Shown in pieces: positions 1-64,000 of a stretch of 64,000 nucleotides of DNA. The DNA is from Haloarchaeobius iranensis (lineage in GTDB: Archaea > Halobacteriota > Halobacteria > Halobacteriales > Natrialbaceae). A program made the translations under genes and the position numbers. The stretch is taken from the NCBI RefSeq assembly GCF_900103505.1, contig NZ_FNIA01000018.1, positions 1 through 64,000 on the forward strand, written 5' to 3'. The notes below the pieces were generated by a model that worked only from the letters and a program-made list of their open reading frames with translations, had not been told where the DNA came from and searched no databases. Every line of letters starts with the position of its first letter. Within the stretch, counting starts at the first letter, position 1.

Positions 1-323
1 CCAACGAATTACTGCATACAAAGCTTGAACCGACACGGACGAACGTGCTCGCGCACGCGTTCTTCTCGGAGTTACGCGAGAAACACGACGTCGATGACGC
101 CGTGTTTCTCGTCGACGGTGCGACGCCGCTGAAAGACGCTTGCAACCGTCACGGGCTCGATTTCCGCTACGAGAAACACGGAAATCGCAACAGCGTCGAA
201 CGTGTCTTTCGAGAGGTAAAACGCAGAACTAACGCTTTCTCGAACTGTTTCAGTCACGCCGAAGCTGAAACTGCTGACGAGTGGCTCAAATCATTCGCCT
301 TCGCATGGAATCAGCTAATCTGA
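1..323 (+). CDS. IS6-type transposase, 3' end only (runs off the left edge)
   Basis: The frame is already open at base 3, so this is the C-terminal part of a longer gene, not a small protein. It encodes the end of a DDE transposase of the IS6 type found in haloarchaeal ISH elements. The visible signs are VDGAT, which carries an acidic catalytic residue, then RYEKHGNRNSVERVF with the late catalytic Glu, and a terminal FAFAWNQLI typical of this family. These enzymes cut and join element ends during replicative transposition. The element's right end should lie within tens of bases after the stop, but I could not identify an inverted repeat because the left end is outside the window. Whether the full gene is intact cannot be seen. 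Confidence 0.85.
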   Translation, partial: NELLHTKLEPTRTNVLAHAFFSELREKHDVDDAVFLVDGATPLKDACNRHGLDFRYEKHGNRNSVERVFREVKRRTNAFSNCFSHAEAETADEWLKSFAFAWNQLI

Positions 324-399
324 ACGCGACCGTTCACACCCGTTGGGAACGACCACCCCCGGATATGCTCCTCGGCCGGTGTAGCGTCGAGTGGTCCCC

Positions 400-1251
400 A
401 TGGATTCCGACAAGTACCCGACGGAGAGCGACAGACGACGGTTCGTCAAGGGCGTCGCGGGCGGGGCTGCGATGGCCGCCATCAGCACCGCCGCCGGTGC
501 CGCCATCGAGGGCACGACGACCGGGATCGGCACGGGCGGCGGGACGGTCACCTACCGCGCGGCGAAGAACACCGACGGCCCTGCGCCCCGTGGCCTCCCA
601 CAGATACCGCTCGAACTCGACGACGAGGGCTACCTGAAGGGCGTCTGGCCCGAGTCCGAGGAGCGCGAACTCGAGGACGGCAGCACCATCACCGTCGCCG
701 AGATGGAGCTCGGCGGGGTGACCTACTCCACCCAGTGGTTCCAGTACTGCGGCTGCCAGACCTTCCAGAACGTCCAGCCCGACGGCGACTACGACAACTA
801 CATGCGCTACAGCGCGAACACACGCCTCGGCTGGCAGAGCGACCAGACCAGCATCGGCGAGCGCGTCCACGTCGACCACTTCGAGGACTACGCGGAGTGG
901 GGCAACGGCATCGGCGATGACGGCTACGGCAAGCCCGCGAACTGCACCTGGCGCTCGGAGGACGTCGACAGCGAGGAGACGCTCCCTATCCAGGTCATCC
1001 GCAGTGCGCGCGTCGAGCGAGCCGCGGAGGAGGACGAGTGGCTCGCCGCGAGCACGGTCGACGGCTTCATCGCCTTCCTGAACAAGTGCACGCACTTCTG
1101 CTGTATCCCGGGGTTCAAGGACAGCGCCGACGCCCCGAAGTTCGGTGCCGCGAACAAGAGCTACTGCGGCTGTCATCAGTCCGTCTACGACCCGTTCGAG
1201 GTCGTCGAACGGTCGTTCACGGCCCTCCCGCGGCCCAACGACGACGGCTGA
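400..1251 (+). CDS. Rieske iron-sulfur protein, Tat-exported
   Basis: This is a 283-residue Rieske [2Fe-2S] protein, the electron-transfer subunit of a bc1-like or halocyanin-linked complex at the outer membrane face. The N-terminus has a twin-arginine signal (RRRFVKG, then a small-residue hydrophobic stretch), so it is folded before export and probably stays anchored by the uncleaved helix. The cluster ligands are C230-T-H232 with C235 in the first box and C256-G-C258-H259 in the second; the Cys pair C235/C256 would make the stabilising disulfide. I preferred ATG 400 over the GTG at 391. Cytochrome b genes would be expected next to it, but the next gene runs the other way and the left neighbour is a transposase. 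It could serve another oxidoreductase. Confidence 0.85.
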   Translation: MDSDKYPTESDRRRFVKGVAGGAAMAAISTAAGAAIEGTTTGIGTGGGTVTYRAAKNTDGPAPRGLPQIPLELDDEGYLKGVWPESEERELEDGSTITVAEMELGGVTYSTQWFQYCGCQTFQNVQPDGDYDNYMRYSANTRLGWQSDQTSIGERVHVDHFEDYAEWGNGIGDDGYGKPANCTWRSEDVDSEETLPIQVIRSARVERAAEEDEWLAASTVDGFIAFLNKCTHFCCIPGFKDSADAPKFGAANKSYCGCHQSVYDPFEVVERSFTALPRPNDDG

Positions 1252-1279
1252 GCCGGGCGGCGACAGCTCGACGCCGGCC

Positions 1280-1672
1280 TCAGAACGCGTCGCCTTCGAT
1301 GTCGACCTCGGCCTCGAGCTCCGGCTTCACCGCGTCGCCGACCTTGCAGAGCTCGTGGGCACGCTCGGCGATGGCGTCGCCCTTGTCGCCGATGTCGCCG
1401 GCGACCTTCACGTCGAAGTGGACCGACGCGAGCTTGTCGTCGTCGTTGAGTTCGCCGGTCGTGTCGATCTCGATGTGGCCGAGGTCGCCGGCCTGCCGCT
1501 GCTCCGCACCGACGCGGAGCGCGGGGACGTAGCAGGAGGCGTAGGCGGCGAGCAGCGCCTCGAGTGTGTCGGGCGCAGCCTCGCCGGTCGCGTCGACGGT
1601 CGTCTCGAAGTCGCGGATCGTGTTCTCGGTGCTGTAGCCCTCCTCTGAGACGCTGTGGACTTCTTTGGACAT
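1280..1672 (-). CDS. OsmC family peroxiredoxin-like protein
   Basis: The 130-residue product belongs to the OsmC/Ohr family, cytoplasmic thiol peroxidases that reduce organic hydroperoxides. The first conserved cysteine is visible in AAYASCYVPALR on the central helix, and a second in HELCKVGDAV near the C-terminus, at about the positions of the family's redox pair. The length is normal. An upstream in-frame ATG at 1705 would add eleven residues, but ATG 1672 gives MSKEVHSVS, a typical start. It converges on the Rieske gene with 28 bases between the stops. OsmC proteins without peroxidase activity also exist, so the substrate is open. Confidence 0.85.
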   Translation of the reverse strand: MSKEVHSVSEEGYSTENTIRDFETTVDATGEAAPDTLEALLAAYASCYVPALRVGAEQRQAGDLGHIEIDTTGELNDDDKLASVHFDVKVAGDIGDKGDAIAERAHELCKVGDAVKPELEAEVDIEGDAF

Positions 1673-1852
1673 TGCGTTCGTTGTGACGCCCGGCAGCGCC
1701 TTCATACTTGTTCTTGCGGGTGGCGCGACTCTGTCTCAGGCGAATCGTGTACGAAAACTTTACTTACAGGACCGGAGACAGACTGAACGAGCCATGACAG
1801 CTCAAAGCAAGATACGGATAGGGGACGGTCGGAACGCTACGACGACGGTGGG

Positions 1853-2554
1853 GTGGTCGGCGTGATTCCGCTCCAGGACAACTTCGATATCACGCCGACG
1901 CCGCTCATCCGGTGGCTGGACGAGGTGTTCTCCAGGGTCGTCACCGACTTCCAGGGCATCGCGCCGAACCTGCTGTACGCCCTCATCTACCTGGTCGCCG
2001 GGTTCCTCGTCGCGAAGTTCGTCTCGGGCACCGTCGTGAAGGTGACGCGGCGGATGGGGCTGGACGAGATGGCCGAGGACTCGCCCGTCGGGGAGTTCCT
2101 CCCCGGACGCGACCCGAGCCAGCTGCTCGGCCAGTTCGCGACCCTGTACATCTACCTGCTCGTCGGGCTGCTGGTGATGCAGGAACTGGGCGTCGGCCGC
2201 CTCGCGGCCGCGTTCAACGGCGCGGTCGAGTTCCTCCCCACGGCTATCATCGCGGCCGTCGTGGTGGCGCTCGGCTTCTGGCTCGCGGACCTCGTCGAGG
2301 AACGCATGAGCGACTCCGAGCTCGGTGACGGGCAGGTCGGCGCGCTGTTCGGGGCCGCCGTCCAGGTGTTCGTCTACCTCATCGCCATCGCGGTCGGCTT
2401 CGGGGCGCTCGCGTCCTCGACGGGTGCCGGCGGCATCGCGTTCCCCATCATCCAGGCGTTCGCGCTCGGCTTCGCCATCGCGCTCGGCCTCGCCGTCGGC
2501 TGGGTGAGCAAGGACCACCTCGCCGGTGCTGTCGAGGGCGACACGGACGAGTAA
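1853..2554 (+). CDS. Conserved TM-helix protein, mechanosensitive-channel-like
   Basis: This 233-residue integral membrane protein looks like the 'conserved TM helix' family related to the N-terminal part of MscS-type channels (CmpX-like). It has four or five hydrophobic segments: about residues 35-55, 95-112, 125-145, 165-185 and 195-215. The repeated GFLVAKFV and GFWLADLVEE motifs are the family's paired TM-helix repeats. The beta domain that forms the MscS cytoplasmic vestibule is absent, so it may be a sensor or accessory membrane protein, not a full channel. The start is uncertain between GTG 1853 and GTG 1862. It stands alone and is transcribed towards the histidine kinase gene. Confidence 0.75.
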   Translation: MVGVIPLQDNFDITPTPLIRWLDEVFSRVVTDFQGIAPNLLYALIYLVAGFLVAKFVSGTVVKVTRRMGLDEMAEDSPVGEFLPGRDPSQLLGQFATLYIYLLVGLLVMQELGVGRLAAAFNGAVEFLPTAIIAAVVVALGFWLADLVEERMSDSELGDGQVGALFGAAVQVFVYLIAIAVGFGALASSTGAGGIAFPIIQAFALGFAIALGLAVGWVSKDHLAGAVEGDTDE

Positions 2555-2641
2555 CGGCCCGGCCACCGCGGCCGGACTCCCTCGCAGGACCCGGTCGGAC
2601 GGACGGAACGGTTATTCCGCTTCGTACAGAATACGGGTCTC

Positions 2642-3694
2642 ATGACAGACGGTTCTCTGGAATCCTCGGGCCTCGTCCTCGAGACGCTGGTCGAGAACCT
2701 GCCCGAGGGCGTGCTCGTCGAGGACGCCTCCAGGGAGATACTGCTGGTCAACGACCGGCTCTGTGAACTTCTCGAACTCTCTCGTGGGCCACGCGAACTG
2801 CTCGGAAGCGACTGCGCGGCGGCCGGGGAGCGGATCTCGGACCGGTTCGCCGAACCGGAGCAGTTCGTCCCGCGACTCGCGGAACTGCTCGACGCGCGCG
2901 AGCCGGTCCACGGCGAGGAGCTGGGCCTCGCGGACGGGCGGACGGTCGAACGGAGCTACATCCCCTACGACACCCCGACGGGCGAGGCGAACATCTGGGT
3001 GTACCGGGACGTGACAGAGCGGACCACCCGCGAAGCCGAGCTCGAGCGGCAGAACGAACGCCTCGCGGAGTTCGCCTCCGTGGTCTCGCACGACCTCAGG
3101 AATCCGCTCAGCGTCGCGAAGACGAGCCTGCAGCTCGCCCGCGACGACCCGGCGGGCGACCACCTCGACGAGATCGAACGCAGCCTCGACCGCATGGACC
3201 GACTCACGACGCAGCTCCTCACGCTCGCTCGCGAAGGTGAGCGGAGCGAGGAACTGGAGCCGACACCGCTGTCGACGCTCGTCGAGCAGTCCTGGAGCAA
3301 CGTCGAGACCGGTGGCGCGACCATCGAGAACGACACCTCGGGCATCGTCCTGGCCGACTGGAGCCGGCTCGGACAGCTGTTCGAGAACCTGTTCCGGAAC
3401 GCGGTGGAACACGGCTCACCGGCCGACGAGTCGGACGCCATCGAGGACCTCACCGTCTCCGTCGAGTCCGCGGCGGACGCGATAGTCGTCGAGGACGACG
3501 GTGAGGGCCTGCCGGAGCCGAACATCGAGCCCGAGCGGCTGTTCGAGACCGGCTTCTCGACGGAGCCGGACGGCACCGGGCTCGGACTCGGTATCGTCCA
3601 GGAGATCGTCACGGCACACGGCTGGGAGATCACCCTCGAGGCCCCGGAGAACGGCCTCCGGTTCGAGATCGTCGGCGTCGAGTTCGCGGAGTAG
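2642..3694 (+). CDS. PAS-domain sensor histidine kinase
   Basis: The 350-residue kinase has no membrane segment and so should be cytoplasmic. Residues 10-125 form a PAS sensor (LPEGVLVEDASREILLVN to the WVYRDVTERT linker). The HisKA helix carries the phospho-accepting His150 in VVSHDLRNPL. The HATPase domain has its N box in NLFRNAVEHG, G1 box in DDGEGLPE and G2 box in GTGLGLGIV. No response regulator gene is adjacent, as is common for haloarchaeal kinases, so its partner is unknown. A TATA-like GGTTATTCC centred 27-28 bases before ATG 2642 supports this start and a leaderless transcript. Confidence 0.92.
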   Translation: MTDGSLESSGLVLETLVENLPEGVLVEDASREILLVNDRLCELLELSRGPRELLGSDCAAAGERISDRFAEPEQFVPRLAELLDAREPVHGEELGLADGRTVERSYIPYDTPTGEANIWVYRDVTERTTREAELERQNERLAEFASVVSHDLRNPLSVAKTSLQLARDDPAGDHLDEIERSLDRMDRLTTQLLTLAREGERSEELEPTPLSTLVEQSWSNVETGGATIENDTSGIVLADWSRLGQLFENLFRNAVEHGSPADESDAIEDLTVSVESAADAIVVEDDGEGLPEPNIEPERLFETGFSTEPDGTGLGLGIVQEIVTAHGWEITLEAPENGLRFEIVGVEFAE

Positions 3695-3753
3695 GTGCCC
3701 AGCTCCGGCCACCGCCGGAGTTCGGGTCGGGTCGAGGACGAGTCGTTCGCGGC

Positions 3754-4491
3754 TCAGTCGAGCAGGTTCTCGCTGAGGGTCCAGCTCTCGTCGCCCTCGA
3801 GGACGACGACCTCGGCGTCGCTACCCGTCCCGCGCACCTCGCGGGCGAAGTCGTCGGGGTCCTGCTCGATGGGCGGGAACGTGTCGTAGTGGATGGGCAG
3901 CGCGTAGTCGACGTCGAGCCAGTCGACGGCGATGGCGGCCTGCCACGGACCCATGGTGAAGTGGTCGCCGATGGGTACCGCGGCGACGTCCGGTTCGAGG
4001 TACGGCGCGATGACGTCGCGCATCTCGGTCATGAGCCCGGTGTCGCCCGCGTGATAGAACGTCTCGGACTCCTCGTCTGCGACCTGCGTGGGCTTCGTGT
4101 TGGAGACGACGAAACCGGCCGGCATCCCGCCGGAGGTGCCGTAGCCGGTCTCCATCCCGTTGGTGTGGTCGGCCCGGTGCATGGTGACGTAGGCGTCACC
4201 GCACTCGACCGTCCCGCCGACGTTCATGCCCATCCCGCCGACGGCCTCGTAGTCGCCGAACTCGTCCCGGCAGTACTCCACGACCTCCGGCGTCGCCACG
4301 AGCGTCGTCCCCTCGTACCGGTCCACGTCGCCGATGTGGTCGGCGTGGCCGTGCGTGAGCAGGACGTAGTCCGGGTCCAGCTCCTCGGGGTCGGTGCCGG
4401 TCTTCGGGTTGTCGAAGAAGGGGTCGATGAGCAGTTCTGTCTCGCCGACTGTCACACCGAACGTCGAGTGTCCGAACCAGGTGAGTTCCAT
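3754..4491 (-). CDS. UPF0173 metallo-beta-lactamase-fold hydrolase
   Basis: This 245-residue metal-dependent hydrolase of the UPF0173 type has its metal-binding box in [12 protein letters not shown]. Further ligands lie in [18 protein letters not shown] and [10 protein letters not shown]. The true start is taken at ATG 4491 (MELTWFGHS), which matches the family N-terminus; the 33 extra upstream codons are not family-like. A TTGAAG element about 27 bases upstream fits this choice. The physiological substrate of UPF0173 proteins is not established. Its stop faces the histidine kinase stop. Confidence 0.88.
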
Positions 4492-4625
4492 ACGCCCAGG
4501 GGTTCGTCCGGTAGCCACTTCAAGGTACGCGGACCGTCGTCGGAAACCGACCGCAGGGGCAGGGACTTGCCGCCGGGCGTGCCCGACCACCCACGACTAT
4601 GGTCCGGTGTGGAGAACGGGTGGCT

Positions 4626-4889
4626 ATGCTCGCACTCGAACTCGACGAGTTCATGGTCGAACTGAAAGACGGCAGCATCAAGAACGTTGGCCCGACGAAC
4701 AAGTCGGCCTCGGCGAAGCTGTTCGACGTCGAGTCGGCCGACGTCCGGGAGTTCGGCGACAAGCGTCTCAAGTTCGTCTTCGAGGACGACTCCGGGAACG
4801 AGGTACAGGTGTCCCTGTTCCCCGAGGAAGCAGAGAAGATGGCAGCAGAGGTGGAGTCGCTGGCGGCCGACTCCCATGTGTTCGAGTGA
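4626..4889 (+). CDS. Small conserved haloarchaeal protein, function unknown
   Basis: I do not recognise a named family. The 87-residue product is acidic and soluble, beginning MLALELDEFMVELKDG, with alternating beta strands (VELKDGSI, LKFVFEDD, NEVQVSLFP) and a C-terminal helix. An ATG at 4599 would add nine residues. I prefer 4626 because the A/T element around 4594-4602 is centred 27 bases upstream of it. Codon use is typical of the neighbours. It sits between the UPF0173 gene (divergent) and a zinc-ribbon gene (convergent). Confidence 0.7.
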   Translation: MLALELDEFMVELKDGSIKNVGPTNKSASAKLFDVESADVREFGDKRLKFVFEDDSGNEVQVSLFPEEAEKMAAEVESLAADSHVFE

Positions 4890-4923
4890 CCGCCACGGCT
4901 CCGGTGTGGGATGACCGACCGGC

Positions 4924-5124
4924 TCAGGCGTTGTTCATCCGCTGGCTGGAACGGTCGCCGCAGGTCTGGCACTCCTTGACGCGGTACGGCTCGCGGGAGA
5001 ACTGGGCGTTCTCCTGCTTGCTGCTCTCCGTGATGATCTGGACGGACACCTTGTGGAGCGTCTCCGTGCCGCAGTGGTCACAGTGTTCGGTCAACCCATC
5101 TATTGAGTCGTCAGTCGTTGCCAT
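4924..5124 (-). CDS. Small zinc beta-ribbon protein
   Basis: A 66-residue protein with two CxxC knuckles, EHCDHCGTE near residue 15 and KECQTCGDR near residue 52. These would bind one zinc in a beta-ribbon fold. Similar small haloarchaeal zinc ribbons are common and uncharacterised (from memory the DUF7835 group). I chose ATG 5124 because a TATA-like element at 5146-5153 is centred 26 bases upstream; the longer reading from 5172 would run through the promoter. It is divergent from the winged-helix gene at 5275. A role in nucleic-acid or protein binding is a guess from the fold. Confidence 0.72.
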   Translation of the reverse strand: MATTDDSIDGLTEHCDHCGTETLHKVSVQIITESSKQENAQFSREPYRVKECQTCGDRSSQRMNNA

Positions 5125-5145
5125 ATATGGGGATTGTCCGCTATC

Positions 5146-5153
5146 CATATAAC
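5146..5153 (-). promoter_or_regulatory. TATA-like element of the zinc-ribbon gene
   Basis: Read on the minus strand this is GTTATATG, centred 26 bases before ATG 5124. The spacing implies transcription starting at or next to the start codon. Confidence 0.6.
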
Positions 5154-5274
5154 GACCAGTTAGCGTTTTCATCCGATGTAATAACCGGGTTATCGAGACA
5201 GTTTATCGTCGCGACTCGGTAACTGAACCTCTTCGGACACAAACCTTTTAGTCACCAACCGGTCACGTAAACTC

Positions 5275-5622
5275 GTGGACGACGAGCGGCCAATCGAAGA
5301 GATACTCGATACAATCGGGGACGAGACCGCGCGAGAGGTCCTCGCAGCCGTGAGTGAGGAACCACGGTCGGCGAAAGAGGTAGCGGAGTTCTGTGACCTC
5401 TCGCTCCCGACGGTGTATCGTCGCATCGAGATGCTCAAAGAACACGAGCTGATCACGTCAGAGACGCTCGTGGCCCGTGACGGGAACCACTACGACGCGT
5501 TCAAATCGAACTTCGACGCGACTGTCATTCGGCTCAAAGAAGATGAGTACGACATCCGTATCTACCGGAAGGAGAACCTGCCGGACCGCTTCTCCAGTCT
5601 CTGGGACGAGCTCGGTCGGTGA
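5275..5622 (+). CDS. Winged helix-turn-helix regulator (ArsR-like)
   Basis: This 115-residue DNA-binding protein has an ArsR/HTH_20-type winged helix. The helix-turn-helix is in SAKEVAEFCDLSLPTVYRRI (residues about 31-50), followed by a wing. It starts with GTG; a CTTTTAG element centred 27 bases upstream supports that start. The gene precedes a three-helix membrane protein on the same strand with 51 bases between them, a pairing I recall as recurrent in haloarchaea. It probably regulates its own unit, but the signal is unknown. No metal-binding cysteines typical of classical ArsR are seen. Confidence 0.82.
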   Translation: MDDERPIEEILDTIGDETAREVLAAVSEEPRSAKEVAEFCDLSLPTVYRRIEMLKEHELITSETLVARDGNHYDAFKSNFDATVIRLKEDEYDIRIYRKENLPDRFSSLWDELGR

Positions 5623-5673
5623 GCCATCACGTCGGGACCGCCAGCCACGGCCGCCAGCGGGGGGTGAGCGCTG

Positions 5674-5970
5674 GTGGTCGAGGTAAGCGCGATAGCGGAC
5701 GTGCTCCTGATGGGACTGCGCCTCGTGCTGTTCGCGCTGGCGCTCGGACTGACGTTCATCAGCTTCCAGGCGTACAACCAGAAGGGCGGCAAGCGACTCG
5801 AGTCGGCGTTCATCGGCTTCGCGTTCATCAGCATGGGCGTCGCGCTGACGACGATCAGCACACAGATCACCCGAGAGGCCACCGCCGAGACCGCGACGTA
5901 CTTCCAGGTCGCGGAGACGATACCGTTCATCGTCGGGTTCAGCATGCTGTACCTCTCGCTCTATCGCTGA
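5674..5970 (+). CDS. DUF7521-like three-helix membrane protein
   Basis: The 98-residue product has three transmembrane segments: about residues 8-28, 43-62 and 78-95. It begins with GTG (MVEVSAIADVLLMGLRL). Its layout matches a haloarchaeal membrane family I remember as DUF7521, usually encoded next to a winged-helix regulator as it is here. No catalytic or transport motif is visible. The first and third helices hold few charged residues, while the loops carry Lys/Arg (NQKGGKR). Function is unknown; the pair may form a membrane-linked sensing module. Confidence 0.72.
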   Translation: MVEVSAIADVLLMGLRLVLFALALGLTFISFQAYNQKGGKRLESAFIGFAFISMGVALTTISTQITREATAETATYFQVAETIPFIVGFSMLYLSLYR

Positions 5971-6017
5971 CACAGATTCGACAACCGTTTTAGGCCGGGT
6001 CTACTCTACTCGGTCAA

Positions 6018-8162
6018 ATGGGTAACTGTATCATCTGTGGTGCCTCCGTCGACGGGCACATCTGTTCGAGCCACGAGGAAGACGTCGTCTTCACCTTCGA
6101 AGGCAACCGAGCCAACCAGCTGAAGCCCGGCCGCTACTACGAGGGGTCGGTCGACGGGTTCGCCGAGTTCGGCGTGTTCGTCGACATCGGGACCTCCGTC
6201 ACGGGCCTGCTGCACCGAAGCGAACTGGACCGCCGACTCGACAGTCTCGACTGGGACGCCGGCGACTCGGTCTACGTCCAGGTGACCGACATCCGCGACA
6301 ACGGCAACGTCGACCTGGGCTGGTCCATCCGCCAGCGCGAGTCCGACTTCCGCGGCAAGCTCGTCCAGACACCGGAGGGCGACGAAATGCCCGACGAGCC
6401 CGACGAGGAGGCGGCCGAGCCGGTCGCCGCGGGCGGGAACGCCGCCGCGAAGCAGAAGGTCCGCACGCCCGACGCTGACGACGCGGCCCCCGCGACGACC
6501 GAGTCCGACACGACCGAGGAGGCCTCCTCCGAAGGCGAGGCCGAAGGCAGCGACGAGACCGCCGAGGCAGTCGACGAGTCCGAAGCGACCGACGTGGCCG
6601 ACGACGAACCGAGCGCCGCGGCCGAGACCGACGACACCGAGGAGCACTCCGAGCTCGCACGCAGCACGGTCGATAGCGTCACCGACCTCGTCGGCCAGGT
6701 CGTCCGCATCGAGGGCGAGATCATCAGCGTCCGACAGACCTCCGGCCCGACCGTCTTCGAGGTCCGCGACGAGACGGGCGTCGTCGAGGTCGCCGCCTTC
6801 GAGGAGGCCGGCGTGCGCGCCTACCCCGACGTGGAGGTCGACGACGTCGTCCGCCTCGAGGGCGAGGTCGAGCGCCACCACGACGAGGTCCAGATCGAGA
6901 CCGAGGTCCTGAGCACGCTCGAGGATGAGGACGCCGCCACCGTGGCCGACCGCATGGACGCCGCGCTGGACGAGCAGGCCGACCCCGGCAGCGTCGACCT
7001 GCTCGCCGACCACGACGCCGTCGCCGCCGTCGCCGACGAGATCCGCGACGTGGCGACCGAGATCCGTCGCGCCGTCATCCAGGGCCGCCCGGTCGTCGTC
7101 CGCCACACCGCGACCGCCGACGGCTACGTGGCCGGTGCCGCCATCGAGCGCGCCGTCCTCCCGCTCGTCGCGGCGGAGCACGAGCGCCAGGACGCCCAGT
7201 ACCACTTCTGCGAGCGCCGCCCGCTCGACGACACCGTCTACGGCATGGACGCCGCCACCGACGACGTGACGAACATGCTCGACGCCCGCGAGCGCCACGG
7301 CGAGCAGCTCCCGCTCGTGCTCCTCGTCGACCTCGGCAGCACGCTCGAGTCCCGCGAGGGCTACGAGCTGCTCGACGTCTACGGCGCCGAGTGCCTCGTC
7401 GTCGACTCGGGCTACCCCGACGAGACGGTCGTCGACGACCTCGACGGCATCGTCGACCCACACCTCGCGGGCGACGACGTCACCGACGTGACGACGAGTG
7501 CGCTCGCGGCCAACGTCGCCGCCCACGTCAACGACGAGGTGCGCGACGACCTCGCACACCTGCCCGCCGTCAGCTACTGGCAGGACACGCCCGAGGCCTA
7601 CACCGACCTCGCCAGCGAGGCCGGCTTCGCCGAGGACGATACCGACGAGCTCCGCGAGGCTGTCGGCCTCGAAGCGTTCTACCAGTCCTACAAGGACAAG
7701 CGCGAGCTCATCACCGACATCCTGTTCGAGGAGGCCGACGGACTCGCGGGCCACGTCAGCGAGCAGTTCCGTACCAAGCTCGACCGCGAGCTCCAGACCG
7801 CCCGGCGCAACCTCTCGACGCGCTCGGCCGACGGTGTCGAGTTCGCCATCCTCGACGCGGACGCGTTCAGCAACCGGTTCGACTTCCCGCCGACCGAGCT
7901 GCTCCTCGACGCGCTCCACCGGTCCGAGGCCACCGAAACCGACGACGACCTCGTCACACTCGGCCTCGACGAGGACGAGCTCCACGTCCGGAGCACCTCG
8001 CCCATCGACGTCCGCACCGTCGGCGACGAGGTCGCTGCACAGGTCGACGGCGGCGGCGTCAGCGTCGTCGGCGGTCGCGACGGCCACGTCGAGTTCCTGG
8101 CCGGCGAGCGCGACGCCGTGCTGAACGCCGCGGTCGCCGAGATAGCGAACTCCTTCGCCTGA
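6018..8162 (+). CDS. RecJ/DHH-like protein with zinc finger, S1 and OB domains; active-site motifs degenerate
   Basis: The 714-residue protein starts with a CxxC...CxxH zinc site (C4, C7, C16, H19). An S1-like RNA-binding domain (about 38-110) follows, with GSVDGFAEFGVFVDI. A very acidic Glu/Ala/Thr linker spans about 125-215, and an OB fold (about 225-305) has RIEGEIISVRQTSG. The C-terminal half is laid out like archaeal RecJ/DHH phosphoesterases, but the metal ligands are worn. The first motif reads T364-A-T-A-D368-G, the second keeps D438-L-G, and the DHH triplet is D463-S-G. This suggests a non-catalytic or altered RecJ-like nucleic-acid factor. A GTTTTAGG element centred 27 bases before ATG 6018 supports the start. 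Confidence 0.85.
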   Translation: MGNCIICGASVDGHICSSHEEDVVFTFEGNRANQLKPGRYYEGSVDGFAEFGVFVDIGTSVTGLLHRSELDRRLDSLDWDAGDSVYVQVTDIRDNGNVDLGWSIRQRESDFRGKLVQTPEGDEMPDEPDEEAAEPVAAGGNAAAKQKVRTPDADDAAPATTESDTTEEASSEGEAEGSDETAEAVDESEATDVADDEPSAAAETDDTEEHSELARSTVDSVTDLVGQVVRIEGEIISVRQTSGPTVFEVRDETGVVEVAAFEEAGVRAYPDVEVDDVVRLEGEVERHHDEVQIETEVLSTLEDEDAATVADRMDAALDEQADPGSVDLLADHDAVAAVADEIRDVATEIRRAVIQGRPVVVRHTATADGYVAGAAIERAVLPLVAAEHERQDAQYHFCERRPLDDTVYGMDAATDDVTNMLDARERHGEQLPLVLLVDLGSTLESREGYELLDVYGAECLVVDSGYPDETVVDDLDGIVDPHLAGDDVTDVTTSALAANVAAHVNDEVRDDLAHLPAVSYWQDTPEAYTDLASEAGFAEDDTDELREAVGLEAFYQSYKDKRELITDILFEEADGLAGHVSEQFRTKLDRELQTARRNLSTRSADGVEFAILDADAFSNRFDFPPTELLLDALHRSEATETDDDLVTLGLDEDELHVRSTSPIDVRTVGDEVAAQVDGGGVSVVGGRDGHVEFLAGERDAVLNAAVAEIANSFA

Positions 8163-8368
8163 AGGCGGCGCTGCGTCTCGGGTCGACGTTCCTCCCTGTG
8201 CCCGTCTCAGCCAGTGACGACACTGCCAGCGACTCGCCGTGCCTGTACCGGGCGCAGTTCGCCCGGTCAGACCGACCGCACGTCACCGGAGGACGTTCGT
8301 CAGGGGACTCACACGAGACCCCGGAACGGCGGCACGTTTTTCTCGTCCGCACGTCTTGCAGTCGCGTA

Positions 8369-9604
8369 ATGACGGGACAACTCGCGGCGAGCCAGCCGTA
8401 CACGACACGCTTCGAGACCACTGTCGCGGGCGTCGACGGCCGCGAGGTCCGGCTGGAGACCAGCTACTTCTACGCCGAGAGCGGTGGGCAGCCGAGCGAC
8501 CGCGGCACCGTGGGCGACGTGCCGGTGGTCGACGTCCAGGTCGAGGGCGGCGAGCACGTCCACACGCTGGCCGAGGAGCCGAGGTTCCGCGAGGGCTCGT
8601 CGGTGGTCTGTGAGGTGGACCGGGCGTTCCGGCTGTACTGCATGCGGGCCCACACCGCGAGCCACGTGCTGTACGGCGCGGCGCGACGGGTCTGTGACGA
8701 CCTCGGCTACGGCGGCTTCGGCATCGACGAGGAGAAGGTCCGCGTCGACCTGACGACGTCCAGCGAGGTGACCGACGAGACGCTGGTCGAACTGGAGCGA
8801 CTGACGAACCAGGCGGTGTGGGAGTCCCGCGAGGTCGGCTGGAAGTCGGTGCCGCTCGCGGAGCTCCGCGAGGACGAGTTCGTCGCGTTCAACACGAAGA
8901 CCGAGGAGGGCGTGTTCGAGGGCGCCGACGAGGTGCGCGTCGTGACGGTCGGTGAGGGCGACGTGGTGCCGGGCGAATCGACCGACGGCCCGTGGGACGT
9001 GGCGGCCTGCGGCGGAACCCACGTCAGGAACACCCGGGAGATCGGGCCGGTGAGCCTGCTCTCGCGCTCGAACCCCGGCCAGGGGATGACGCGGGTCGAG
9101 TTCGCGGTCGGCGACCGCGGCATCGAACACCGTGCCGCGGAGAAGCGGGCCGTGCTCGACACCGGTCGGGTGCTCGACGCCGCACCGACGGACCTCGCCG
9201 ACGCGGCGGCGCGGCTCTCCGGGCAGGTCGAGGAGCTGGAGGAGTCGCTCGCGTCCGCTCGCAGGGAGCTCGTCGCGTCGGCGCTGTCGGCGGCGGACCC
9301 GGTCGAGCGCGATGGCGCGACCTGGCTGGTCGCGACCGTCGAGGACGTCGAAGCGAACGACTGCCGAGAACCACTTCGGGCGTCAGCGGGGCGGGATGCG
9401 GATGTCGTGGTGGCGGTCGGCGAGTCCGGAGGCACGTTCGTCGCGGTCGCGGCCGGGCCGGACCACGACGCGTCGGCCGTGGTGGAGGCGGTTACGGCCG
9501 ACTACGGCGGAGGTGGTGGTGGCAGCGGGTCGTTCGCACAGGGCGGCGGCATCGACGCATCGCCAGCGAGGGTGGCCGAGGGGCTCGGCAGCGAGGGCAG
9601 CTGA
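8369..9604 (+). CDS. Alanyl-tRNA editing protein (AlaX, long form with DHHA1)
   Basis: This 411-residue protein is a free-standing version of the editing half of alanyl-tRNA synthetase. It hydrolyses tRNA-Ala mischarged with serine or glycine. The zinc-binding editing core shows HTASH (about residues 95-99) and CGGTHVRNTREIG (about 213). A coiled-coil segment follows (VEELEESLASARRELV), then a DHHA1 domain ending in a Gly-rich GGGGGGSGSFAQGGG. There is no aminoacylation domain. ATG 8369 gives MTGQLAASQPY; a TTTTTCTC element about 28 bases upstream is a weak promoter match. The upstream 206 bases hold no other gene I can support. Confidence 0.9.
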   Translation: MTGQLAASQPYTTRFETTVAGVDGREVRLETSYFYAESGGQPSDRGTVGDVPVVDVQVEGGEHVHTLAEEPRFREGSSVVCEVDRAFRLYCMRAHTASHVLYGAARRVCDDLGYGGFGIDEEKVRVDLTTSSEVTDETLVELERLTNQAVWESREVGWKSVPLAELREDEFVAFNTKTEEGVFEGADEVRVVTVGEGDVVPGESTDGPWDVAACGGTHVRNTREIGPVSLLSRSNPGQGMTRVEFAVGDRGIEHRAAEKRAVLDTGRVLDAAPTDLADAAARLSGQVEELEESLASARRELVASALSAADPVERDGATWLVATVEDVEANDCREPLRASAGRDADVVVAVGESGGTFVAVAAGPDHDASAVVEAVTADYGGGGGGSGSFAQGGGIDASPARVAEGLGSEGS

Positions 9605-9630
9605 ACCCCCGGTTCGGCCACGAGTGTAGA

Positions 9631-9657
9631 CGGCGTACGACGAGGGGACGTACGCCG
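9631..9657. terminator. Perfect hairpin after the alanyl-tRNA editing gene
   Basis: The arms CGGCGTACG and CGTACGCCG are perfect 9-base complements around a 9-base loop, 27 bases after the stop. It lacks a following T run, so it may be a 3' end processing or stabilising structure, not a classical terminator. Confidence 0.4.
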
Positions 9658-9713
9658 GAAGGACCGACAGACAGCAGTGGAAAGTACCGAACCATGCTGT
9701 CTAAAGGTTATCA

Positions 9714-9749
9714 TTCCGGCCTGAACGAAAGAGCCGACGACTGCCGGAA
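9714..9749. promoter_or_regulatory. Inverted repeat upstream of the FilR1-type regulator
   Basis: TTCCGGC and GCCGGAA form a perfect 7-base inverted repeat with 22 bases between the arms. It lies just before the A/T element at 9770-9780 that probably drives the regulator. It could be an operator for autoregulation; that is inference only. Confidence 0.3.
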
Positions 9750-9826
9750 CGTTCCGACGTACTCGGAAAGTTTGATAATACAGCCGAGAAGAAAACACAT
9801 ATGCCCGCCGCGTCGTCACGTCCCGT

Positions 9827-10618
9827 ATGGTCGGACCGACCGAGCGTGTCGAGTTCGTCTGTGGCTCGCGCTCCCGTCAGGAGGTGCTCCTCTCCCTCGC
9901 CAGCGAGCCACGCGAGCGGCAGGCGGTCGTCGCATCGACCACCGCGAGCGAATCGGCGGTGTACGACGCGATAAGCCGGCTCTCTGACCGCGGCTTCTGC
10001 TACGAACGCGACGACGGCTACTGGGCGCTCACGGGGACGGGACGGGCCGTCGCGGACCTGCTCGGCCGTGTGGGCACCGTCGAGTCCGTCGTCGACGGCA
10101 CCCGGCCCTACTTCGACGAGCACGACCTCGGCGTCCTCCCGGACGCGGACCGCCAGGAACTCCACCGGCTCGCCGGCTGTGAGGTCGTGGAGTCGCCAGA
10201 GACGGACCCGTTCCGTGCGGCTCGACGGGTGCGGACCGCCATCGCGGACGCCGACCACGTCTCGATCCTCGCGCCGGTGTACGACGACCGGTTCGCCGAC
10301 GCCCTGCTCGAGGGCGACCCCGACTCCGCGCGGCTGGTGATCGACCCCGAGATACTGGAGCTCACGCCCGAGGACGACGCGAACGCCGACGAGCCGCCGC
10401 CGTTCACGGAGCTGGTCGACATCCGCGTCGCCGAGGTCCAGTTCGCGATGACCGTCACCGAGTCCGGCGTCTTCCTCTCGCTCCCGACGCTCGACGGCAC
10501 CTACGACCCACAGACCGAACTCGTCAGGGAGTCCGACGCGGCCGCCGACTGGGGGGCGACGCTGTTCGCACGAATCTGGGAGCGGGCGACGCCCGTCGAG
10601 GCGCTCGTCGAGGACTGA
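9827..10618 (+). CDS. HTH regulator with FilR1-type ligand domain
   Basis: The 263-residue protein begins with a winged helix (about 10-80; ESAVYDAISRLSDRGF) followed by a domain like the FilR1/DUF1724 middle domain of archaeal regulators (VSILAPVYDDRFADALLEG and the C-terminal LFARIWERA). Such proteins are haloarchaeal transcription factors of mostly unknown signal. The ATG at 9827 is preceded by a TATA-like TTTGATAATAC around 9770-9780, implying a leader of about 20 bases. Another ATG at 9801 is in a different frame. The gene stands alone between an editing factor and an acyl-CoA dehydrogenase, so its targets cannot be read from context. Confidence 0.85.
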   Translation: MVGPTERVEFVCGSRSRQEVLLSLASEPRERQAVVASTTASESAVYDAISRLSDRGFCYERDDGYWALTGTGRAVADLLGRVGTVESVVDGTRPYFDEHDLGVLPDADRQELHRLAGCEVVESPETDPFRAARRVRTAIADADHVSILAPVYDDRFADALLEGDPDSARLVIDPEILELTPEDDANADEPPPFTELVDIRVAEVQFAMTVTESGVFLSLPTLDGTYDPQTELVRESDAAADWGATLFARIWERATPVEALVED

Positions 10619-10695
10619 GCCGGTCCCCGGTCGGGGTCGACGTCCCCGCCGCGAGAATGGGGCAACTTTTTCCACTCGCTCCCGAAGGCAGTGGT

Positions 10696-11838
10696 ATGAA
10701 TCTGAGTTCGGAGCAGGCCGCCGTCCGCGACGTGGTGCGCGAGTTCGCGGCCGAGGAGCTACGGCCGGTGGCCCGGGAGTGCGACGCAGAGCAGACCTTC
10801 CCCGAGGACGTCTGGGATGGGCTGGCGGAGCTGGACCTGACCGGGCTGACCGTTCCCGAGGAGTACGGCGGCTACGACGCCGACCCCGTAACGTACGCCA
10901 TCATCAACGAGGAGCTCGCCCACGGGATGCTCGCAGTGGCGACCGCGCTGTCGGTCCACGGGCTCGCGACCTCCTGCATCGACGAGTTCGGCACCCAGGA
11001 CGTGCGCGACGAGTGGCTCCCCGAGATGGTCGACGGCCGCCCCGTCGGCGCGTTCGCCCTCTCGGAGCCCGAGGCCGGCTCGAACCCCGCCGAGATGTCC
11101 ACCGTCGCCGAGCACGAGGGCGACGAGTTCGTCCTGAACGGGAAGAAGCAGTGGATCACGAACGGCCGCCGCGCCGGCGTCTACGTCGTCTTCGCGAAGA
11201 CCGACCGCGACGACCCCGGCTCCATCACCCAGTTCCTCGTCCCCGCGGACACCGACGGCGTCAGCGTCGGGAAGAAGGAGGACAAGCTCGGCCTCCGGGC
11301 GTCGGACACGACGACGCTCATCTTCGAGGACGCACGCATCCCGGCCAAGTACCAGCTCACCGAGGAGGGCCGCGGGCTCTCCGCCGCGTTCCAGATTCTG
11401 ACGGGCGGGCGCATCGCCATCGGCGCACAGTCCGTCGGGCTCGCCCAGGCCGCCCTCGACGCCGCCGTCGAGTACGCCCAGCAGCGCGAGCAGTTCGAGC
11501 AGCCCATCGCGGACTTCCAGGCCATCCGGCACAAGCTGGCGGAGATGCAGACGAAGGTCACCGCCGGTCGCCTGCTCACCCGCGAGGCCGCCCAGAAGAA
11601 GGCCGCCGGCGCGGGCATGGAGACCGCGTTCCTCGCGAGCCAGGCGAAGTACTTCGCCAGCGAGGCCGCGATGGACGTGGCCAACGAGGCCGTCCAGATA
11701 CACGGCGGCTACGGCTACACCACCGACTTCCCCGTCGAACGCTTCTACCGCGACGCGAAGATCCTCACCATCTACGAGGGCACCACCGAGATACAGAAGA
11801 AGATCATCGCGCGGCACCTGCTCGGCGACGACGCCTGA
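10696..11838 (+). CDS. Acyl-CoA dehydrogenase
   Basis: This 380-residue FAD flavoprotein oxidises acyl-CoA thioesters to trans-2-enoyl-CoA and passes electrons to ETF. The family blocks are in order: GLTVPEEYGGYD, GAFALSEPEAGSN (FAD/substrate loop), NGKKQWITNG, and GGRIAIGAQSVGLAQ. The C-terminal IYEGTTEIQKKIIARHLL contains the catalytic Glu of short/medium-chain type enzymes. A TTTTT element centred 27 bases upstream of ATG 10696 supports this start over the ATG at 10657. It is a lone gene here, so chain length and pathway (fatty acid, branched-chain amino acid or glutaryl-CoA breakdown) are not fixed. Confidence 0.93.
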   Translation: MNLSSEQAAVRDVVREFAAEELRPVARECDAEQTFPEDVWDGLAELDLTGLTVPEEYGGYDADPVTYAIINEELAHGMLAVATALSVHGLATSCIDEFGTQDVRDEWLPEMVDGRPVGAFALSEPEAGSNPAEMSTVAEHEGDEFVLNGKKQWITNGRRAGVYVVFAKTDRDDPGSITQFLVPADTDGVSVGKKEDKLGLRASDTTTLIFEDARIPAKYQLTEEGRGLSAAFQILTGGRIAIGAQSVGLAQAALDAAVEYAQQREQFEQPIADFQAIRHKLAEMQTKVTAGRLLTREAAQKKAAGAGMETAFLASQAKYFASEAAMDVANEAVQIHGGYGYTTDFPVERFYRDAKILTIYEGTTEIQKKIIARHLLGDDA

Positions 11839-11880
11839 GGCGTTCCGACGCGCCAGTCGTTTCCCGCACGCGACCCCTGA

Positions 11881-11888
11881 AATTATTA
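11881..11888 (+). promoter_or_regulatory. TATA-like element of the gene at 11913
   Basis: AATTATTA is centred 28 bases before ATG 11913 and stands out in a GC-rich background. It supports that start codon and a leaderless transcript. Confidence 0.6.
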
Positions 11889-11912
11889 TCGTCGCTCCCG
11901 TTGGCCTCACCG

Positions 11913-12755
11913 ATGGCCACCGGCAGGACCGACCCGGACCGGAACGGCACCGGCGGGTCCGACGGACGGGACGACGAGCAGACCGACCAGCGACCCACGA
12001 GCGTCTCGCCGGCGGCGCTCACCTGTCGGCTCCGGTCCGCCGTCGGGGAGACCGAAGCGGTTACTCTCCGGGTCCAGCCGACCGAGGACGGGTCCGAGGT
12101 CGAGCGTGTGCTGCACGCCGACGAGGCGCTGACGACGACCGCCGAGCTCGACCACCACGTCACGCTGGCCTGTGCCCGCGTCCTCGTCACCGAACTGCCC
12201 GGCTCCGCGTCCGACGTCCGACTCGTCCGGCCGACGTTCCGGACCTGCGCGGCCGACGACGCCGTCGCGCACGAGGCGACGTTCCGCCGCGACGGCGACA
12301 GCTTCGTCCGCGAGGGGCGCCGGGGACCGCCGACACCGCCCGCGTCAGCCCCCTCGTACACCCTGGAGCGGCTCCGCGGGAACGGCCTCTTCGCCGGCCT
12401 CGTCGTCCCCTTCCTCGCCGGGGTCACACGGCGGCTGTTCGGCCTCCGCGAGCGATTCGGCGACGGCGACGTGACCGTCACGCGCGACGAGCTCGTCGTC
12501 CGGTTCGACGCCACCGCGGGTGCACAGCAACACGGCGACATCCGGGTCGAAAACGGCGCGCTGTGTGTCTGGCTGCTCGGCGAAACCGACCGCGGAGACG
12601 GTGTCGAGCGGAGCGAACGCGTCGCTCGCATCGTGCCACCCTTCCCGATAACGGCCGACGGGGCGACGGCCGAGCGAACCGCCGATGGCGTCGTCGTCGC
12701 CCTGCCACGCTGTGGCCGCGGTGACTCCGCCGACGGCTCGGTCCTGCTCGACTAG
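11913..12755 (+). CDS. Uncharacterised haloarchaeal protein, 280 residues
   Basis: I do not recognise the family. Residues 1-30 are a hydrophilic, probably disordered Gly/Asp/Arg tail. A mixed alpha/beta part follows (about 35-135), then a Pro-rich linker. A short hydrophobic stretch [20 protein letters not shown] (about 156-175) could be one membrane or amphipathic helix. The end is a beta-rich region ([12 protein letters not shown] ... DGVVVALP). The beta-rich end faintly recalls small heat-shock-type sandwiches but I cannot support that. Codon use matches neighbours. Its stop overlaps the stop of the convergent cysE by four bases. Confidence 0.65.
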
Positions 12756-13390
12756 TCGTCGGCCTCGACCTCGGTCCCGTCAGCGGGTGACGGCTCCGCC
12801 GGGGAGTCGTCGTCGACGGTCCCGACTTCGCCGGTTTCGGCGTCCTCCGCTCCGTCGTCGCTCACGTCCTCCGACTCACCGCCGGCGACGTGGACCGCCG
12901 GAACACCGGCCCAGGTCTCGCCCGCCGGGACGTCCTTCGTCAACACCGAGCCGGCCCCGACCCGCGCGTCGTCCCCGACGCGGATGTCTCCCAGCAGGGT
13001 CGCGTTCGCACCGACGACGACGCCGTCGCCCAGCGTCGGGTGCCGTTTCTCGGGGTCGGGCGAGTTCCCGCCGAGGGTGACGCCGTGGTACATGTGCACG
13101 TCGTCGCCGACCTCGGCCGTCTCGCCGATGACGACGCCCATCCCGTGGTCGATGACGACCCGGCGACCCAGCTCCGCCCCGGGGTGGATCTCGACGCCGG
13201 TCATGAACCGGACGAACTGCGAGAGCAGCCGCGCCGTCAGATGGAAGCCTCCCTCCCAGAGCCGGTGGATGGCGACGTGCGCCCAGACGGCGTGCAGGCC
13301 CGCGTAGCAGGTCAGCACCTCGACGCTGCTCTTCGCTGCAGGGTCGCGCTCCAGCACCGCCGCCACGTCCTCGCGGAGTCGGGCCAGCAT
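12752..13390 (-). CDS. cysE: Serine O-acetyltransferase
   Basis: This 212-residue enzyme acetylates L-serine with acetyl-CoA to O-acetylserine, the first step of cysteine synthesis. The N-terminal helical domain (about 1-65) has [23 protein letters not shown] split across the CysE signature. The left-handed beta-helix has hexapeptide repeats with the catalytic-region [20 protein letters not shown] and the acetyl-CoA loop [11 protein letters not shown]. The last 45 residues form an acidic, low-complexity tail unusual for bacterial CysE but usual for haloarchaeal proteins. No cysK lies nearby. The promoter is not obvious within the 259 bases upstream. Confidence 0.92.
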
Positions 13391-13649
13391 CAGCGTCCCA
13401 CCCCGCGGTCACGCGCACCCGACGAGGGACAGCAACACGCCGTGCTCGACCGGTGGTGGTCGACGGCGATACGGTCGGGTACAGATGTGACCGACATACA
13501 CATTCGTGGGAGCGGAGCGGCAAAAAGGGGTACGGTTCCGCGACCGGGACGCACAGCCGCCGTCGCGGGTGGTCGCTCGAGGACGTCCCCCTGACCCGCG
13601 GTTGCGGGCTGGTGCTTATCCGCCTCCGACGCGAACAGTACCACGAGGT

Positions 13650-13871
13650 ATGAGCACAGACAACACAGAGTCGACGGCGGAGATCTCCGAGACCACCACC
13701 TGGCCGGAGTTAGGCATCGCACTGTACGAGCGACTGACCGGGAGAGGCGCGACTATCGAGTACGTCTTCGAGGAGATGGAGGTCGCGGTGCCGAGCAAGG
13801 CAGGCGAAGACGCAGAGCACGCACACTGGAAGGTCGACGGCACGGTCAGCATCAGGACACACGAGGACTGA
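13650..13871 (+). CDS. Small conserved protein, first of a coupled pair
   Basis: The 73-residue product is acidic and of unknown family. It starts MSTDNTESTAEIS with a flexible tail, then a compact part (WPELGIALYERLTGRGATIE and strands around VAVPS and KVDGTVSIRT). Its TGA overlaps the ATG of the next gene as ATGA, so the two are probably co-translated. A TGCTTATC element about 31 bases upstream may be the promoter. The partner is equally unknown. No signal peptide or membrane segment is visible. Confidence 0.65.
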   Translation: MSTDNTESTAEISETTTWPELGIALYERLTGRGATIEYVFEEMEVAVPSKAGEDAEHAHWKVDGTVSIRTHED

Positions 13872-14218
13872 TGACGACCGCGGTCGAACCGCTGTCGGTC
13901 GACGCCTCGCTCGACGTGACGGTCGACGGCAGCCGGTGTGCGGTCTGGAACGAGTCCGACCTGCTCGTCGTCAACGCGCCGACGCTGTCGGCGGCCCGGA
14001 GCCTCGTCTCTGGAGTGGACGCGCTCCCGCTGCCACGGCGACGCCTGACGGGGGCGCTCTCGGCCACCGACCTCACAGTGGAGGTCCGTGTCAGACACAC
14101 ACCTGTCGCACGGGCTGGGGCCGGCGTGACGCCGTCCAGGCTCGCAGCGGCGGCCGGCTACGAAGCCGACGTGTCGCTGCGAGGACTCGCCGTCGCCGCC
14201 TGGCGGGGGCTGCTGTAG
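13871..14218 (+). CDS. Unknown protein, second of a coupled pair
   Basis: This 115-residue protein is coupled to the preceding gene by an ATGA overlap. It is less acidic than most proteins here, rich in Ala, Val and Leu, and predicted beta-alpha (LDVTVDGSRCAVWNESDLLVVNA split over two strands, then AARSLVSGVDAL helix). It ends with a mildly hydrophobic helix (LRGLAVAAWRGLL). I know no function. The overlap and shared strand suggest that the two proteins interact or act in one process. After it, 242 bases hold no gene I can support. Confidence 0.6.
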   Translation: MTTAVEPLSVDASLDVTVDGSRCAVWNESDLLVVNAPTLSAARSLVSGVDALPLPRRRLTGALSATDLTVEVRVRHTPVARAGAGVTPSRLAAAAGYEADVSLRGLAVAAWRGLL

Positions 14219-14460
14219 TCGCTCCCGCCGACGACGTGGCCCAGTGCGCTTGCTGTCGGCGAGATTTCCCGCGGGTTGCCACTCGTCCGGAGTTGCGGTG
14301 ACACCCCGAGCACGAGTCGTCCCCACGCCGCGAGGTCACTCCGCCCGGTGTCCTACCGGCCCGCCCGGGTTCGGTCACCACCCCCAGCGACCCCACCGAC
14401 GCTCGGGGGCACGACACCGACACGAAACGCGCTTCAGTCACGAACGACTACGGACGTGGC

Positions 14461-14781
14461 ATGAGTGGACTCGACGACCTGCAAGCCGACGTGACCGAAG
14501 CCTACGAGGATATCGACGGCGAGCTCGACCTCGACCGCGAGACCACGAACGAGCTGGCGATGCTCGCCGCCGGCCTCGGCACCGACACCGACCAGCTGGT
14601 CGAGCGCGCGGTGCACCTGCTGTTCCAGACCACCGTCGACTCGGGAAAGCTGGACTTCCACCTGCGCTCGGCGTACGACGTGACCTACGACGAGTACCTC
14701 TCCGGTATGACCTACGAGGAGATGACCGGCGGGAGCTTCCCACAGCCGGAGACGAACGACGACCGTCGCTACCAGTTCTGA
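14461..14781 (+). CDS. Conserved haloarchaeal protein, possibly a small DNA-binding helix protein
   Basis: The 106-residue protein is acidic and mostly helical. Its middle, ETTNELAMLAAGLGTDTDQL, followed by VERAVHLLFQTTVDSG, resembles the helix pair of ribbon-helix-helix proteins but lacks a clear N-terminal strand, so that assignment is weak. The C-terminus (YDEYLSGMTYEEMTGGSFP) is characteristic-looking but unknown to me. It has no cysteines or membrane segments. Its stop faces the aminotransferase stop, 18 bases away. Confidence 0.6.
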   Translation: MSGLDDLQADVTEAYEDIDGELDLDRETTNELAMLAAGLGTDTDQLVERAVHLLFQTTVDSGKLDFHLRSAYDVTYDEYLSGMTYEEMTGGSFPQPETNDDRRYQF

Positions 14782-14799
14782 CGCGAGTCGCGGCCCGTC

Positions 14800-16170
14800 T
14801 CAGTACGCGTCGCTGGAGTCCGCCGTGGCGACGGCCGCGTCGCGCTCTGCGGCCTCGGCGGCCTCGATGAACAGGTTCGCACCGAGCTCTATCTCGCGCT
14901 CGGTGACGTCGAGCGGCGGGAGCAGGCGCAGGCTCTTGTAGCCGCAGCCGAGCGTGAGCAGGCCACGGTGGAGGGCCTCCTTGACCACCGCTTCGCGGCG
15001 GTCCTTGCTGTCGAACTCGACGGCGAACATCAGACCGCGGCCACGGATGTCGACGATAGAGTCGAGATCGGCGTCGGCGATGGTCTCCCAGAGCTGACGA
15101 CCGCGCACCTGGGCGTTCTCGAGGAGGTCGTACTCGTCGATGGCGTCCATCGTGACGACGCCCTGTGCCGCCGAGAGGATGTCACCGGCACCCCACGTCG
15201 AGGAGAGGCGACCCTTCTCGTCGGGGAAGACGTCGGAACGCGAGACCGTCGCACCGACACGCAGGCCCTTCGCGGACGTGATAACGTCGGGCGTGAGGTC
15301 GAGGTGGTCGACGCCCCACATCTCGCCGGTGCGGCCCAGCCCCGCCTGTATCTCGTCGGCGATGACGTAGATGCCGTGCTCCTTGCGGATGTCGGCGATA
15401 TCGCGGATGAAGCCGTCGTGGGGGACGCGGTAGCCACCCTCGCCCTGGACGGGTTCGAGGATGATGTACGCGACCTCGTCGGGGTCGACGTTGCCGGCCG
15501 CGTGGAGCTTGTCGGCGAGGACGTTCCCGCCGTGGCCGTCCGTACACCAGCGCTGCTGGTACTCCTCCTCGGTCGAGATGTAGGGCACGGAGACGACGCC
15601 CGGCACCTCCGGGTAGCCCTTGCGGTGGACCGTCTTCGAGCGGTTGAGCGAGAGCGCCCCGAGCGTGCGGCCGTGGAACGCACCCTCGAAGGTGAACGCG
15701 CGGTGGCCACGCTGGTTGTAGCAGATCTTGATGGCGTTCTCGACGGCCTCGGCACCGGAGTTCGAGAGGAACACGCGGTCCATGTCGTAGTGGTCCGTCG
15801 CGTCGACGAGCCGGTCCATCAGCTGCGTCGGCGTCGGAATGTCGGGGTCCTCCGGCGGCCAGCCACCGCTGGCGTAGAAGTCCTGGCCGGCGATCTTCAC
15901 CGGGTCGATCAGTTCGAGCTCCGAGAGCGGTTCCATCACCTTCGGGTTGTTGTACCCGAGCGGCGCGGCGGCGACGTGGCTCGTGAAGTCGAGCAGGACG
16001 TTGCCGTCGACGTCGGTACAGAACGGGCCCTCCGACTCCTCGGTGATATCCCAGACGAAGTCGTAGACGTAGGTGCTCGGTGCAGAGAACTGCTGGTGGT
16101 ACTTCACCCACTGTTTCGCCTTCTCCCCGGGCATCTCTCGTACCCGTGGCTCGGCCGTTTCTCTGTCCAT
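14800..16170 (-). CDS. Class III PLP-dependent aminotransferase (4-aminobutyrate aminotransferase-like)
   Basis: This 456-residue aminotransferase transfers an omega-amino group, from 4-aminobutyrate, ornithine or a similar diamine, to 2-oxoglutarate using pyridoxal phosphate. Family landmarks are VFLSNSGAEAVENAIKI, FEGAFHGRTLGALSL, ILEPVQGEGGYRVP and VIADEIQAGLGRTG (cofactor Asp). The SAKGLRVGA block holds the Schiff-base Lys. The start is set at ATG 16170 because a GTATTAAA element at 16194-16201 is centred 27 bases upstream; the GTG two codons earlier is less likely. It is followed on the same strand by nothing related, so the substrate is inferred only from overall similarity. Confidence 0.85.
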   Translation of the reverse strand: MDRETAEPRVREMPGEKAKQWVKYHQQFSAPSTYVYDFVWDITEESEGPFCTDVDGNVLLDFTSHVAAAPLGYNNPKVMEPLSELELIDPVKIAGQDFYASGGWPPEDPDIPTPTQLMDRLVDATDHYDMDRVFLSNSGAEAVENAIKICYNQRGHRAFTFEGAFHGRTLGALSLNRSKTVHRKGYPEVPGVVSVPYISTEEEYQQRWCTDGHGGNVLADKLHAAGNVDPDEVAYIILEPVQGEGGYRVPHDGFIRDIADIRKEHGIYVIADEIQAGLGRTGEMWGVDHLDLTPDVITSAKGLRVGATVSRSDVFPDEKGRLSSTWGAGDILSAAQGVVTMDAIDEYDLLENAQVRGRQLWETIADADLDSIVDIRGRGLMFAVEFDSKDRREAVVKEALHRGLLTLGCGYKSLRLLPPLDVTEREIELGANLFIEAAEAAERDAAVATADSSDAY

Positions 16171-16193
16171 ATCCACGCTATGGGGACCGCTCG

Positions 16194-16201
16194 TTTAATA
16201 C
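16194..16201 (-). promoter_or_regulatory. TATA-like element of the aminotransferase gene
   Basis: GTATTAAA on the minus strand is centred 27 bases before ATG 16170, which decides the start codon and implies a leaderless transcript. Confidence 0.65.
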
Positions 16202-16237
16202 ATTCGTTTAGTTCCACACAACATTTGCGCGGGGCCG

Positions 16238-17539
16238 TCACACGAACAGGATGGCGAGAGCGCCGGCACCGCCGGCGACGACGAGCACCCCGCTGAGGAC
16301 GGCGACTCGACGAGCGAACTGTCGGTTCGGGCTCGCGGCGGTGAGCCCCGCCTTGACCAGCACCGACGACGCCGTCGCGAGCAGCACCGAGATGACCGTC
16401 GTCGAGGTGCTGAGGGTCCCGCCGCGGTGCAGCAGCACTGCGGAGGTGGTCGCGCCGGCGCTCGACACCAGTCCGGAGGCGGCGGCCGTCGCGATGAACC
16501 CCTCCTGGCCGAACCGGGCCTCGGCGACCGCACCGACCACGAGGACGGCGAGGAACATCGCGCCGAAGCCGAGCGCGTACCGGAGCGAGAACGGGCTCTC
16601 CAGTTCCATCTCGACGCTGTCGCGCCAGTCGGCCGACCACGCCGCGACCCCGAACGAGGCCAGCACGAGCAACACGAGCGGCACCGCCGTCGGGACCAGA
16701 ACGTCGGTCGAGACCGAGAACGCGACGACGATGAAGAGGTTCCGGAGTGCCATCGCTGCGTCCGCGAGCAGGATGGCGGCGACCGCGTACGCGACGGCGT
16801 TCTCCTGCTGGCGGACGTGGTCCATCATCGAGCCGACGACCGCCGTCGACGAGGCCAGCCCGCCGAAGAAGCCAGTGACCGCGATACCGCGGCTCCCGTA
16901 GGTCATCACGACCGCGTAGTTGACGATACCGATGGCCGCGACCGTCACGACCATCAGCCAGACGACACGCGGCTCTATCGTGATTCCCTCGACGCCCAGT
17001 GGCTCGTACGCGTAGGTCCGTTCGCCGGTCGGCAACAGCGGGTAGACCACGAACGCCAGGATTGCGAACTCGGCACCCGAGCGCACCTCCTCACGAGAGA
17101 GGTTGTCGGCGAACGAGTGCAGCTCCCGCTTCAGCACGAGCAGCATCGAGGAGAGCACTGCGACGGTGACCCCTTCGAGGACGAAGCCGACGACGACGAG
17201 CGCGCCGACCCCGTAGGTCACGAGCATCGACATCGAGGTGGTCAGCGCCAGCCCGCTCTCCCCGCCCTCCATCAGCCCGCGGACCGCCAGCAACACGCCC
17301 TGGGCGACGACGAGGACGCCACCGACGACGTGCAGCAGACCTCCCCACTGCGTCTCCATGGCCAGCAGCGTGAACACGCCGCCCGCGACCGCGATGAGGG
17401 AGAACGTCCGGACCCCGGCCGACTTCTGTGACCACTCGCGTTCGAGCCCGAGGAACATCCCGAGCGCTCCAGCGAGGATCAGCTGGATGACCGAACCGTC
17501 CAGCGAGAGGCTCGCGGAGCCCTGGAGTAGGATGTTCAC
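16238..17539 (-). CDS. MgtC/SapB-DUF4010 family membrane protein
   Basis: The 433-residue protein has about a dozen hydrophobic segments. The N-terminal 130 residues match the MgtC/SapB domain (GALGMFLGLEREW and SAGVRTFSLIAV signatures). The rest matches the DUF4010 C-terminal half (GFFGGLASSTAVVGSM and GLVSSAGATTSAVLL repeats). Such fused proteins are predicted membrane transporters or regulators, with no proven substrate. The start is GTG 17539. A TTTTTTACA element on the minus strand at 17562-17570, centred 27 bases upstream, supports it. The aminotransferase gene follows on the same strand after 61 bases but has its own promoter. Confidence 0.88.
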   Translation of the reverse strand: MNILLQGSASLSLDGSVIQLILAGALGMFLGLEREWSQKSAGVRTFSLIAVAGGVFTLLAMETQWGGLLHVVGGVLVVAQGVLLAVRGLMEGGESGLALTTSMSMLVTYGVGALVVVGFVLEGVTVAVLSSMLLVLKRELHSFADNLSREEVRSGAEFAILAFVVYPLLPTGERTYAYEPLGVEGITIEPRVVWLMVVTVAAIGIVNYAVVMTYGSRGIAVTGFFGGLASSTAVVGSMMDHVRQQENAVAYAVAAILLADAAMALRNLFIVVAFSVSTDVLVPTAVPLVLLVLASFGVAAWSADWRDSVEMELESPFSLRYALGFGAMFLAVLVVGAVAEARFGQEGFIATAAASGLVSSAGATTSAVLLHRGGTLSTSTTVISVLLATASSVLVKAGLTAASPNRQFARRVAVLSGVLVVAGGAGALAILFV

Positions 17540-17561
17540 CCCACATCATACCCCGCTCCCA

Positions 17562-17570
17562 TGTAAAAAA
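17562..17570 (-). promoter_or_regulatory. TATA-like element of the MgtC/DUF4010 gene
   Basis: Minus-strand TTTTTTACA is centred 27 bases before the GTG start at 17539. Confidence 0.6.
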
Positions 17571-17646
17571 CCTGTCCTCGGCAGGGGGTGGTCGCACGGG
17601 TGATACTTCGCTCCCGGTCGGCTGGGACAGCGTCTTCCTCGGACCG

Positions 17647-17826
17647 ATGCCGCTGGTGCGGTCGGTCCACTTCGCACGGCTGGTGCTGCCGGAGCTACTC
17701 GACGCGGAACGAGTCCAGCCGTACGCGGTCGACCCATCGCGCTTCGAGACGGCGACGGAGGCGTCCGCGGAGACTGGAACAGAAGATGTGCCCGGTGGCT
17801 CCCCTGTCGGTGGGAGTGACGGGTGA
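17647..17826 (+). CDS. Possible small gene or gene fragment, 59 residues
   Basis: I see no known family. The frame from ATG 17647 reads like real haloarchaeal coding sequence (G/C in most third positions, HFARLVLPELLDAERVQPYA), ending in a flexible Gly/Ser/Asp tail. The same frame stays open upstream with coding-like sequence (LPVGWDSVFLGP) but has no start codon. A GTG at 17600 lies in the neighbouring frame and would join it with one added base. It may be a small gene, a fragment, or a frameshifted gene. It lies in the 314 bases between the MgtC promoter and the PadR stop, which hold nothing else. Confidence 0.35.
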   Translation: MPLVRSVHFARLVLPELLDAERVQPYAVDPSRFETATEASAETGTEDVPGGSPVGGSDG

Positions 17827-17853
17827 GTGCCTGGTCACCCGTCGTTGTGCCCG

Positions 17854-18126
17854 TTACTCGACGTACTGCGACTCCCAGTCGTCGCGTGCGCTGATCTCCC
17901 TGCGCCCACGGCGGGTCAACGTGTAGAAGTTGGTCCGGCGGTCCCGTTGTCCCTTCTCCACGAGGCCCTTGTCGACGAGTGTGTCGAGGTTCGGGTAGAG
18001 GCGACCATGGTGGATCTCCTTCTCGTAGTAGTTCTCGAGCTCTTCTTTGATCGCGAGTCCGTGTGGTTCGTCTTTCCCGGCGATTACATACAGTAAATCG
18101 CGCTGGAATCCTGTCAGGTCGTGCAT
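17854..18126 (-). CDS. PadR-like winged-helix regulator
   Basis: This 90-residue regulator has the PadR core: LTGFQRDLLYVIAG (first helix), GLAIKEELENYYEKEIHHGR (DNA-binding helices) and LYPNLDTLVDKGLVEKG, then the wing RRTNFYTLTRRGRREI. It lacks the C-terminal dimerisation coiled coil of larger PadR proteins, as is usual for the short haloarchaeal kind. An A/T-rich stretch at about 18160-18172 is probably its promoter, giving a leader of 15-20 bases. It is divergent from the amphi-Trp gene, with a near-perfect dyad between them. Confidence 0.88.
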   Translation of the reverse strand: MHDLTGFQRDLLYVIAGKDEPHGLAIKEELENYYEKEIHHGRLYPNLDTLVDKGLVEKGQRDRRTNFYTLTRRGRREISARDDWESQYVE

Positions 18127-18229
18127 TGGGGGAACGTCGCTCGCGATTTATTGTCGGTTATTATTAAGTATGTCGGCCTACCCATGCATATTCAATGTCT
18201 GACCGCGGATATTGCCTTATTTATCCTGT

Positions 18230-18247
18230 TTCTTGTAGCTACAGGAA
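18230..18247. promoter_or_regulatory. 18-base dyad between the PadR and amphi-Trp genes
   Basis: TTCTTGTAGCTACAGGAA pairs in eight of nine positions around its centre (core TGTAGCTACA is a perfect 10-base palindrome). The site lies in the 226-base divergent region. It is a candidate operator for the PadR-like protein; binding is inferred from position and symmetry. Confidence 0.4.
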
Positions 18248-18323
18248 CTCACCGATAGTGACTGCTCGCGGCGGAACAGGCAAAAACATACGGAATCTGT
18301 CTATGTCGTCTGAGTTGGGACAC

Positions 18324-18330
18324 TTATAGT
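18324..18330 (+). promoter_or_regulatory. TATA-like element of the amphi-Trp gene
   Basis: TTATAGT is centred 26 bases before ATG 18353, supporting that start and a leaderless message. Confidence 0.65.
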
Positions 18331-18352
18331 CCCTCGGCGCGTACCGGGTGGT

Positions 18353-18643
18353 ATGCCAGAAGAAGTGCTGTTCAAGACTGAGGCGATACGGACCCGAAGC
18401 GACGTCGCAGACTACCTGCGGACCGTCGCCGACAAACTCGACGGCGGCGACTCGCTCACACTGACCGCCGGCAACGACTCGGTCACGCTCGACCCCCCGG
18501 AGCGGGTCGAGTTCGAGGTCAAAGCCGAGCGCGAGACGAGCACGGGGGCAAGCGAGGGCGAACTCAGCATCGAGTTCGAGCTCGAGTGGGACGAACGGCA
18601 GTCCGGCAGCGCCGGCGACACCGGCGACCTCGCTATCGAGTAA
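18353..18643 (+). CDS. amphi-Trp domain protein
   Basis: This 96-residue protein carries the amphi-Trp domain: EEVLFKTEAIRTRSDVADYL, DKLDGGDSLTLTAGNDSVTL and VEFEVKAER, ending in the strand LSIEFELEWDE that gives the domain its alternating aromatic pattern. The biochemical role of the domain is unknown; it occurs widely in haloarchaea as small stand-alone proteins. The C-terminus is a short flexible tail. Its promoter faces a shared region with PadR, so PadR control is plausible but unproven. Confidence 0.85.
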   Translation: MPEEVLFKTEAIRTRSDVADYLRTVADKLDGGDSLTLTAGNDSVTLDPPERVEFEVKAERETSTGASEGELSIEFELEWDERQSGSAGDTGDLAIE

Positions 18644-18724
18644 TCGACGGGGCTGTGGCTCGGCGACGGTCTTTCTCGTCGTTCACGACGGAGGTGCTCC
18701 TCAGCGTTTTGTGTCCGAAACAGG

Positions 18725-18818
18725 AAAGCAGACCACGCGGGAATAGTGGGCCCGCGTGGTCGCTTGCCGCCCTGAATTGGTCCCCGCTGACGCTTCGGCC
18801 CTCCAAGCGAAGCGTCAC
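18725..18818 (-). ncRNA. Candidate small RNA with two perfect hairpins
   Basis: Minus-strand CCTTTAAG (18841-18848) is a TATA-like element centred about 26 bases before 18818, where the first hairpin begins. That hairpin pairs TGACGCTTCG with CGAAGCGTCA (10 of 10 bases, 18788-18817). A second pairs GACCACGCGGG with CCCGCGTGGTC (11 of 11, 18731-18761). A T-rich stretch (TGCTTTCCTGTTTC) follows, as expected for archaeal termination. No coding frame here is convincing. The region sits between the converging stops of the amphi-Trp and TbsP-like genes. The hairpins also fold on the plus strand, so the strand rests on the promoter-like box. Exact ends are estimates. Confidence 0.45.
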
Positions 18819-18949
18819 CTGAAACAATCGGTGCCAGACTCTTAAAGGTACCGCAAACGGCCAGTCTGGTGCCCTCTCGCGGAGGACAGAAACCCCGCCG
18901 ACGGCGTCGGCACTGGTCGGGTCGTGTGACCGAAGAACGAGGGAGGTGC

Positions 18950-19768
18950 TCAGTTGAGGATGGACTGTGCGACCGTCGCGAGCTGGCCGTTGTCGGCGCT
19001 CCGCAGGCGGTCGTCGCCGATCTTCAGGCGGAGGCGCGGACGACCGACGTCGATGGGGACCTTCTCGGTGTCGATGAGGCCCATGTCCTCGAGCTTCGTC
19101 TTCGTGCGGGAGAACGTCGCCTTGCTCGCGATGCCCACGTCCTCGCCCCACTTGCTGATGTCGTACAGGAGCGCCTCGTTCTTCGCGGCCACGAGCAGTG
19201 AAATCGTGACCTCGTCGAGGCCCTCACCGTCACCGCGGGCGGTCTCGAGCGAGTCGAGGATGTTCGTGAAGTCCGCCTCGGCCTCGGGGCTGATGTCGGA
19301 CTCCAGCGACTCGCGGACACGCGAAATCGGCGGGGTTCGGAGCTTGAACGCCGCTGCCTCCTCCCACGCCGCCGTGTAGGCGTCGTAGGCGGTCGAGACG
19401 AACTCGTCGTCCGCTGTCGTCAGCCCACCGACGCGGTTGCCCGCGGTGACGAGCGCGACGACGCTGTCCTCGGTGACCAGCAGCGAGTTCTCCGGGGTCT
19501 CCTCGACCGTCCGGAGCTCGAGCGAGTCGCGGTCGACGAGGTCGGCCGCGTTCGACGCCACGATGAAGTCGTCCATGACGTCCTTCAGGGTGCGTTCGTC
19601 GGCGAGCATGTGCACCGTCGGAAGCTCGCCCTCGAAGCGAGTCGCGACGCGGACGAACTCCTCGATCGCGTCGGCCGACGGGTTCACCACGAACACGTCG
19701 CCCGTGGTATCCTCCAGCACGGTCTGGAGGATATCGTCAATCTGTCTGTCGAGTAAATTCGAACTCAT
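18950..19768 (-). CDS. TbsP-like transcriptional regulator (DUF5821)
   Basis: This 272-residue protein matches, from memory, the haloarchaeal regulator TbsP described as a TrmB-linked regulator of central carbon metabolism. The N-terminal half is a conserved regulatory domain (RQIDDILQTVLEDTTGDVFV, VHMLADERTLKDVMDDF). The C-terminus is a winged-helix-like DNA-binding region (SLLVAAKNEALLYDISKWGE, IASKATFSRTKTKLEDMG, then GRPRLRLKIGDDRL). ATG 19768 gives MSSNLLDRQ; the longer form from 19783 adds only MLCIG. An A/T-rich ATTAAG element lies 30-36 bases upstream. In this window no glycolytic target gene is adjacent. Confidence 0.85.
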   Translation of the reverse strand: MSSNLLDRQIDDILQTVLEDTTGDVFVVNPSADAIEEFVRVATRFEGELPTVHMLADERTLKDVMDDFIVASNAADLVDRDSLELRTVEETPENSLLVTEDSVVALVTAGNRVGGLTTADDEFVSTAYDAYTAAWEEAAAFKLRTPPISRVRESLESDISPEAEADFTNILDSLETARGDGEGLDEVTISLLVAAKNEALLYDISKWGEDVGIASKATFSRTKTKLEDMGLIDTEKVPIDVGRPRLRLKIGDDRLRSADNGQLATVAQSILN

Positions 19769-20076
19769 GCCTATGCACAACAAAACGCCCCCGCGCTACT
19801 TAATTTTATTGGCCATCGTGGCCTCAAATCTTGGCAATCTGCTCTTGATTCCGAGCCAATGTAATCGAGAGGAAGATTGTGAGTTCCTCACGTGGGTTAT
19901 TATAACATATTTCGCCGAAATGCTTTCGTTTCAAAAATCGACGGCTGTGGCCACGGCTTCAGCTTCGAGGGCAGCTATCGTGCTTCGCTTCGCTGGCCGA
20001 ACCGACGATCGATCCGAGCGGAGCCCCGCTCCACAATCTATAAGTCGGGTCGAGAGACAGGATGTGGTACTCTCGC

Positions 20077-20157
20077 ATGCGACGTGGCATCCCCAGCTCC
20101 AACCGGCAACCCACGGTCGGACTCGACGGCGGCAGCAGCCCGTACACGGGCCCCTGA
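20077..20157 (+). CDS. Possible 26-residue microprotein
   Basis: A short frame MRRGIPSSNRQPTVGLDGGS... (26 codons from ATG 20077; 31 from ATG 20062) follows a clear TCTATAAG element at 20037-20044. The box is centred 36 bases before 20077 and 21 before 20062, so neither is an ideal leaderless start. Third positions favour G/C. No family is known to me. The rest of the 19769-20177 gap is A/T-richer up to about 19940 and holds no other gene I can support. Confidence 0.28.
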   Translation: MRRGIPSSNRQPTVGLDGGSSPYTGP

Positions 20158-20177
20158 GTTCGGTCCACTGTGCCGCG

Positions 20178-22238
20178 CTATTCGTTCGATAGCCGAGCGT
20201 AGAGGTCGTCCGACCAGCAGAACTCGCCGTCGTAGATGACCGACGTGTCCGCCCGTTCGAGGAACTCGAGCAGCGACGCCTTCGAGAGCGCGAACTCCGA
20301 CTCGTTCCCGCAGAGGTACGAGTACTCGTTGCCCTCGACGTACGGGTGGTAGTAGCTGCCGGCGTGCTGGAGGGAGAACTGGTCGAACGTGAGGAAGAAC
20401 CGGTCGTCGTCCAGCCGTTCGAGCTCGGCCGTCGTCGGGAGCCGGTTCGTCGTCTGGGTCAGCGTGTAGGTGCCGTCGCCGACCACGGCGTAGTCCTTGC
20501 CCATCATGATCCGTCGACGGGCGATGCGGAGCGCGCGCTCGAAGCTGAACCCGTGGATGAGCAGGCGAGCGAACGCCGACCCGACCTTCACGGCGTGGTC
20601 GTTGAGCACCTGCGTGAACGTGACGCCGCCGGCGACTGCACCCTTCTCGACGAGCTCCATGCCCTCGTGGAACGAGCCACAGGCGTTCAGGAAGAACGTC
20701 CGGGTGCCACACGACGAGAGGCTGCTGGCCGAGAGGTAGCCGTCGGGGCAGCGCAACCCGTCGGTCTCGCAGTGGCCGATGTAGTGGACGAAGTCGTTCT
20801 CGCCCTCGAACACCCGCGCGAGTTCTGCGGTCCCGAGGTGGTCGACGACGTTCACAGACAGCGGCAGGTCGGTCGCGTGCTCCCGGTAGATGCGGCCCAC
20901 GTCGATGTGCTCGTCGTCCATCTTCTCGTCGTTGAGCACCACGGTCACCTCGGCGCTCTCGTGCTGCCGGTCGAGCACCGACAGCCGGTTCCGGTACGCA
21001 GCGGGCGTACATTTGAACACGTCGATGGGGACGCCGTCCGCCAGCCAGCCGTGGACCCGGCCCCCGCGCAGCTCCGGCTTGACGACGTCCACCGAGGCGA
21101 CCTCGCCGGGGCCGGTCGCGCGGTAGAAGTCGTCGAGCGAGCGTTCGACCAGCTCCGAGCCCGCCAGCTCCGACGTCCGCGGCATGTAGATCGCCGCGAG
21201 GTCGTGGAGCAGGAACGGAATGGTCTCGAAGGTCTCCGGGCTCGGCTCGACGTACATCGAGAGGTGCCAGTCCGGCAGCCGGTGTTCGAGCGCGGCGTAG
21301 GGGACGTCGAGGTAGGTCTCCAGCCGGTCCACGGGCGTCCCGTGGTACAGTGCCTCGGCGTCGAGGTCGAGCGCGTCGAGCAGGCTCTCCTCGGCGAGGT
21401 TCGTCCCGTACGGCCCGGCGTTCCGGACCAGGCAGTCGAGGAAGAACGTCTTCCGGAGGAGCCGGGTCGTCCGGCGTTCGAGGTCGGGCAGCGGTCCGAG
21501 GTCGTGGCGGATGCCCGCCCCCGGCGCACAGAGCATCGGGGCCTCGATGTCGGGGACGGTCTCGACGTCGGCCTGCAGATAGTACGCCAGCGGCGCGGTG
21601 ACGTACAGCTCGTCGAACGACGGCGGCACCAGCAGCTCGATGCCGACATCGGGTGTGGCGTTCCTGATTGTCGAGGACACCTCGACGGTGTCACCCGCCT
21701 CGATGAGCGGCGGGTGGCCACGCAGCGTCGGGTAGGTGCGGTCCGGCGCGGTGGTCTTGTGCGAGGCCGGCAGGTGACTGAGCGCGACCGCCAGGCCCTT
21801 CGGCGTCGGTGGGACGGTGATACTACCCGACGGCCGGACGTTCCTGCTCCGGAACCCGAGCGTCACCTCCGTCTCGTCGGCAAAGCTGACGACGACCTCC
21901 TCGAAGTCCGGGGTCTTCGAGATCGCCAGCGGCCCCTCCGCGCGCAGGTAGGTCTTGATGTCCGTATCGAGGTCGACGATGTACTCCCCTGCCGGCAGCT
22001 CGAGGGGGCCGGTGTCGTTCTCAAGCTCGTAGGTGGCGTCGCTCGACTCCGAGGCGACGTACACCACCGAGATGGGAAAGCGGACTTCGTCGGTTCGACA
22101 GGAGAGGGTCGCATCGACCGGTCGTGGGAGGGGGACGCCATCGTCGGCCACGGAGAGGTTCGGCCCTTCGACCGTGAACTCCGAGTTCCCCGGGTCGACC
22201 ACCCGGAGACCGGTGGCCGTCACCTCCCACTCTATCAT
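20178..22238 (-). CDS. Large protein with a C-terminal CHAT-like caspase-fold protease domain
   Basis: The 686-residue protein has no signal peptide or membrane helix. Residues 1-380 are beta-rich and of unknown family (PNLSVADDGVPLPRPVDATL; GFRSRNVRPSGSITV). The C-terminal third has the CHAT/caspase-like layout. A strand ends in FVHYIGHCETDG, with H489 as the likely catalytic His, and the next core strand ends in TFFLNACGSFHEG, with C520 as the likely nucleophile. The helix GAVAGGVTFTQVLND follows. CHAT proteases are peptidases often wired into bacterial defence or cell-death modules. Here no partner (gasdermin, TPR or nucleic-acid sensor gene) is adjacent. A TAACTAATAG element 20-25 bases upstream supports ATG 22238. 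Confidence 0.75.
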   Translation of the reverse strand: MIEWEVTATGLRVVDPGNSEFTVEGPNLSVADDGVPLPRPVDATLSCRTDEVRFPISVVYVASESSDATYELENDTGPLELPAGEYIVDLDTDIKTYLRAEGPLAISKTPDFEEVVVSFADETEVTLGFRSRNVRPSGSITVPPTPKGLAVALSHLPASHKTTAPDRTYPTLRGHPPLIEAGDTVEVSSTIRNATPDVGIELLVPPSFDELYVTAPLAYYLQADVETVPDIEAPMLCAPGAGIRHDLGPLPDLERRTTRLLRKTFFLDCLVRNAGPYGTNLAEESLLDALDLDAEALYHGTPVDRLETYLDVPYAALEHRLPDWHLSMYVEPSPETFETIPFLLHDLAAIYMPRTSELAGSELVERSLDDFYRATGPGEVASVDVVKPELRGGRVHGWLADGVPIDVFKCTPAAYRNRLSVLDRQHESAEVTVVLNDEKMDDEHIDVGRIYREHATDLPLSVNVVDHLGTAELARVFEGENDFVHYIGHCETDGLRCPDGYLSASSLSSCGTRTFFLNACGSFHEGMELVEKGAVAGGVTFTQVLNDHAVKVGSAFARLLIHGFSFERALRIARRRIMMGKDYAVVGDGTYTLTQTTNRLPTTAELERLDDDRFFLTFDQFSLQHAGSYYHPYVEGNEYSYLCGNESEFALSKASLLEFLERADTSVIYDGEFCWSDDLYARLSNE

Positions 22239-22329
22239 TCGCGTTGGTAGATGTAACTAATAGCAGTTAGATGTATCGGGAGACGTACGAGAGTACATAT
22301 TCGGTGGCAGTATCGCCCGGAGACGAGTA

Positions 22330-22337
22330 CACTTATG
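22330..22337 (+). promoter_or_regulatory. TATA-like element of glyA
   Basis: CACTTATG is centred 28 bases before ATG 22362. An ATG at 22335 lies inside this element, which argues against the longer reading. Confidence 0.6.
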
Positions 22338-22361
22338 CCCGAACCGACCGGGTCTTCTCGC

Positions 22362-23609
22362 ATGGACTACGAGCACGTCCGCGAGGTCGACCCGGCGGTC
22401 GCAGACGCCCTCTCTGGCGAGGTCACACGCCAGAACGAGACGCTGGCGATGATCGCGAGCGAGAACCACGTCTCCGAGGCGGTGCTGGAGGCCCAGGGCT
22501 CGGCCCTGACGAACAAGTACGCCGAGGGTTACCCCGGCAAGCGCTACTACGGCGGCTGTCAGTACGCCGACGACGTCGAGAACCTGGCCATCGAGCGCGC
22601 GAAGGAGCTCTGGGGTGCCGAGCACGTCAACGTCCAGCCGCACTCGGGCACGCAGGCGAACCAGGCCGTCTACTTCGCGATGCTCGACCCCGGCGACAAG
22701 ATCCTCTCGATGGAGCTGAGCCACGGCGGCCACCTCAGCCACGGGCACCCCGCGAACTTCACCGGCCAGCTCTACGAGGTCGAGTCGTACGAGGTCGACC
22801 CCGAGACGGGCTACATCGACTACGAGGAGCTCCACGCGATGGCCGAGGAGTTCGAGCCCGACATCGTCGTCTCGGGCTACTCCGCGTACCCGCGCACGGT
22901 GGACTGGGAGCGCATCCAGGCGGCCGCCGACGCGGTCGACGCGCTCCACCTCGCCGACATCGCGCACATCACCGGGCTGGTCGCGGGCGGCGCACACCCC
23001 TCGCCGGTCGGTATCGCGGACTTCGTCACCGGCTCGACGCACAAGACCATCCGCGCCGGCCGCGGCGGCATCGTCATGTGCGACGAGCAGTACGCTGAGG
23101 ACATCGACAAGGCCGTCTTCCCCGGCGGGCAGGGCGGTCCGCTCATGCACAACATCGCGGGCAAGGCCGTCGGCTTCAAGGAAGCACTCGACCCCTCGTT
23201 CGAGGAGTACGCCGCACAGACGGTCCGGAACGCGAAGGCGCTCGCCGACCGGCTCCAGGAGCACGGCTTCAGCCTCGTCTCCGAGGGCACCGACAACCAC
23301 CTCGTGCTCGTCGACCTCCGGCCGTCCCACCCGGACACCACCGGCGGCGACGCCGAGGAGGCCCTGGAGGAGACCGGCATCGTGCTGAACGCGAACACCG
23401 TCCCCGGCGAGACGCGCTCGGCGTTCAATCCGTCGGGCATCCGCATCGGCACACCCGCACTCACGACGCGTGGGTTCGACGAGGAGGACCTCCGGGTCGT
23501 CGCGGACTGCATCAAGCAGGTCGTCGACGCGCCCGAGGACGAGGACGTCAAGGCCGAGGCCGAGGCGACGGTCGCGGAGCTGTGCGACGCGAACCCGCTG
23601 TACGAGTAA
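22362..23609 (+). CDS. glyA: Serine hydroxymethyltransferase
   Basis: This 415-residue PLP enzyme interconverts serine and glycine while moving a one-carbon unit to and from tetrahydrofolate or its archaeal equivalent. Conserved blocks are LAMIASENHVSEAVLEAQGS, TNKYAEGYPGKRYYGGCQ, NVQPHSGTQANQAVYFA, and the cofactor Lys in VTGSTHKTIRAGRGG. The shorter start (MDYEHVREVD) is chosen from promoter spacing and family length. The end of folD, the next enzyme in one-carbon metabolism, is at the right edge of this window, 40 kb away, so the two are not one operon. It is divergent from the CHAT-like gene. Confidence 0.95.
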   Translation: MDYEHVREVDPAVADALSGEVTRQNETLAMIASENHVSEAVLEAQGSALTNKYAEGYPGKRYYGGCQYADDVENLAIERAKELWGAEHVNVQPHSGTQANQAVYFAMLDPGDKILSMELSHGGHLSHGHPANFTGQLYEVESYEVDPETGYIDYEELHAMAEEFEPDIVVSGYSAYPRTVDWERIQAAADAVDALHLADIAHITGLVAGGAHPSPVGIADFVTGSTHKTIRAGRGGIVMCDEQYAEDIDKAVFPGGQGGPLMHNIAGKAVGFKEALDPSFEEYAAQTVRNAKALADRLQEHGFSLVSEGTDNHLVLVDLRPSHPDTTGGDAEEALEETGIVLNANTVPGETRSAFNPSGIRIGTPALTTRGFDEEDLRVVADCIKQVVDAPEDEDVKAEAEATVAELCDANPLYE

Positions 23610-23660
23610 CGAGACGGCCGGGTGAGGTCGACGATCTCCCTGGAAGACAGATACTCCGTT

Positions 23661-23668
23661 CGATATAA
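23661..23668 (+). promoter_or_regulatory. TATA-like element of the frameshifted lipoprotein gene
   Basis: CGATATAA is centred 29 bases before ATG 23694. It marks that ATG as the expected start of the following broken frame. Confidence 0.55.
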
Positions 23669-23693
23669 CTCCCCAGTCGGTGTCGGGCCACAC

Positions 23694-24151
23694 ATGAGGA
23701 TTCGGTCCGCACCGCTCGCTGGCTACTCCTCGTTTGCGTGCTGGTCGTCTCTACTACGGGCTGTCTGACGCAGACCATCGAGCAGCGCCGATGTGGCACA
23801 CGGCAGGTCGGCGGTGACGCCGACATCTTCAGAATAACCGACATGAACGTGTCGGGCGGTGCCATCCAGGCCGCCGTCGACGTCCGGAACGGGACCGACG
23901 ACACGACGCTGGTCCTGCGCTCGAACGGGTCGACTGAGACGAGAGCGACGCCGAACGCCGACGGGAGCTACGAACTCGTCTGGGAGCGGGCGACGCCAGA
24001 CGAGTGGACGGTCACGTTCGAGTTCCACCTCCGGAACGAGGACGGAGACGTGGTCGAGACGGCGCGATACCGGCTCGCCTGCCGACATCGAACCGGAACC
24101 GGGACGGTCCCACCGGCGTCCAGTCGGTCGACAGCAGCCGACCGCCGATAG
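23694..24151 (+). pseudogene. Small lipoprotein gene with a frameshift in its signal peptide
   Basis: The promoter points to ATG 23694, but that frame stops after 24 codons. The lipoprotein signal lies in another frame: ARWLLLVCVLVVSTTGC, then about 120 residues of a beta-rich extracellular domain (GGAIQAAVDVRNGTDDTTLV, WTVTFEFHLRNEDGDVVET). That frame has no start except an internal GTG at 23738. Adding one G to CGGT at 23703-23706 gives a smooth MRIRVRTARWLLL start with the lipobox Cys. The unbroken protein would be an exported lipid-anchored protein of unknown function. It may be a real mutation or a sequence error. Confidence 0.6.
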
Positions 24152-24157
24152 AACAGT

Positions 24158-24670
24158 TCAGCCCTCAGAGAGCTGCACATCGAGTCTATCCTCGAGCTTC
24201 GCGATGAGGCCGCCGCCGATGCCGGCGCGGGCCGCACGACCCTGCTCGACCGCGATGATGTCCGCCTCGTCCGTATCCAGCTCGTCGGCGAGCTCGTCGC
24301 GCTGGAGGCCGGCGTCCTGGCGCGCGTCGGTCAGCGTCTTGCCGTAGTCCTTCACGAGGTAGGGCAGCTGGTCGTCGTCGTAGTTCGTCCCGCCCTCCTC
24401 CCAGTGGGAGGTGTCGCCGTCCCAGTTGGATGTCTTTGCCGTGTTCCGGGCGGCGTTGCGCTTGCGCTCGCCGGAGTCACGACTGCTGCCGTCGCCGCTG
24501 GAACCGCTCGTCGTCTTCTGGGCGTCGTCGTGCGGGGCGCAGTCGGGACAGACCTCCAGTTCCGCTCCGGCGACGTTCGCCATCCGGAGTCGGTCGCTGG
24601 CCGCACCGCAGAGTTCGCAGGTGTCACCGTCGCCGCCACCCGACGAGTCACCCGTCGAGTACTTCGCCAT
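24158..24670 (-). CDS. Archaeal multiprotein bridging factor 1 homologue (aMBF1)
   Basis: The 170-residue protein begins with a zinc ribbon (TCELCGAASDRL and EVCPDCAPHD, two CxxC pairs, about residues 17-45). A long hydrophilic Ser/Gly/Asp linker follows. A Cro/XRE helix-turn-helix ends the protein (VKDYGKTLTDARQDAGLQRD, ELADELDTDEADIIAVEQGR). This is the layout of aMBF1, which associates with the ribosome or transcription machinery; its exact role in archaea is not settled. ATG 24670 (MAKYSTG) is preceded by a TATTCAAA-like element about 27 bases upstream. Confidence 0.88.
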   Translation of the reverse strand: MAKYSTGDSSGGGDGDTCELCGAASDRLRMANVAGAELEVCPDCAPHDDAQKTTSGSSGDGSSRDSGERKRNAARNTAKTSNWDGDTSHWEEGGTNYDDDQLPYLVKDYGKTLTDARQDAGLQRDELADELDTDEADIIAVEQGRAARAGIGGGLIAKLEDRLDVQLSEG

Positions 24671-24776
24671 ACGCACCCCTATCCGGGGCGTACATTTGAA
24701 TACCCCGCTTTGCCGTCTCGTGTCACGCACCCTGCTGGTCGCTACCACGGCCTCCGGCGGCGGGAAAAGGACACGC

Positions 24777-24786
24777 TTTTATTTAT
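24777..24786 (+). promoter_or_regulatory. TATA-like element of tRNA-Leu
   Basis: TTTTATTTAT is centred 41 bases before the mature tRNA, predicting a start near 24808 and a 5' leader of about 15 bases removed by RNase P. Confidence 0.65.
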
Positions 24787-24822
24787 CCCGGTGAAACGCA
24801 GGAATGCAGCAAGACACAGCGA

Positions 24823-24907
24823 GCGTGGGTAGCCAAGCCAGGCCAACGGCGCAGCGTTGAGGGCGCTGTCCTGTAGAGGTCCGCCGGTTCAAATCCGGTC
24901 CCACGCA
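24823..24907 (+). tRNA. tRNA-Leu (anticodon GAG)
   Basis: The acceptor stem pairs GCGTGGG (24823-24829) with CCCACGC (24900-24906), and A24907 is the discriminator. The anticodon stem CAGCG/CGCTG encloses loop TTGAGGG with anticodon GAG at 24859-24861, reading CUC and CUU. The long variable arm (TCCTGTAGAGG region) is the class II form expected of leucine tRNAs. The T arm shows CCGGTTCAAATCCGG. No intron is present and CCA is not encoded. Confidence 0.95.
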
Positions 24908-25100
24908 TCGCACAGGTGGTCACCAACTCGACCACCGACACGATGCGGGTGCTCTCCCTCGTGGACAGCACCCACGCACAATCCTTTCGGCGCAACACAC
25001 GAACAGCAGCGGTGCCGTCGTCTCCGACGCCGGACGCGGCCTCGACGGCCGGCGGGCCGCGCGAACGCCGTACTCCTGCTGATACTTCCGGCTGAGAGTG

Positions 25101-25358
25101 ATGCGGCTTACGGACGACCGAGGGATGAACTCGCAGGTCGCGGTCGTGTCGATCGTGGCCATCGCGTTCGTGGCGGTCGTGACGGTGTTCTGGGCCGGGC
25201 CGAGCGTCGGGAAGGAGGTGGTCCCCGACGGTGCGCTGTCCCGGAACGCCGGCTCGCCGTCCGTATCGAACCTGACAGTGCAGGGTTCCGGTGTACTCGG
25301 GCTCCCAGTCGGTGGGAACGTGTTCCGGGATACTTTTACCCTGGCTTCGGAAGGTTGA
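25101..25358 (+). CDS. Possible small single-helix exported or pilin-like protein
   Basis: The 85-residue frame begins MRLTDDRGMNSQ followed by a 20-residue hydrophobic helix (VAVVSIVAIAFVAVVTVFW) and a polar C-terminal part. The DDRG just before the helix resembles the processing site of haloarchaeal type IV pilin-like proteins, but the match is short. Codon use is haloarchaeal for most of its length. It ends 17 bases before the halocyanin gene, whose promoter (TACTTTTACC near 25336) lies inside it. No promoter of its own is clear. It could be spurious. Confidence 0.4.
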   Translation: MRLTDDRGMNSQVAVVSIVAIAFVAVVTVFWAGPSVGKEVVPDGALSRNAGSPSVSNLTVQGSGVLGLPVGGNVFRDTFTLASEG

Positions 25359-25375
25359 CCGAGGTCTGGTCCCCG

Positions 25376-26251
25376 ATGTACGACTCCGACGACACACCAG
25401 CGACGCGACGGCGCACAGTACTGAAAGCGGCCGGAACGACCCTCCTGCTCGGGGGGCTCGCGGGCTGTAGTGCGGACGGCGATGGAACGTCGACGCCGAC
25501 GGACACCCCGACCGATACCCAGACGGCCACGGCTGAACCGACCGCGACGGACGAACCCGAACCGAGGACAGAGAGCGGTTCGGCCGGGCAGTCGACGGCG
25601 GAGACGGTCGTCGAGGTCGGCGCGGACGGCGACTTCGTCTTCGAGCCCGGTACCGAGGAGCCCCTGTACGTCACGCCGGGGACCGAGGTGCTGTTCGGCT
25701 GGGAGTCCGGCAGCCACAGTATCGTCGTCGGCGAGACGCCAGACGGTGCGACGTGGGATGGCCACGAGACGGTCGAGGACGCCGGGTTCACGCACCGACA
25801 CACGTTCGAGACGCTCGGCGAGTACCGGTTCCACTGCGAGCCGCACCGGAGCCTCGGCATGACCGGCACCATCGTCGTCAACGAGACCGGCCGGCCGCCC
25901 GAACCCGAGACTGAACAGCCCAGCACCGAGGGACCCGTCCGCCTCGGCGACGACGGCACCGCCGAGATACTCGTCGGTGCCGACGGCGACTTCGTCTTCG
26001 AACCGGGCACCGAACGCTCGGTGAGCGTGCCCCCCGGAACGCGGGTGACGTTCGTCTGGGACTCCGACAACCACAACCTGCGGATGGACGAGACGCCGGC
26101 GGGGTCGTCGTGGACGGACCACGAGCTCGTCGAGAACGCTGGCTTCGAGTACGAGCACACGTTCGAGACGCCGGGTCGCTACGAGTTCTACTGCGAGCCA
26201 CACGAGGCCATCGGCATGACCGGCACCCTCCTCGTCGAGTCCACTGAGTAA
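25376..26251 (+). CDS. Two-domain halocyanin (blue copper lipoprotein)
   Basis: This 291-residue exported copper protein carries electrons at the cell surface. The N-terminus has a Tat motif (RRRTVLKAAG) and lipobox (GGLAGC), so it is lipid-anchored. A Thr/Asp/Pro linker leads to two plastocyanin-like domains, about residues 82-160 and 195-290. Each has a full set of type 1 copper ligands: GSHSIVV with FHCEPHRSLGM in the first, and DNHNLRM with FYCEPHEAIGM in the second. Most halocyanins have one domain; the repeat suggests internal duplication. ATG 25376 is chosen because it gives the complete Tat signal. The DUF420 gene follows 32 bases later. Confidence 0.9.
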   Translation: MYDSDDTPATRRRTVLKAAGTTLLLGGLAGCSADGDGTSTPTDTPTDTQTATAEPTATDEPEPRTESGSAGQSTAETVVEVGADGDFVFEPGTEEPLYVTPGTEVLFGWESGSHSIVVGETPDGATWDGHETVEDAGFTHRHTFETLGEYRFHCEPHRSLGMTGTIVVNETGRPPEPETEQPSTEGPVRLGDDGTAEILVGADGDFVFEPGTERSVSVPPGTRVTFVWDSDNHNLRMDETPAGSSWTDHELVENAGFEYEHTFETPGRYEFYCEPHEAIGMTGTLLVESTE

Positions 26252-26283
26252 CGGCTTTGGGTGTCCAGCCCCGAGCGCCGGAT

Positions 26284-26853
26284 ATGCAACAGATGGTCAA
26301 GCGGAACGTCCCGGCGGTGACAGCCGTCCTCTCCATCGTCTCCCTCGCGCTGGTCTTCGGCGCGGCGCGGCAGCTCATCCCGAAGTCGCTGCTCCCGGCC
26401 GCGCCCGACTGGCTCGTCTCGGCCATCCCGCACGTGAACGCGGTCATCAGCGTCGTCGCTGTCGTCGTCATCCTCGCCGGCCTCCGCGCCATCAAGCAGG
26501 ACCGGTGGGACCGCCACCGGAAGCTGATGGGAACCGGCGTCGTCCTGTTCGTGATATTCCTCGCGCTCTACCTCTACAAGGTCGCACTGAAGGGCCCGAA
26601 CACGTTCCCGGGCTCGGGCGTCGCGGAGCTGGCGTACCTCGCCATCCTGGCGATCCACATGATACTCGCCATCGCCTGCATCCCGCTGCTGTACTACGTG
26701 CTCCTGCTCGCGGTGACCCGGCCGATGAGCGAGCTCTCCGAGACGGTACACCCGAAAATCGGCCGCATCGCCGCCCCGCTCTGGCTGATATCGTTCGTGC
26801 TCGGCACCGTCGTCTACGTCATGCTGTACCTGGTGCCGGCGAGCGCCTACTGA
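26284..26853 (+). CDS. DUF420 family membrane protein
   Basis: The 189-residue protein has five transmembrane segments: about residues 10-30, 48-68, 82-102, 115-140 and 160-182. It matches the DUF420 family (PHVNAVISVVAVVVILAG with conserved His; RHRKLMGTGVVLFVIFL; AILAIHMILAIACIPL). Conserved histidines and common linkage to terminal oxidase genes suggest a role in cytochrome oxidase assembly or haem/copper handling, not proven. Its place directly after the halocyanin gene on the same strand fits respiratory electron transfer. Its stop abuts the stop of the convergent acetyltransferase gene with no gap. Confidence 0.88.
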   Translation: MQQMVKRNVPAVTAVLSIVSLALVFGAARQLIPKSLLPAAPDWLVSAIPHVNAVISVVAVVVILAGLRAIKQDRWDRHRKLMGTGVVLFVIFLALYLYKVALKGPNTFPGSGVAELAYLAILAIHMILAIACIPLLYYVLLLAVTRPMSELSETVHPKIGRIAAPLWLISFVLGTVVYVMLYLVPASAY

Positions 26854-27390
26854 TCAGTCCCGGTTCCGCCACTGGTCGGCCGTGACGGCGTAGATGTGCG
26901 AGTCGTGGTGCTCGCCGTCGACGAACGCCCAGTTCGGGATGGTACCGACGCGCTCCATGCCGATGGACTGCAGCATCGCGTTGGACTTCTCGTTGAACGC
27001 GAACGCCTCCGCACGCACGGTCTCCATGCGTCGTTCGCCGATGAGAAAGTCGATGAAGGTGGTGGTCGCGTCCGTGCCGTAGCCCTGTCCGTGGGCGTCG
27101 CTCGCAATCCACGCCGACATGACCGCATGGCCGTGGCGCTCGCTCATCCAGTTCGAGTTGATGACACCGATGGGCTCGTCACCAGCGACGACGAGGAGGT
27201 TGAAGCCGTCGTCGCTCGACACCTCCTCCTCGATCCACTCCTCGTGCTGTGTCTCGTTCTGTGGCTCGGCGATACCCAGGGGGACCCGTACTTCGGGGTC
27301 GTTCAGGGCCTCGGTGAGGAACTCGGCGTCCTCCGTCTCGATGGTGCAGAGGTCGACGCGGTCGCCTTCGAGGAAGGTTGCTCCGGGCAT
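26854..27390 (-). CDS. GNAT family N-acetyltransferase (RimJ/RimL type)
   Basis: This 178-residue enzyme belongs to the GNAT_3 (RimJ/RimL-like) group that acetylates protein N-termini or small amines with acetyl-CoA. The N-terminal strand LEGDRVDLCTIETEDAEFL, the acetyl-CoA loop ASDAHGQGYGTDATTTFIDF, and FAFNEKSNAMLQSIGMERVG are visible. ATG 27390 (MPGATF) is supported by a GTTTAAG element centred 27 bases upstream. The acceptor substrate cannot be told from sequence. It is transcribed in the same direction as purF upstream but has its own promoter. Confidence 0.88.
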   Translation of the reverse strand: MPGATFLEGDRVDLCTIETEDAEFLTEALNDPEVRVPLGIAEPQNETQHEEWIEEEVSSDDGFNLLVVAGDEPIGVINSNWMSERHGHAVMSAWIASDAHGQGYGTDATTTFIDFLIGERRMETVRAEAFAFNEKSNAMLQSIGMERVGTIPNWAFVDGEHHDSHIYAVTADQWRNRD

Positions 27391-27426
27391 AGGAACACCG
27401 TCACGCGGACGGCTCTTAAACGGCCG

Positions 27427-27453
27427 GCCACGTGTGGTACCACGGGACGTGGC
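27427..27453. terminator. Nested palindrome between purF and the acetyltransferase gene
   Basis: GCCACGT (27427-27433) pairs with ACGTGGC (27447-27453), and between them is the perfect palindrome GTGGTACCAC. It begins 8 bases after the purF stop on the minus strand, so it may form the 3' end structure of the purF message. It sits just upstream of the acetyltransferase promoter. Confidence 0.35.
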
Positions 27454-27460
27454 TCTCGGG

Positions 27461-28942
27461 TCAGTCGTCGGCAGCGAGGTCCTGCCCACCGATGACTGGC
27501 CGCTCGACCTCGCGGTCGGTCGACTCGCCGTCGATGTCGTACGGGTACTCGCCGGTGACACAGCCGAGACAGAGGTCGGCCCGCGAGCGGTTCAGCGCGT
27601 CGGCGACGGCGTCGATGGAGAGGTAGGAGAGGGAGTCGGCTTCGATGGCCTCGCGGATGTCCTCGACGTCCTGGTTGGCCGCGATGAGCTCCTCGCGCGT
27701 GGCCATGTCGATGCCCATGTAGCAGGGCGCGACGATGGGCGGCGCGCCGATGCGCATGTGGACCTCCTCCGCCCCGCAGTCCTTGAGCAGGGCGACGAGC
27801 TGGGTCGAGGTCGTGCCGCGGACGATGGAGTCGTCGATGAGCGTGACTGTCTTGCCCTCGACGGTCGACTTGATGGGGTTGAGCTTCAGGCGGACGGCTC
27901 GCTCGCGCTCGTCCTGGGTCGGCATGATGAACGTCCGACCCACGTAGCGGTTCTTCATCAGGCCCTCCGCGAACTCGGTGGTCGAACCGGCCTCCTGTGC
28001 TGCCTCGGCGTAGCCGGATGCGAACGCCCGTCCGGAGTCTGGCACGGGCATCACCACGTCGGTCTCGATGCCGGACTCGTCCCAGAGGTGGCGGCCGAGC
28101 TCGCGTCGCACCTCGTAGACGAGCTCGTCGTCGATGACGGAGTCGGGACGGGCGAAGTAGACGTGTTCGAAGAAGCAGTGCGCGGTGTTCTCCTGTTCGA
28201 CGAGCTGGTAGGAGTCGAAGCCGGAGCCGTCCTCGTGGAGGACGACGAGCTCGCCGGGCTGGACGTCGCGGACGAGGTCGCCGTCGAGCGTGTCGATGGC
28301 GGCGGACTCGCTGGCGAGCACGTAGCCGTCGTCGAGTTCGCCGATGCAGAGCGGGCGGTTGCCCTCGGGGTCGCGGACGCCGAGGACGGTCTCGTCGTGC
28401 ATGATGGTCAGCGAGTAGGAGCCGTGGATGCGGCTCATGGTCCGTTTGACCGCGCGCACGAGGTCGGCCTCGAGCAGGTTCCGCGCGAGGTCGTGGGCGA
28501 TGACCTCGGTGTCGCCGTCGGAGGTGAACGCGTGGCCGAGTCCCGCCAGCTCGTCGCGGATCTCGCCGGCGTTGACGAGGTTCCCGTTGTGACTGAGCGC
28601 GAGCGAGCCGGACTTGAACGAGACGGTGAACGGCTGCGCACAGGACTTGTCGACGCTCCCCGCCGTCGGGTAGCGGACGTGGCCGATGCCGGAGTCGCCG
28701 TTGAGCCGTTCGATGTCGGCCTCGTCGAAGGCGTCGCCGACGAGCCCCATCTCGACGTGGTCGTGCTGCTGGAAGCCGTCGTGGGTGACGATGCCCGCGG
28801 ACTCCTGCCCGCGGTGCTGGAGCGCGTAGAGGGAGTAGTACAGCGGCCGCGCGGCGGCGCGGTCGTCGAGCGCGACGCCGACGACGCCGCATTTCTCGGT
28901 TGGTCCGCTCCGGTGCGGGGACTGCCCCGACCCGTGTGTCAT
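27461..28942 (-). CDS. purF: Amidophosphoribosyltransferase
   Basis: This 493-residue enzyme makes phosphoribosylamine from PRPP and glutamine, the first committed step of purine synthesis. A 17-residue propeptide precedes C18 (CGVVGVALDD), the N-terminal nucleophile of the glutaminase domain. HRGQESAGIVTHDG and SHNGNLVNAGEIRDEL are glutaminase landmarks. The synthase half has VTLIDDSIVRGTTSTQLV, the PRPP loop. Four cysteines are placed for an iron-sulfur cluster (HCFFEH, APCYMG and DLCLGCVTGEYP). A TATA-like element near 28970 supports ATG 28942. Confidence 0.95.
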   Translation of the reverse strand: MTHGSGQSPHRSGPTEKCGVVGVALDDRAAARPLYYSLYALQHRGQESAGIVTHDGFQQHDHVEMGLVGDAFDEADIERLNGDSGIGHVRYPTAGSVDKSCAQPFTVSFKSGSLALSHNGNLVNAGEIRDELAGLGHAFTSDGDTEVIAHDLARNLLEADLVRAVKRTMSRIHGSYSLTIMHDETVLGVRDPEGNRPLCIGELDDGYVLASESAAIDTLDGDLVRDVQPGELVVLHEDGSGFDSYQLVEQENTAHCFFEHVYFARPDSVIDDELVYEVRRELGRHLWDESGIETDVVMPVPDSGRAFASGYAEAAQEAGSTTEFAEGLMKNRYVGRTFIMPTQDERERAVRLKLNPIKSTVEGKTVTLIDDSIVRGTTSTQLVALLKDCGAEEVHMRIGAPPIVAPCYMGIDMATREELIAANQDVEDIREAIEADSLSYLSIDAVADALNRSRADLCLGCVTGEYPYDIDGESTDREVERPVIGGQDLAADD

Positions 28943-28964
28943 GTGAGAGGGTCAGGTTCCGGAC

Positions 28965-28973
28965 GGTAAAAAT
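28965..28973 (-). promoter_or_regulatory. TATA-like element of purF
   Basis: Minus-strand ATTTTTACC is centred 27 bases before ATG 28942. Just upstream, TATGCA and TGCATA (around 29014-29031) form a 6-base inverted repeat that could be a regulatory site. Confidence 0.55.
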
Positions 28974-29099
28974 CCCCGTGGTTGTGTTCTCCTGACCGCT
29001 GCTACAGGAAGATGTATGCACTTTCTTGCATAGAATGTTGGCCCGAGCCACGGAGCCGGGGCTCGTGGTCGGTGGAGAACGCGAGTGAGAATCGGGGAG

Positions 29100-29273
29100 T
29101 TACTCGCCGGCCTTCGACTGCCACTCGTAGTCGCGGCGCTTGGCGGACTTGCCGAAGCCACACGAGGAGCAGACGCTTTTCTTCACGTGATAGGACTTCT
29201 CACCACACCGTCGGCACTTCACGTGCGTCGTGGTGTTCTTCTTGCCTTGGGAGGGGGTTCCTGCACCAGTCAT
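29100..29273 (-). CDS. rpl37e: Large ribosomal subunit protein eL37
   Basis: The 57-residue protein is ribosomal protein eL37, a small zinc-ribbon component of the 50S subunit. It reads [20 protein letters not shown], then [20 protein letters not shown], with the two CxxC pairs binding zinc, and ends [15 protein letters not shown]. Its ATG overlaps the TGA of the LSm gene as ATGA, so the two are translated from one message. It is strongly basic, unlike most proteins here, as expected for rRNA binding. Confidence 0.96.
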
Positions 29274-29464
29274 GGAGTTATCGAAACGACGTTATCGCCG
29301 CGTATAATGGTTGTGTTGTCGCCTCGGTCCAGCACGAGGTTCATGTGCTGGTCGTAGCCGGTGAGCTCGCCGTCGTACTCCTCGCCGTCCTTCAGTCGGA
29401 CCGTGACCTGCTCGCCCACGGAGGCTTCGAGCACGTCAAGCGGCCTGCCACTCGATTCACTCAT
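29270..29464 (-). CDS. lsm: Sm-like archaeal protein (LSm)
   Basis: This 64-residue Sm-fold protein forms a ring that binds U-rich RNA. Sm motif 1 is [20 protein letters not shown] with YDQHMNLVL; motif 2 is [12 protein letters not shown]. It is shorter than typical Sm1 proteins because the loop between motifs is trimmed, as in haloarchaea. It overlaps rpl37e by four bases, a conserved archaeal arrangement linking an RNA-binding protein with the ribosome. A CATAAAC box at 29488-29495 (minus strand GTTTATG) is centred 27 bases upstream. Confidence 0.95.
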
Positions 29465-29487
29465 ACTCACACGGCCTTGCGACGCCT

Positions 29488-29495
29488 TCATAAAC
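29488..29495 (-). promoter_or_regulatory. TATA-like element of the lsm-rpl37e operon
   Basis: Minus-strand GTTTATGA is centred 27 bases before ATG 29464 and drives both genes. Confidence 0.6.
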
Positions 29496-29526
29496 GTACC
29501 GAGTCGCGGACGGGATATCGGATTTC

Positions 29527-30591
29527 CTACACGTCCACGCCGAACGTCTCGTACTCGGCGCTCTGGTCGGCGAAAGCGGCGAGCAGGTCGGCGACTGCGT
29601 CGAGGTCGTCGGTGTCGATGACCTCGACCGGCGTGTGCATGTAGCGGTTCGGGACGCCGAGGTTCAGCGTCGGGACGCCACCGCGGGCGGTGTAGAACGA
29701 GCGCGCGTCGGTGCCGCCGGCGTTCGGGTCGGCCTGCAGCTGCACGGCGATGTCCGCGTCGGCCGCCGCCTTCCGCACGGCCTGTGCGACGACCGGGTGG
29801 TTCGCGCCGCCACGACCGACGATGGGACCGCCACCGAGCTCGGTGTCGCCCGCCTTGTCGGCCTTCCCGCCGGGGTAGTCCGAGACGTGGGAGACGTCCA
29901 CGACGACGACCGCGTCGGCGTCGACCTCCGTGGCGACCATCTTCGCCCCCTGTGCGCCGACCTCCTCCTGGACGGTCGAGACGGCGTACACCGTCGCGTC
30001 GACGTCGGCCGCGACGGCCCTTCGGAGCGCCTCGGCGGCCGCCCAGGTCCCGACGCGGTTGTCCAGCGCGCGGCCCGCGAGCCGGCTGCCCATGAGCCCC
30101 TCGACGCCGCTGGAGAAGGTGATGGGGTCGCCGACCTCGACGGTCTCGCGCGCTGCCTCGCCGTCTGCGGCCCCGATGTCGACGGTCTGCTGGGAGATGT
30201 CCTCGAACTCGTCCCCGTCGCGCTCGCGGAGGTGGATGGCGGTCTGTGTCACGACACCGGACACCGGGCCGTCGCCGGTGTGGACGGTGACGTGCTGGCC
30301 CTTCGAGACGGTCCGGTCGGAGCCGCCGATGGGCGCGAGGTGGAGGAAGCCGTCGTCGTCGATGCGGTTGACGGAGAACCCGATCTCGTCGGCGTGGCCG
30401 GTGAAGGCCACCGTCGGGGCGTCCGGGCTCCCTTCGGCGACCGCGACCGCGTTGCCGTAGGCGTCCGTCCGTACTTCGTCCGCGAACTGCTCGACGTACT
30501 CGACCCAGATCCGCTGCCCGCGCGTCTCGTAGCCCGACGGACTCGGCGTCTCCAGGAGCTCCGTCAGGAACCCGCGTTCGGTGTCGTCCAT
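29527..30591 (-). CDS. M42 family metallo-aminopeptidase
   Basis: The 354-residue enzyme is an M42 (glutamyl aminopeptidase/TET-like) cytoplasmic peptidase. Two metals are bound by residues in TVAFTGHADEIGFSVN, RALDNRVGTWAAAEAL, STVQEEVGAQGAKMV (catalytic Glu-Glu) and VVDVSHVSDYPG, with a last His in NRYMHTPVEVI. The family assembles large tetrahedral particles that trim peptides. ATG 30591 (MDDTERGFL) has a TTCAAAC element 27 bases upstream. It lies on the strand of lsm but has its own promoter. Confidence 0.92.
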   Translation of the reverse strand: MDDTERGFLTELLETPSPSGYETRGQRIWVEYVEQFADEVRTDAYGNAVAVAEGSPDAPTVAFTGHADEIGFSVNRIDDDGFLHLAPIGGSDRTVSKGQHVTVHTGDGPVSGVVTQTAIHLRERDGDEFEDISQQTVDIGAADGEAARETVEVGDPITFSSGVEGLMGSRLAGRALDNRVGTWAAAEALRRAVAADVDATVYAVSTVQEEVGAQGAKMVATEVDADAVVVVDVSHVSDYPGGKADKAGDTELGGGPIVGRGGANHPVVAQAVRKAAADADIAVQLQADPNAGGTDARSFYTARGGVPTLNLGVPNRYMHTPVEVIDTDDLDAVADLLAAFADQSAEYETFGVDV

Positions 30592-30741
30592 ACGGGTCGA
30601 TGGGACGGCCCCCGTTTGAACCCGACGGTCCCGGCGCGCCCCGATGGGGTGGTCGCACCAGCAGTGGTCGCGGGGACACCGCCCGGCGTCCCCACCTGCC
30701 GAGGCACAACCGCTAAGTTGCCTGTCGAAGAACTGATTCGT

Positions 30742-31038
30742 ATGGAGATTACACTGTTCGAACTCCACTTCGACGGCGACACGAGCTTCGGTCCCACGTT
30801 CGGCGGGGGCGACGACGAGGACGCCGCCGAGGTGGCGGAGACCGATGACGACGAGGGCGACATCGACTGGGGAGACGACACCGAGTCCACCGGCCTCCCG
30901 GGCCCGAGCCCCGTCGCGGTGCTCGTCGGGCTCGTCCTGCTCGTCCTCGTCGCGGTCGGCGTCAAGAAGGCGCTCGGCGGTAGCGAGGAGACCGAGACCG
31001 AGGACTTCGAGCCCGAGATGGTCGAAATCGAGGAGTAG
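30742..31038 (+). CDS. Small single-span membrane protein, function unknown
   Basis: The 98-residue protein starts MEITLFELHFDGDTSFGPTF, has a very acidic stretch (about 24-50), one transmembrane helix at about 57-75 (SPVAVLVGLVLLVLVAVGV), and an acidic tail. The opening is distinctive and probably a conserved haloarchaeal feature, but I know no function. A CTAAGT element about 26 bases before ATG 30742 fits a leaderless message. The DUF2342-type gene follows on the same strand after 53 bases. Confidence 0.7.
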   Translation: MEITLFELHFDGDTSFGPTFGGGDDEDAAEVAETDDDEGDIDWGDDTESTGLPGPSPVAVLVGLVLLVLVAVGVKKALGGSEETETEDFEPEMVEIEE

Positions 31039-31091
31039 AGGCGTTTCCGGCACACAGAAGGGTTTTGCGTACGCGGTCCCAACCCGGCCGT

Positions 31092-32054
31092 GTGAACCTC
31101 TTTCATAGCGTCCGGGCGGTCGCATCCTCCGGCGACGGCGAGGGTGCCATCGACTGGGACGCCGTCGTCGAAGCGGCCCGGGCCGGGACCGACCCCGGCT
31201 CCGTCGAGCTGACCCAGGCCGAGCGGTCCGGCTACGCGACCGACGTGCGGGACGCCCGCGACCGCGTCCGGGAGGTTGCCGCCGTCGACTTCGACGTGCC
31301 GGACACCATCGAGATACAGCACCGCCACCACTGGATCGACGCCAACGTCGCCACGTTCCGCCGGGTGCTCGGCCCGCTCGAGGCCCAGCAGTCGGAGTTC
31401 CTCCCCGGCGTCGCCCGTACGGTGAACACCGGCACGATGTCGTTCATGCTCGGCTTCCTCGCGCGGAACGTCCTCGGGCAGTACGACCCGCTGTTGCTCG
31501 CCGACGAGGCCGACGCCGACCACGCGCTCTACTTCGTCCACCCGAACATCCGGCAGGTCGCCACAGACCTCCAGGTCGACTTCCCCCGGTTCCGGCGCTG
31601 GATCGCCTTCCACGAGGTGACCCACGCCGCCGAGTTCGGTGCTGCACCCTGGCTCTCGTCCTACCTCGAAGACAGGATGGAGGAGGGTCTCGAGGACCTC
31701 TCCCACGGGGGCTTCGACCGCGAGGCCTTCCGCGAGATGAACGTCGCGATGACCGTCGTCGAGGGCTACGCGGAACTGCTGATGGACCACGCCTTCGACG
31801 ACGAGTACGCCGACCTCCGCGCGAAGGTCGACGCCCGCAGACAGGCCGGCGGCCCGCTCTCGAAGCTCGCGAAGCGGCTGCTCGGCCTCGGACTCAAGCG
31901 TCAGCAGTACGAGCGCGGCAAGGAGTTCTTCGAGGGTGTCGCTGCCCTGCGCGGACTGGAGGCGGCCGGGGCGGTCTGGGAGTCCCCCGAGCAGCTGCCC
32001 ACGGACGACGAACTCGACGACCCCGGCGCGTGGGTCAGCCGCGTCGGCGTCTGA
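31092..32054 (+). CDS. DUF2342-type zinc metalloprotease-like protein
   Basis: The 320-residue protein matches the DUF2342 / coenzyme F420-related 'zicin-like' metalloprotease group found in actinobacteria and haloarchaea. The metal site is HEVTH in WIAFHEVTHAAEFGAAPWL. The downstream Glu is in VVEGYAELLMDHAF, and a helical region KRQQYERGKEFFEGV follows. The gene begins with GTG (MNLFHSVRAV). The substrate is unknown. No signal peptide is visible, so it is cytoplasmic. It shares its strand with the small membrane protein gene upstream. Confidence 0.85.
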   Translation: MNLFHSVRAVASSGDGEGAIDWDAVVEAARAGTDPGSVELTQAERSGYATDVRDARDRVREVAAVDFDVPDTIEIQHRHHWIDANVATFRRVLGPLEAQQSEFLPGVARTVNTGTMSFMLGFLARNVLGQYDPLLLADEADADHALYFVHPNIRQVATDLQVDFPRFRRWIAFHEVTHAAEFGAAPWLSSYLEDRMEEGLEDLSHGGFDREAFREMNVAMTVVEGYAELLMDHAFDDEYADLRAKVDARRQAGGPLSKLAKRLLGLGLKRQQYERGKEFFEGVAALRGLEAAGAVWESPEQLPTDDELDDPGAWVSRVGV

Positions 32055-32078
32055 TTCCTGCCGCCGCCGACAGCGTCG

Positions 32079-32303
32079 CTACCGACGCGACCGCGACTCC
32101 GTCTCCCGCTGTGCCGAGTGGAACGTGCTGACGAGGTACCACCACAGCAGCGCGCCGACGACGGCCCCGCCGGCTGCCGCCGCCGCGATGACCGCCAGCG
32201 ACGCCTCCGCCTGCAGCGCGACGAGCGCCCCCGACGCGGCGACCATGACGACGAACGTGTACCGGATGCGTTGCATCCCACGCTCGCGGTCCTCGTCGGT
32301 CAT
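32079..32303 (-). CDS. Small two-helix membrane protein
   Basis: The 74-residue protein has two hydrophobic helices (about 14-31 and 35-57: YTFVVMVAASGALVAL and IAAAAAGGAVVGALLWWYLV) with a basic C-terminal tail (RETESRSRR). It is probably an inner-face membrane protein of unknown role. It follows the SnoaL-like gene by 16 bases on the same strand and may be co-transcribed with it. The family is not known to me. Confidence 0.65.
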   Translation of the reverse strand: MTDEDRERGMQRIRYTFVVMVAASGALVALQAEASLAVIAAAAAGGAVVGALLWWYLVSTFHSAQRETESRSRR

Positions 32304-32319
32304 CGATGGCCCGACCATC

Positions 32320-32703
32320 TCAGATCGACCGCGGGGCCGAGACGTGCAGCTGGAGGAACTCCCACTCCTCGTCGTCCCCGTCGAGTGCCTCCAGCACACC
32401 GCTCCAGCGCGAGTCGAAGCCGCGCCGCTCGCCCGTCCGGGTGTCCGTCCAGGCGAGGCGGACGGCGTCCTCGAACAGCGCCAACCCGTCGCGCTCGGTG
32501 ACCGACAGCGCCTCGCTCTCGACGGTCCACTCGTCGGTGGTCCGGCTCTGCTCGCGTAGCGCCTCGCTCACCGCGTCGTAGCCGCTGTACTGGGTGCTTA
32601 TCGCCGCCTTCCACGTCTCCGCGCGCTCGACGAAGTACGGGTACAGCGGCTCCCCCCGGCGTAACGCCTCGTAGTAGTCCAGAACGGTCTCCTCCGGAGT
32701 CAT
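32320..32703 (-). CDS. SnoaL/NTF2-like fold protein
   Basis: This 127-residue protein has the cone-shaped SnoaL/NTF2-like fold pattern: MTPEETVLDYYEALRRGEPL at the start, SGYDAVSEALREQSRT, then strands with WTVESEALSVTERDGLALFE and GFDSRWSGVLEALD. Proteins of this fold are small enzymes or ligand binders, and the pocket residues do not reveal a substrate. GGGTTTGAAACCC at 32725-32737, a perfect palindrome, is centred 28 bases before ATG 32703 and probably contains the promoter. Confidence 0.75.
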   Translation of the reverse strand: MTPEETVLDYYEALRRGEPLYPYFVERAETWKAAISTQYSGYDAVSEALREQSRTTDEWTVESEALSVTERDGLALFEDAVRLAWTDTRTGERRGFDSRWSGVLEALDGDDEEWEFLQLHVSAPRSI

Positions 32704-32769
32704 ACCTCCAGCAACGGCCCGGGCGGGTTTGAAACCCCCGTTCCCCGGTGTGTCGACCCGGCCCCGCCG

Positions 32770-33321
32770 TCACATGAAGCCGCGGTCGACCCCGTCGTCC
32801 TCGATGACATCGTCGAGTTCGGCGTCCAGCACCGCCTCGGCGTCCTCGAACGTCGTCGCGAGGTCGTCCAGTCCCGCCGGCCGGTCGTAGTTGTCGAACT
32901 CCATCGGCCCGAACGCCGGGCTGTCGAGCGCGTCCATCACGTCGTCGAAGAAATCACCCGGCGTCGTGGGTGCGTCCGCGTGCGCCTCCACGACCGCCTC
33001 CAGGCGCTTTGCCGCGTCCTCGGCCTCGGCTTCGTCCTCCGGCGGCGACTGCACCGCGAAGCGGCTCCCGTCGGTCTTCGTCGGGAACAGCGGCGCCAGT
33101 TCGTCGTCCAGCCGTCGCGCCACCTGGGTCCCGACGCCGTGGACCTCGAACGGGTTCTTCGCGTACGTCTTCAGGTGGTAGACGCCACTGTTCGGGTGTC
33201 CGAGGTACAGGTCCTCGCCGAGGCCGTTCGCACGGTCACCTGCGACCGCGCGCCAGCCCTCCGGGTCCGCTCCCGAATCGACCACGTCCGCGACGATGTC
33301 GTCCCAGTCTCGAACGCGCAT
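32770..33321 (-). CDS. Uncharacterised conserved haloarchaeal protein, 183 residues
   Basis: I do not recognise a named domain. The protein is acidic and soluble. It starts MRVRDWDDIVADVVDSGADP, has an alpha/beta part with LYLGHPNSGVYHLKTYAKNP and VHGVGTQVARRLDDELAPLF, then helices. It ends in a long acidic tail (FEDAEAVLDAELDDVIEDDG). The conserved-looking HPNSGVYHLKTY block could be a ligand or nucleic-acid site, but this is only an impression. It reads in the same direction as the two small genes downstream. Confidence 0.65.
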   Translation of the reverse strand: MRVRDWDDIVADVVDSGADPEGWRAVAGDRANGLGEDLYLGHPNSGVYHLKTYAKNPFEVHGVGTQVARRLDDELAPLFPTKTDGSRFAVQSPPEDEAEAEDAAKRLEAVVEAHADAPTTPGDFFDDVMDALDSPAFGPMEFDNYDRPAGLDDLATTFEDAEAVLDAELDDVIEDDGVDRGFM

Positions 33322-33434
33322 GGCCGGGGCTAGTTCGTACTGTCGCAAGAACGTATCGGTGCCTGAACGCTGTGACAGCGGCCCTTGCGGTCGGCTGTTC
33401 CGGAAACCCGGTGTCCATCGAGTGTCTCGACGAC

Positions 33435-33545
33435 GCCCAGAAACTCCCGACCGTCCCGCGAACAACCGCACCCACGAACGCCCAGAAACCCCCGACCGTC
33501 CCGCGAACAACCGCACCCACGAACGCCCAGAAACCCCCGACCGTC
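33435..33545. repeat. 45-base tandem direct repeat, about 2.5 copies
   Basis: Copies at 33435-33479 and 33480-33524 differ at one base, and a third copy breaks off at 33545 (unit begins GCCCAGAAAC and ends CACCCACGAAC). The unit is a multiple of three, so open frames persist on both strands, but no frame looks like a conserved gene. The repeat lies in a 466-base stretch (33322-33787) without a supported gene. That stretch also holds GACCGTCTCGAC (33539) and its inverse GTCGAGACGGTC (33606). Confidence 0.85.
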
Positions 33546-33787
33546 TCGACTCCCGCGACTCGCTGCGCTCCTCGCTGCGCTGCGGTGCTTACTTCGTCGG
33601 GGTTCGTCGAGACGGTCGCCCGTTTCAGTCCCGACCCGCACCGCGCCTCACCCTCCCCAGCCGATTGCGCTTCTCGCTTCGCTGTGATGCTCATCCCTCG
33701 CACGAGTGCGGCGCGACGCGCTCCCTGGCGGTCGCGCGTCACGCCAGCCGCGCGCCGGTGATGAAAATCGGGAGTAACGACCCAGAA

Positions 33788-34312
33788 TCAGTTCTCTTCG
33801 TCCGTCTCCTCGGACCCCTGCAGCTCCTCCTTGACGCCCTCGACGGTCTCCTTGACCTCGTCGGCCTGCTCCTCGACGTGTTTCGCGCGCTCGGTGAGCT
33901 CCTCGGCGGTCTCCTCGGATGCGCCTGTCTCCTCGACGGACTGCTCGACGGTCTCCTCCAGCTCCTCGGCGGCGGATCTGACCTGCTCGGCGGACTGCTC
34001 GACGCCCGCTGCGGACTCGGCGACCGTCTCCTCGCGGCGGCGGACCCCGCGGGCGACGAGGAGCAGCTGGAGCGCGCCGGCGAGCACGAACAGCGTGACG
34101 ACGACGCTCGTGAGCTGTGCGAGCAACTGGGTGTTGCTGGGCGACAGTGCCAGCGCGTCCGTGGTCGCCCGGACCAAGTGGACGAGCGCGACGAGCGCGG
34201 CCGCGACGAGGAGCCCGCGGACGAACCACCGGTACCACGGAGCGAACACGACCCGTTCCAGCGCGTCGGCGATCGGTGTGAGCACCGGGACGCCGTCGTC
34301 CGACTGTGACAT
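33788..34312 (-). CDS. Membrane protein with C-terminal acidic coiled coil
   Basis: The 174-residue protein has two transmembrane helices (about 30-50 and 63-87: WFVRGLLVAAALVALVHLV and LTSVVVTLFVLAGALQLLLV). The final 80 residues form a Glu-rich coiled coil (VRSAAEELEETVEQSVEETG). The charge pattern (RGVRRREE after helix two) places the coiled coil inside the cell. It could be a scaffold or stress-related membrane protein; no family is certain. A TTTGATATG element on the minus strand at about 34338 is centred 26-27 bases before ATG 34312. It is divergent from the helicase gene. Confidence 0.7.
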   Translation of the reverse strand: MSQSDDGVPVLTPIADALERVVFAPWYRWFVRGLLVAAALVALVHLVRATTDALALSPSNTQLLAQLTSVVVTLFVLAGALQLLLVARGVRRREETVAESAAGVEQSAEQVRSAAEELEETVEQSVEETGASEETAEELTERAKHVEEQADEVKETVEGVKEELQGSEETDEEN

Positions 34313-34381
34313 GCTCCCAGGGTTCTGCCGCGGCCCATATCAAACCCCGACACGACGAGGGCGCGTGACCGCGCCGGGTTT

Positions 34382-37078
34382 ATGACCGGTGACGACCGAG
34401 GGGTGCACGTGAGCGTTCGCGGTATCGTCACGACGGTCGGGGAGGAACGGTCGGTCGACACGAGCCACGGCACGAGCGAGCTCGTGGAGGTCGGGCTGGA
34501 GCGGCCCGAGGACACTCCGACGACCGTCACGCTGTGGGGACGCTGGACCGAGACCGCCGCGGTGCTCGAACCGGGGATGGAGCTGCTGGTCACCGAGCCG
34601 AAACGGGAGGAGTACGAGGGCGAGCGTTCGTTCTCGACGACGGGCGACTCCTACGTCGTCGTCGAGCCGGACTTCCTCGTCAACGTGACCGACGTGCGCC
34701 AGTGGGTCCAGTGCCCCCGGATGTACTACCTGAACAAGCTCTCCAGTGTCCCGCTCGCCTACCCGGTGGTGAAGGGGACCGTCGTCCACGAGGTGTTCGG
34801 GGACCTGCTCCGCGGCCGTGAATTCGACGAGGCCGTCGAGGACCGCGTCGCGGAGCAGGCGCTCGAGCTCGGCCTGCTCGACTACACCGCCGCGGACGTC
34901 GAGCGCGAGGTCGCCCAGAACGCCCAGGCCATCGCGGGCTGGCTCCAGCAGGGCCGACTGGCCGACGAGGACGAGTGGCGCTCCGAGCGCCTGCTCGTCT
35001 CGGAGACGTTCGGCATCAAGGGCCGGGCCGACGCCATCCGCCGGGGCCAGCCCGTCGAGCTGAAGACCGGGAAGAACCTCAAGAGCGAGCCCCGGTTCCA
35101 CGACAAGATACAGGCCGCGGCGTACGCGCTGCTGCTCCGGGAGCGCGGCGTGCCGGCCGACACCGGTACGCTCCTGTACACGAAGAACGAGGCGCTCGAC
35201 CGCGACGAGTTCACCGGCGACTTCTCGCCGGCGAAGGAGTTCTCCATCGGCGACGGCCTGCTCAGGTTCGTGGTCCGGGCGCGCAACGAGATCGCCGCGA
35301 TGGAGTTCGACGCCGACGTGCCGACGGGCTACGAGGCCGACGCGAAATGCGAGTACTGCTTCGAGCAGGACACCTGCATGGTCGTCTCGGGGCGGCTGGA
35401 CCAGGAGTCCAAGGCCGGCCAGATCGGCACCGCCATCCCCGAGGACGAACGCGAGTACTTCGAGCGGACCTACGACGCCATCGAGGCCGAGCGCGACGCG
35501 GCCCACGACGAGTTCGTGAAGCTCTGGCGGCAGACCCCCGCCGAGCGCGCGGACGACGACCGCGCGCTCGTCGACCTCGAACCGGTCGAGAAGCGCGAGC
35601 TGCCGGCGGGCCGCTGGGAGCTGACGGCCCGGCGCACCTCCGCCGCCGTCTCGAAGATACGCGAAGGCGACTACGTGCTCGCGAGCGACGGCGACCCCAT
35701 CCGCGGCCACGCTGAACTCGCGACCGTCGAGCGGCTGGGCGACGAGGAGGTCGTCCTCACCGCCGACGAGCCCGTCGACGTGCACCGCCTCGACGTCTAC
35801 CCCTCCGACATCGGCCCGTCACGGCTGCTGACGGCGGTCCACGACGCGCTCCTGAAGGGCGACGAGCGCCGGAAGGACGTGCTGTTCGGGCGGGAGTCCC
35901 CCTCCTTCGACCCCACCGACGAGACGTTCGTCGACAACAACGACGCCCAGGACGAGGCGGTCCGCATGGCCGTCACCGCCGACGACTGCGCGCTCATCCA
36001 CGGCCCGCCGGGGACGGGGAAGACCTACACCATCGCGCAGGCGGTCCGGGCGATGGTCGAGCGCGGCGAGCGGGTGCTCCTCTCGGCCTTCACGAACCGC
36101 GCGGTCGACAACGCGCTGGAGGCCATCCGGGACGCCGGCTTCGAGGACGACGACCGCGGCGACATCGTCCGCATCGGGACGAAGTCGGGCGTCCGCGAGG
36201 ACATGCAGGACCTCCGGCTCCGCCGTCACGGCGACCCCCAGGAGCGCGCCGGCGAACTCGAGGACGCAAGCGTCGTCGCGGCGACGACCGCCACCTGCGG
36301 CTCGACGGTGATGCGCGAACAGGAGTTCGACGTGGCGCTCGTCGACGAGGCCGGGCAGCTCACCGAGCCCGGCACGCTCGCGGCGGTCAACCTCGCGGAA
36401 AGGTTCGTCCTCGTCGGCGACCACCAGCAGCTCCCGCCGGTCGTCCGCGCCGACACCGACCTCTCGCGGTCGCTGTTCGAGCGCCTCATCGACACCCACC
36501 CGGATGCGGGCGTACTGCTCGACCGGCAGTACCGCATGTCACAGCGCATCCAGGCGTTCCCGTCGCGGGAGTTCTACGACGGCAAGCTCAGGCCCGCAAC
36601 GGGCGCGGTGGCCGGGCGCTCGCTCGCCGACCTCGACCACGTCGACGTGACGGCGCTCCCCGACTCGCTCCGTGGCGGCGTCTCGATGGTCGACACACCG
36701 GGCGACGACGGCCGCCACACCGACGCCGTCGAGGCCGCCGAGGTCCGGCGGGTGGTCGATGCCCACCTGGAGGCAGGACTGCAGCCCGAGGAGATCGGCG
36801 TCATCGCGCCGTTCCGGGCGCAGGTCGCCGAGATAACCCGCGACGTGCCCGACGACGTCGCCGTCGACACGGTCGACCGCTTCCAGGGGTCGGCGAAGGA
36901 GGTCATCGTCGTCTCGTTCGTCGCCTCGGACGACCTCGACAGCCCCATCTTCGAGGACTACCGGCGCGTGAACGTCGCGCTGACCCGGGCGAAGCGCTCG
37001 CTCGTCCTCGTCGGCGACAGCGACACGCTCTCGACCGACGAGGTGTACGGCCGGATGGTGGACTGGGCCGACCGCTGA
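34382..37078 (+). CDS. Dna2-like nuclease-helicase (Cas4-type nuclease fused to SF1 helicase)
   Basis: The 898-residue protein combines a RecB/Cas4-type nuclease with a superfamily 1 helicase, like Dna2, which processes DNA flaps and broken ends. An N-terminal OB-like part (1-95) is followed by the nuclease: C111 in QCPRMYY, VVHEVFGD, GRADAIRRG and the PVELKTGK active-site motif. C323, C326 and C332 (CEYCFEQDTC) with C111 form the Fe-S cluster. The helicase has Walker A GPPGTGKTYT (about 541), VDEAGQL (motif II), QQLPPVV, and TVDRFQGSAKEVIVVSF with VALTRAKRSLVLVG near the end. No CRISPR genes are nearby. ATG 34382 is the first start in frame. Confidence 0.92.
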   Translation: MTGDDRGVHVSVRGIVTTVGEERSVDTSHGTSELVEVGLERPEDTPTTVTLWGRWTETAAVLEPGMELLVTEPKREEYEGERSFSTTGDSYVVVEPDFLVNVTDVRQWVQCPRMYYLNKLSSVPLAYPVVKGTVVHEVFGDLLRGREFDEAVEDRVAEQALELGLLDYTAADVEREVAQNAQAIAGWLQQGRLADEDEWRSERLLVSETFGIKGRADAIRRGQPVELKTGKNLKSEPRFHDKIQAAAYALLLRERGVPADTGTLLYTKNEALDRDEFTGDFSPAKEFSIGDGLLRFVVRARNEIAAMEFDADVPTGYEADAKCEYCFEQDTCMVVSGRLDQESKAGQIGTAIPEDEREYFERTYDAIEAERDAAHDEFVKLWRQTPAERADDDRALVDLEPVEKRELPAGRWELTARRTSAAVSKIREGDYVLASDGDPIRGHAELATVERLGDEEVVLTADEPVDVHRLDVYPSDIGPSRLLTAVHDALLKGDERRKDVLFGRESPSFDPTDETFVDNNDAQDEAVRMAVTADDCALIHGPPGTGKTYTIAQAVRAMVERGERVLLSAFTNRAVDNALEAIRDAGFEDDDRGDIVRIGTKSGVREDMQDLRLRRHGDPQERAGELEDASVVAATTATCGSTVMREQEFDVALVDEAGQLTEPGTLAAVNLAERFVLVGDHQQLPPVVRADTDLSRSLFERLIDTHPDAGVLLDRQYRMSQRIQAFPSREFYDGKLRPATGAVAGRSLADLDHVDVTALPDSLRGGVSMVDTPGDDGRHTDAVEAAEVRRVVDAHLEAGLQPEEIGVIAPFRAQVAEITRDVPDDVAVDTVDRFQGSAKEVIVVSFVASDDLDSPIFEDYRRVNVALTRAKRSLVLVGDSDTLSTDEVYGRMVDWADR

Positions 37079-37118
37079 AGCGAAAGCGTTCAGTTCACGG
37101 CCGGGCAACGTGCAAGGT

Positions 37119-37967
37119 ATGGTTCGACTGGAGGCCGCGAGCGAGGCCATCCGCACGACGTTCCCGAACGGGCTGGTCGACGTGTACGCGGGCGTGACGG
37201 CCCTCGGCAACCCGGGGGTGCTGACGGTGCTGCTGGCGCTCGTCTACTGGGGCTACCGCCGCGAGGGGACCGCGACGGTCGTCGGCTACGCCTTCCTCGC
37301 GTTCGCGCTCGTGCTGTTCCTGAAGGAGCTCTTCGCGATGCCGCGTCCGCCCGAGTCGGTCATGCTCGTGGGGGAGGACGGCTACGGCTTCCCGAGCGGT
37401 CACGCTATCGCCGGGGTCGTCGTCTACGGTGGACTCGCGCTCGAGTTCGACTGGTTCGAGGAGCCGCCGAAGGCGTTCGGGGCGGGACTGCTTGCCCTCT
37501 CGGTCGGGCTCTCGCGGATCGTCCTCGGCGTCCACTACCTCGGGGACGTGCTGGTCGGGGCCGCGCTCGGCCTGGTCGTCCTCGTCGCCGGACACTCGCT
37601 CTGGCGGGACCGGCCAGCGGTCGGCTACGGTCTCGGTGCCGTCGTCGCCGCGCCGGCCGTCCTCGTCTCCGACGGCGACCCCCAGACGGTGGCGCTGCTC
37701 GGCTCCTGTCTCGGCGGTGTCTGGGCGTGTCGGACGGTCACGCCGCTCCCCAGCGACCCGGACCGCGCCGAGCTGGCGTTCCTGCTCGCCGTGGGTGTCC
37801 TGCTCGCGCTCGGTCTGGTGGTCGCACGCGGCGTACTGGAGACGAACGGGCCGGCGCAGTTCGTCCTGGGTGTGGTGACCGTGGCGACCATCCTCGCGCT
37901 CCCCGCGTCGCTCGACCGTCTCGGGGCCTTCGCCGTCGTCCGCCGCCTCACCGGTCGGGCGACGTGA
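37119..37967 (+). CDS. PAP2 family membrane phosphatase
   Basis: The 282-residue protein has seven or eight hydrophobic segments and the three-part PAP2 catalytic signature: KELFAMPRPP, FPSGHAI, and SRIVLGVHYLGDVL (catalytic His). Such enzymes remove phosphate from lipid or isoprenoid phosphates at the outer face, for example undecaprenyl- or dolichyl-diphosphate recycling. The C-terminal hydrophobic half extends beyond the usual PAP2 domain. ATG 37119 is preferred over the start nine bases earlier. It follows the Dna2-like gene by 40 bases but is functionally unrelated. Confidence 0.9.
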   Translation: MVRLEAASEAIRTTFPNGLVDVYAGVTALGNPGVLTVLLALVYWGYRREGTATVVGYAFLAFALVLFLKELFAMPRPPESVMLVGEDGYGFPSGHAIAGVVVYGGLALEFDWFEEPPKAFGAGLLALSVGLSRIVLGVHYLGDVLVGAALGLVVLVAGHSLWRDRPAVGYGLGAVVAAPAVLVSDGDPQTVALLGSCLGGVWACRTVTPLPSDPDRAELAFLLAVGVLLALGLVVARGVLETNGPAQFVLGVVTVATILALPASLDRLGAFAVVRRLTGRAT

Positions 37968-38015
37968 GCGGCGTATAAACGCCGTCCCGAACACATTCGT
38001 CCGCGCGGCCAATCG

Positions 38016-38022
38016 TTTATAG
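38016..38022 (+). promoter_or_regulatory. TATA-like element of the gene at 38046
   Basis: TTTATAG is centred exactly 27 bases before ATG 38046, which decides between this ATG and the out-of-frame ATG at 38035. Confidence 0.7.
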
Positions 38023-38045
38023 TTGTGGCGGTGGTATGTCGTGAC

Positions 38046-38555
38046 ATGGCAAGCAGTCACTCGGGTGCAGAAGAGGAGAACGAGGGGTTCGACCGAGCGG
38101 CCGAACGAGAGGACGAGCTCCGGGCCGCGATGGGTGCCGTGGCCGGCGGCATCGTCGGCACTACCGTCATGACGGGCGTCCTGCTCGCGGTGAACGCGAT
38201 CTACGCGCCGGAGATCAGCGTGTTCGCGACGCTCGCGGAACTCGCCGGCGTCGGTGCCGACAACGTCGCGCTCGGGATGGCGATGTTCCTCGGAGCCGGG
38301 GCGCTCGCCTGGCCGCTCACGTTCGCGACGCTCGGCGCGTACCTGCCGGGCGGGACCCGTGCCCAGCAGGGCATCGTCTTCGCGCTCGTGCTCTGGACCG
38401 GCTTCGTCGTCGCGTTCGGCACCAGGTACGCCGGGGCTGACCTCGCGGTGTTCGTCGTCACGTCGGTCGCCACCCACATCGCCTACGGCTACCTGCTCGG
38501 CTTCGTCGCGGGCCGGCTGACGGGACACCGCGAGTCGCCCGACATCGCCGTCTGA
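38046..38555 (+). CDS. DUF6789-like membrane protein
   Basis: The 169-residue protein has an acidic cytoplasmic head (EEENEGFDRAAEREDELR) and four transmembrane helices. Gly-rich AVAGGIVGTTVMTGVLLAV opens the first, with later ones at about 72-90, 105-122 and 130-155. It resembles a haloarchaeal membrane family I remember as DUF6789. No catalytic residues stand out. The start is fixed by promoter spacing. Confidence 0.75.
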   Translation: MASSHSGAEEENEGFDRAAEREDELRAAMGAVAGGIVGTTVMTGVLLAVNAIYAPEISVFATLAELAGVGADNVALGMAMFLGAGALAWPLTFATLGAYLPGGTRAQQGIVFALVLWTGFVVAFGTRYAGADLAVFVVTSVATHIAYGYLLGFVAGRLTGHRESPDIAV

Positions 38556-38656
38556 ATCGAGTCGGAATCTAGAACCAGTTCGGACCCAGTCGGTGGAGAG
38601 TCTGCTCGAAACTCGAAAAACCCTCTTTTACCGGTTCGCCGTCCCGGACGGATGTG

Positions 38657-39691
38657 ATGTCGAATCCAGACCACACGCGACGGACGTTCGTCTCGGTGAC
38701 CGGCGCGGCCGGCCTCGCGGCCCTGGCCGGCTGTCTCGGCGGCGACGAACCAGCGGAGGATGCAATGACCGACGGGATGACCGACGACGGGATGACCGAC
38801 GACGACGACATGGCCACCGAAGAGGAGATGATGGAGTCGGAGGCGGCCGACCCCGCCTCTGCACCCCGGCCGACCATCGACCGATTCAGCGAGGACGCCG
38901 GCACCCTCATGGTCCGGACCGAGGAGAACGGCCTCCCCGGCCCCGGCGAGGCAATCGACTTCGACCAGGCTCCGTTCGTCACCCGCGGGCTCGGGCCGGG
39001 CGGCGAGCCCGTCGAGTACTACAACTTCGACGTCCAGACGACCGCGCCCGCACCCATCTACGTGCTGTTCCACGAGGGCGAGGACACACCGGTCGAGGGG
39101 CAGCTGAACGTCGTCGGCGTCGTCCCGGGCGACGACGGCTACAACGACTTCTGGCAGGTCCACCGTGTGACCGTCCCCGAGGACTACACCGCGAACACCA
39201 TCACGAGCGCCGCCGCGGTGATGGACGGCGACTACGACGTCGAGGCGACCGACATGCTGGTGAACTGCCCCATCGTCCCCGAGGGCTCGACCGCGACGAA
39301 GCGCGCCGGCGACGGCGACACGGGCCTGGTGCAGGGCTGGTACGACGGCCAGGTCGTCCACTACTTCACCTTCGTCGAGGCGTCGCTGACGGTGACGGAC
39401 GGGTCCGTCCCGCTCTCCCCCATCTTCGTCTCGTTCAACGCGAACCCCGGACAGGACGGCGGCGGTCCCGCATCCGGGTTCATGACCGAGATGGGCAGCA
39501 GTCAGACCCACAACGTCGTCGCCACGCTCCCCGGCGACGACGGCTACTCGCCGCTCTGGCAGGTCGCAGTCTACGACAACGCCGACTTCGACGCCGTGAT
39601 GGACCTCGAATCCGCCAGCGAGGCGAACATCCTGAACAACGACGCGGCGACGGTGAACTGTCCCATCGTCTCGACGGGCATGACGAGCTAG
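38657..39691 (+). CDS. Tat-exported lipoprotein, unknown surface protein
   Basis: This 344-residue lipoprotein starts with a Tat motif (TRRTFVSVTG) and lipobox (LAALAGCLGG). A Met/Asp/Glu-rich spacer (DAMTDGMTDDGMTDDDDMA) leads to a surface domain. The folded part seems to contain two similar halves, each with a VVPGDDGYNDFWQVHRV or LPGDDGYSPLWQVAVYD motif and a C-terminal NCPIV motif. This indicates an internal repeat of about 130 residues. The paired NCPIV cysteines could form a disulfide or bind metal. The methionine-rich spacer hints at copper, but that is a guess. TTTTACC about 28 bases upstream supports ATG 38657 over GTG 38654. Confidence 0.75.
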   Translation: MSNPDHTRRTFVSVTGAAGLAALAGCLGGDEPAEDAMTDGMTDDGMTDDDDMATEEEMMESEAADPASAPRPTIDRFSEDAGTLMVRTEENGLPGPGEAIDFDQAPFVTRGLGPGGEPVEYYNFDVQTTAPAPIYVLFHEGEDTPVEGQLNVVGVVPGDDGYNDFWQVHRVTVPEDYTANTITSAAAVMDGDYDVEATDMLVNCPIVPEGSTATKRAGDGDTGLVQGWYDGQVVHYFTFVEASLTVTDGSVPLSPIFVSFNANPGQDGGGPASGFMTEMGSSQTHNVVATLPGDDGYSPLWQVAVYDNADFDAVMDLESASEANILNNDAATVNCPIVSTGMTS

Positions 39692-39757
39692 TCCGGCGCG
39701 ACGTTCGTTCCTGTCGTCCCCCTGCCGTCGTCCGACGGCCTCGCGACGCACCGCCGA

Positions 39758-42556
39758 CTACTCGATGGTGCCGGCGAGGTCGTCCACGCCGCCTGCCTCG
39801 TCGCCGATGGCCTCGACGACGCGCTCGTGGAACGCCTGGAGGACCGCGCTCTCGTCCTCGGCGAGCACCACGTCGCTGGCCGACAGCGTCGCCAGCCCGA
39901 ACGCCCGCGGCGTCGGCGACTCGACGCGCGTGTGGGTGACCCGTATCCGGCCGGCCCCGATGGCGCGGACGACCGCCTGCACGGCCGCGACGTTCAGCTT
40001 GTCCTCCAGAATCTCGCGGTAGGTCTCCTCCATCACCGCGAAGTCGTCGAGGTCCTCGGCGAAACCGAGCAGCATCTCGCTGGAGACCTGCTGCTGTTTC
40101 GCCGACTTCTCGTAGCCCTTGTACCGCTTCAGAATCATCAGCGAGCGCGTCGCGTCGATGCGGAAGTAGCGCTGGAGCAGTTCGGTGCCCTGCAGGCTCG
40201 CCCGCAGGTCGGGGCGCACGTCGCCCGCGTCCAGGCTCTCGACGACGCCCACGATGTCGACCTTCCGGTTCAGCGGCATCGAGAGGGTGAAGCCGTTGTC
40301 GGCGACGCTGACGGAGACGTTCGCGTTCGTCGCCTGCGCACAGCGGTAGGCGAGCAGCCGCGAGAGCCCGTCGTTGAACCGCCGGCCGTACGTCGAGTGG
40401 ACGTGGTACCGGCGCTCGTAGTCGTTCCGGTCCACGACCTCCTCGATGGCGAGCCGGTCGCTCGTGCTGACGCTCTCGACGCCGGCGTAGGCGACCTGTT
40501 CCTCGAACATCCGGGTGACCGCCCTGACGGTGTTGTCGTCCAGCGGGAACGCCCGGAGCCAGTGCCGGACGGCGGGTGCCCCACCGTCGGCGAGGCGGTC
40601 GAGCAGTTCGCCCTGGAACGCGGCCAGCTCCCGCCCGAGGTCGTACGAGAGGGGGAGGCGCTCCGAGTACCACGACGGCACGGTCGGCGCGGCGCTCGTC
40701 GGGTCGACGTACACCTTCGAGCCGCGGCGGTAGCGGAACTCGAAGTGCTGGCCGCCCAGCACGAACACGTCGCCGGATTCGAGCGTGTCGAGGTACTCCT
40801 CGTCGAGCTGGCCGACCCACTCGTCGCCGCCACGGGTGAACACGTCGCACGTGAACGAGTCCGGGATGGTGCCGATGTTCGTCATGTAGATGACCCGCGC
40901 GAGCCGGCCGCGCTTCCCCACGAGGTGCTCCCCCACCGGGTACTCCTCGTAGTGATGCTCACCCGATGGCGCGTCGTTCGTGTCGCGCCAGATCTTCGCG
41001 TAGACGTTCTTCTCCTCCAGCCCGTCGTAGTCGGCGGTGAGGTAGCGCATGAGCTGTTCCCACTCGGCCTCGCCGTACTCGCGGTAGGGCCACGCCGACC
41101 GGAGGATGCGGCGGAGCTCCCGTTCCGGCCTGATGTCCGCGATGGCCATCCCGTACACCTGCTGGGCGGCCACGTCCTGCGCGCGCTCGGGCACGTCGAC
41201 GCTGTCGACGAAGCCCTCGTCGGCCTTCTTCAGCATCACCGCGCACTCGACGAGCTCGTCGCGGTCCAGCGCCACGACCCGGCCGGTCACGGTCTGGCCG
41301 ACGCGGTGGCCCGCCCGGCCGACGCGCTGGAGGAGCGCGGCGACGGACTTCGGCGAGCCGACCTGCACCACGAGGTCGACGTGGGGCATGTCGATGCCGA
41401 GTTCGAGGCTCGTCGAGGAGGTGACCACGTCCAGCTCGCCCGACTTGAGCTTCGACTCCACGTCCTCGCGGACCTCCTTCGAGAGGCTGCCGTGGTGACA
41501 GCCCGAGTTCGCCTCGTCGTAGCCGTCGAAGCGCTCCCTGAGCCGGTGGAGCACGCGCTCGGCCCCCGACCGCGTGTTCGTGAAGACGAGCGTGTTCGTA
41601 TGCGCCTGGATGAGGTCGTGCAGCTGACCGTAGAACCGCTCGGTTACGACGTCGCGGCGGGTGTCGACGAGGTCGTCCGTCGGGCAGGTGAGCTGCAGGT
41701 CGAACTCGCGGGCGAAGCGCGTGTCGACTATCTCGCAGTCCCGTGGCTCGGGCTCCGGGAACCCGCCCCGACCGTCGGCGGCGTCCGGGTCGTCCGGCAC
41801 GTCGTTCCCGACGAGGAACTCCGCCACGTCCTCCAGGGGGTCGATGGTCGCCGAGCAGCCGATGCGGGTCGGCGAGCCGTCGGCCAGCGCCTCCAGCCGC
41901 TCCAGCGACACCGAGAGGTGCGTCCCGCGCTTGCTCTCGGCGAGGCTGTGTATCTCGTCCACGACGACGTACTCGACGGTGCGGAGCTTCTCGCGGAACT
42001 TCGGCGCGTTCAGCAGGATGGCCAGCGTCTCCGGCGTCGTGTTCAGCACGTGCGGCGTCTCCTCCAGCATCTTCTGTCGCTCGGACTGGTCGGTGTCGCC
42101 GTGGCGGATGGCGTGGCGCACTTCGCCCACGGGCTCGCCGCGCTCCTCGGCGATCTCGCGGATGCCAGACAGCGGCTCCTCCAGGTTCCGGTGGATGTCG
42201 TTCGCGAGGCTCTTCAGCGGCGAGACGTACAGGCAGTACACCGCGTTCTCGAGGCCGTCCTCGCGCTCTCTGGCGAACAGCTCGTTCAGGATGGCGGTGA
42301 AGCTCGCCAGCGTCTTCCCGCTGCCCGTCGGCGCGCAGATGAGGGCGTTCTCCTCGGCGTGGACGTGCGGGATGGCTCCCTTCTGTGGCGGCGTGAAGAA
42401 CCCGCCGTTCTCGGGGACGAACGCGCCGAACTGCTCGACCCACCACTCCTGTACGGCGGGGTCCAGCAGCTCGAACACGTCCTCGTCGTCGATACCGACC
42501 GCCTCGGGGTCACCCTCGAACCCATCCAGGGCGGCGAGCAACGCCCTCGCGTCCAT
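39758..42556 (-). CDS. Lhr-type DEAD/DEAH-box helicase
   Basis: This 932-residue superfamily 2 helicase is of the large helicase-related (Lhr) kind, which translocates on single-stranded DNA and is linked to repair. Motif I is CAPTGSGKTLASF, motif Ia YVSPLKSLANDI, motif II VVVDEIHSLAES, motif III GCSATIDP. Motifs IV-VI are in LVFTNTRSGAERVL, ELGIDMPHVDLVVQVGSP and LLQRVGRAGHRVGQ. A winged helix and the Lhr C-terminal DEAD-associated domain follow (RYHVHSTYGRRFNDGLSRLL, SSEMLLGFAEDL). ATG 42556 (MDARALLAAL) is the first residue that fits; the longer frame upstream is not family-like. Confidence 0.92.
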   Translation of the reverse strand: MDARALLAALDGFEGDPEAVGIDDEDVFELLDPAVQEWWVEQFGAFVPENGGFFTPPQKGAIPHVHAEENALICAPTGSGKTLASFTAILNELFAREREDGLENAVYCLYVSPLKSLANDIHRNLEEPLSGIREIAEERGEPVGEVRHAIRHGDTDQSERQKMLEETPHVLNTTPETLAILLNAPKFREKLRTVEYVVVDEIHSLAESKRGTHLSVSLERLEALADGSPTRIGCSATIDPLEDVAEFLVGNDVPDDPDAADGRGGFPEPEPRDCEIVDTRFAREFDLQLTCPTDDLVDTRRDVVTERFYGQLHDLIQAHTNTLVFTNTRSGAERVLHRLRERFDGYDEANSGCHHGSLSKEVREDVESKLKSGELDVVTSSTSLELGIDMPHVDLVVQVGSPKSVAALLQRVGRAGHRVGQTVTGRVVALDRDELVECAVMLKKADEGFVDSVDVPERAQDVAAQQVYGMAIADIRPERELRRILRSAWPYREYGEAEWEQLMRYLTADYDGLEEKNVYAKIWRDTNDAPSGEHHYEEYPVGEHLVGKRGRLARVIYMTNIGTIPDSFTCDVFTRGGDEWVGQLDEEYLDTLESGDVFVLGGQHFEFRYRRGSKVYVDPTSAAPTVPSWYSERLPLSYDLGRELAAFQGELLDRLADGGAPAVRHWLRAFPLDDNTVRAVTRMFEEQVAYAGVESVSTSDRLAIEEVVDRNDYERRYHVHSTYGRRFNDGLSRLLAYRCAQATNANVSVSVADNGFTLSMPLNRKVDIVGVVESLDAGDVRPDLRASLQGTELLQRYFRIDATRSLMILKRYKGYEKSAKQQQVSSEMLLGFAEDLDDFAVMEETYREILEDKLNVAAVQAVVRAIGAGRIRVTHTRVESPTPRAFGLATLSASDVVLAEDESAVLQAFHERVVEAIGDEAGGVDDLAGTIE

Positions 42557-42785
42557 TGATGGCCCCTGAGGGACGGACCGGCAAGTGCCTTTGCACTCGC
42601 GAAGTCGTGCGTCCCCGTCATGGCGGGTCGACGTCGACCGGGCAGCCGTGTGGCGTGCGGGGTGGGACCGAGAGCGCCTCGGGGCTCTCTGGGTGTTGTC
42701 GTCACCGACGAATCCCCGCCGGAGCGGCACACAGCTCGAACGAGTGGCGTCACACATTTCACGGACCCCACGCGACAGGACATAC

Positions 42786-43520
42786 ATGCGCGTCACGTTT
42801 CTCGGAACCGGGAGTGCGATGCCGACGGCGGACCGCCACCAGACCGGCATCCTGCTGGAGGGCGACGAGCAGCCGCTCCTGGTCGACTGCGGGGCGGGGT
42901 CGCTCCACCGGCTGGCCCGCACCAACGTCGGCTACGAGGGAGTCTCGTCGGTCCTGCTCACGCACCACCACCTCGACCACGTCTCGGACCTGCTGGCGCT
43001 GCTGAAGGCCCGCTGGCTGGCCGGCGAGGAACACCTCGAGGTCGTCGGCCCGACCGGCACGAAGGACCTGGTCGACGGGCTGCTGGACGTGCACGACTAC
43101 CTCGACGGCCGGGTGGACCTCACGGTGCGGGAGGTCGGGCCCCACGAGTTCTCCGTCGCGGGCTTCGACGTCGAGGGGTTCGAGGTGCGCCACTCGCTGC
43201 CGTGTCTGGCCTACAAGTTCGACGGCGCGTTCGCGTTCTCGGGCGACACGGAGGCGTTCCCCGGACTGGCGGCGTTCGCGGAGGGCGCGGCGGTGCTGGC
43301 CCACGACTGCTCCTTCCCGGACGGCGTCGACGTGGACAACCACCCGACTCCGTCGGAGCTGGGCCGGGCGCTGTCGGGCCACGAGATCGGCCGGGTGTAC
43401 CTCACGCACCTCTACCCGCACACGACCGGCGAGCACGACGCCATGCTGTCCTCCATCGGCGAGCACTACGACGGCGATGTCCGCTTCGCCGAGGACATGC
43501 TCTCGCTGACCATCGAGTGA
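42786..43520 (+). CDS. RNase Z-like metallo-beta-lactamase-fold hydrolase
   Basis: The 244-residue protein is a metallo-beta-lactamase-fold hydrolase related to RNase Z and phosphodiesterases. It starts MRVTFLGTGSAMPTADR. The metal box is LLTHHHLDHVSDL, with further ligands in RHSLPCLAYKFDG, AFSGDTEAF and LTHLYPHTTGEHD. It lacks the long exosite arm of true tRNase Z, so it may act on small phosphodiesters; the role is unproven. It is divergent from the Lhr gene. The 229 bases between them hold no gene I can support. Confidence 0.87.
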   Translation: MRVTFLGTGSAMPTADRHQTGILLEGDEQPLLVDCGAGSLHRLARTNVGYEGVSSVLLTHHHLDHVSDLLALLKARWLAGEEHLEVVGPTGTKDLVDGLLDVHDYLDGRVDLTVREVGPHEFSVAGFDVEGFEVRHSLPCLAYKFDGAFAFSGDTEAFPGLAAFAEGAAVLAHDCSFPDGVDVDNHPTPSELGRALSGHEIGRVYLTHLYPHTTGEHDAMLSSIGEHYDGDVRFAEDMLSLTIE

Positions 43521-43580
43521 ACTGTGCCCACCCGGCGTTCGCGTTCCTCTTCGGACAGCGACAGCTTTATCTCAGAGAGT

Positions 43581-43601
43581 TTGTTAGTAGCGCCATAACA
43601 A
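43581..43601. promoter_or_regulatory. Inverted repeat overlapping the MMPL operon promoter
   Basis: TTGTTA (43581-43586) and TAACAA (43596-43601) are perfect inverse copies 9 bases apart. They overlap the TTAGTAG element that is centred about 27 bases before ATG 43615. This is a candidate operator for the TrmB-like regulator at the end of the operon (inference). Confidence 0.35.
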
Positions 43602-43614
43602 CACCACTGTCGTT

Positions 43615-43671
43615 ATGCTTCGAACACACAGGAAGGTCGGCGGCGCGTTCGGTACGGAGGGCGCCGAATGA
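43615..43671 (+). CDS. 18-codon leader ORF coupled to the MMPL gene
   Basis: The frame MLRTHRKVGGAFGTEGAE ends with TGA overlapping the MMPL start as ATGA. Its ATG lies 27 bases after a TATA-like TTAGTAG, so it may be the first codon of a leaderless message. A GGAGG near its end (about 43656) would be a ribosome binding site for the MMPL gene. The peptide is basic and has no known family. It may regulate or prime translation of the transporter. Confidence 0.4.
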   Translation: MLRTHRKVGGAFGTEGAE

Positions 43672-46600
43672 AGGCGCTGCGCCGGCTCACGGATGGAATC
43701 ACGTCGTACAGCAAGCTAATCATCGCGGTGATGCTGGTCATGACGGTCGTCCTCGGCGCGGGGGCGGGCAGCGTCAGCAGCGAGTCCGGGCTCAGTCAGT
43801 TCGAGAGTGACACGCCGGAGGCTGCGGCACAAACCTACATCAGCGAGAACCTGACCAGCGGTGACCAGGAGACACAGACGACACAGGTCATCGTCAGGAG
43901 CGAGAACGGGAACGTCCTCTCGCAGGAGTCGCTGCTCCGCTCGCTCGAGTTCCAGCAGACGTTGCGGAACGACGCCGATATCAACGCGACGCTGATCGAC
44001 GAGCGGCCCATCGTCGGCGTCTCGAACATCGTCGCTATCGCGTCCATCCAGGGCGAGCGCATCGCCGAACTGGAGGCCCAGGGCGCACAGCTCCAGGCGC
44101 GCCAACAACAGCTGGAGGCGGACCAGGCGGCGCTGGAGGACGCCTTCGAGCAGCTCCAGGCTGACCGGGCGGCGCTCCAGCAGCGCACCGACACCCTGAA
44201 CGCGACGGCCGACCAGCTCCAGGCCGCGCTCACCGAGGTTCGGGAGAACCCCAACGCGAGCATCCGCACGCAGTTCGAGGGGGTCCGGGCGAACAGCTCG
44301 GTCACGCTGAACGAGTCCCACTACGCCGTCTTCGAGCAGGCCGGCCAGGACATCCGGAACGCGACGAACCAGTCGCAGGTCGAGCGGGCGTACCAGCTCG
44401 GCACCGTCGGCGTCCTGCAGGACGAGTACGCGGCGGTCGAACAGCGCGGCGCGGCGCTCCAGCAGCGCGCGGCCGAACTCCAGGAGCAGCGCGACTCGCT
44501 CGAGGAGCGCGGCGCGGAACTGGAGGCGGACTTCGCCGCGTTCCAGGAGCAGCAGGCAGCGCTCCAGAGCGCCTCGACGCCGACGCTCGCCGAGCAGCGC
44601 GAGCAGCTCGAGTCGATGAACGAGTCGGAGCTCGACTCCGTACTCGAGACGGTTCTTGGCAACAGCGGCGGCGAGGGTGGTAACTCGCCGTTCGCCGGGC
44701 AGGCCATCCGGCTGATGGAGCAGGAGTACTCGCCGGGCTCGACCGAGGCCAACGCACGGACGATGGTCATCCAGCAGGCGGCACAGTCCAGCAGCGACGT
44801 GGGCGGTGGCGCCAGCGTCAGCGACGTGACCATCGACGCACAGCTGGTGATGCAGGAGTACGCTCAGAACGTGGACTCCGGGGAGGATTACCTCGTCTTC
44901 GGCTTCGGCATCATCTCGAACGAGATCGACCAGTCGATGGAGGACTCGCTGGCCATCGTCGGCCCGCTCGCCATCCTGTTCGTCCTCATCACGCTCACCG
45001 TCGCGTACCGCGACGCGCTCGACATCGTGCTCGGGCTGTTCGGCATCGGCGTCGTCCTGACCTGGACGTTCGGGTACATGGGCTACGCCGGCATCTCGTT
45101 CAACCAGATCATGATCGCGGTCCCGGTGTTGCTCATCGGGCTCTCAATCGACTACGCCATCCACATCTTCATGCGCCAGCGCGAGGAGCGCCTCGACGAC
45201 AACACGCCGAGCGACGTGCGCGGCTCGATGAGCTACGCGCTCGCCGGCGTCGGCGTCGCCCTCATCTGGGTGACCGCGACGACCGTCATCGGGTTCCTCT
45301 CGAACCTGACGAGCCCGCTCGCACCCATCCAGGAGTTCGGCGTCGTCTCGTCCGTCGGCATCGTCGCCGCGCTCGTCGTCTTCGGCGCGTTCATCCCCGC
45401 GCTGAAGGTCGAGTTCGACGGGTTCCTCGAGGAGCGCCTCGGCTGGGACCGCAAGAAGCGCGCGTTCGGGACCGGCGGCGGCCGCTTCAGCCAGGTGCTC
45501 TCGGTCGGCTCGACGCTCGCCAAGAAGGCGCCCGTCGCGGTCATCCTCGTCGCGCTGCTGCTCTCCGTCGGGGGAGCGGCCGGCGCAACGCAGGTCGACA
45601 CGTCGTTCCAGAACGAGGACTTCATCGCGGACGAACCGCCGAACTGGATGTACGACCTGCCCGAGCCGCTCGCGCCCGGCGAGTACTCCGCGAAGTCCAA
45701 CCTCGACTACGTCAACGACAACTTCCAGCGCGAGGACTCGCAGGCGCAGGTGCTGATAAAGGCCGGTGGCGACGGCACCGGCATCGACGACCCCGCCACG
45801 TTGCAGGCGTTGCACGAACAACAGGAGCTACTCGGCGATAACGCCACCTACCAGACGCCGTTCGTCGGCGCGACAGACGAGGTCGCCTACCGCTCGCCGC
45901 TGACGGTCATGGAGACGGTCGCGGCACAGAACGCCAGCTTCAACGAGAGCTATCGGGCCTCGCTCGGCCCGAACGGCGTGCCCGAGGAGAACGTCACGGC
46001 GCTGTACGACCAGCTGTTCGAGGTCGCGCCGCAGCAGGCCGGCGACGTCATCTACCGGACCGAGGGCGGCGACTACGCGGCGATGCGGCTGGTCGTGCCC
46101 ACCGACGCCAGTACGACGACCACCGAGCAGACCGAGGAGATGCGTGCAATCGCGACCGCCATCGAGGACGGCGGGAACTCGGTGACGGTCATCGCGACCG
46201 GCTCCCCGGTCGTCAACGAGGTCGTCCAGAACCAGCTGCTCGACACGGTCATCCAGAGCCTCGTCATCACGCTCGTGGCCGTGTTCGCGTTCCTCATGAT
46301 CGCCTACCGCATCACGGAGGGGAGCGCGACGCTGGGCATCGTCACCCTGCTGCCCGTCGCCCTCTCGGTGACGTGGATCCTGGGGACGATGTACCTCATC
46401 GGGATGCCGTTCAACGTGCTGACCGGGATGATCACCAGCCTGACCGTCGGGCTGGGTGTCGCCTACAGCATCCACGTCTCCGAGCGGTTCAACCTCGAAC
46501 TCGGCCGCCGCGACACCAAGTGGGACGCGATGGACAAGACCATCACCGGCACCGGCGGCGCGCTGCTCGGCTCCGCCGCCACCACGGTCGGCGGCTTCGG

Positions 46601-47657
46601 CGTCCTGAGCTTCGCCATCTTCCCGGCGCTCCAGCAGTTCGGCGTCATCACCGCGCTCACCATCATCTACGCGTTCCTCGCGAGCGTGCTGGTGCTGCCG
46701 AGCCTGCTCGTCGTCTGGCAGCGCTACCTGGGCCCCGAGGAGACCGAGTCGATGTTCGACGACGATACGGACGCCGGCGACGCCGTGGCAACTGCCAACG
46801 GCGGGACCGACGAACAGACGACGGCGGAGTCGGGGACGAGCGACCCCACGCCCACCCCCGGAGAGACCACCGAGGCCGACACGACGGCCGCTACCGGGCC
46901 CGCGACGGCGGAGTCGGACACCACGTCCGGCACGTCGAACGACGCCGCAGAGTCCGCGTCCGGGGAGGCCGTCCCATCGAACGACCTCGACCTCGGCGGC
47001 GACGGGACCGAGCTGGCCGACGTGACCGAGGCAGAGGCGACGGCCGACACAGGCGAGACGACGAGCGACGGCGAGTCGGCGGTCATGGACCCCGAGGCGA
47101 CCGACGACGCACCCGACGCCACCGCAGTCGGGAGTGCGGCCGCGGCCGGGGTCGCAGCCGACGACGACAACCCGACGGCGACCCGCACGGTCTCCGACGA
47201 GCGCCCCGAGCCCGGCACCGACTTCCAGGTCACGCTGTCCGTCGAAGACGTCCAGGGGCGGGTCGTGCTCTCCGAGACGGTCCCCGGCTCCGGCGGGCGC
47301 GTGACGACGCTCTCGCCGAATCCGACCTCGCACTCGATGGTCGGCCGCCGGCTGTACGTCGCCTGGGAGTTCGACGAACCGACCGAGCTGACGCTGACCT
47401 ACGAGGCGACCGTCCCGGCCGGCGCGACCGCCGGCGAGGAGCTGTCGTTCGACGCGACGCTCTCCTCGGCGTCGGGCGAGGCCACCTTCGACGGCCCCGC
47501 GGCGCTGACGGTGACGACGCCGTTCCTTCGCGAGGCGCTCGACGGGCCGGTCACCCGCGAGACGCTCGACCGCGCCAGCGACCTCGCGAGCGACGGGGAC
47601 CTCACCCGCGACGAGCTCGAGTCGCTGTACGACCGCTGGCTCGACGGGGACGAGTGA
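43668..47657 (+). CDS. MMPL/RND superfamily transporter with coiled-coil insert and long C-terminal tail
   Basis: The 1329-residue membrane protein has the RND layout: helix 1 (SKLIIAVMLVMTVVLGAGAG), a large external domain, helices 2-6 (IVGPLAILFVLITLTVAYRD; IMIAVPVLLIGLSIDYAIHI), helix 7 near 620, a second external domain and helices 8-12. The first external domain carries a long Gln/Ala/Glu coiled coil (about 125-310). After helix 12 comes an acidic Thr/Ala/Asp linker (about 1030-1170). Then a beta-sandwich-like part (FQVTLSVEDVQGRVVLSETV) and a dockerin-like end (LASDGDLTRDELESLYDRW) follow. It may export lipids or polymers, powered by an ion gradient. It overlaps the TrmB-like gene by ATGA. 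Confidence 0.88.
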   Translation: MKALRRLTDGITSYSKLIIAVMLVMTVVLGAGAGSVSSESGLSQFESDTPEAAAQTYISENLTSGDQETQTTQVIVRSENGNVLSQESLLRSLEFQQTLRNDADINATLIDERPIVGVSNIVAIASIQGERIAELEAQGAQLQARQQQLEADQAALEDAFEQLQADRAALQQRTDTLNATADQLQAALTEVRENPNASIRTQFEGVRANSSVTLNESHYAVFEQAGQDIRNATNQSQVERAYQLGTVGVLQDEYAAVEQRGAALQQRAAELQEQRDSLEERGAELEADFAAFQEQQAALQSASTPTLAEQREQLESMNESELDSVLETVLGNSGGEGGNSPFAGQAIRLMEQEYSPGSTEANARTMVIQQAAQSSSDVGGGASVSDVTIDAQLVMQEYAQNVDSGEDYLVFGFGIISNEIDQSMEDSLAIVGPLAILFVLITLTVAYRDALDIVLGLFGIGVVLTWTFGYMGYAGISFNQIMIAVPVLLIGLSIDYAIHIFMRQREERLDDNTPSDVRGSMSYALAGVGVALIWVTATTVIGFLSNLTSPLAPIQEFGVVSSVGIVAALVVFGAFIPALKVEFDGFLEERLGWDRKKRAFGTGGGRFSQVLSVGSTLAKKAPVAVILVALLLSVGGAAGATQVDTSFQNEDFIADEPPNWMYDLPEPLAPGEYSAKSNLDYVNDNFQREDSQAQVLIKAGGDGTGIDDPATLQALHEQQELLGDNATYQTPFVGATDEVAYRSPLTVMETVAAQNASFNESYRASLGPNGVPEENVTALYDQLFEVAPQQAGDVIYRTEGGDYAAMRLVVPTDASTTTTEQTEEMRAIATAIEDGGNSVTVIATGSPVVNEVVQNQLLDTVIQSLVITLVAVFAFLMIAYRITEGSATLGIVTLLPVALSVTWILGTMYLIGMPFNVLTGMITSLTVGLGVAYSIHVSERFNLELGRRDTKWDAMDKTITGTGGALLGSAATTVGGFGVLSFAIFPALQQFGVITALTIIYAFLASVLVLPSLLVVWQRYLGPEETESMFDDDTDAGDAVATANGGTDEQTTAESGTSDPTPTPGETTEADTTAATGPATAESDTTSGTSNDAAESASGEAVPSNDLDLGGDGTELADVTEAEATADTGETTSDGESAVMDPEATDDAPDATAVGSAAAAGVAADDDNPTATRTVSDERPEPGTDFQVTLSVEDVQGRVVLSETVPGSGGRVTTLSPNPTSHSMVGRRLYVAWEFDEPTELTLTYEATVPAGATAGEELSFDATLSSASGEATFDGPAALTVTTPFLREALDGPVTRETLDRASDLASDGDLTRDELESLYDRWLDGDE

Positions 47658-48439
47658 TGGCTGTGGACGAGGACGACGCCATCGAGTCGCTGGAACGCCT
47701 CGGCCTCACCAGCTACGAGGGCAAGGTGTTCGTCGCCCTGCACAAGCTCGGCACCGGCACCGCCCGCGACGTCTCACGGGTGACGGACGTGCCGCGGTCG
47801 CAGGTGTACAGCGTCACCGAGAGCCTCGAGGACCGCGGCCTGGTCGAGGTCCAGCAGTCCAGTCCCATCCAGTACCGGGCGGTCAGCATCGACGAGGCCC
47901 GTTCGACGCTGCGCGAGCGGTTCGAGCAGGAGTCCGACCGGGCGTTCGACTACGTCGAGACGGTCCACGAGGAGTTCGGCCCCGACCAGGAGGAGGAACA
48001 GGAGGACATCTGGATGGTGCGCGGGCAGGACCGCATCGCGGACCGCGCGGCCGACCTGATCCGCCGGGCCGAGAACTCGGTGCTGTTCGCCGCCCGGTCA
48101 CCCGAACTCGTCGGGGAAGACATCGACACCGCACTGCGAGAGCGAGCCGAGGACGGGCTCGCCGTCGTCGTGTTCAGCGAGGACCCAGCAGTCCGCGCGC
48201 TGTACGACGACCACGACGAGGTCCGGGCGGTCGAGCCGGCGACGGACCACCACGTCAACGACGAGCACACCGGCCGCGCGCTGCTCGGCGACGACGACAT
48301 CCTGCTGTTGAGCGTGCTCGGCAACGACGAGGAGCTGCCGGGTATCAACCGCGAGACCGCGTTCTGGAGCGCCAGAACCGGCTTCGCCGAGGTGCTGGTC
48401 CAGCTTGTCGAGACGACCATCTCGCCGGTCGACCGCTAG
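47657..48439 (+). CDS. TrmB-family transcriptional regulator
   Basis: The 260-residue regulator begins with a TrmB-type winged helix (LGLTSYEGKVFVALHKLGTG, RDVSRVTDVPRSQVYSVTES, LEDRGLVEVQQSSPIQYRAV). A coiled-coil hinge (SDRAFDYVETVHEEFG) follows, then a phospholipase D-like or TrmB effector domain (RAENSVLFAARSPEL, AVVVFSEDPAVRAL). It is coupled to the MMPL transporter by an ATGA overlap, so it probably controls that transporter's operon in response to a ligand. Sugar-binding residues of Thermococcus TrmB are not evident. Confidence 0.88.
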   Translation: MAVDEDDAIESLERLGLTSYEGKVFVALHKLGTGTARDVSRVTDVPRSQVYSVTESLEDRGLVEVQQSSPIQYRAVSIDEARSTLRERFEQESDRAFDYVETVHEEFGPDQEEEQEDIWMVRGQDRIADRAADLIRRAENSVLFAARSPELVGEDIDTALRERAEDGLAVVVFSEDPAVRALYDDHDEVRAVEPATDHHVNDEHTGRALLGDDDILLLSVLGNDEELPGINRETAFWSARTGFAEVLVQLVETTISPVDR

Positions 48440-48452
48440 CCAGAACCGAAAG

Positions 48453-48479
48453 CCGGACGGCCGGAGTAGGGCCGTCCGG
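48453..48479. terminator. Perfect 10-base hairpin between converging genes
   Basis: CCGGACGGCC (48453-48462) and GGCCGTCCGG (48470-48479) pair completely around a 7-base loop. It starts 14 bases after the TrmB-like stop and lies before the pelota stop on the other strand, so it could serve both transcripts. There is no T run. Confidence 0.45.
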
Positions 48480-48629
48480 GCCGCGTGACAACGGACAAGC
48501 GAGGGGGGACGGAATCGACGGTTGGCAGGGGGTCGTCGTCTCGGCAGTCCGCAACTGCCGGCGGCTGAACGCCGCACTCGGGACTCGGTCCGCCACGCCC
48601 CAATAACCGACCCCGAACCGTGTAGGCGG

Positions 48630-49697
48630 TCACTCCAGTCGGTACCGCAGCAGCGCCGCGACACCGCCCAGGTTCCGGAGCTGCAGCCCCGGGTCGAACT
48701 CGCTCGAGAACACCGTAATCTCGCCGCCCTTGCGCTCGACATCGGTGATCAGGTCGTTCACGTCGATGTCCCACTCGCCGTCGGGGCCGCGCTCCTCCCG
48801 GAGCTTCTCGTCGAGGATGAGGAGCTCGTCGATAGCGCCGTACTCCGCCGCCTTCTGGACCTGTTCGGGCCCGTAGGCGGCCTCGTGGCCGGTCGCGATG
48901 CGCTTTGTCAGCTCGTCGATGGCGTCCGCCTCGGCCGCGATGCGCGTCTCCCGCTGGACGTCCTCGACCGCGCCCCGCTTTAACACCTCGTGGACCCCGC
49001 GGTCGCCGACGGAGGCGGTGTCGACGACGGTCATCTTCTCCGCGAGCTCGGGGTGTTCGGCCTCGATGTGGTCGTATGCGTCCTGCTTCGTGAAGCCCGG
49101 CCCGGCGAGGATGAACGCGTCGGCGTCCATCCGCGCCAGCGCGCTGGCCAGCTCGGCGAACAGCTCGCCGCGGCCACGGGCGTACTCGCCCTTCCCGGTC
49201 GTGCCGGTGAAGGTGCCCCGGGATTCGGTGCCGTACTGCGTGACGGTGTGGATGTGCGCCTCGCCCTCCTCGACGGTCGCGATGACGACGTCGGGGTTGT
49301 CCGCGGACTCCTCGGCCTCGTCGAGGCGGTCGAGCTGGTCCGGCTTCCAGTCCTTCGTGACCTCGACCTCGTCGTAGTCCTCGACGTTGAGCGTGTGGTG
49401 CAGCCCGAGCTGGTCCTCCCGGGAGCAGTCCTCGATGGTGCCCGCGACGCGCAGCCGGTTCGCGAACTTGTGGAACTCCACCTCCTCGACGCCGATGGTG
49501 ACGTGCATATGTTCGCGCTCGCCGCCCGTATCCCGCAACTCCTCGTCGTCGCGCTGGATGCGGCGGGTGGTGTCGCCGGCGACGAGGTCGCCGGGCTCGA
49601 GGACGTACTGGAGGTGCCAGAGGTCGTCGAGGCTCTCGGGGACGAGCGTGATGCGCTCGCGGCCGCCCTCGACGCGGACCCGGCTCTTCACCTGCAT
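48630..49697 (-). CDS. pelA: Pelota (mRNA surveillance, ribosome rescue)
   Basis: This 355-residue protein is archaeal pelota, the eRF1 relative that enters the A site of stalled ribosomes with aEF1A and helps ABCE1 split them. The N-terminal Sm-like domain begins [20 protein letters not shown] with [17 protein letters not shown]. The central domain has [20 protein letters not shown] and [18 protein letters not shown]. The C-terminal domain has [20 protein letters not shown] and [20 protein letters not shown]. It lacks the GGQ motif of eRF1, as expected. rqcH, another ribosome-rescue gene, lies two genes upstream on the same strand. Confidence 0.95.
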
Positions 49698-49789
49698 GTC
49701 TCCGAATGCGGGTGCCGCAGGTACATGGTTTTCCTTTCGGTGTGGTTCGGTGGGCGTCTCCGCGGTGGGCTCCAGCGCCGACAGCCCGA

Positions 49790-50497
49790 CTACCGCGACC
49801 GGACGTACCCGATACCGACCAACCGCGCCGCCACGACACTCGCGTACACCGCCACCAGCCCGGCGAGCAGGCCCGGCACCCCGCGACCGCCGAACAGCTG
49901 GCCGGAGACGCCGAAGCCGACGAAGGCGACGACCATCGCGGCGGCCCACGCGACCAGGTAGGAGGGGTTCCGGATGACGTACAGCAGCCCGCCCGGGTGG
50001 AACAGCGGGGCGTCCTCGCGGTCCAGCCGTCGGGCGACGACGGCGGGATAGACGTAGCCGACAGCGAGGGCGACGAACATCGTCAGTGTCGAGCCGAGGA
50101 GGACCACCGTGCCGGTCTCCATCGTGATTGTCGCCGGGTCGATGCGCGTCGCGCCCTGCACCGTGACGAGCAACATTCCGGCCGGCACGGCGAGGTAGGC
50201 GACCGTCACCGCGAGGAGGACGACGCCGTCGCGCAGTCGCGCCCGGGCGTCGCCGAACGAAGGGAGTGGAGCGTCCCGGTCCGCGACGGTCGACGCGACG
50301 ACGTGCCGACAGTAGCCCGCCCAGGCGACGAGCGGGAGGGGAGCGACGAGCGCGGGGACGAGCCACGGCGTCGCCGGGTAGAGCGCGACTGCGAGCTGGC
50401 CGGCGATAGCGGTGCCGAGGCCGCAGCCCAACAACGCGGCGAGGGCGGACCGGTCGCTCCCGTCGCGGAACGGGTAGAGGAACGACTCAGCGACCAC
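49790..50497 (-). CDS. DUF4013 family membrane protein
   Basis: The 235-residue protein matches the DUF4013 family: [20 protein letters not shown] at the start, then six hydrophobic segments with [20 protein letters not shown] and [20 protein letters not shown]. Its function is unknown. It sits between pelota and rqcH on the same strand, with 36 bases to rqcH and 92 to pelota, so the three could be one transcript. I know of no link between DUF4013 and translation. Confidence 0.85.
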
Positions 50498-50533
50498 GGT
50501 CGGTCCCCCGCCGAATCCCGGCCCGCATGCCGA

Positions 50534-52675
50534 TCACTCCTCCGCGATGCGGCTCCCGCCCGGCGGCAGGAAGTGCTGGATGCGGTCCGGGCTGGCGACC
50601 TTCCGGACGAACGACGTGTCGGCGAAGCGCTCGCGGAACTCGCGGTAGATGCGCTTTGCCACGTCGCCCTGCGCGTACCGCCCTGGCTCGACGTGCATGC
50701 TCGTCTCGACGCGGTCCGCGATGGCCGCCGGCGGGCCGCCGATGACCCGCGTCGAGGGCTCGCACTGGATGCCGACCGCGCAGCCGACCGGGGTGTCACG
50801 GAAGTACGTCCGGTCGCCGCGGATGGCGAAGCCGCCCTTCTCCAGGAACTCGCCGCTCTCGGGCGTCTTCGACACCTGGTCGGCGTCGACCATGTAGACG
50901 TCGTCGGCGTAGCGTCCGTCCTTCCAGACCGAGGAGTAGGTGACCGCGAACTGGGCGGCCTGCTCCAGCGTCTCGTCGTCGAACTCGACCTCCCGGGAGG
51001 GCTCGCTCGGGTCCGTCGCCTTCAGCACGGTGACGGGGCCGCCGTGGGCCTGCGTGTGGAACACCTTGTCGCCGCCCTCGACGTACTTCTTGACGAGCTC
51101 CTCGTTCTGGTCGGCGTCTCGGCCGCCGATGACGAGGTAGCCGGTGCTCGTGTGGAACCAGCGGAACCGCTCGAACCACTTCTCGTCGCGGCGGACGGGG
51201 ATGGAGGAGCGGGCGAGCCAGTCGACCTCGTGGTCCTCGTCGCCCTCCTCGCCGTCGCTGCCGTCCTCGTCGCGCTCCTCGTAGGCCGCCTGGCGCTCCT
51301 TGATCGCCTCCAGTTCCTCCCGGGTGTCCTCGATGGCCGCCATCGCGCCCTCCTTCTTGCCCTCGATGCGCTTGGCCTCGGTGTACAGGCGGTCGGCGTT
51401 CTTCTCGACGCCGTCCTGCACGTCGACGGCGACGCGCGTGCCGTCGAGCTCGAGCGTCACCGTCCCCTCGGAGCCGTCGACGTCGACGACGGCCTCGGCC
51501 TCGGGGATGCCCTGCTCCGCGCCCGCCTCGAACGTCTCGGCGATGTCGTCCCAGGGCACGTCGTCGTCCCGGGCGGCCTGGACCGTCGAGATGACCTCGT
51601 CGACGAGCCCGTAGTTGCCGTAGAGGAGTTCGGCCTTCTCGCGTTCTTCCGCGGCCTGCTCCTCGAAGCCCTCGATGGCGTTCTCCTGCTGCTCGATGAT
51701 GCGCTCGTGCTTCTCGATCTGCTCCTGGAAGTCGGGGCCGGTGTCGCCGATCTCCTCGCTGCCCTCGTCCTCGCTCCGGTCGAGTTCGTAGAAGTAGTCG
51801 TCGACCGCGCCGTTGAACGTCTCGTAGGCGTCGCTCGCGAGCGCGTCGTCCATCTCGTGCTCCTCCAGCGGGACCGGTGTCACGTCGACGACGTTGCGGG
51901 GGGCGTCCCCGGCGTCTTCCCCGTCGACCTCGTAGTACACTCGCGGGTCGAGGTCCGCCGACGAGAGCGACTCGGCGAGCCGCTGGACGGTCTCGTACAC
52001 CTGCTCGTACTCCTCGTCGCCGGCCTCGGTGATGTCGAGGGTCTTCTCGACGCCCGCACGGGTACACAGCTCCTCGGCCCAGAGCCCGCCCCAGTTCAGC
52101 TGGGTGGCGAGGGTGCGGACGACGTCGGTGTCGGAGTCGTCCATCTGCAGGGCGAAGCCCTCGTAGTCCACCGTCAGCGGGTTGATGCGGGAGTCCGGGA
52201 AGCCGTAGGTCGACCCCGGCGCGACCGTGCGGGACTTGAGTCGCACGGTGTCGAGGCAGTCGATGACCTCGTACGTCTCGTCGCAGACCGCGACGTTGCC
52301 GTGGCCGAACAGCTCGACGATGATCTTCGTGTCGCCGTCCTCGCGGGAGAACTCGAACTCGAGGATGCGGTCGAACTCGTACTGCTCGACGCCCTCGAAG
52401 TCAGCGCCGGACAGGCGGTTCCGCAGCATCATCGCGAAGTTCGGCGGCCGACCGGGTGCGTCCGGGACGTGCGTCGGCGCGGCGACGTGGGCACGCATCA
52501 CGTCGCCGACCTCCAGGATGAGTTCGACGCGACCCCGGTCGTAGTCGCGCAGCTTCAGCCTGACCAGGTCGTCGCCGTAGAGGTACGCCTTGTCGAGCTT
52601 CGCGCCCTTGTAGGCGTTCAGCTCGGAGACGAGCGCGGCGAGGTCGACGCTGGTCAGCTCGCGCTTCGGTTCCAT
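50534..52675 (-). CDS. rqcH: RqcH/NEMF-family ribosome quality control protein
   Basis: The 713-residue protein is the archaeal homologue of RqcH/NEMF/Rqc2, which binds stalled large subunits and adds alanine tails to nascent chains. The NFACT-N domain begins MEPKRELTSVDLAALVSELN with APGRPPNFAMMLRNRLSG. A long central coiled coil follows (EKHERIIEQQENAIEGFEEQ and EAKRIEGKKEGAMAAIEDTR). The NFACT-R (DUF814) domain has DEKWFERFRWFHTSTGYLVI, GGRDADQNEELVKKYV and ATDPSEPSREVEF. A CCCTTACCCC element is centred 27 bases before ATG 52675, fixing the start. An acidic insert (DGSDGEEGDEDH) is typical of halophiles. Confidence 0.95.
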   Translation of the reverse strand: MEPKRELTSVDLAALVSELNAYKGAKLDKAYLYGDDLVRLKLRDYDRGRVELILEVGDVMRAHVAAPTHVPDAPGRPPNFAMMLRNRLSGADFEGVEQYEFDRILEFEFSREDGDTKIIVELFGHGNVAVCDETYEVIDCLDTVRLKSRTVAPGSTYGFPDSRINPLTVDYEGFALQMDDSDTDVVRTLATQLNWGGLWAEELCTRAGVEKTLDITEAGDEEYEQVYETVQRLAESLSSADLDPRVYYEVDGEDAGDAPRNVVDVTPVPLEEHEMDDALASDAYETFNGAVDDYFYELDRSEDEGSEEIGDTGPDFQEQIEKHERIIEQQENAIEGFEEQAAEEREKAELLYGNYGLVDEVISTVQAARDDDVPWDDIAETFEAGAEQGIPEAEAVVDVDGSEGTVTLELDGTRVAVDVQDGVEKNADRLYTEAKRIEGKKEGAMAAIEDTREELEAIKERQAAYEERDEDGSDGEEGDEDHEVDWLARSSIPVRRDEKWFERFRWFHTSTGYLVIGGRDADQNEELVKKYVEGGDKVFHTQAHGGPVTVLKATDPSEPSREVEFDDETLEQAAQFAVTYSSVWKDGRYADDVYMVDADQVSKTPESGEFLEKGGFAIRGDRTYFRDTPVGCAVGIQCEPSTRVIGGPPAAIADRVETSMHVEPGRYAQGDVAKRIYREFRERFADTSFVRKVASPDRIQHFLPPGGSRIAEE

Positions 52676-52939
52676 GCTCCCGATTTTTCGTGGCTGGGGT
52701 AAGGGCCTGTCGTTCGTGTGTGCGGGCTTCGAAAGGACGATTCCGAACCGACGTGGCAGCGGGGACGAAGATGCACGGCGGCCCCATCTCCGGCTCCTCG
52801 GGCTCGGGCGACGATGGCCCGCTGCTTCCGCTGCCGCCCCGGGTGCTCGGTGTCGCCCGCTTCGTCGCACTCGGGCCGGTGCTCGTCGGCTGTGACCATC
52901 TCATCGACCTCGTCGAGTCTCCGAGGCCCGACGCCACGC

Positions 52940-54184
52940 TCACGCCGCGTCCGCCGCCCCGCCTGCCTCCGCCAGTACCGCGTTCAGGAGGACGTTCGTG
53001 CCGGTCACGACGTCGTCCCACTCGGTGAACTCGGCCTCGGTGTGGCTGACGCCGTCGACGCTCGGGACGAACACCATCGCCGTGGGACAGACCCGGTTCA
53101 GGTAGCTGGCGTCGTGGCCCGCCCCGCTGACCAGCCGGGTGTACTCGGCGTCGAGGTCGTCGGCCGCACCGGCGACGGTCTCGACGAGGTCGTCGTCGAA
53201 CGACTGCGACTCGATTCGCATGACCGCCTCGCACTCCCAGTCGACGCCCTCGCGGTCCGCGGCGTGGGCAATCTCCTTCCGGACCTTCTCGGCCGCCCGC
53301 TCGACGGTCCCGTCGTCGTACGACCGGAAGTCGACGGTGAAGTCCACGCGCTCGGGGATGACGTTGATGGCGTTGGGTGAGACGTCGACCGAGCCGACGG
53401 TCCCGACGAGGTCGTCGCCGCCCGTGCCGGCGATTCGCCGGACCGCCTCGACCACGTCGCCCGTGGCGACGAGCGCGTCGTGCCGCTGGTGCATCGGCGT
53501 CGGGCCGGCGTGGTCGGCCGTCCCCTCGAACGCCGCGTCGAGCCAGACGAAGCCGTAGACGCCCTCGACGACGCCGACGCTGTGGCCGGCGTCCGCCAGT
53601 TTCGGCCCCTGTTCGACGTGGAGTTCGAGGTAGCAGTGGAGGTCGCGGGGCTCGCAGGGCGCGTCGCCCCGGTAGCCGATGCGCTCCAGTTCGTCGCCGA
53701 AGCGGTTCCCCGCCTTGTCGGTCAGGTCGTACGCGAAGTCGGCGTCGAACTTGCCCGCGAACGCGCCGCTCCCGAGCATGTCGGGCTGGAAGCGCACGCC
53801 CTCCTCGTTGCTCCAGGCGACGACCTCGATGGGTCGCTCCGTCTCGATGCCCGCGTCGTTCAGCGTCTCGACGACCTCCAATCCCCCGAGGACGCCGACG
53901 ACGCCGTCGTACCGTCCACCGTTGTACTGGCTGTCGACGTGCGAGCCGACGAGCACCGGCGACCGGTCGTCGTTCCGCCCCGACCGGCGGCCGAAGATGT
54001 TCCCGAGTTCGTCGACGGTGACCCCGAGGCCGGCGGCCTCGAACCACTCCACCAGCGTGTCCCTGGCGCGCCGGTTCGCGTCCGAGAGCGACGGCCGGTT
54101 CACCCCGCCGCGCTCGGTCGTCCCGATCTCGTTGAACGCCTCGAACCGTTCCCGGAGCCGGTCGCTCGACACCGTCCTGACCAT
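52940..54184 (-). CDS. M20-family amidohydrolase (N-carbamoyl amino acid hydrolase or allantoate amidohydrolase type)
   Basis: The 414-residue zinc enzyme belongs to the hydantoinase/carbamoylase branch of M20. Metal and active-site blocks are LVGSHVDSQYNGGRYDGVVG, VVAWSNEEGVRFQPDMLGSG, LELHVEQGPKLADAG, and HAGPTPMHQRHDAL with the later GAGHDASYLN and SHTEAEFTEWDDV. Such enzymes release ammonia and CO2 from N-carbamoyl amino acids, ureidoglycolate or allantoate. No hydantoinase or purine catabolism gene is beside it, so the substrate is open. The 264 bases between it and the rqcH start hold no well-supported gene. Confidence 0.9.
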   Translation of the reverse strand: MVRTVSSDRLRERFEAFNEIGTTERGGVNRPSLSDANRRARDTLVEWFEAAGLGVTVDELGNIFGRRSGRNDDRSPVLVGSHVDSQYNGGRYDGVVGVLGGLEVVETLNDAGIETERPIEVVAWSNEEGVRFQPDMLGSGAFAGKFDADFAYDLTDKAGNRFGDELERIGYRGDAPCEPRDLHCYLELHVEQGPKLADAGHSVGVVEGVYGFVWLDAAFEGTADHAGPTPMHQRHDALVATGDVVEAVRRIAGTGGDDLVGTVGSVDVSPNAINVIPERVDFTVDFRSYDDGTVERAAEKVRKEIAHAADREGVDWECEAVMRIESQSFDDDLVETVAGAADDLDAEYTRLVSGAGHDASYLNRVCPTAMVFVPSVDGVSHTEAEFTEWDDVVTGTNVLLNAVLAEAGGAADAA

Positions 54185-54303
54185 ACCCGTCCAACAGCGG
54201 CCGGGGGTTTCAGTCCACCCGTTGCTGCCGGGCGATGCCGGTTCCCGCGTGACTGGAGCGGCGTGATAGAGTACCACATGGTCGTTCATCACATACCTTG
54301 GAA

Positions 54304-54749
54304 ATGGCCGAGTGGAGTACCGACACCTCGATGACCGAGGACTGGCCCACCCTCCGTGAACGAGTCGCCGACCGGACCGACCGGTGCTCGACGACCTCCG
54401 GGACCGGTGGGACACCGACCGAACCGTCGAGCCGTTCGAGCACGGGGCGCGCCCCCACGACCCGAGCGAGCCGCCCGAGACCGTCGACGGACAGCTGGAG
54501 CGAATCGCCGGCATCGCGTCGGTCGTCGTCTTCTACACCGACGCCCGCGAGGAGACCGGGATGGAGGTCGAACTCACGGAGCTGCGCTACTCGGGACGCT
54601 TCCGGCTCCAGTACAGAAACGGCGCGAGCGTCACGCTCCCCCTCGCGCAGTTCGCCGGCCATCGCGCCGGCGGCTCGCTCACGGTCGACCGCGAGCTCCT
54701 GCCCGACTGTCGCGAGCGCGAGGAGATCCTGGCGCTGCTTACGTCCTGA
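54304..54749 (+). pseudogene. Small acidic protein gene with a single-base frameshift
   Basis: The first frame (ATG 54304 or 54331) reads TEDWPTLRERVADRTDR in good haloarchaeal style, then turns into low-quality sequence. The neighbouring frame takes over exactly there: VLDDLRDRWDTDRTVEPFEH, then GIASVVVFYTDAREETGMEV and LRYSGRFRLQYRNGASVTLP, to stop 54749. Adding one G after CGG at 54384 joins them. The joined protein of about 148 residues is unknown to me; it is mixed alpha/beta and cytoplasmic. A shorter intact form could begin at GTG 54384 (121 residues). Its stop abuts the elp3 stop. Confidence 0.6.
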
Positions 54750-56456
54750 CTACAGCCGCTTGCTCACGTACGGCCCGTCCTGGTAGTAGCCGAGCTTCTC
54801 GCGGTAGTACTGCCGGACGCCGATGCCCGAGATGACCGAGAGCTTCCGGAAGCCGGCCTCGCGGGCGCGTCGTTCGGCCTCGGCGAGCAGCCGACGGCCG
54901 TAGCCGCGGTGCTGCTGGTCGCCCTCGTCGCCGGACTGCCCGACCGCGACCTGGTCGCCGTAGACGTGCAGCTCGCGGACGAGCGCGGCGTCTTCGAGCT
55001 CGCGGCGAACCGGGTCACCGTCGGACACGTCCGACGAGCTGCCACTCGCTCCGCTCGTGGCAACGCTCGGGAACCGGAGCCGGCAGAAGCCGACGAGCAG
55101 GTCCTGCTCCCGGTCCTCGAAGCTGATGAAGTGCTCCGTCCCGCCGCCGGCCTCGTAGGTGATGGTGTCGAGGGTGACGTTCTCGGGCGTCTCGTCGTTC
55201 ATCCCGGCCTCGCGACAGCGGATGCAGTCACAGTCCCAGCCGTGCTCGTCCATCTTCTGCCACGCGAGCTGACGGAGGTTCGACTTCCAGACGCCCGCAT
55301 CGATGAAGTCGGCAGGGATGTCCCGCTGGACCCGCTGGACGCGGGTGTACTTCGGCACCATCGACAGCGCCTCGGCGACCAGTTCGGCGGCCTCCTCGTT
55401 CGTCAGCGGCTCGTACTCGTCGCGGTACCACGAGTCGTAGACCCGCGTGCCGCGGACGACGAGCGTCGGATAGATCTTCAGGTAGTCCGGCTTCCACTGC
55501 TCCTCCTCGAAGATGCGCCGGAAGTCCTCCAGGCACATCGCCTGCGACATCCCGGGCTGCCCGGGCATCATGTGGAAGCCGACCTTGAACGCGGCGTCGC
55601 GCAGCCGGCGGTTCGCGTCGACGCTCGCCTGCACGCCGTGGCCGCGGTGCATCTCGCGGTTGATGCGCTCGAACGTGGTCTGCACCCCGACCTCGACCTT
55701 CGTCCCGCCGAGGTCGAGCATCCGGTCTATCTGCTCGGGGTCGCACCAGTCCGGCTTCGTCTCGAACGTGGTCCCGATGTTGCGCACGTCCGCCGTCTCG
55801 TTCTCCGCGATGACGTCCTCCAGGTACCGGAACTCGTACTCGTCGGGGCCCTGCGCGAAGCTCTCGCCCTCCGCCGGCTCCGGCTCCTTGTCGACGTCGA
55901 AGTCGTTCATCGCCTCCAGCGCGCGCTTGACGAACCACTCCTGGTAGTCGTGCGAGCGAGCGGTCATCGTCCCGCCCATGAGGATGAGTTCGGCCTTGTC
56001 GACGGGGTGGCCGATCTCCCGGAGCTGTTCGAGCCGCAGCGTCACCTGGCCGTACGGGTCGTAGTCGTTCTGCTCGCCGCGGGCCGCCGCCGGCTCGTGG
56101 CCGGTGTAGCTCTGCGAGGAGTCGAACTCGCTGGCCGGCCCGCCGGGGCAGTAGAGGCACTTCCCGTGCGGGCACATGTGGGGCGAGGTCATGATTGCGA
56201 CGGGCGAGACGCCCGACGCCGTCCGCACCGGCTTGCGCCGGAGCACCGACTCCAGCTCCTCGCGACGCTCCGCGGGCGCGTGGTCGAGTATCTCCGAGTT
56301 CTTCGGCACCTTCGGCGCGCTGTGTTCCGAGCAGGCCGCGAGCTTCGCGGACTCGACGTCGTCGCGCTCGATCTCGCCCGCGAGGATCCCCTCGACGAGC
56401 GTCTCACAGACCGCCTCGAACGCGTCCGAGTTCGTCGGGTCCGTCTCCGTGCTCAT
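54750..56456 (-). CDS. elp3: Elp3-type tRNA uridine modification enzyme (radical SAM and acetyltransferase)
   Basis: This 568-residue enzyme is the archaeal Elp3 homologue, which starts the cm5U-type modification at wobble uridine 34 of tRNA using SAM and acetyl-CoA. The radical SAM cluster is CPHGKCLYCPGGP (C-x4-C-x2-C), with GGTMTARSHDYQEWF and VQTTFERINREMHRGH in the barrel. A zinc-type CDCIRCREAG site precedes the GNAT domain (LHVYGDQVAVGQSGDEGDQQ, HRGYGRRLLAEAERRA). A short Ser/Gly insert (SGASGSSSDVSDGD) is species-like. A CTTTTTGCC element about 27 bases upstream supports ATG 56456. Confidence 0.95.
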   Translation of the reverse strand: MSTETDPTNSDAFEAVCETLVEGILAGEIERDDVESAKLAACSEHSAPKVPKNSEILDHAPAERREELESVLRRKPVRTASGVSPVAIMTSPHMCPHGKCLYCPGGPASEFDSSQSYTGHEPAAARGEQNDYDPYGQVTLRLEQLREIGHPVDKAELILMGGTMTARSHDYQEWFVKRALEAMNDFDVDKEPEPAEGESFAQGPDEYEFRYLEDVIAENETADVRNIGTTFETKPDWCDPEQIDRMLDLGGTKVEVGVQTTFERINREMHRGHGVQASVDANRRLRDAAFKVGFHMMPGQPGMSQAMCLEDFRRIFEEEQWKPDYLKIYPTLVVRGTRVYDSWYRDEYEPLTNEEAAELVAEALSMVPKYTRVQRVQRDIPADFIDAGVWKSNLRQLAWQKMDEHGWDCDCIRCREAGMNDETPENVTLDTITYEAGGGTEHFISFEDREQDLLVGFCRLRFPSVATSGASGSSSDVSDGDPVRRELEDAALVRELHVYGDQVAVGQSGDEGDQQHRGYGRRLLAEAERRAREAGFRKLSVISGIGVRQYYREKLGYYQDGPYVSKRL

Positions 56457-56530
56457 CGGTGTTCCATCGCCGCGTTACGGCAAAAAGGGTGTCGTTAGTG
56501 CAATCGAATCCAGTACACAGACGGGAGCAT

Positions 56531-57409
56531 TCAGCTAATATCCGCACGATAGAACGTGAGGAACCCGAGCCCGAGCGGTACTGTCGTCCAGAATAGTAGT
56601 ACGAGTACCCCGATACCCGGGTGTAACCAGAGTTCGTCCGTCCCGACCACACCTTCGGCCGCCAGGTTCAAATGTTCGGAAGCTGCCTCTGCAGAGATGA
56701 CTCTCGACCAAGGGGCTGCCGAGTTCCCTACGGCTGCCAGCGCATTAGTCACGAGAATGTATGCTCGATTCGGTGAAAGTCTACGGACGAACATCGTTAA
56801 CTCGGCCGAACCGAGTGGAAGTAAAGCCGAGAAGGCTGGGCGAAGGATTTCCCCTGTCGCAGGCCACAGTATCACACCGAATAAAAGATACCCTATCGTC
56901 CCCAGTGTGGCAATCCGTCCCGTCGGAGCAGTCACTGAAATCGCCGTCCCGATGCTCGTACCAGTGAATACGTAGAGTACGACGGTAACGAAACTTACTG
57001 AGATTGCGAATAAATCTACTGTGCCGTAAAGTATCCAGCCAACAGAGAGATTAAGTATGCAACCGATCACGACCGGGAGACACATAGCACCTGCTCGCCC
57101 GATCAGCGTTCCAATGACGAAAGCGAATCTCGTCTGTGGTTGCGTAAGGTGGAGACGGATGCTCCCATCTTCCCGACTGCCAGCGATTGGTCTGTGTGAC
57201 AGCAGGAGCGTTCCCAGAACGACAAGAAGCACTGTCGATTGTTGCAACGAGCCAATAACAAGCGTCGTAGCAGTAACTTGTTCCTGATAATTACCTGCAG
57301 CACTCAATTTCAGGACGAAGCTTACTATCAGTAGTAGCGAAAAGATTCGAATTCCACGACTACGCATTAGTCGGTCAAACTCGAGTCGCGCAACCGGTCG
57401 CCAGTTCAC
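56531..57409 (-). CDS. ABC transporter permease, A/T-rich operon (distal gene)
   Basis: The 292-residue protein has six hydrophobic segments and an ABC-2/NosY-type permease outline. The N-terminus MNWRPVARLEFDRLMRSRGI leads into helix 1, and SREDGSIRLHLTQPQTRFAF is the cytoplasmic coupling-helix-like loop after helix 2. The start overlaps the ATPase stop by four bases. Codons use more A/T in third positions than neighbouring genes. With the other permease it probably makes a heterodimer for an exported or extruded substrate. It has no extracellular large domain. Confidence 0.85.
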   Translation of the reverse strand: MNWRPVARLEFDRLMRSRGIRIFSLLLIVSFVLKLSAAGNYQEQVTATTLVIGSLQQSTVLLVVLGTLLLSHRPIAGSREDGSIRLHLTQPQTRFAFVIGTLIGRAGAMCLPVVIGCILNLSVGWILYGTVDLFAISVSFVTVVLYVFTGTSIGTAISVTAPTGRIATLGTIGYLLFGVILWPATGEILRPAFSALLPLGSAELTMFVRRLSPNRAYILVTNALAAVGNSAAPWSRVISAEAASEHLNLAAEGVVGTDELWLHPGIGVLVLLFWTTVPLGLGFLTFYRADIS

Positions 57410-58317
57410 GAGTTATCGCCGACGTACGCGTTGAATAGCTCCTCCATCGGCGGCTGGATTGGTGTGAACGAATCGATTCGGATGTCGTCGTCCTCGACAG
57501 TCTTGAACACCAGTTCAGCCTCGATAGGCTCGGTAGCTGCAATCGTCAATTCGTTCCCGGATACGTCAATCCTTGAAATATTTGCTATGCTTCGAAGTCT
57601 GTCGTGGACCGCACCAGCATTGGAGCTGACCCGTAGTTCGTACCGATGTGGGCTATCGAGACGGGAACGAAGCTCATCAGGTGTACCTTCGTCAATCAGA
57701 CGCCCTTCGGAGAGGACCCCGACGTGTGTGGAGACGCGTTCGACGTGGTCTAACAAGTGGCTCGAGACGAGAATTGTCGCCCCGCGGTCAGCTTCCTCAG
57801 AGATTATCTTCCGAAGCATCCGAGCACCGTCAGGGTCCAAGCCCGAGAACGGCTCGTCAAAGATCAGCACCTCGGGCTCACCGACCAACGCCATCGCGAG
57901 GGCGAGTCGTTGTTGCATTCCACGGGAGTAATTCTCTGCGACATCGTCGGCTGCATCTCCGAGCCCAACACGTTCTAAATGACTGCTAGGTTCCGATTCG
58001 TCACCTCGAACATCGATAACATATTCAAGGTGTCGCTTCCCCGTCAGTCGGGGGAACACGTCGAACCGATCCGGTAGGGCACCAACACGCTCCCGTACTG
58101 ATAGTGACTCGGTCCGGGTATCGAACCCATGGACGGTTGCTTCGCCACCACTCGGCTGTACCAGCCCAAGCAGTATATTTAATAGTGTAGATTTCCCGGC
58201 ACCGTTGGGTCCAAGAAGACCATAAACCGTGTTCTCTTTGACTGATAGTGATACATTATCTACGACCGTAACCCCTTCGTACCGTTTTGTAAGGTTGGAT
58301 GTGCGAATAGCTGTCAT
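57406..58317 (-). CDS. ABC transporter ATP-binding protein
   Basis: This 303-residue ATPase powers the adjacent permeases. It has Walker A GLLGPNGAGKSTLLN, Q-loop region RVGALPDRFDVFP, signature NYSRGMQQRLALAMAL, Walker B VLIFDEPFSGLDPDG and switch His in LVSSHLLDHVERV. The C-terminal 80 residues form the small extra domain common to CcmA/NatA-type export ATPases. It lies 12 bases after the first permease and overlaps the second, so the three subunits are translated together. A/T-rich third positions mark it as foreign-looking compared with flanking genes. Confidence 0.93.
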   Translation of the reverse strand: MTAIRTSNLTKRYEGVTVVDNVSLSVKENTVYGLLGPNGAGKSTLLNILLGLVQPSGGEATVHGFDTRTESLSVRERVGALPDRFDVFPRLTGKRHLEYVIDVRGDESEPSSHLERVGLGDAADDVAENYSRGMQQRLALAMALVGEPEVLIFDEPFSGLDPDGARMLRKIISEEADRGATILVSSHLLDHVERVSTHVGVLSEGRLIDEGTPDELRSRLDSPHRYELRVSSNAGAVHDRLRSIANISRIDVSGNELTIAATEPIEAELVFKTVEDDDIRIDSFTPIQPPMEELFNAYVGDNS

Positions 58318-58329
58318 GTTATTGATCTC

Positions 58330-59259
58330 CTATCGTACGAGGTCTTTCCTCGAAAATCGAATGTACGCGATCGATAGGGGAATTAAAGCCCACAGTAGCA
58401 AGATGGCCACACTAAAAAGTGGTTCCAGCACCAGCGGGAGTGACCCATCAAACACCAATTGTACTAGGTGAATATGAGCGATATCCGCTCCCATTGCTTC
58501 AGAGTCGACCAGAACGGATTCGACATAACCGGTCGCATTTCCTGTCCCTATCGCCGTATTGAGTAACACGTCATATGCACCTCTCGGTACGACTCGCCTA
58601 GAGAAAAATAGTGGCACTGATTGTGGGGGCTCCGAATAGAGGACGTTCACACCAGTCAACTGGGCGTACAGTGCTGGATGAGTGACGGTGAGCCACAGTG
58701 AATTCATTCCCAAATAATACCCAGTTACGATCGTCCCAGCGGTTCCCCGCCGCTCCACTGCAGCGGATATTGCCGTCCCGAAACAGACGATTGTAAACAA
58801 GTACAGGCCCGTTGCACTTAGCGTCAAGACTAACGATACTGCATCGGGGAACCCGTATCGTAGAATCCCGACCCCGATTGCGAACGTAACAGACACTCCT
58901 GCCGCGGTCCAGACAGCTGCTGTCCGTCCAAAGACGGTTGCGAGAAGGATCTCCGCTCGTGAGTGCGGTTGCACTGCGGTGAGTTTGAAGCTACCGCTCG
59001 CTCTTGCACCTACGACTGACCGATAGGACAGCATGAGTGCAGCGAGGGAGAACAACATTACGATTGGAACGTGGAGGGAAGCAAGGGTAAGATCGGGTCC
59101 AAGTACGGTAACAATCAAGGACCGAGGTTCTGTCAACCCAGATGACTGCCCCCATCCTGCATAAGCAAGATATGTAGCTACGAGAGTCAGAAGCCACAAA
59201 CCGCGCCAACGGAGAGCCTGATCGAACTCTTTCCGAGCGAGAGTACATAGCGTATCCAT
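58330..59259 (-). CDS. ABC transporter permease, A/T-rich operon (proximal gene)
   Basis: The 309-residue protein has six or seven hydrophobic segments: WLLTLVATYLAYAGWG, VPIVMLFSLAALMLSYRSVV, and later VAILLLWALIPLSIAYI. Its cytoplasmic loop VGARASGSFKLTAVQPHSRA resembles that of the distal permease, consistent with a related pair. A long outer loop (about 205-270) separates the last helices. ATG 59259 (MDTLCTLARKEFDQALRW) matches the N-terminus of the partner better than the longer form from 59274. It follows the Tat-exported protein gene by 51 bases. Confidence 0.85.
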   Translation of the reverse strand: MDTLCTLARKEFDQALRWRGLWLLTLVATYLAYAGWGQSSGLTEPRSLIVTVLGPDLTLASLHVPIVMLFSLAALMLSYRSVVGARASGSFKLTAVQPHSRAEILLATVFGRTAAVWTAAGVSVTFAIGVGILRYGFPDAVSLVLTLSATGLYLFTIVCFGTAISAAVERRGTAGTIVTGYYLGMNSLWLTVTHPALYAQLTGVNVLYSEPPQSVPLFFSRRVVPRGAYDVLLNTAIGTGNATGYVESVLVDSEAMGADIAHIHLVQLVFDGSLPLVLEPLFSVAILLLWALIPLSIAYIRFSRKDLVR

Positions 59260-59310
59260 GTTCGGCAGTACCAAGCTGGTATTAAAAAATGCGACTGTAG
59301 AGACTGTTTA

Positions 59311-59955
59311 TTACTGAATATCAGTATCGGTGCTGAACGACCCGTCATCCCAGAAGATACCGACGTAGGCGAGGTCCGTTGTGATAACCTGCCCACCCAC
59401 GGAGTGCTCGTATTTGTGGATTGCCGAGGCATCAACCTGGCTACTTCCATCAACTACCTGTATATCTGAATAATCCAATCCTTTATGATGCCACAGGGGA
59501 GCTTCATCTGAGCCACTTGACGTGTGGCTTGCATTAATCACAGTCTCGCCGTCACTTTGGAGCTCTAGTTCGACTGTGTGTTCGGTCGAGTGAACCGTCT
59601 CTCCCGCAATCTGTCTGTTAACCGATGCTGTTTTCGATGCGGGGATACCGTTCGTCGTTACGTCCTCCGTTTCGAGTTTTACTTCCACTTCGGAGAACCT
59701 CTCGACGGCTTCTCTCACGGTTCGAAGCTGTCGGTCTGAAAGGTTCCGATATGCTTGTCTGACTTCCTGAGTATCGCCCAGTTCGAATGACACTCTGACG
59801 AACCGTTTCGCGGTTTCCGGCTGACCCGGTTCGACCATCTCAGCCGAGATCTCTGGGTCCGTTCTGGCTGCACTGGTAGTTACCGGAATACCCACGGAGG
59901 CGAGGGTCATTCCCGAGACCTTCAGGATGTTCCGCCTGTTCAATTCAGGACGCAC
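59311..59955 (-). CDS. Tat-exported protein heading an ABC operon; possible secreted peptide precursor
   Basis: I do not recognise this 214-residue protein. It has a Tat signal (NRRNILKVSGMTLASVGIPV, then TTSA at a likely cleavage site) and no lipobox, so the mature protein should be released or loosely attached. The middle is charged and helical (SDRQLRTVREAVERFSEVEV). The end is polar with aromatic residues (EHSVGGQVITTDLAYVGIFW). The mature part contains no cysteine. It begins with GTG; an ATG at 59981 in another frame would join with one added base. It is the first gene of an A/T-rich unit with two permeases and an ATPase. Confidence 0.75.
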   Translation of the reverse strand: MRPELNRRNILKVSGMTLASVGIPVTTSAARTDPEISAEMVEPGQPETAKRFVRVSFELGDTQEVRQAYRNLSDRQLRTVREAVERFSEVEVKLETEDVTTNGIPASKTASVNRQIAGETVHSTEHTVELELQSDGETVINASHTSSGSDEAPLWHHKGLDYSDIQVVDGSSQVDASAIHKYEHSVGGQVITTDLAYVGIFWDDGSFSTDTDIQ

Positions 59956-60008
59956 TGCGTCTCTCTCCCTCCATCAGACATTGCGAATGGTGATTAGGGG
60001 CCCCACGT

Positions 60009-60020
60009 ATTAAAAATTAC
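60009..60020 (-). promoter_or_regulatory. A/T-rich promoter region of the Tat-protein/ABC operon
   Basis: Minus-strand GTAATTTTTAATA predicts a transcription start near 59986 and a leader of about 30 bases before GTG 59955. The wider 59985-60148 stretch is strikingly A/T-rich (runs such as ATTATTTTAAATATATGAG) and holds no gene. Confidence 0.5.
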
Positions 60021-60148
60021 GATCTAAATTATTTTAAATATATGAGTATAAATAAATTATACATTGGCTTCTTGTCGGTGTAAGGACAGTATTTCAAATT
60101 AACTCCTGAATCCACAAGAGAAATAAAATATAACTCCCGAATCGAGTA

Positions 60149-61099
60149 TTATTTCCGCTCCAGCCGTTGCAGCCCGTGCCAGATGGCGTCGACCATCCGG
60201 GCCTCGCCCTCGCCGTCGGCGTCGTCCCAGCCCCGCGCGAGGGCGTCTTCGAGCACGGCGACGCTGTGGTTCTCGAAGTTGTTCATCCCTCGGAAGTCCT
60301 CCAGGGCGTCCCGCTCGGCGTCGCCGAACTCCTCGTCCGCGGTGCCGTCGTAGAAGCCGAGGTCCGCGAGCGTCCCGAGGACGGCCTCGGCGGTCTCGCC
60401 CGACAGCTCCGTCGTGTCGTCGGGCTCCTCGCGGGCGAGCAGCGTGATGTCGTAGAGCCGGAACACGCGCTCCAGTTCGTCGATGGGGTGCTCGTGGTCG
60501 TCGACGCGCACGTCGACCCAGCGGTCGTTCTTCCCGTCGTAGCCGCCCTCGGGCTTGGCGACGTAGAGCGCGGCGGACTGCTCGCCGCGGGAGTCGCCGC
60601 CGGCGTCGTTGCCGGCGTGGAGCGCGGCGATCATGCGCTCGGGCAGGCCCCCCTCGATCGCCTCGAACGTCTCGGCCATGGCGGTCAGCGTCTCGCGGTT
60701 CTCCAGGATGTTGCCCTGCACGGTGTAGTGCTCGCCCTGGACGTCGCCGAACACGTCGAAGCACTCCTCGCCGGAGAAGGCGGCGACGCTGTCGTCGCGC
60801 TCGCCCACGTCGCCGCCGGGGGCCTCGACGACGCCGACCTGTCGCTGGGCGGCCTCGTCGTCGTCGCTGGTGAGTCGTTCGACTGTCTCGGCGGCGGTGT
60901 GGCCCTCCCGCAGGAGCTCGAGCCCGTCCGGGCCGTAGGCGACGTTCGCGAAGCTCTGCGTGGCGACCGCGCCGGCGTCCGCGCTGACGAACGGGACGAC
61001 CGCGCCGACGCCGATGAACTTCGACTGGACGGCGACGCCGACCGCGTCGGTCGCGGGGTCGCGGGCCGCGATGGAGAACGTTGATGGCCGTGGCTGCAT
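60149..61099 (-). CDS. DUF1028 family Ntn-hydrolase-like protein with C-terminal extension
   Basis: The 316-residue protein matches DUF1028 in residues 1-210 (STFSIAARDPATDAVGVAVQ, AGAVATQSFANVAYGPDGL, GEHYTVQGNILENRETLTAM). These proteins resemble N-terminal nucleophile hydrolases, with no proven substrate. The C-terminal part (residues 215-316) is a helical domain like the putative peptidoglycan-binding extension seen in some DUF1028 proteins; halophilic archaea lack murein, so it must do something else. A CCTTTTCCCC element centred 27 bases before ATG 61099 favours this start over 61108. Confidence 0.85.
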   Translation of the reverse strand: MQPRPSTFSIAARDPATDAVGVAVQSKFIGVGAVVPFVSADAGAVATQSFANVAYGPDGLELLREGHTAAETVERLTSDDDEAAQRQVGVVEAPGGDVGERDDSVAAFSGEECFDVFGDVQGEHYTVQGNILENRETLTAMAETFEAIEGGLPERMIAALHAGNDAGGDSRGEQSAALYVAKPEGGYDGKNDRWVDVRVDDHEHPIDELERVFRLYDITLLAREEPDDTTELSGETAEAVLGTLADLGFYDGTADEEFGDAERDALEDFRGMNNFENHSVAVLEDALARGWDDADGEGEARMVDAIWHGLQRLERK

Positions 61100-61180
61100 G
61101 GCCGCCACTGCGACGGCCCGGGGGAAAAGGCTGCGGTCACCGGCAGGCCGGTCATCCCGGTCCGGCCCCGCTCCGTGGCC

Positions 61181-61738
61181 TCAGTCGGCCGACAGCGCCG
61201 TGACGTGTGTCTCGGCCACGTCGGTATCACCCCCGTCGCCGGCCTTCTCGACCGTGAGGGGCTGGCGCGAGACCAGCTCGCAGTCGAAGCCCGGGTGCTC
61301 GGCGAGGTGCCAGACGAGCATGTGCCGCCGGCCGCCGGTCAGCCCGGTTCGGCCCACGTCCTCGGCGGTGAAGCTGTCGGGCAGGCGGTCGTACAGGCGC
61401 TCCAGCGCGTCGACGCGCTCGAACACTTTGCTGTGGCCGGTCGAGTCGGCCCCGCGCCGGGCGACGACGTAGCTGCCGTCCGCCCGGTGGGTGCCGGTCG
61501 TGTGGACGAACTCGTGGGTCCGTGTCAGTGCGTCCGCGAGCTGGTCGCGTAGCTCGGCGGCGGTGTCGTGCGTCAGAACGTAGTCGTCTCCGTCGACTGC
61601 CAGTCGCAGTCCGTCGTCCGTGCGGACGACCGTCGGGGTGTCAGTTCCGTCGGAGAATTTCTCGACCAGCCGCTTCAGTGCGACTTCCTCTATCCTCGGG
61701 TGTCTCCGTGGACATCGTACCACCCCATTGTGCCCCAT
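61181..61738 (-). CDS. Conserved haloarchaeal protein (DUF7528-like)
   Basis: The protein is about 185 residues and acidic at the core, with no membrane segment. It reads LKRLVEKFSDGTDTPTVVRT, DGLRLAVDGDDYVLTHDTAA, FVHTTGTHRADGSYVVARRG and a C-terminal HMLVWHLAEHPGFDCELVS. From memory this matches the group labelled DUF7528, whose role is unknown. The start is unsure: ATG 61738 gives a basic N-terminal extension (MGHNGVVRCPRRHPRIEE), and homologues may begin near VALKRLVEKF, where no good start codon exists. Confidence 0.65.
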   Translation of the reverse strand: MGHNGVVRCPRRHPRIEEVALKRLVEKFSDGTDTPTVVRTDDGLRLAVDGDDYVLTHDTAAELRDQLADALTRTHEFVHTTGTHRADGSYVVARRGADSTGHSKVFERVDALERLYDRLPDSFTAEDVGRTGLTGGRRHMLVWHLAEHPGFDCELVSRQPLTVEKAGDGGDTDVAETHVTALSAD

Positions 61739-61947
61739 CCGGCATGAACGTGATGGTCGTGCAGGTCCGGCTGTACGACTACGCGGAGCGACGGGCCCGT
61801 CGGGGAGTTCTGGCTGTCCGCGTTCGGGTCCGTTCTCCCGGGTGAGGAGCCGTTCCCCTGGTATCGGTACCGATGACGCTCCGAGACCCGTCTCCCGACG
61901 CCAGAACCCGACAACCTTTCCCCACGACACCCGAACGCACGAGCAAC

Positions 61948-62664
61948 ATGGAGATCCGGGGCGAGCGCGAGTGCAAGGAGTGCGGGACACGGTGGTCCTA
62001 CTACGAGAGCGGGGGCGTCTCCTGTCCGGAGTGCGGGAGTCTGCACAGCGTGGGCGTCGACGACGACCGGAAGCTGCACACGACGCAGTCGGTCGAGTTC
62101 GACCTCACCGAGGCGCGCGAGCGGTTCGAGAACGAGCCGGAGGACGAGGCGCTGCGGTCGGTCGCGGAGACGGTCCGGGCGTACCAGCGCAAGCGCGGGT
62201 TCGTCGACGCGGGGGAGCTGCGCGAGCTGGACGACGACTACCTGGTGGCGGGTGAGCTGCGTCAGGTCGCGGACCTCGTGGACCGCTCGTTCGACCCGAG
62301 CGACGAGGAGGAGTGGTACCTGCTGCGACTGCTCCAGGGGGACACGCAGGGCCGGCCCGAGCCGGCGGACGTGCCCGAGTCGCTCCGCGAGGCGCGCGGG
62401 CTCGCCGCCGCGGACGCGGTGCGGGAGTACCGGCGGGAGCTGCGGGACTGGCTGGACGCGAACGACGTCGAACCGGACCGACCGGCCACGCAGGTGTTCT
62501 CGTCGCTGGACGAGCGGGCGAAGCGGATTCGCGCGCTCGAGGGCGACGTGCCGCCGCGGGAGGCCGACGCACTGGTCGAGGCGCTCCGCGACGTCGTCAC
62601 CTACGTCAGGGACGGCGACGAGGTGGCGCTGTCGCGGGCGCAGGACCGGCTGGCCGACGACTGA
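61948..62664 (+). CDS. Zinc-ribbon protein with helical C-terminal domain (DUF7117-like)
   Basis: The 238-residue protein opens with a TFIIB-like zinc ribbon (ECKECGTRWSYYESGG, SCPECGSLHSVG), then a long helical region (FDLTEARERFENEPEDEALR; ETVRAYQRKRGFVDAGELRE) made of repeated helix pairs. It is very acidic. From memory similar proteins are filed as DUF7117. A role in nucleic-acid binding is suggested by the ribbon only. ATG 61948 (MEIRGEREC) is chosen because it sits directly before the ribbon, with a weak CTTTCC box 27 bases upstream; the longer form from 61873 has a non-family basic tail. Confidence 0.75.
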   Translation: MEIRGERECKECGTRWSYYESGGVSCPECGSLHSVGVDDDRKLHTTQSVEFDLTEARERFENEPEDEALRSVAETVRAYQRKRGFVDAGELRELDDDYLVAGELRQVADLVDRSFDPSDEEEWYLLRLLQGDTQGRPEPADVPESLREARGLAAADAVREYRRELRDWLDANDVEPDRPATQVFSSLDERAKRIRALEGDVPPREADALVEALRDVVTYVRDGDEVALSRAQDRLADD

Positions 62665-62677
62665 TTCTCACACGCGC

Positions 62678-63622
62678 TCAGGCGTCCCGGGCGTCCAGTT
62701 CGGCCGCTATCGCCTCGATGCCGGCGCGCGCGGTGTCGACCCCGGGGTCGCCGAGCATGGAGACGAAGCCGTGGACCATCCCCTCGAACTCGCGGTAGGT
62801 GGTGTCGACGCCGGCGGCTTCGAGCCGCTCCGCGTAGGCCCGCCCCTCGTCCCGCAGTGGGTCGAACCCCGCCGTGATGACGAGCGCGGGCGGCAGGCCG
62901 GAGCAGTCACGCGCCTGCAGCGGGAACGCGAGCGGGTTGTACGCGTCGAACTCGTCCGCGATGTACTGCTCGAAGAACCACTCCATGTCGGCGGTCTCGA
63001 GGAAGTAGCCGTCGGCGTTCTCCTCGCGGGAGGGGAACGACTCCGGGTCGCCGTCGCTCGCCGTCGCCGGGTAGACGAGGCACTGGTGGTCGATGGCCGG
63101 GCCGCGGTCGCGGGCGAGCAGACAGGTGACGGCGGCCAGGGTGCCGCCCGCGGAGTCGCCTGCGACGGCGAGGAAGCCGTTCCCGCCCAGCTCGCCCAGA
63201 TTGTCGCTGGCCCACTCGGTGGCGGCGTGGGCGTCCGCGACGGCGGCGGGGAACGGGTGCTCGGGCGCGAGCCGGTAGTCCACGGAGACGACGACCGCCT
63301 CGGCCTCGTTCGTCAGCGCGCGACAGACCGCGTCGTGGGTGTCGAGGGTCCCGATGACGAAGCCACCGCCGTGGAAGAAGACGACCGTCGGCTGCGGTCC
63401 CTCGGTCTCCGGTCGGTAGATACGGACCGGGACGTCGCCGTCGGGGCCAGGTATCGCGCGGTCCTCGACCGCGCCGACGGGTTCCTCGCCGGCGGCCCGG
63501 GCGAACAGCGGGTCCATGGTCGCGCGGGCCTCCTGCGGGCTCATCTCGTGTAGCTTCGGTACGTCCATCGACTCGATCATCGTCAGGAGCGCCTGCACCT
63601 GCGGATGGGGTTCCTCGGCCAT
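62678..63622 (-). CDS. Alpha/beta hydrolase of the hormone-sensitive lipase (HSL) family
   Basis: This 314-residue esterase has the HSL-family oxyanion motif FFHGGGFVIG, DYRLAPEHPFPAA, and the nucleophile elbow AVAGDSAGGTLAAV (catalytic Ser). The acid lies in TAGFDPLRDEG and the His in MVHGFVSMLG. It hydrolyses short acyl esters; the natural substrate is unknown. There is no signal peptide, so it is intracellular. A CTCTTTCTCC element centred 26-27 bases upstream supports ATG 63622. It converges on the zinc-ribbon gene with 13 bases between stops. Confidence 0.92.
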   Translation of the reverse strand: MAEEPHPQVQALLTMIESMDVPKLHEMSPQEARATMDPLFARAAGEEPVGAVEDRAIPGPDGDVPVRIYRPETEGPQPTVVFFHGGGFVIGTLDTHDAVCRALTNEAEAVVVSVDYRLAPEHPFPAAVADAHAATEWASDNLGELGGNGFLAVAGDSAGGTLAAVTCLLARDRGPAIDHQCLVYPATASDGDPESFPSREENADGYFLETADMEWFFEQYIADEFDAYNPLAFPLQARDCSGLPPALVITAGFDPLRDEGRAYAERLEAAGVDTTYREFEGMVHGFVSMLGDPGVDTARAGIEAIAAELDARDA

Positions 63623-63679
63623 GCGGGCGTGTACCGAGCGCAAGGAGAAAGAGCCTCGCCCCGCCGACCCCGTGTGCCG

Positions 63680-63853
63680 CTACCAGCCGATTCGGTCGCG
63701 GTCGTGCCGGGACGGCGCGTCGGTCGTGAACCGGGCGCGCCAGAGCGGGGTGTCGGTACCCGTCACGGGAGCACGCGAGGCCTGGTCCTCACCGATGCCG
63801 GGGCCGGGCGGGAGGTGGCCGGCCAACAGGCCGGAGAACCACACGACAGTCAC
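63680..63853 (-). CDS. Small exported or membrane-anchored protein candidate
   Basis: From GTG 63853 the frame gives 57 residues: MTVVWFSGLLAGHLPPGPGI followed by a polar region with RAPVTGTDTPLWRARFTTDA. The frame is open further upstream with ARAVLVV, which would complete a signal-like helix, but it has no start codon there. ATG 63893 in the next frame would join with one added base. Third positions are G/C-rich as in real genes here. It lies between folD and the esterase on the same strand and could follow folD in an operon. No known family. Confidence 0.4.
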   Translation of the reverse strand: MTVVWFSGLLAGHLPPGPGIGEDQASRAPVTGTDTPLWRARFTTDAPSRHDRDRIGW

Positions 63854-63909
63854 GACGAGGACTGCACGAGCGTTGTGTGGTGAAGCATGCTGGCGGCCGT
63901 GGTGTCGAC

Positions 63910-64000
63910 CTACAGCTCGACGTCGACGCCGGACTGCAGACTGGCGGCCGTGACGGTGTTGTACAGCAGCATCGTGATGGTCATCGGCCCCACGCCGCCG
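63910..64000 (-). CDS. folD: Methylenetetrahydrofolate dehydrogenase/cyclohydrolase, C-terminal end (runs off the right edge)
   Basis: Only the last 29 residues are inside the window. They include GGVGPMTITMLLYNTVTAAS, the highly conserved FolD C-terminal signature, and end SGVDVEL. FolD interconverts methylene-, methenyl- and formyl-tetrahydrofolate, linking to the serine hydroxymethyltransferase gene elsewhere in this window. The gene is on the minus strand and its start lies beyond base 64000, so integrity cannot be judged. Confidence 0.88.
   Translation of the reverse strand, partial: GGVGPMTITMLLYNTVTAASLQSGVDVEL

Follow-up and report, generated by a model that had tools for sequence, protein, structure and literature searches.

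Gene organization and predicted structure

The window (the whole 64,000-nucleotide stretch of Haloarchaeobius iranensis DNA analysed here) carries a CHAT/separase-like gene at 20178..22238 on the minus strand, a member of clade A in the family tree described below. The reading frame is intact from ATG start to stop, codes for 686 amino acids and is coding by composition. Downstream on the same strand is a gene for a TbsP-like transcription regulator (18950..19768, minus strand; Pfam PF19138 and PF23336), and on the other side lies the divergently oriented glyA, encoding serine hydroxymethyltransferase (22362..23609, plus strand; Pfam SHMT). No Rfam elements were found in 19000-23000. Comparison of the CHAT/separase-like gene with six relatives (96 to 60% identity) gave dN/dS values of 0.08-0.32, indicating purifying selection. 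A homologue in Haloarchaeobius sp. FL176 is 96% identical.

Sequence searches with the window protein against Pfam, NCBIfam and PADLOC returned zero matches at E<1, PHROGs yielded nothing real, and PDB sequences gave nothing meaningful with the single sequence (best E 0.72) and only coiled-coil noise with the alignment profile. The Pfam CHAT model (PF12770) likewise has zero matches to the window protein at E<=1; its 24-bit cut-off is passed by two other family members, L109 (37 bits, also found by hmmscan) and L110 (24.5 bits). The window protein is a divergent relative and does not itself count as a Pfam member.

An AF2 model of the full-length protein, built from 83 sequences, has a pLDDT of 89.5 and a pTM of 0.90, and divides the minus-strand gene into four regions. 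Residues 1-142 (21813..22238) form an all-beta N-terminal domain, with pLDDT about 90 in the AF2 models, followed by a mixed alpha/beta middle region in residues 143-425 (20964..21812) with a conserved R167..R173GHPP motif; R173 and P322 are invariant in the 83-sequence alignment. Residues 426-592 (20463..20963) are predicted to form the CHAT/caspase-fold catalytic domain, which ends in a G587-D588-G589 motif, and residues 593-686 (20181..20462) form a C-terminal beta region containing the invariant W675. The secondary structure of the catalytic part follows the caspase-type order: beta1 (429-435), a helix, beta2 (460-466), a helix, beta3 (483-487), then beta4 (514-518), beta5 (536-540) and beta6 (583-587). 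The predicted catalytic histidine, H489 (20772..20774, minus strand), lies directly after beta3 in the motif FVHYIGH489CETDG, and the predicted catalytic cysteine, C520 (20679..20681, minus strand), directly after beta4 in TFFLNAC520GSFHEG; both codons were checked against the sequence. The model, the fold matches and the conservation of the dyad together place the His after beta-3 and the Cys after beta-4, the arrangement of the CHAT fold, and a conserved His-Cys dyad in a caspase-like fold is that of clan CD cysteine peptidases.

A Foldseek search against PDB identified the protease domain of eukaryotic separase as the best match (5fby, E 2e-7; also 5fc2), along with SAVED-CHAT (8tl0), gingipain R, separase-securin and caspases. 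Query-normalized TM-scores are low, about 0.2, as expected if the catalytic part alone matches well. Separase shares the dyad order, but identity is 14%, a sequence-level match is absent, and the fit over a second aligned region is poor (rmsd about 18). SAVED-CHAT ranks with the top fold matches for the catalytic part (8tl0_D, 189 columns, rmsd 4.0, 17% identity); unlike it, the window protein has no SAVED domain by Pfam and was not seen in a type III CRISPR context. Gingipain R (RgpB) and the caspases share the clan CD fold and dyad, but have 8-12% identity and other accessory domains.

The earlier note, made from the sequence alone, had proposed H489 and C520 as a caspase/CHAT dyad, to be confirmed by structure prediction, and would have given up the idea had the fold been missing or the pair unconserved. 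Its reading frame, coordinates and motifs are right, the predicted structure has both the fold and the His-Cys pair, and the homologues that lack the pair are separate, dead-enzyme paralogues. The long unmatched N-terminal part that it described is also borne out: a separate AF2 model of residues 1-358 (pLDDT 93) has no fold match in PDB at E<1e-3, its best hits being weak matches to glycosidases that probably arise via beta domains. The description of some 380 N-terminal residues as beta-rich holds for residues 1-142, which are all beta, but not for the mixed alpha/beta region from 143 to 425. We also considered the middle region as an internal pseudo-protease duplication and rejected this, as profile comparison revealed no similarity to the CHAT part.

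Family distribution and loss of the dyad in one clade

The earlier note had called the gene an orphan, yet relatives are present in 365 of 391 Halobacteria genomes (E<=1e-5), many with several copies; the genome from which the window is taken has three. A phylum-wide profile search added four genomes from a different family of that phylum, each with one relative (L294-L297, in G402, G411, G420 and G429); three of these relatives have an intact dyad. Homologues on plasmids are mostly annotated as 'hypothetical protein', rarely as 'caspase family' or 'CHAT domain-containing'. Two such entries, WP_254546615 ('caspase family protein') and WP_253484706 ('CHAT domain-containing protein'), are full-length clade-B homologues from haloarchaeal plasmids, and we found no experiment behind either annotation. 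The library searched contained no papers about haloarchaeal CHAT proteins or about the DUF7504 proteins described below. Although its fold class is known, the family has a widespread architecture that is new and almost uncharacterized.

Each dyad residue is kept in 106 of 107 distinct homologues, a conservation that, in sequence comparison, lies far beyond chance. In a wider tree of 116 sequences, both are present in 104 members, and the other 12 form a single clade with support 0.999. We therefore distinguish three clades: A, which includes the window gene, and B, both of which keep the dyad in every member, and C, in which it is lost in 12 of 12. Clade C proteins have lost the His in 11 of 12 cases and the Cys in all 12, with the pairs DP, EP, DA, EN, HT, PF, TP and ST at the two sites, and almost always keep the nearby H485 and C497. 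That the residues lost together are precisely the predicted catalytic pair is what one would expect if H489 and C520 act jointly, and supports a catalytic role for them.

Clade-B copies vary in number, and some are on large plasmids, in some cases with an adjoining transposase. One locus (L202:4318-11309) has three clade-B CHAT genes in tandem, all with intact dyads, and another (L222) has three dyad-less clade-C paralogues in tandem in one genome. Four further dyad-less paralogues, outside the tree (L300, L301, L303 and L304), have a degenerate catalytic part and recognizable residues 1-360.

Gene neighborhoods of the three clades

To say, as the earlier note did, that no partner gene is adjacent is misleading, because the TbsP-like gene downstream and the divergent glyA are conserved across haloarchaea. 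Clade membership for all neighbor counts was set by locus from the tree, and the counts come from gene calls by a simple composition scorer on loci that are not a random sample. A TbsP-like gene lies within 2.5 kb on the same strand at 77 of 81 clade-A loci (median gap 380 nt), and glyA is nearby at 72 of the 81, divergently in 70. We conclude that the clade-A locus is stable, chromosomal and ancestral. In the window, 410 nt separate the CHAT gene from the TbsP-like gene, a spacing that does not suggest an operon, and a clearly operonic partner is absent from clade A. If clade A has a functional link to a neighbor, the TbsP-like gene is the candidate to consider first, but its presence may reflect neighborhood inertia: as the metabolic glyA is almost as conserved, the constant neighbors of clade A may only record slow rearrangement.

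Clade B has a different neighbor. A DUF7504 gene occurs within 1.6 kb at 35 of 74 clade-B loci, versus 0 of 81 in clade A and 0 of 12 in clade C, against an estimated chance expectation of about 1% beside clade B (roughly five copies per genome). The B versus A comparison gives a Fisher p-value of 2e-14, which, like all such values here, overstates the evidence because related genomes are not independent. Of the 35 DUF7504 genes, 26 lie upstream of the clade-B gene in the same orientation, in most cases 0-100 nt from it. Near 13 clade-B loci there are HalX response regulators or proteins that cluster with these. DUF7504 (PF24336) proteins, such as that encoded at a clade-B locus in L216:3833-4549, are about 240 amino acids long and were found in 106 of 106 Halobacteria genomes searched, at 1-14 copies, and also in the H. 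volcanii control. They have no Walker A motif, and assignment to the KaiC/RecA-like ATPases is unsupported (3.9% probability).

Beside clade C, a histidine kinase gene is adjacent at 10 of 12 loci, compared with 3 of 74 in B and 0 of 81 in A. One such locus, with a dyad-less paralogue adjoining a kinase gene, is in the window's own genome (L188:4951-8977; G000 C28), where the kinase has GAF, PAS, HisKA and HATPase domains; there and at other clade-C loci, the two genes share a strand and are about -3 to 113 nt apart.

The survey of homologues' neighbors that had been suggested, with nucleic-acid sensors and pore proteins in mind, thus revealed TbsP-like regulators, DUF7504 proteins, HalX response regulators and histidine kinases, and zero pore proteins or nucleic-acid sensors. 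Such recurrent placement beside regulators and sensors fits a signalling role better than a stand-alone death protease.

Proposed function

On balance, we read the window gene as the clade-A representative, passed on vertically, of a family of haloarchaeal cysteine endopeptidases with the CHAT/separase fold. In this reading, H489-C520 is the catalytic dyad, and the enzyme is latent and acts in signalling. The predicted fold, the dyad, the family and its clades, the synteny and the purifying selection are results of the analysis, and from there we infer the proteolysis, latency, signal and substrate. The closest experimental precedent is TPR-CHAT (Csx29), the protease of the type III-E CRISPR Craspase, which is inactive until non-self target RNA binds and then cuts Csx30, a protein that complexes with RpoE (PMC9729208). 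The two share the CHAT fold, the His-Cys dyad, a separase-like structure and an extensive N-terminal part with the potential to control protease activity. They differ in that the haloarchaeal family has a beta domain and a middle region where TPR-CHAT has TPR repeats, which we did not find, has no nearby Cas7-11-like gene and is not confined to CRISPR loci; no CRISPR-type gene occurs among the neighbors inspected.

TPR-CHAT and separase serve as the analogy for this latency: the beta domain and middle region would keep the protease switched off, and the N-terminal part may, as the earlier note suggested, sense a trigger. Binding of a signal or partner would release the protease to cleave a single regulatory protein or a small number of them, and the cleavage would alter gene expression or a stress state. 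The paralogues appear to be connected to signalling partners that differ between clades: DUF7504 and some HalX regulators for clade B, and the adjoining histidine kinase for the protease-dead clade C. The protein is most likely a latent signalling endopeptidase, and the family has the look of signalling machinery built into these archaea, not of an anti-virus gene that stands alone.

Relation to caspase-like activity

Archaeal genomes are said to lack clear caspase homologues, and yet Haloferax volcanii has a dominant, zVAD-FMK-sensitive LEVDase/IETDase activity that is linked to salt stress and whose gene is not known; caspase-like activity has also been reported in Halorubrum and Haloarcula, and similar activity in Pyrococcus and Sulfolobus (PMC3615174). 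Each of the 15 Haloferax genomes tested has a single full-length family member, with an intact dyad and a DUF7504 gene upstream. These are the genomes of genus g43, taken as Haloferax because their PCNA is 95-100% identical to PDB 3hi8 (100% in one genome), which is the PCNA of H. volcanii. Given this distribution and the strong activity without an assigned gene, the family is an obvious candidate for its source, as a housekeeping and stress protease.

We nevertheless regard this explanation as unlikely. The reports from Pyrococcus and Sulfolobus count against it, and a very high basal activity fits a latent enzyme poorly. Metacaspases, gingipain R and separase cleave after basic residues, and the acidic, near-invariant D588 of the GDG motif might favor basic P1 residues in this family too. 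P1-Asp specificity is not predicted here. In addition, the Haloferax member belongs to clade B by tree placement of the G040 copy, whereas the window gene belongs to clade A. Also unlikely is a larger scheme, an ancient protease signalling network of haloarchaea in which every CHAT/separase-like paralogue, whether active or dead, would have a regulator of its own and the single Haloferax member would be the source of the dominant H. volcanii caspase-like activity. As a near-universal haloarchaeal, clan-CD-like candidate for a dominant activity tied to salt stress, the family has the advantage of being single-copy in the tractable Haloferax.

Defense and scaffold explanations

The earlier note had pointed to the role of CHAT proteases in bacterial defense, and well-studied bacterial members do act there: TPR-CHAT with type III-E CRISPR (PMC9729208) and SAVED-CHAT (mentioned in PMC11417357). 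A defense or abortive-infection protease would sense infection and kill the cell through cleavage of a substrate such as a pore protein, and the variable copy number of clade B, with copies on large plasmids and in some cases next to a transposase, is consistent with it. The family is, however, near-universal in haloarchaea, and clade A is syntenic. No relatives were found by sequence in phage records or viral contigs, none by fold among viral proteins at E<1e-3, and none in PADLOC-DB. Among ten neighbors of the gene in the window, which are metabolic or regulatory, the sole PADLOC-DB match is a PadR regulator with a weak CARF3 hit (E 3e-4). As these searches found no relative and the gene does not lie among defense genes, the defense explanation is unsupported; we consider it distinctly unlikely, and reject it as the main reading on distribution and neighborhood.

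Very unlikely is a non-catalytic signalling scaffold, with the CHAT fold used for binding and a structural His-Cys pair, because the dyad is intact in all 104 clade-A and clade-B members and CHAT-domain dN/dS is low (0.05-0.29), even though paralogues that are dead as proteases have been retained along with a conserved kinase partner of their own, and some paralogues keep a recognizable N-terminal part beside a degenerate catalytic part.

The three clades would comprise a housekeeping form (A), a multi-copy form predicted to be active (B) and a dead form beside a kinase (C), offering an archaeal system in which to study the switching of CHAT/separase-type proteases and the origin of pseudo-enzymes.

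Two other loci in the window were recorded: 16238-17539 encodes an MgtC plus DUF4010 membrane protein, and the product of 25376-26251 has a lipobox-like N-terminus as well as two stretches of the copper-binding (plastocyanin-like) type.
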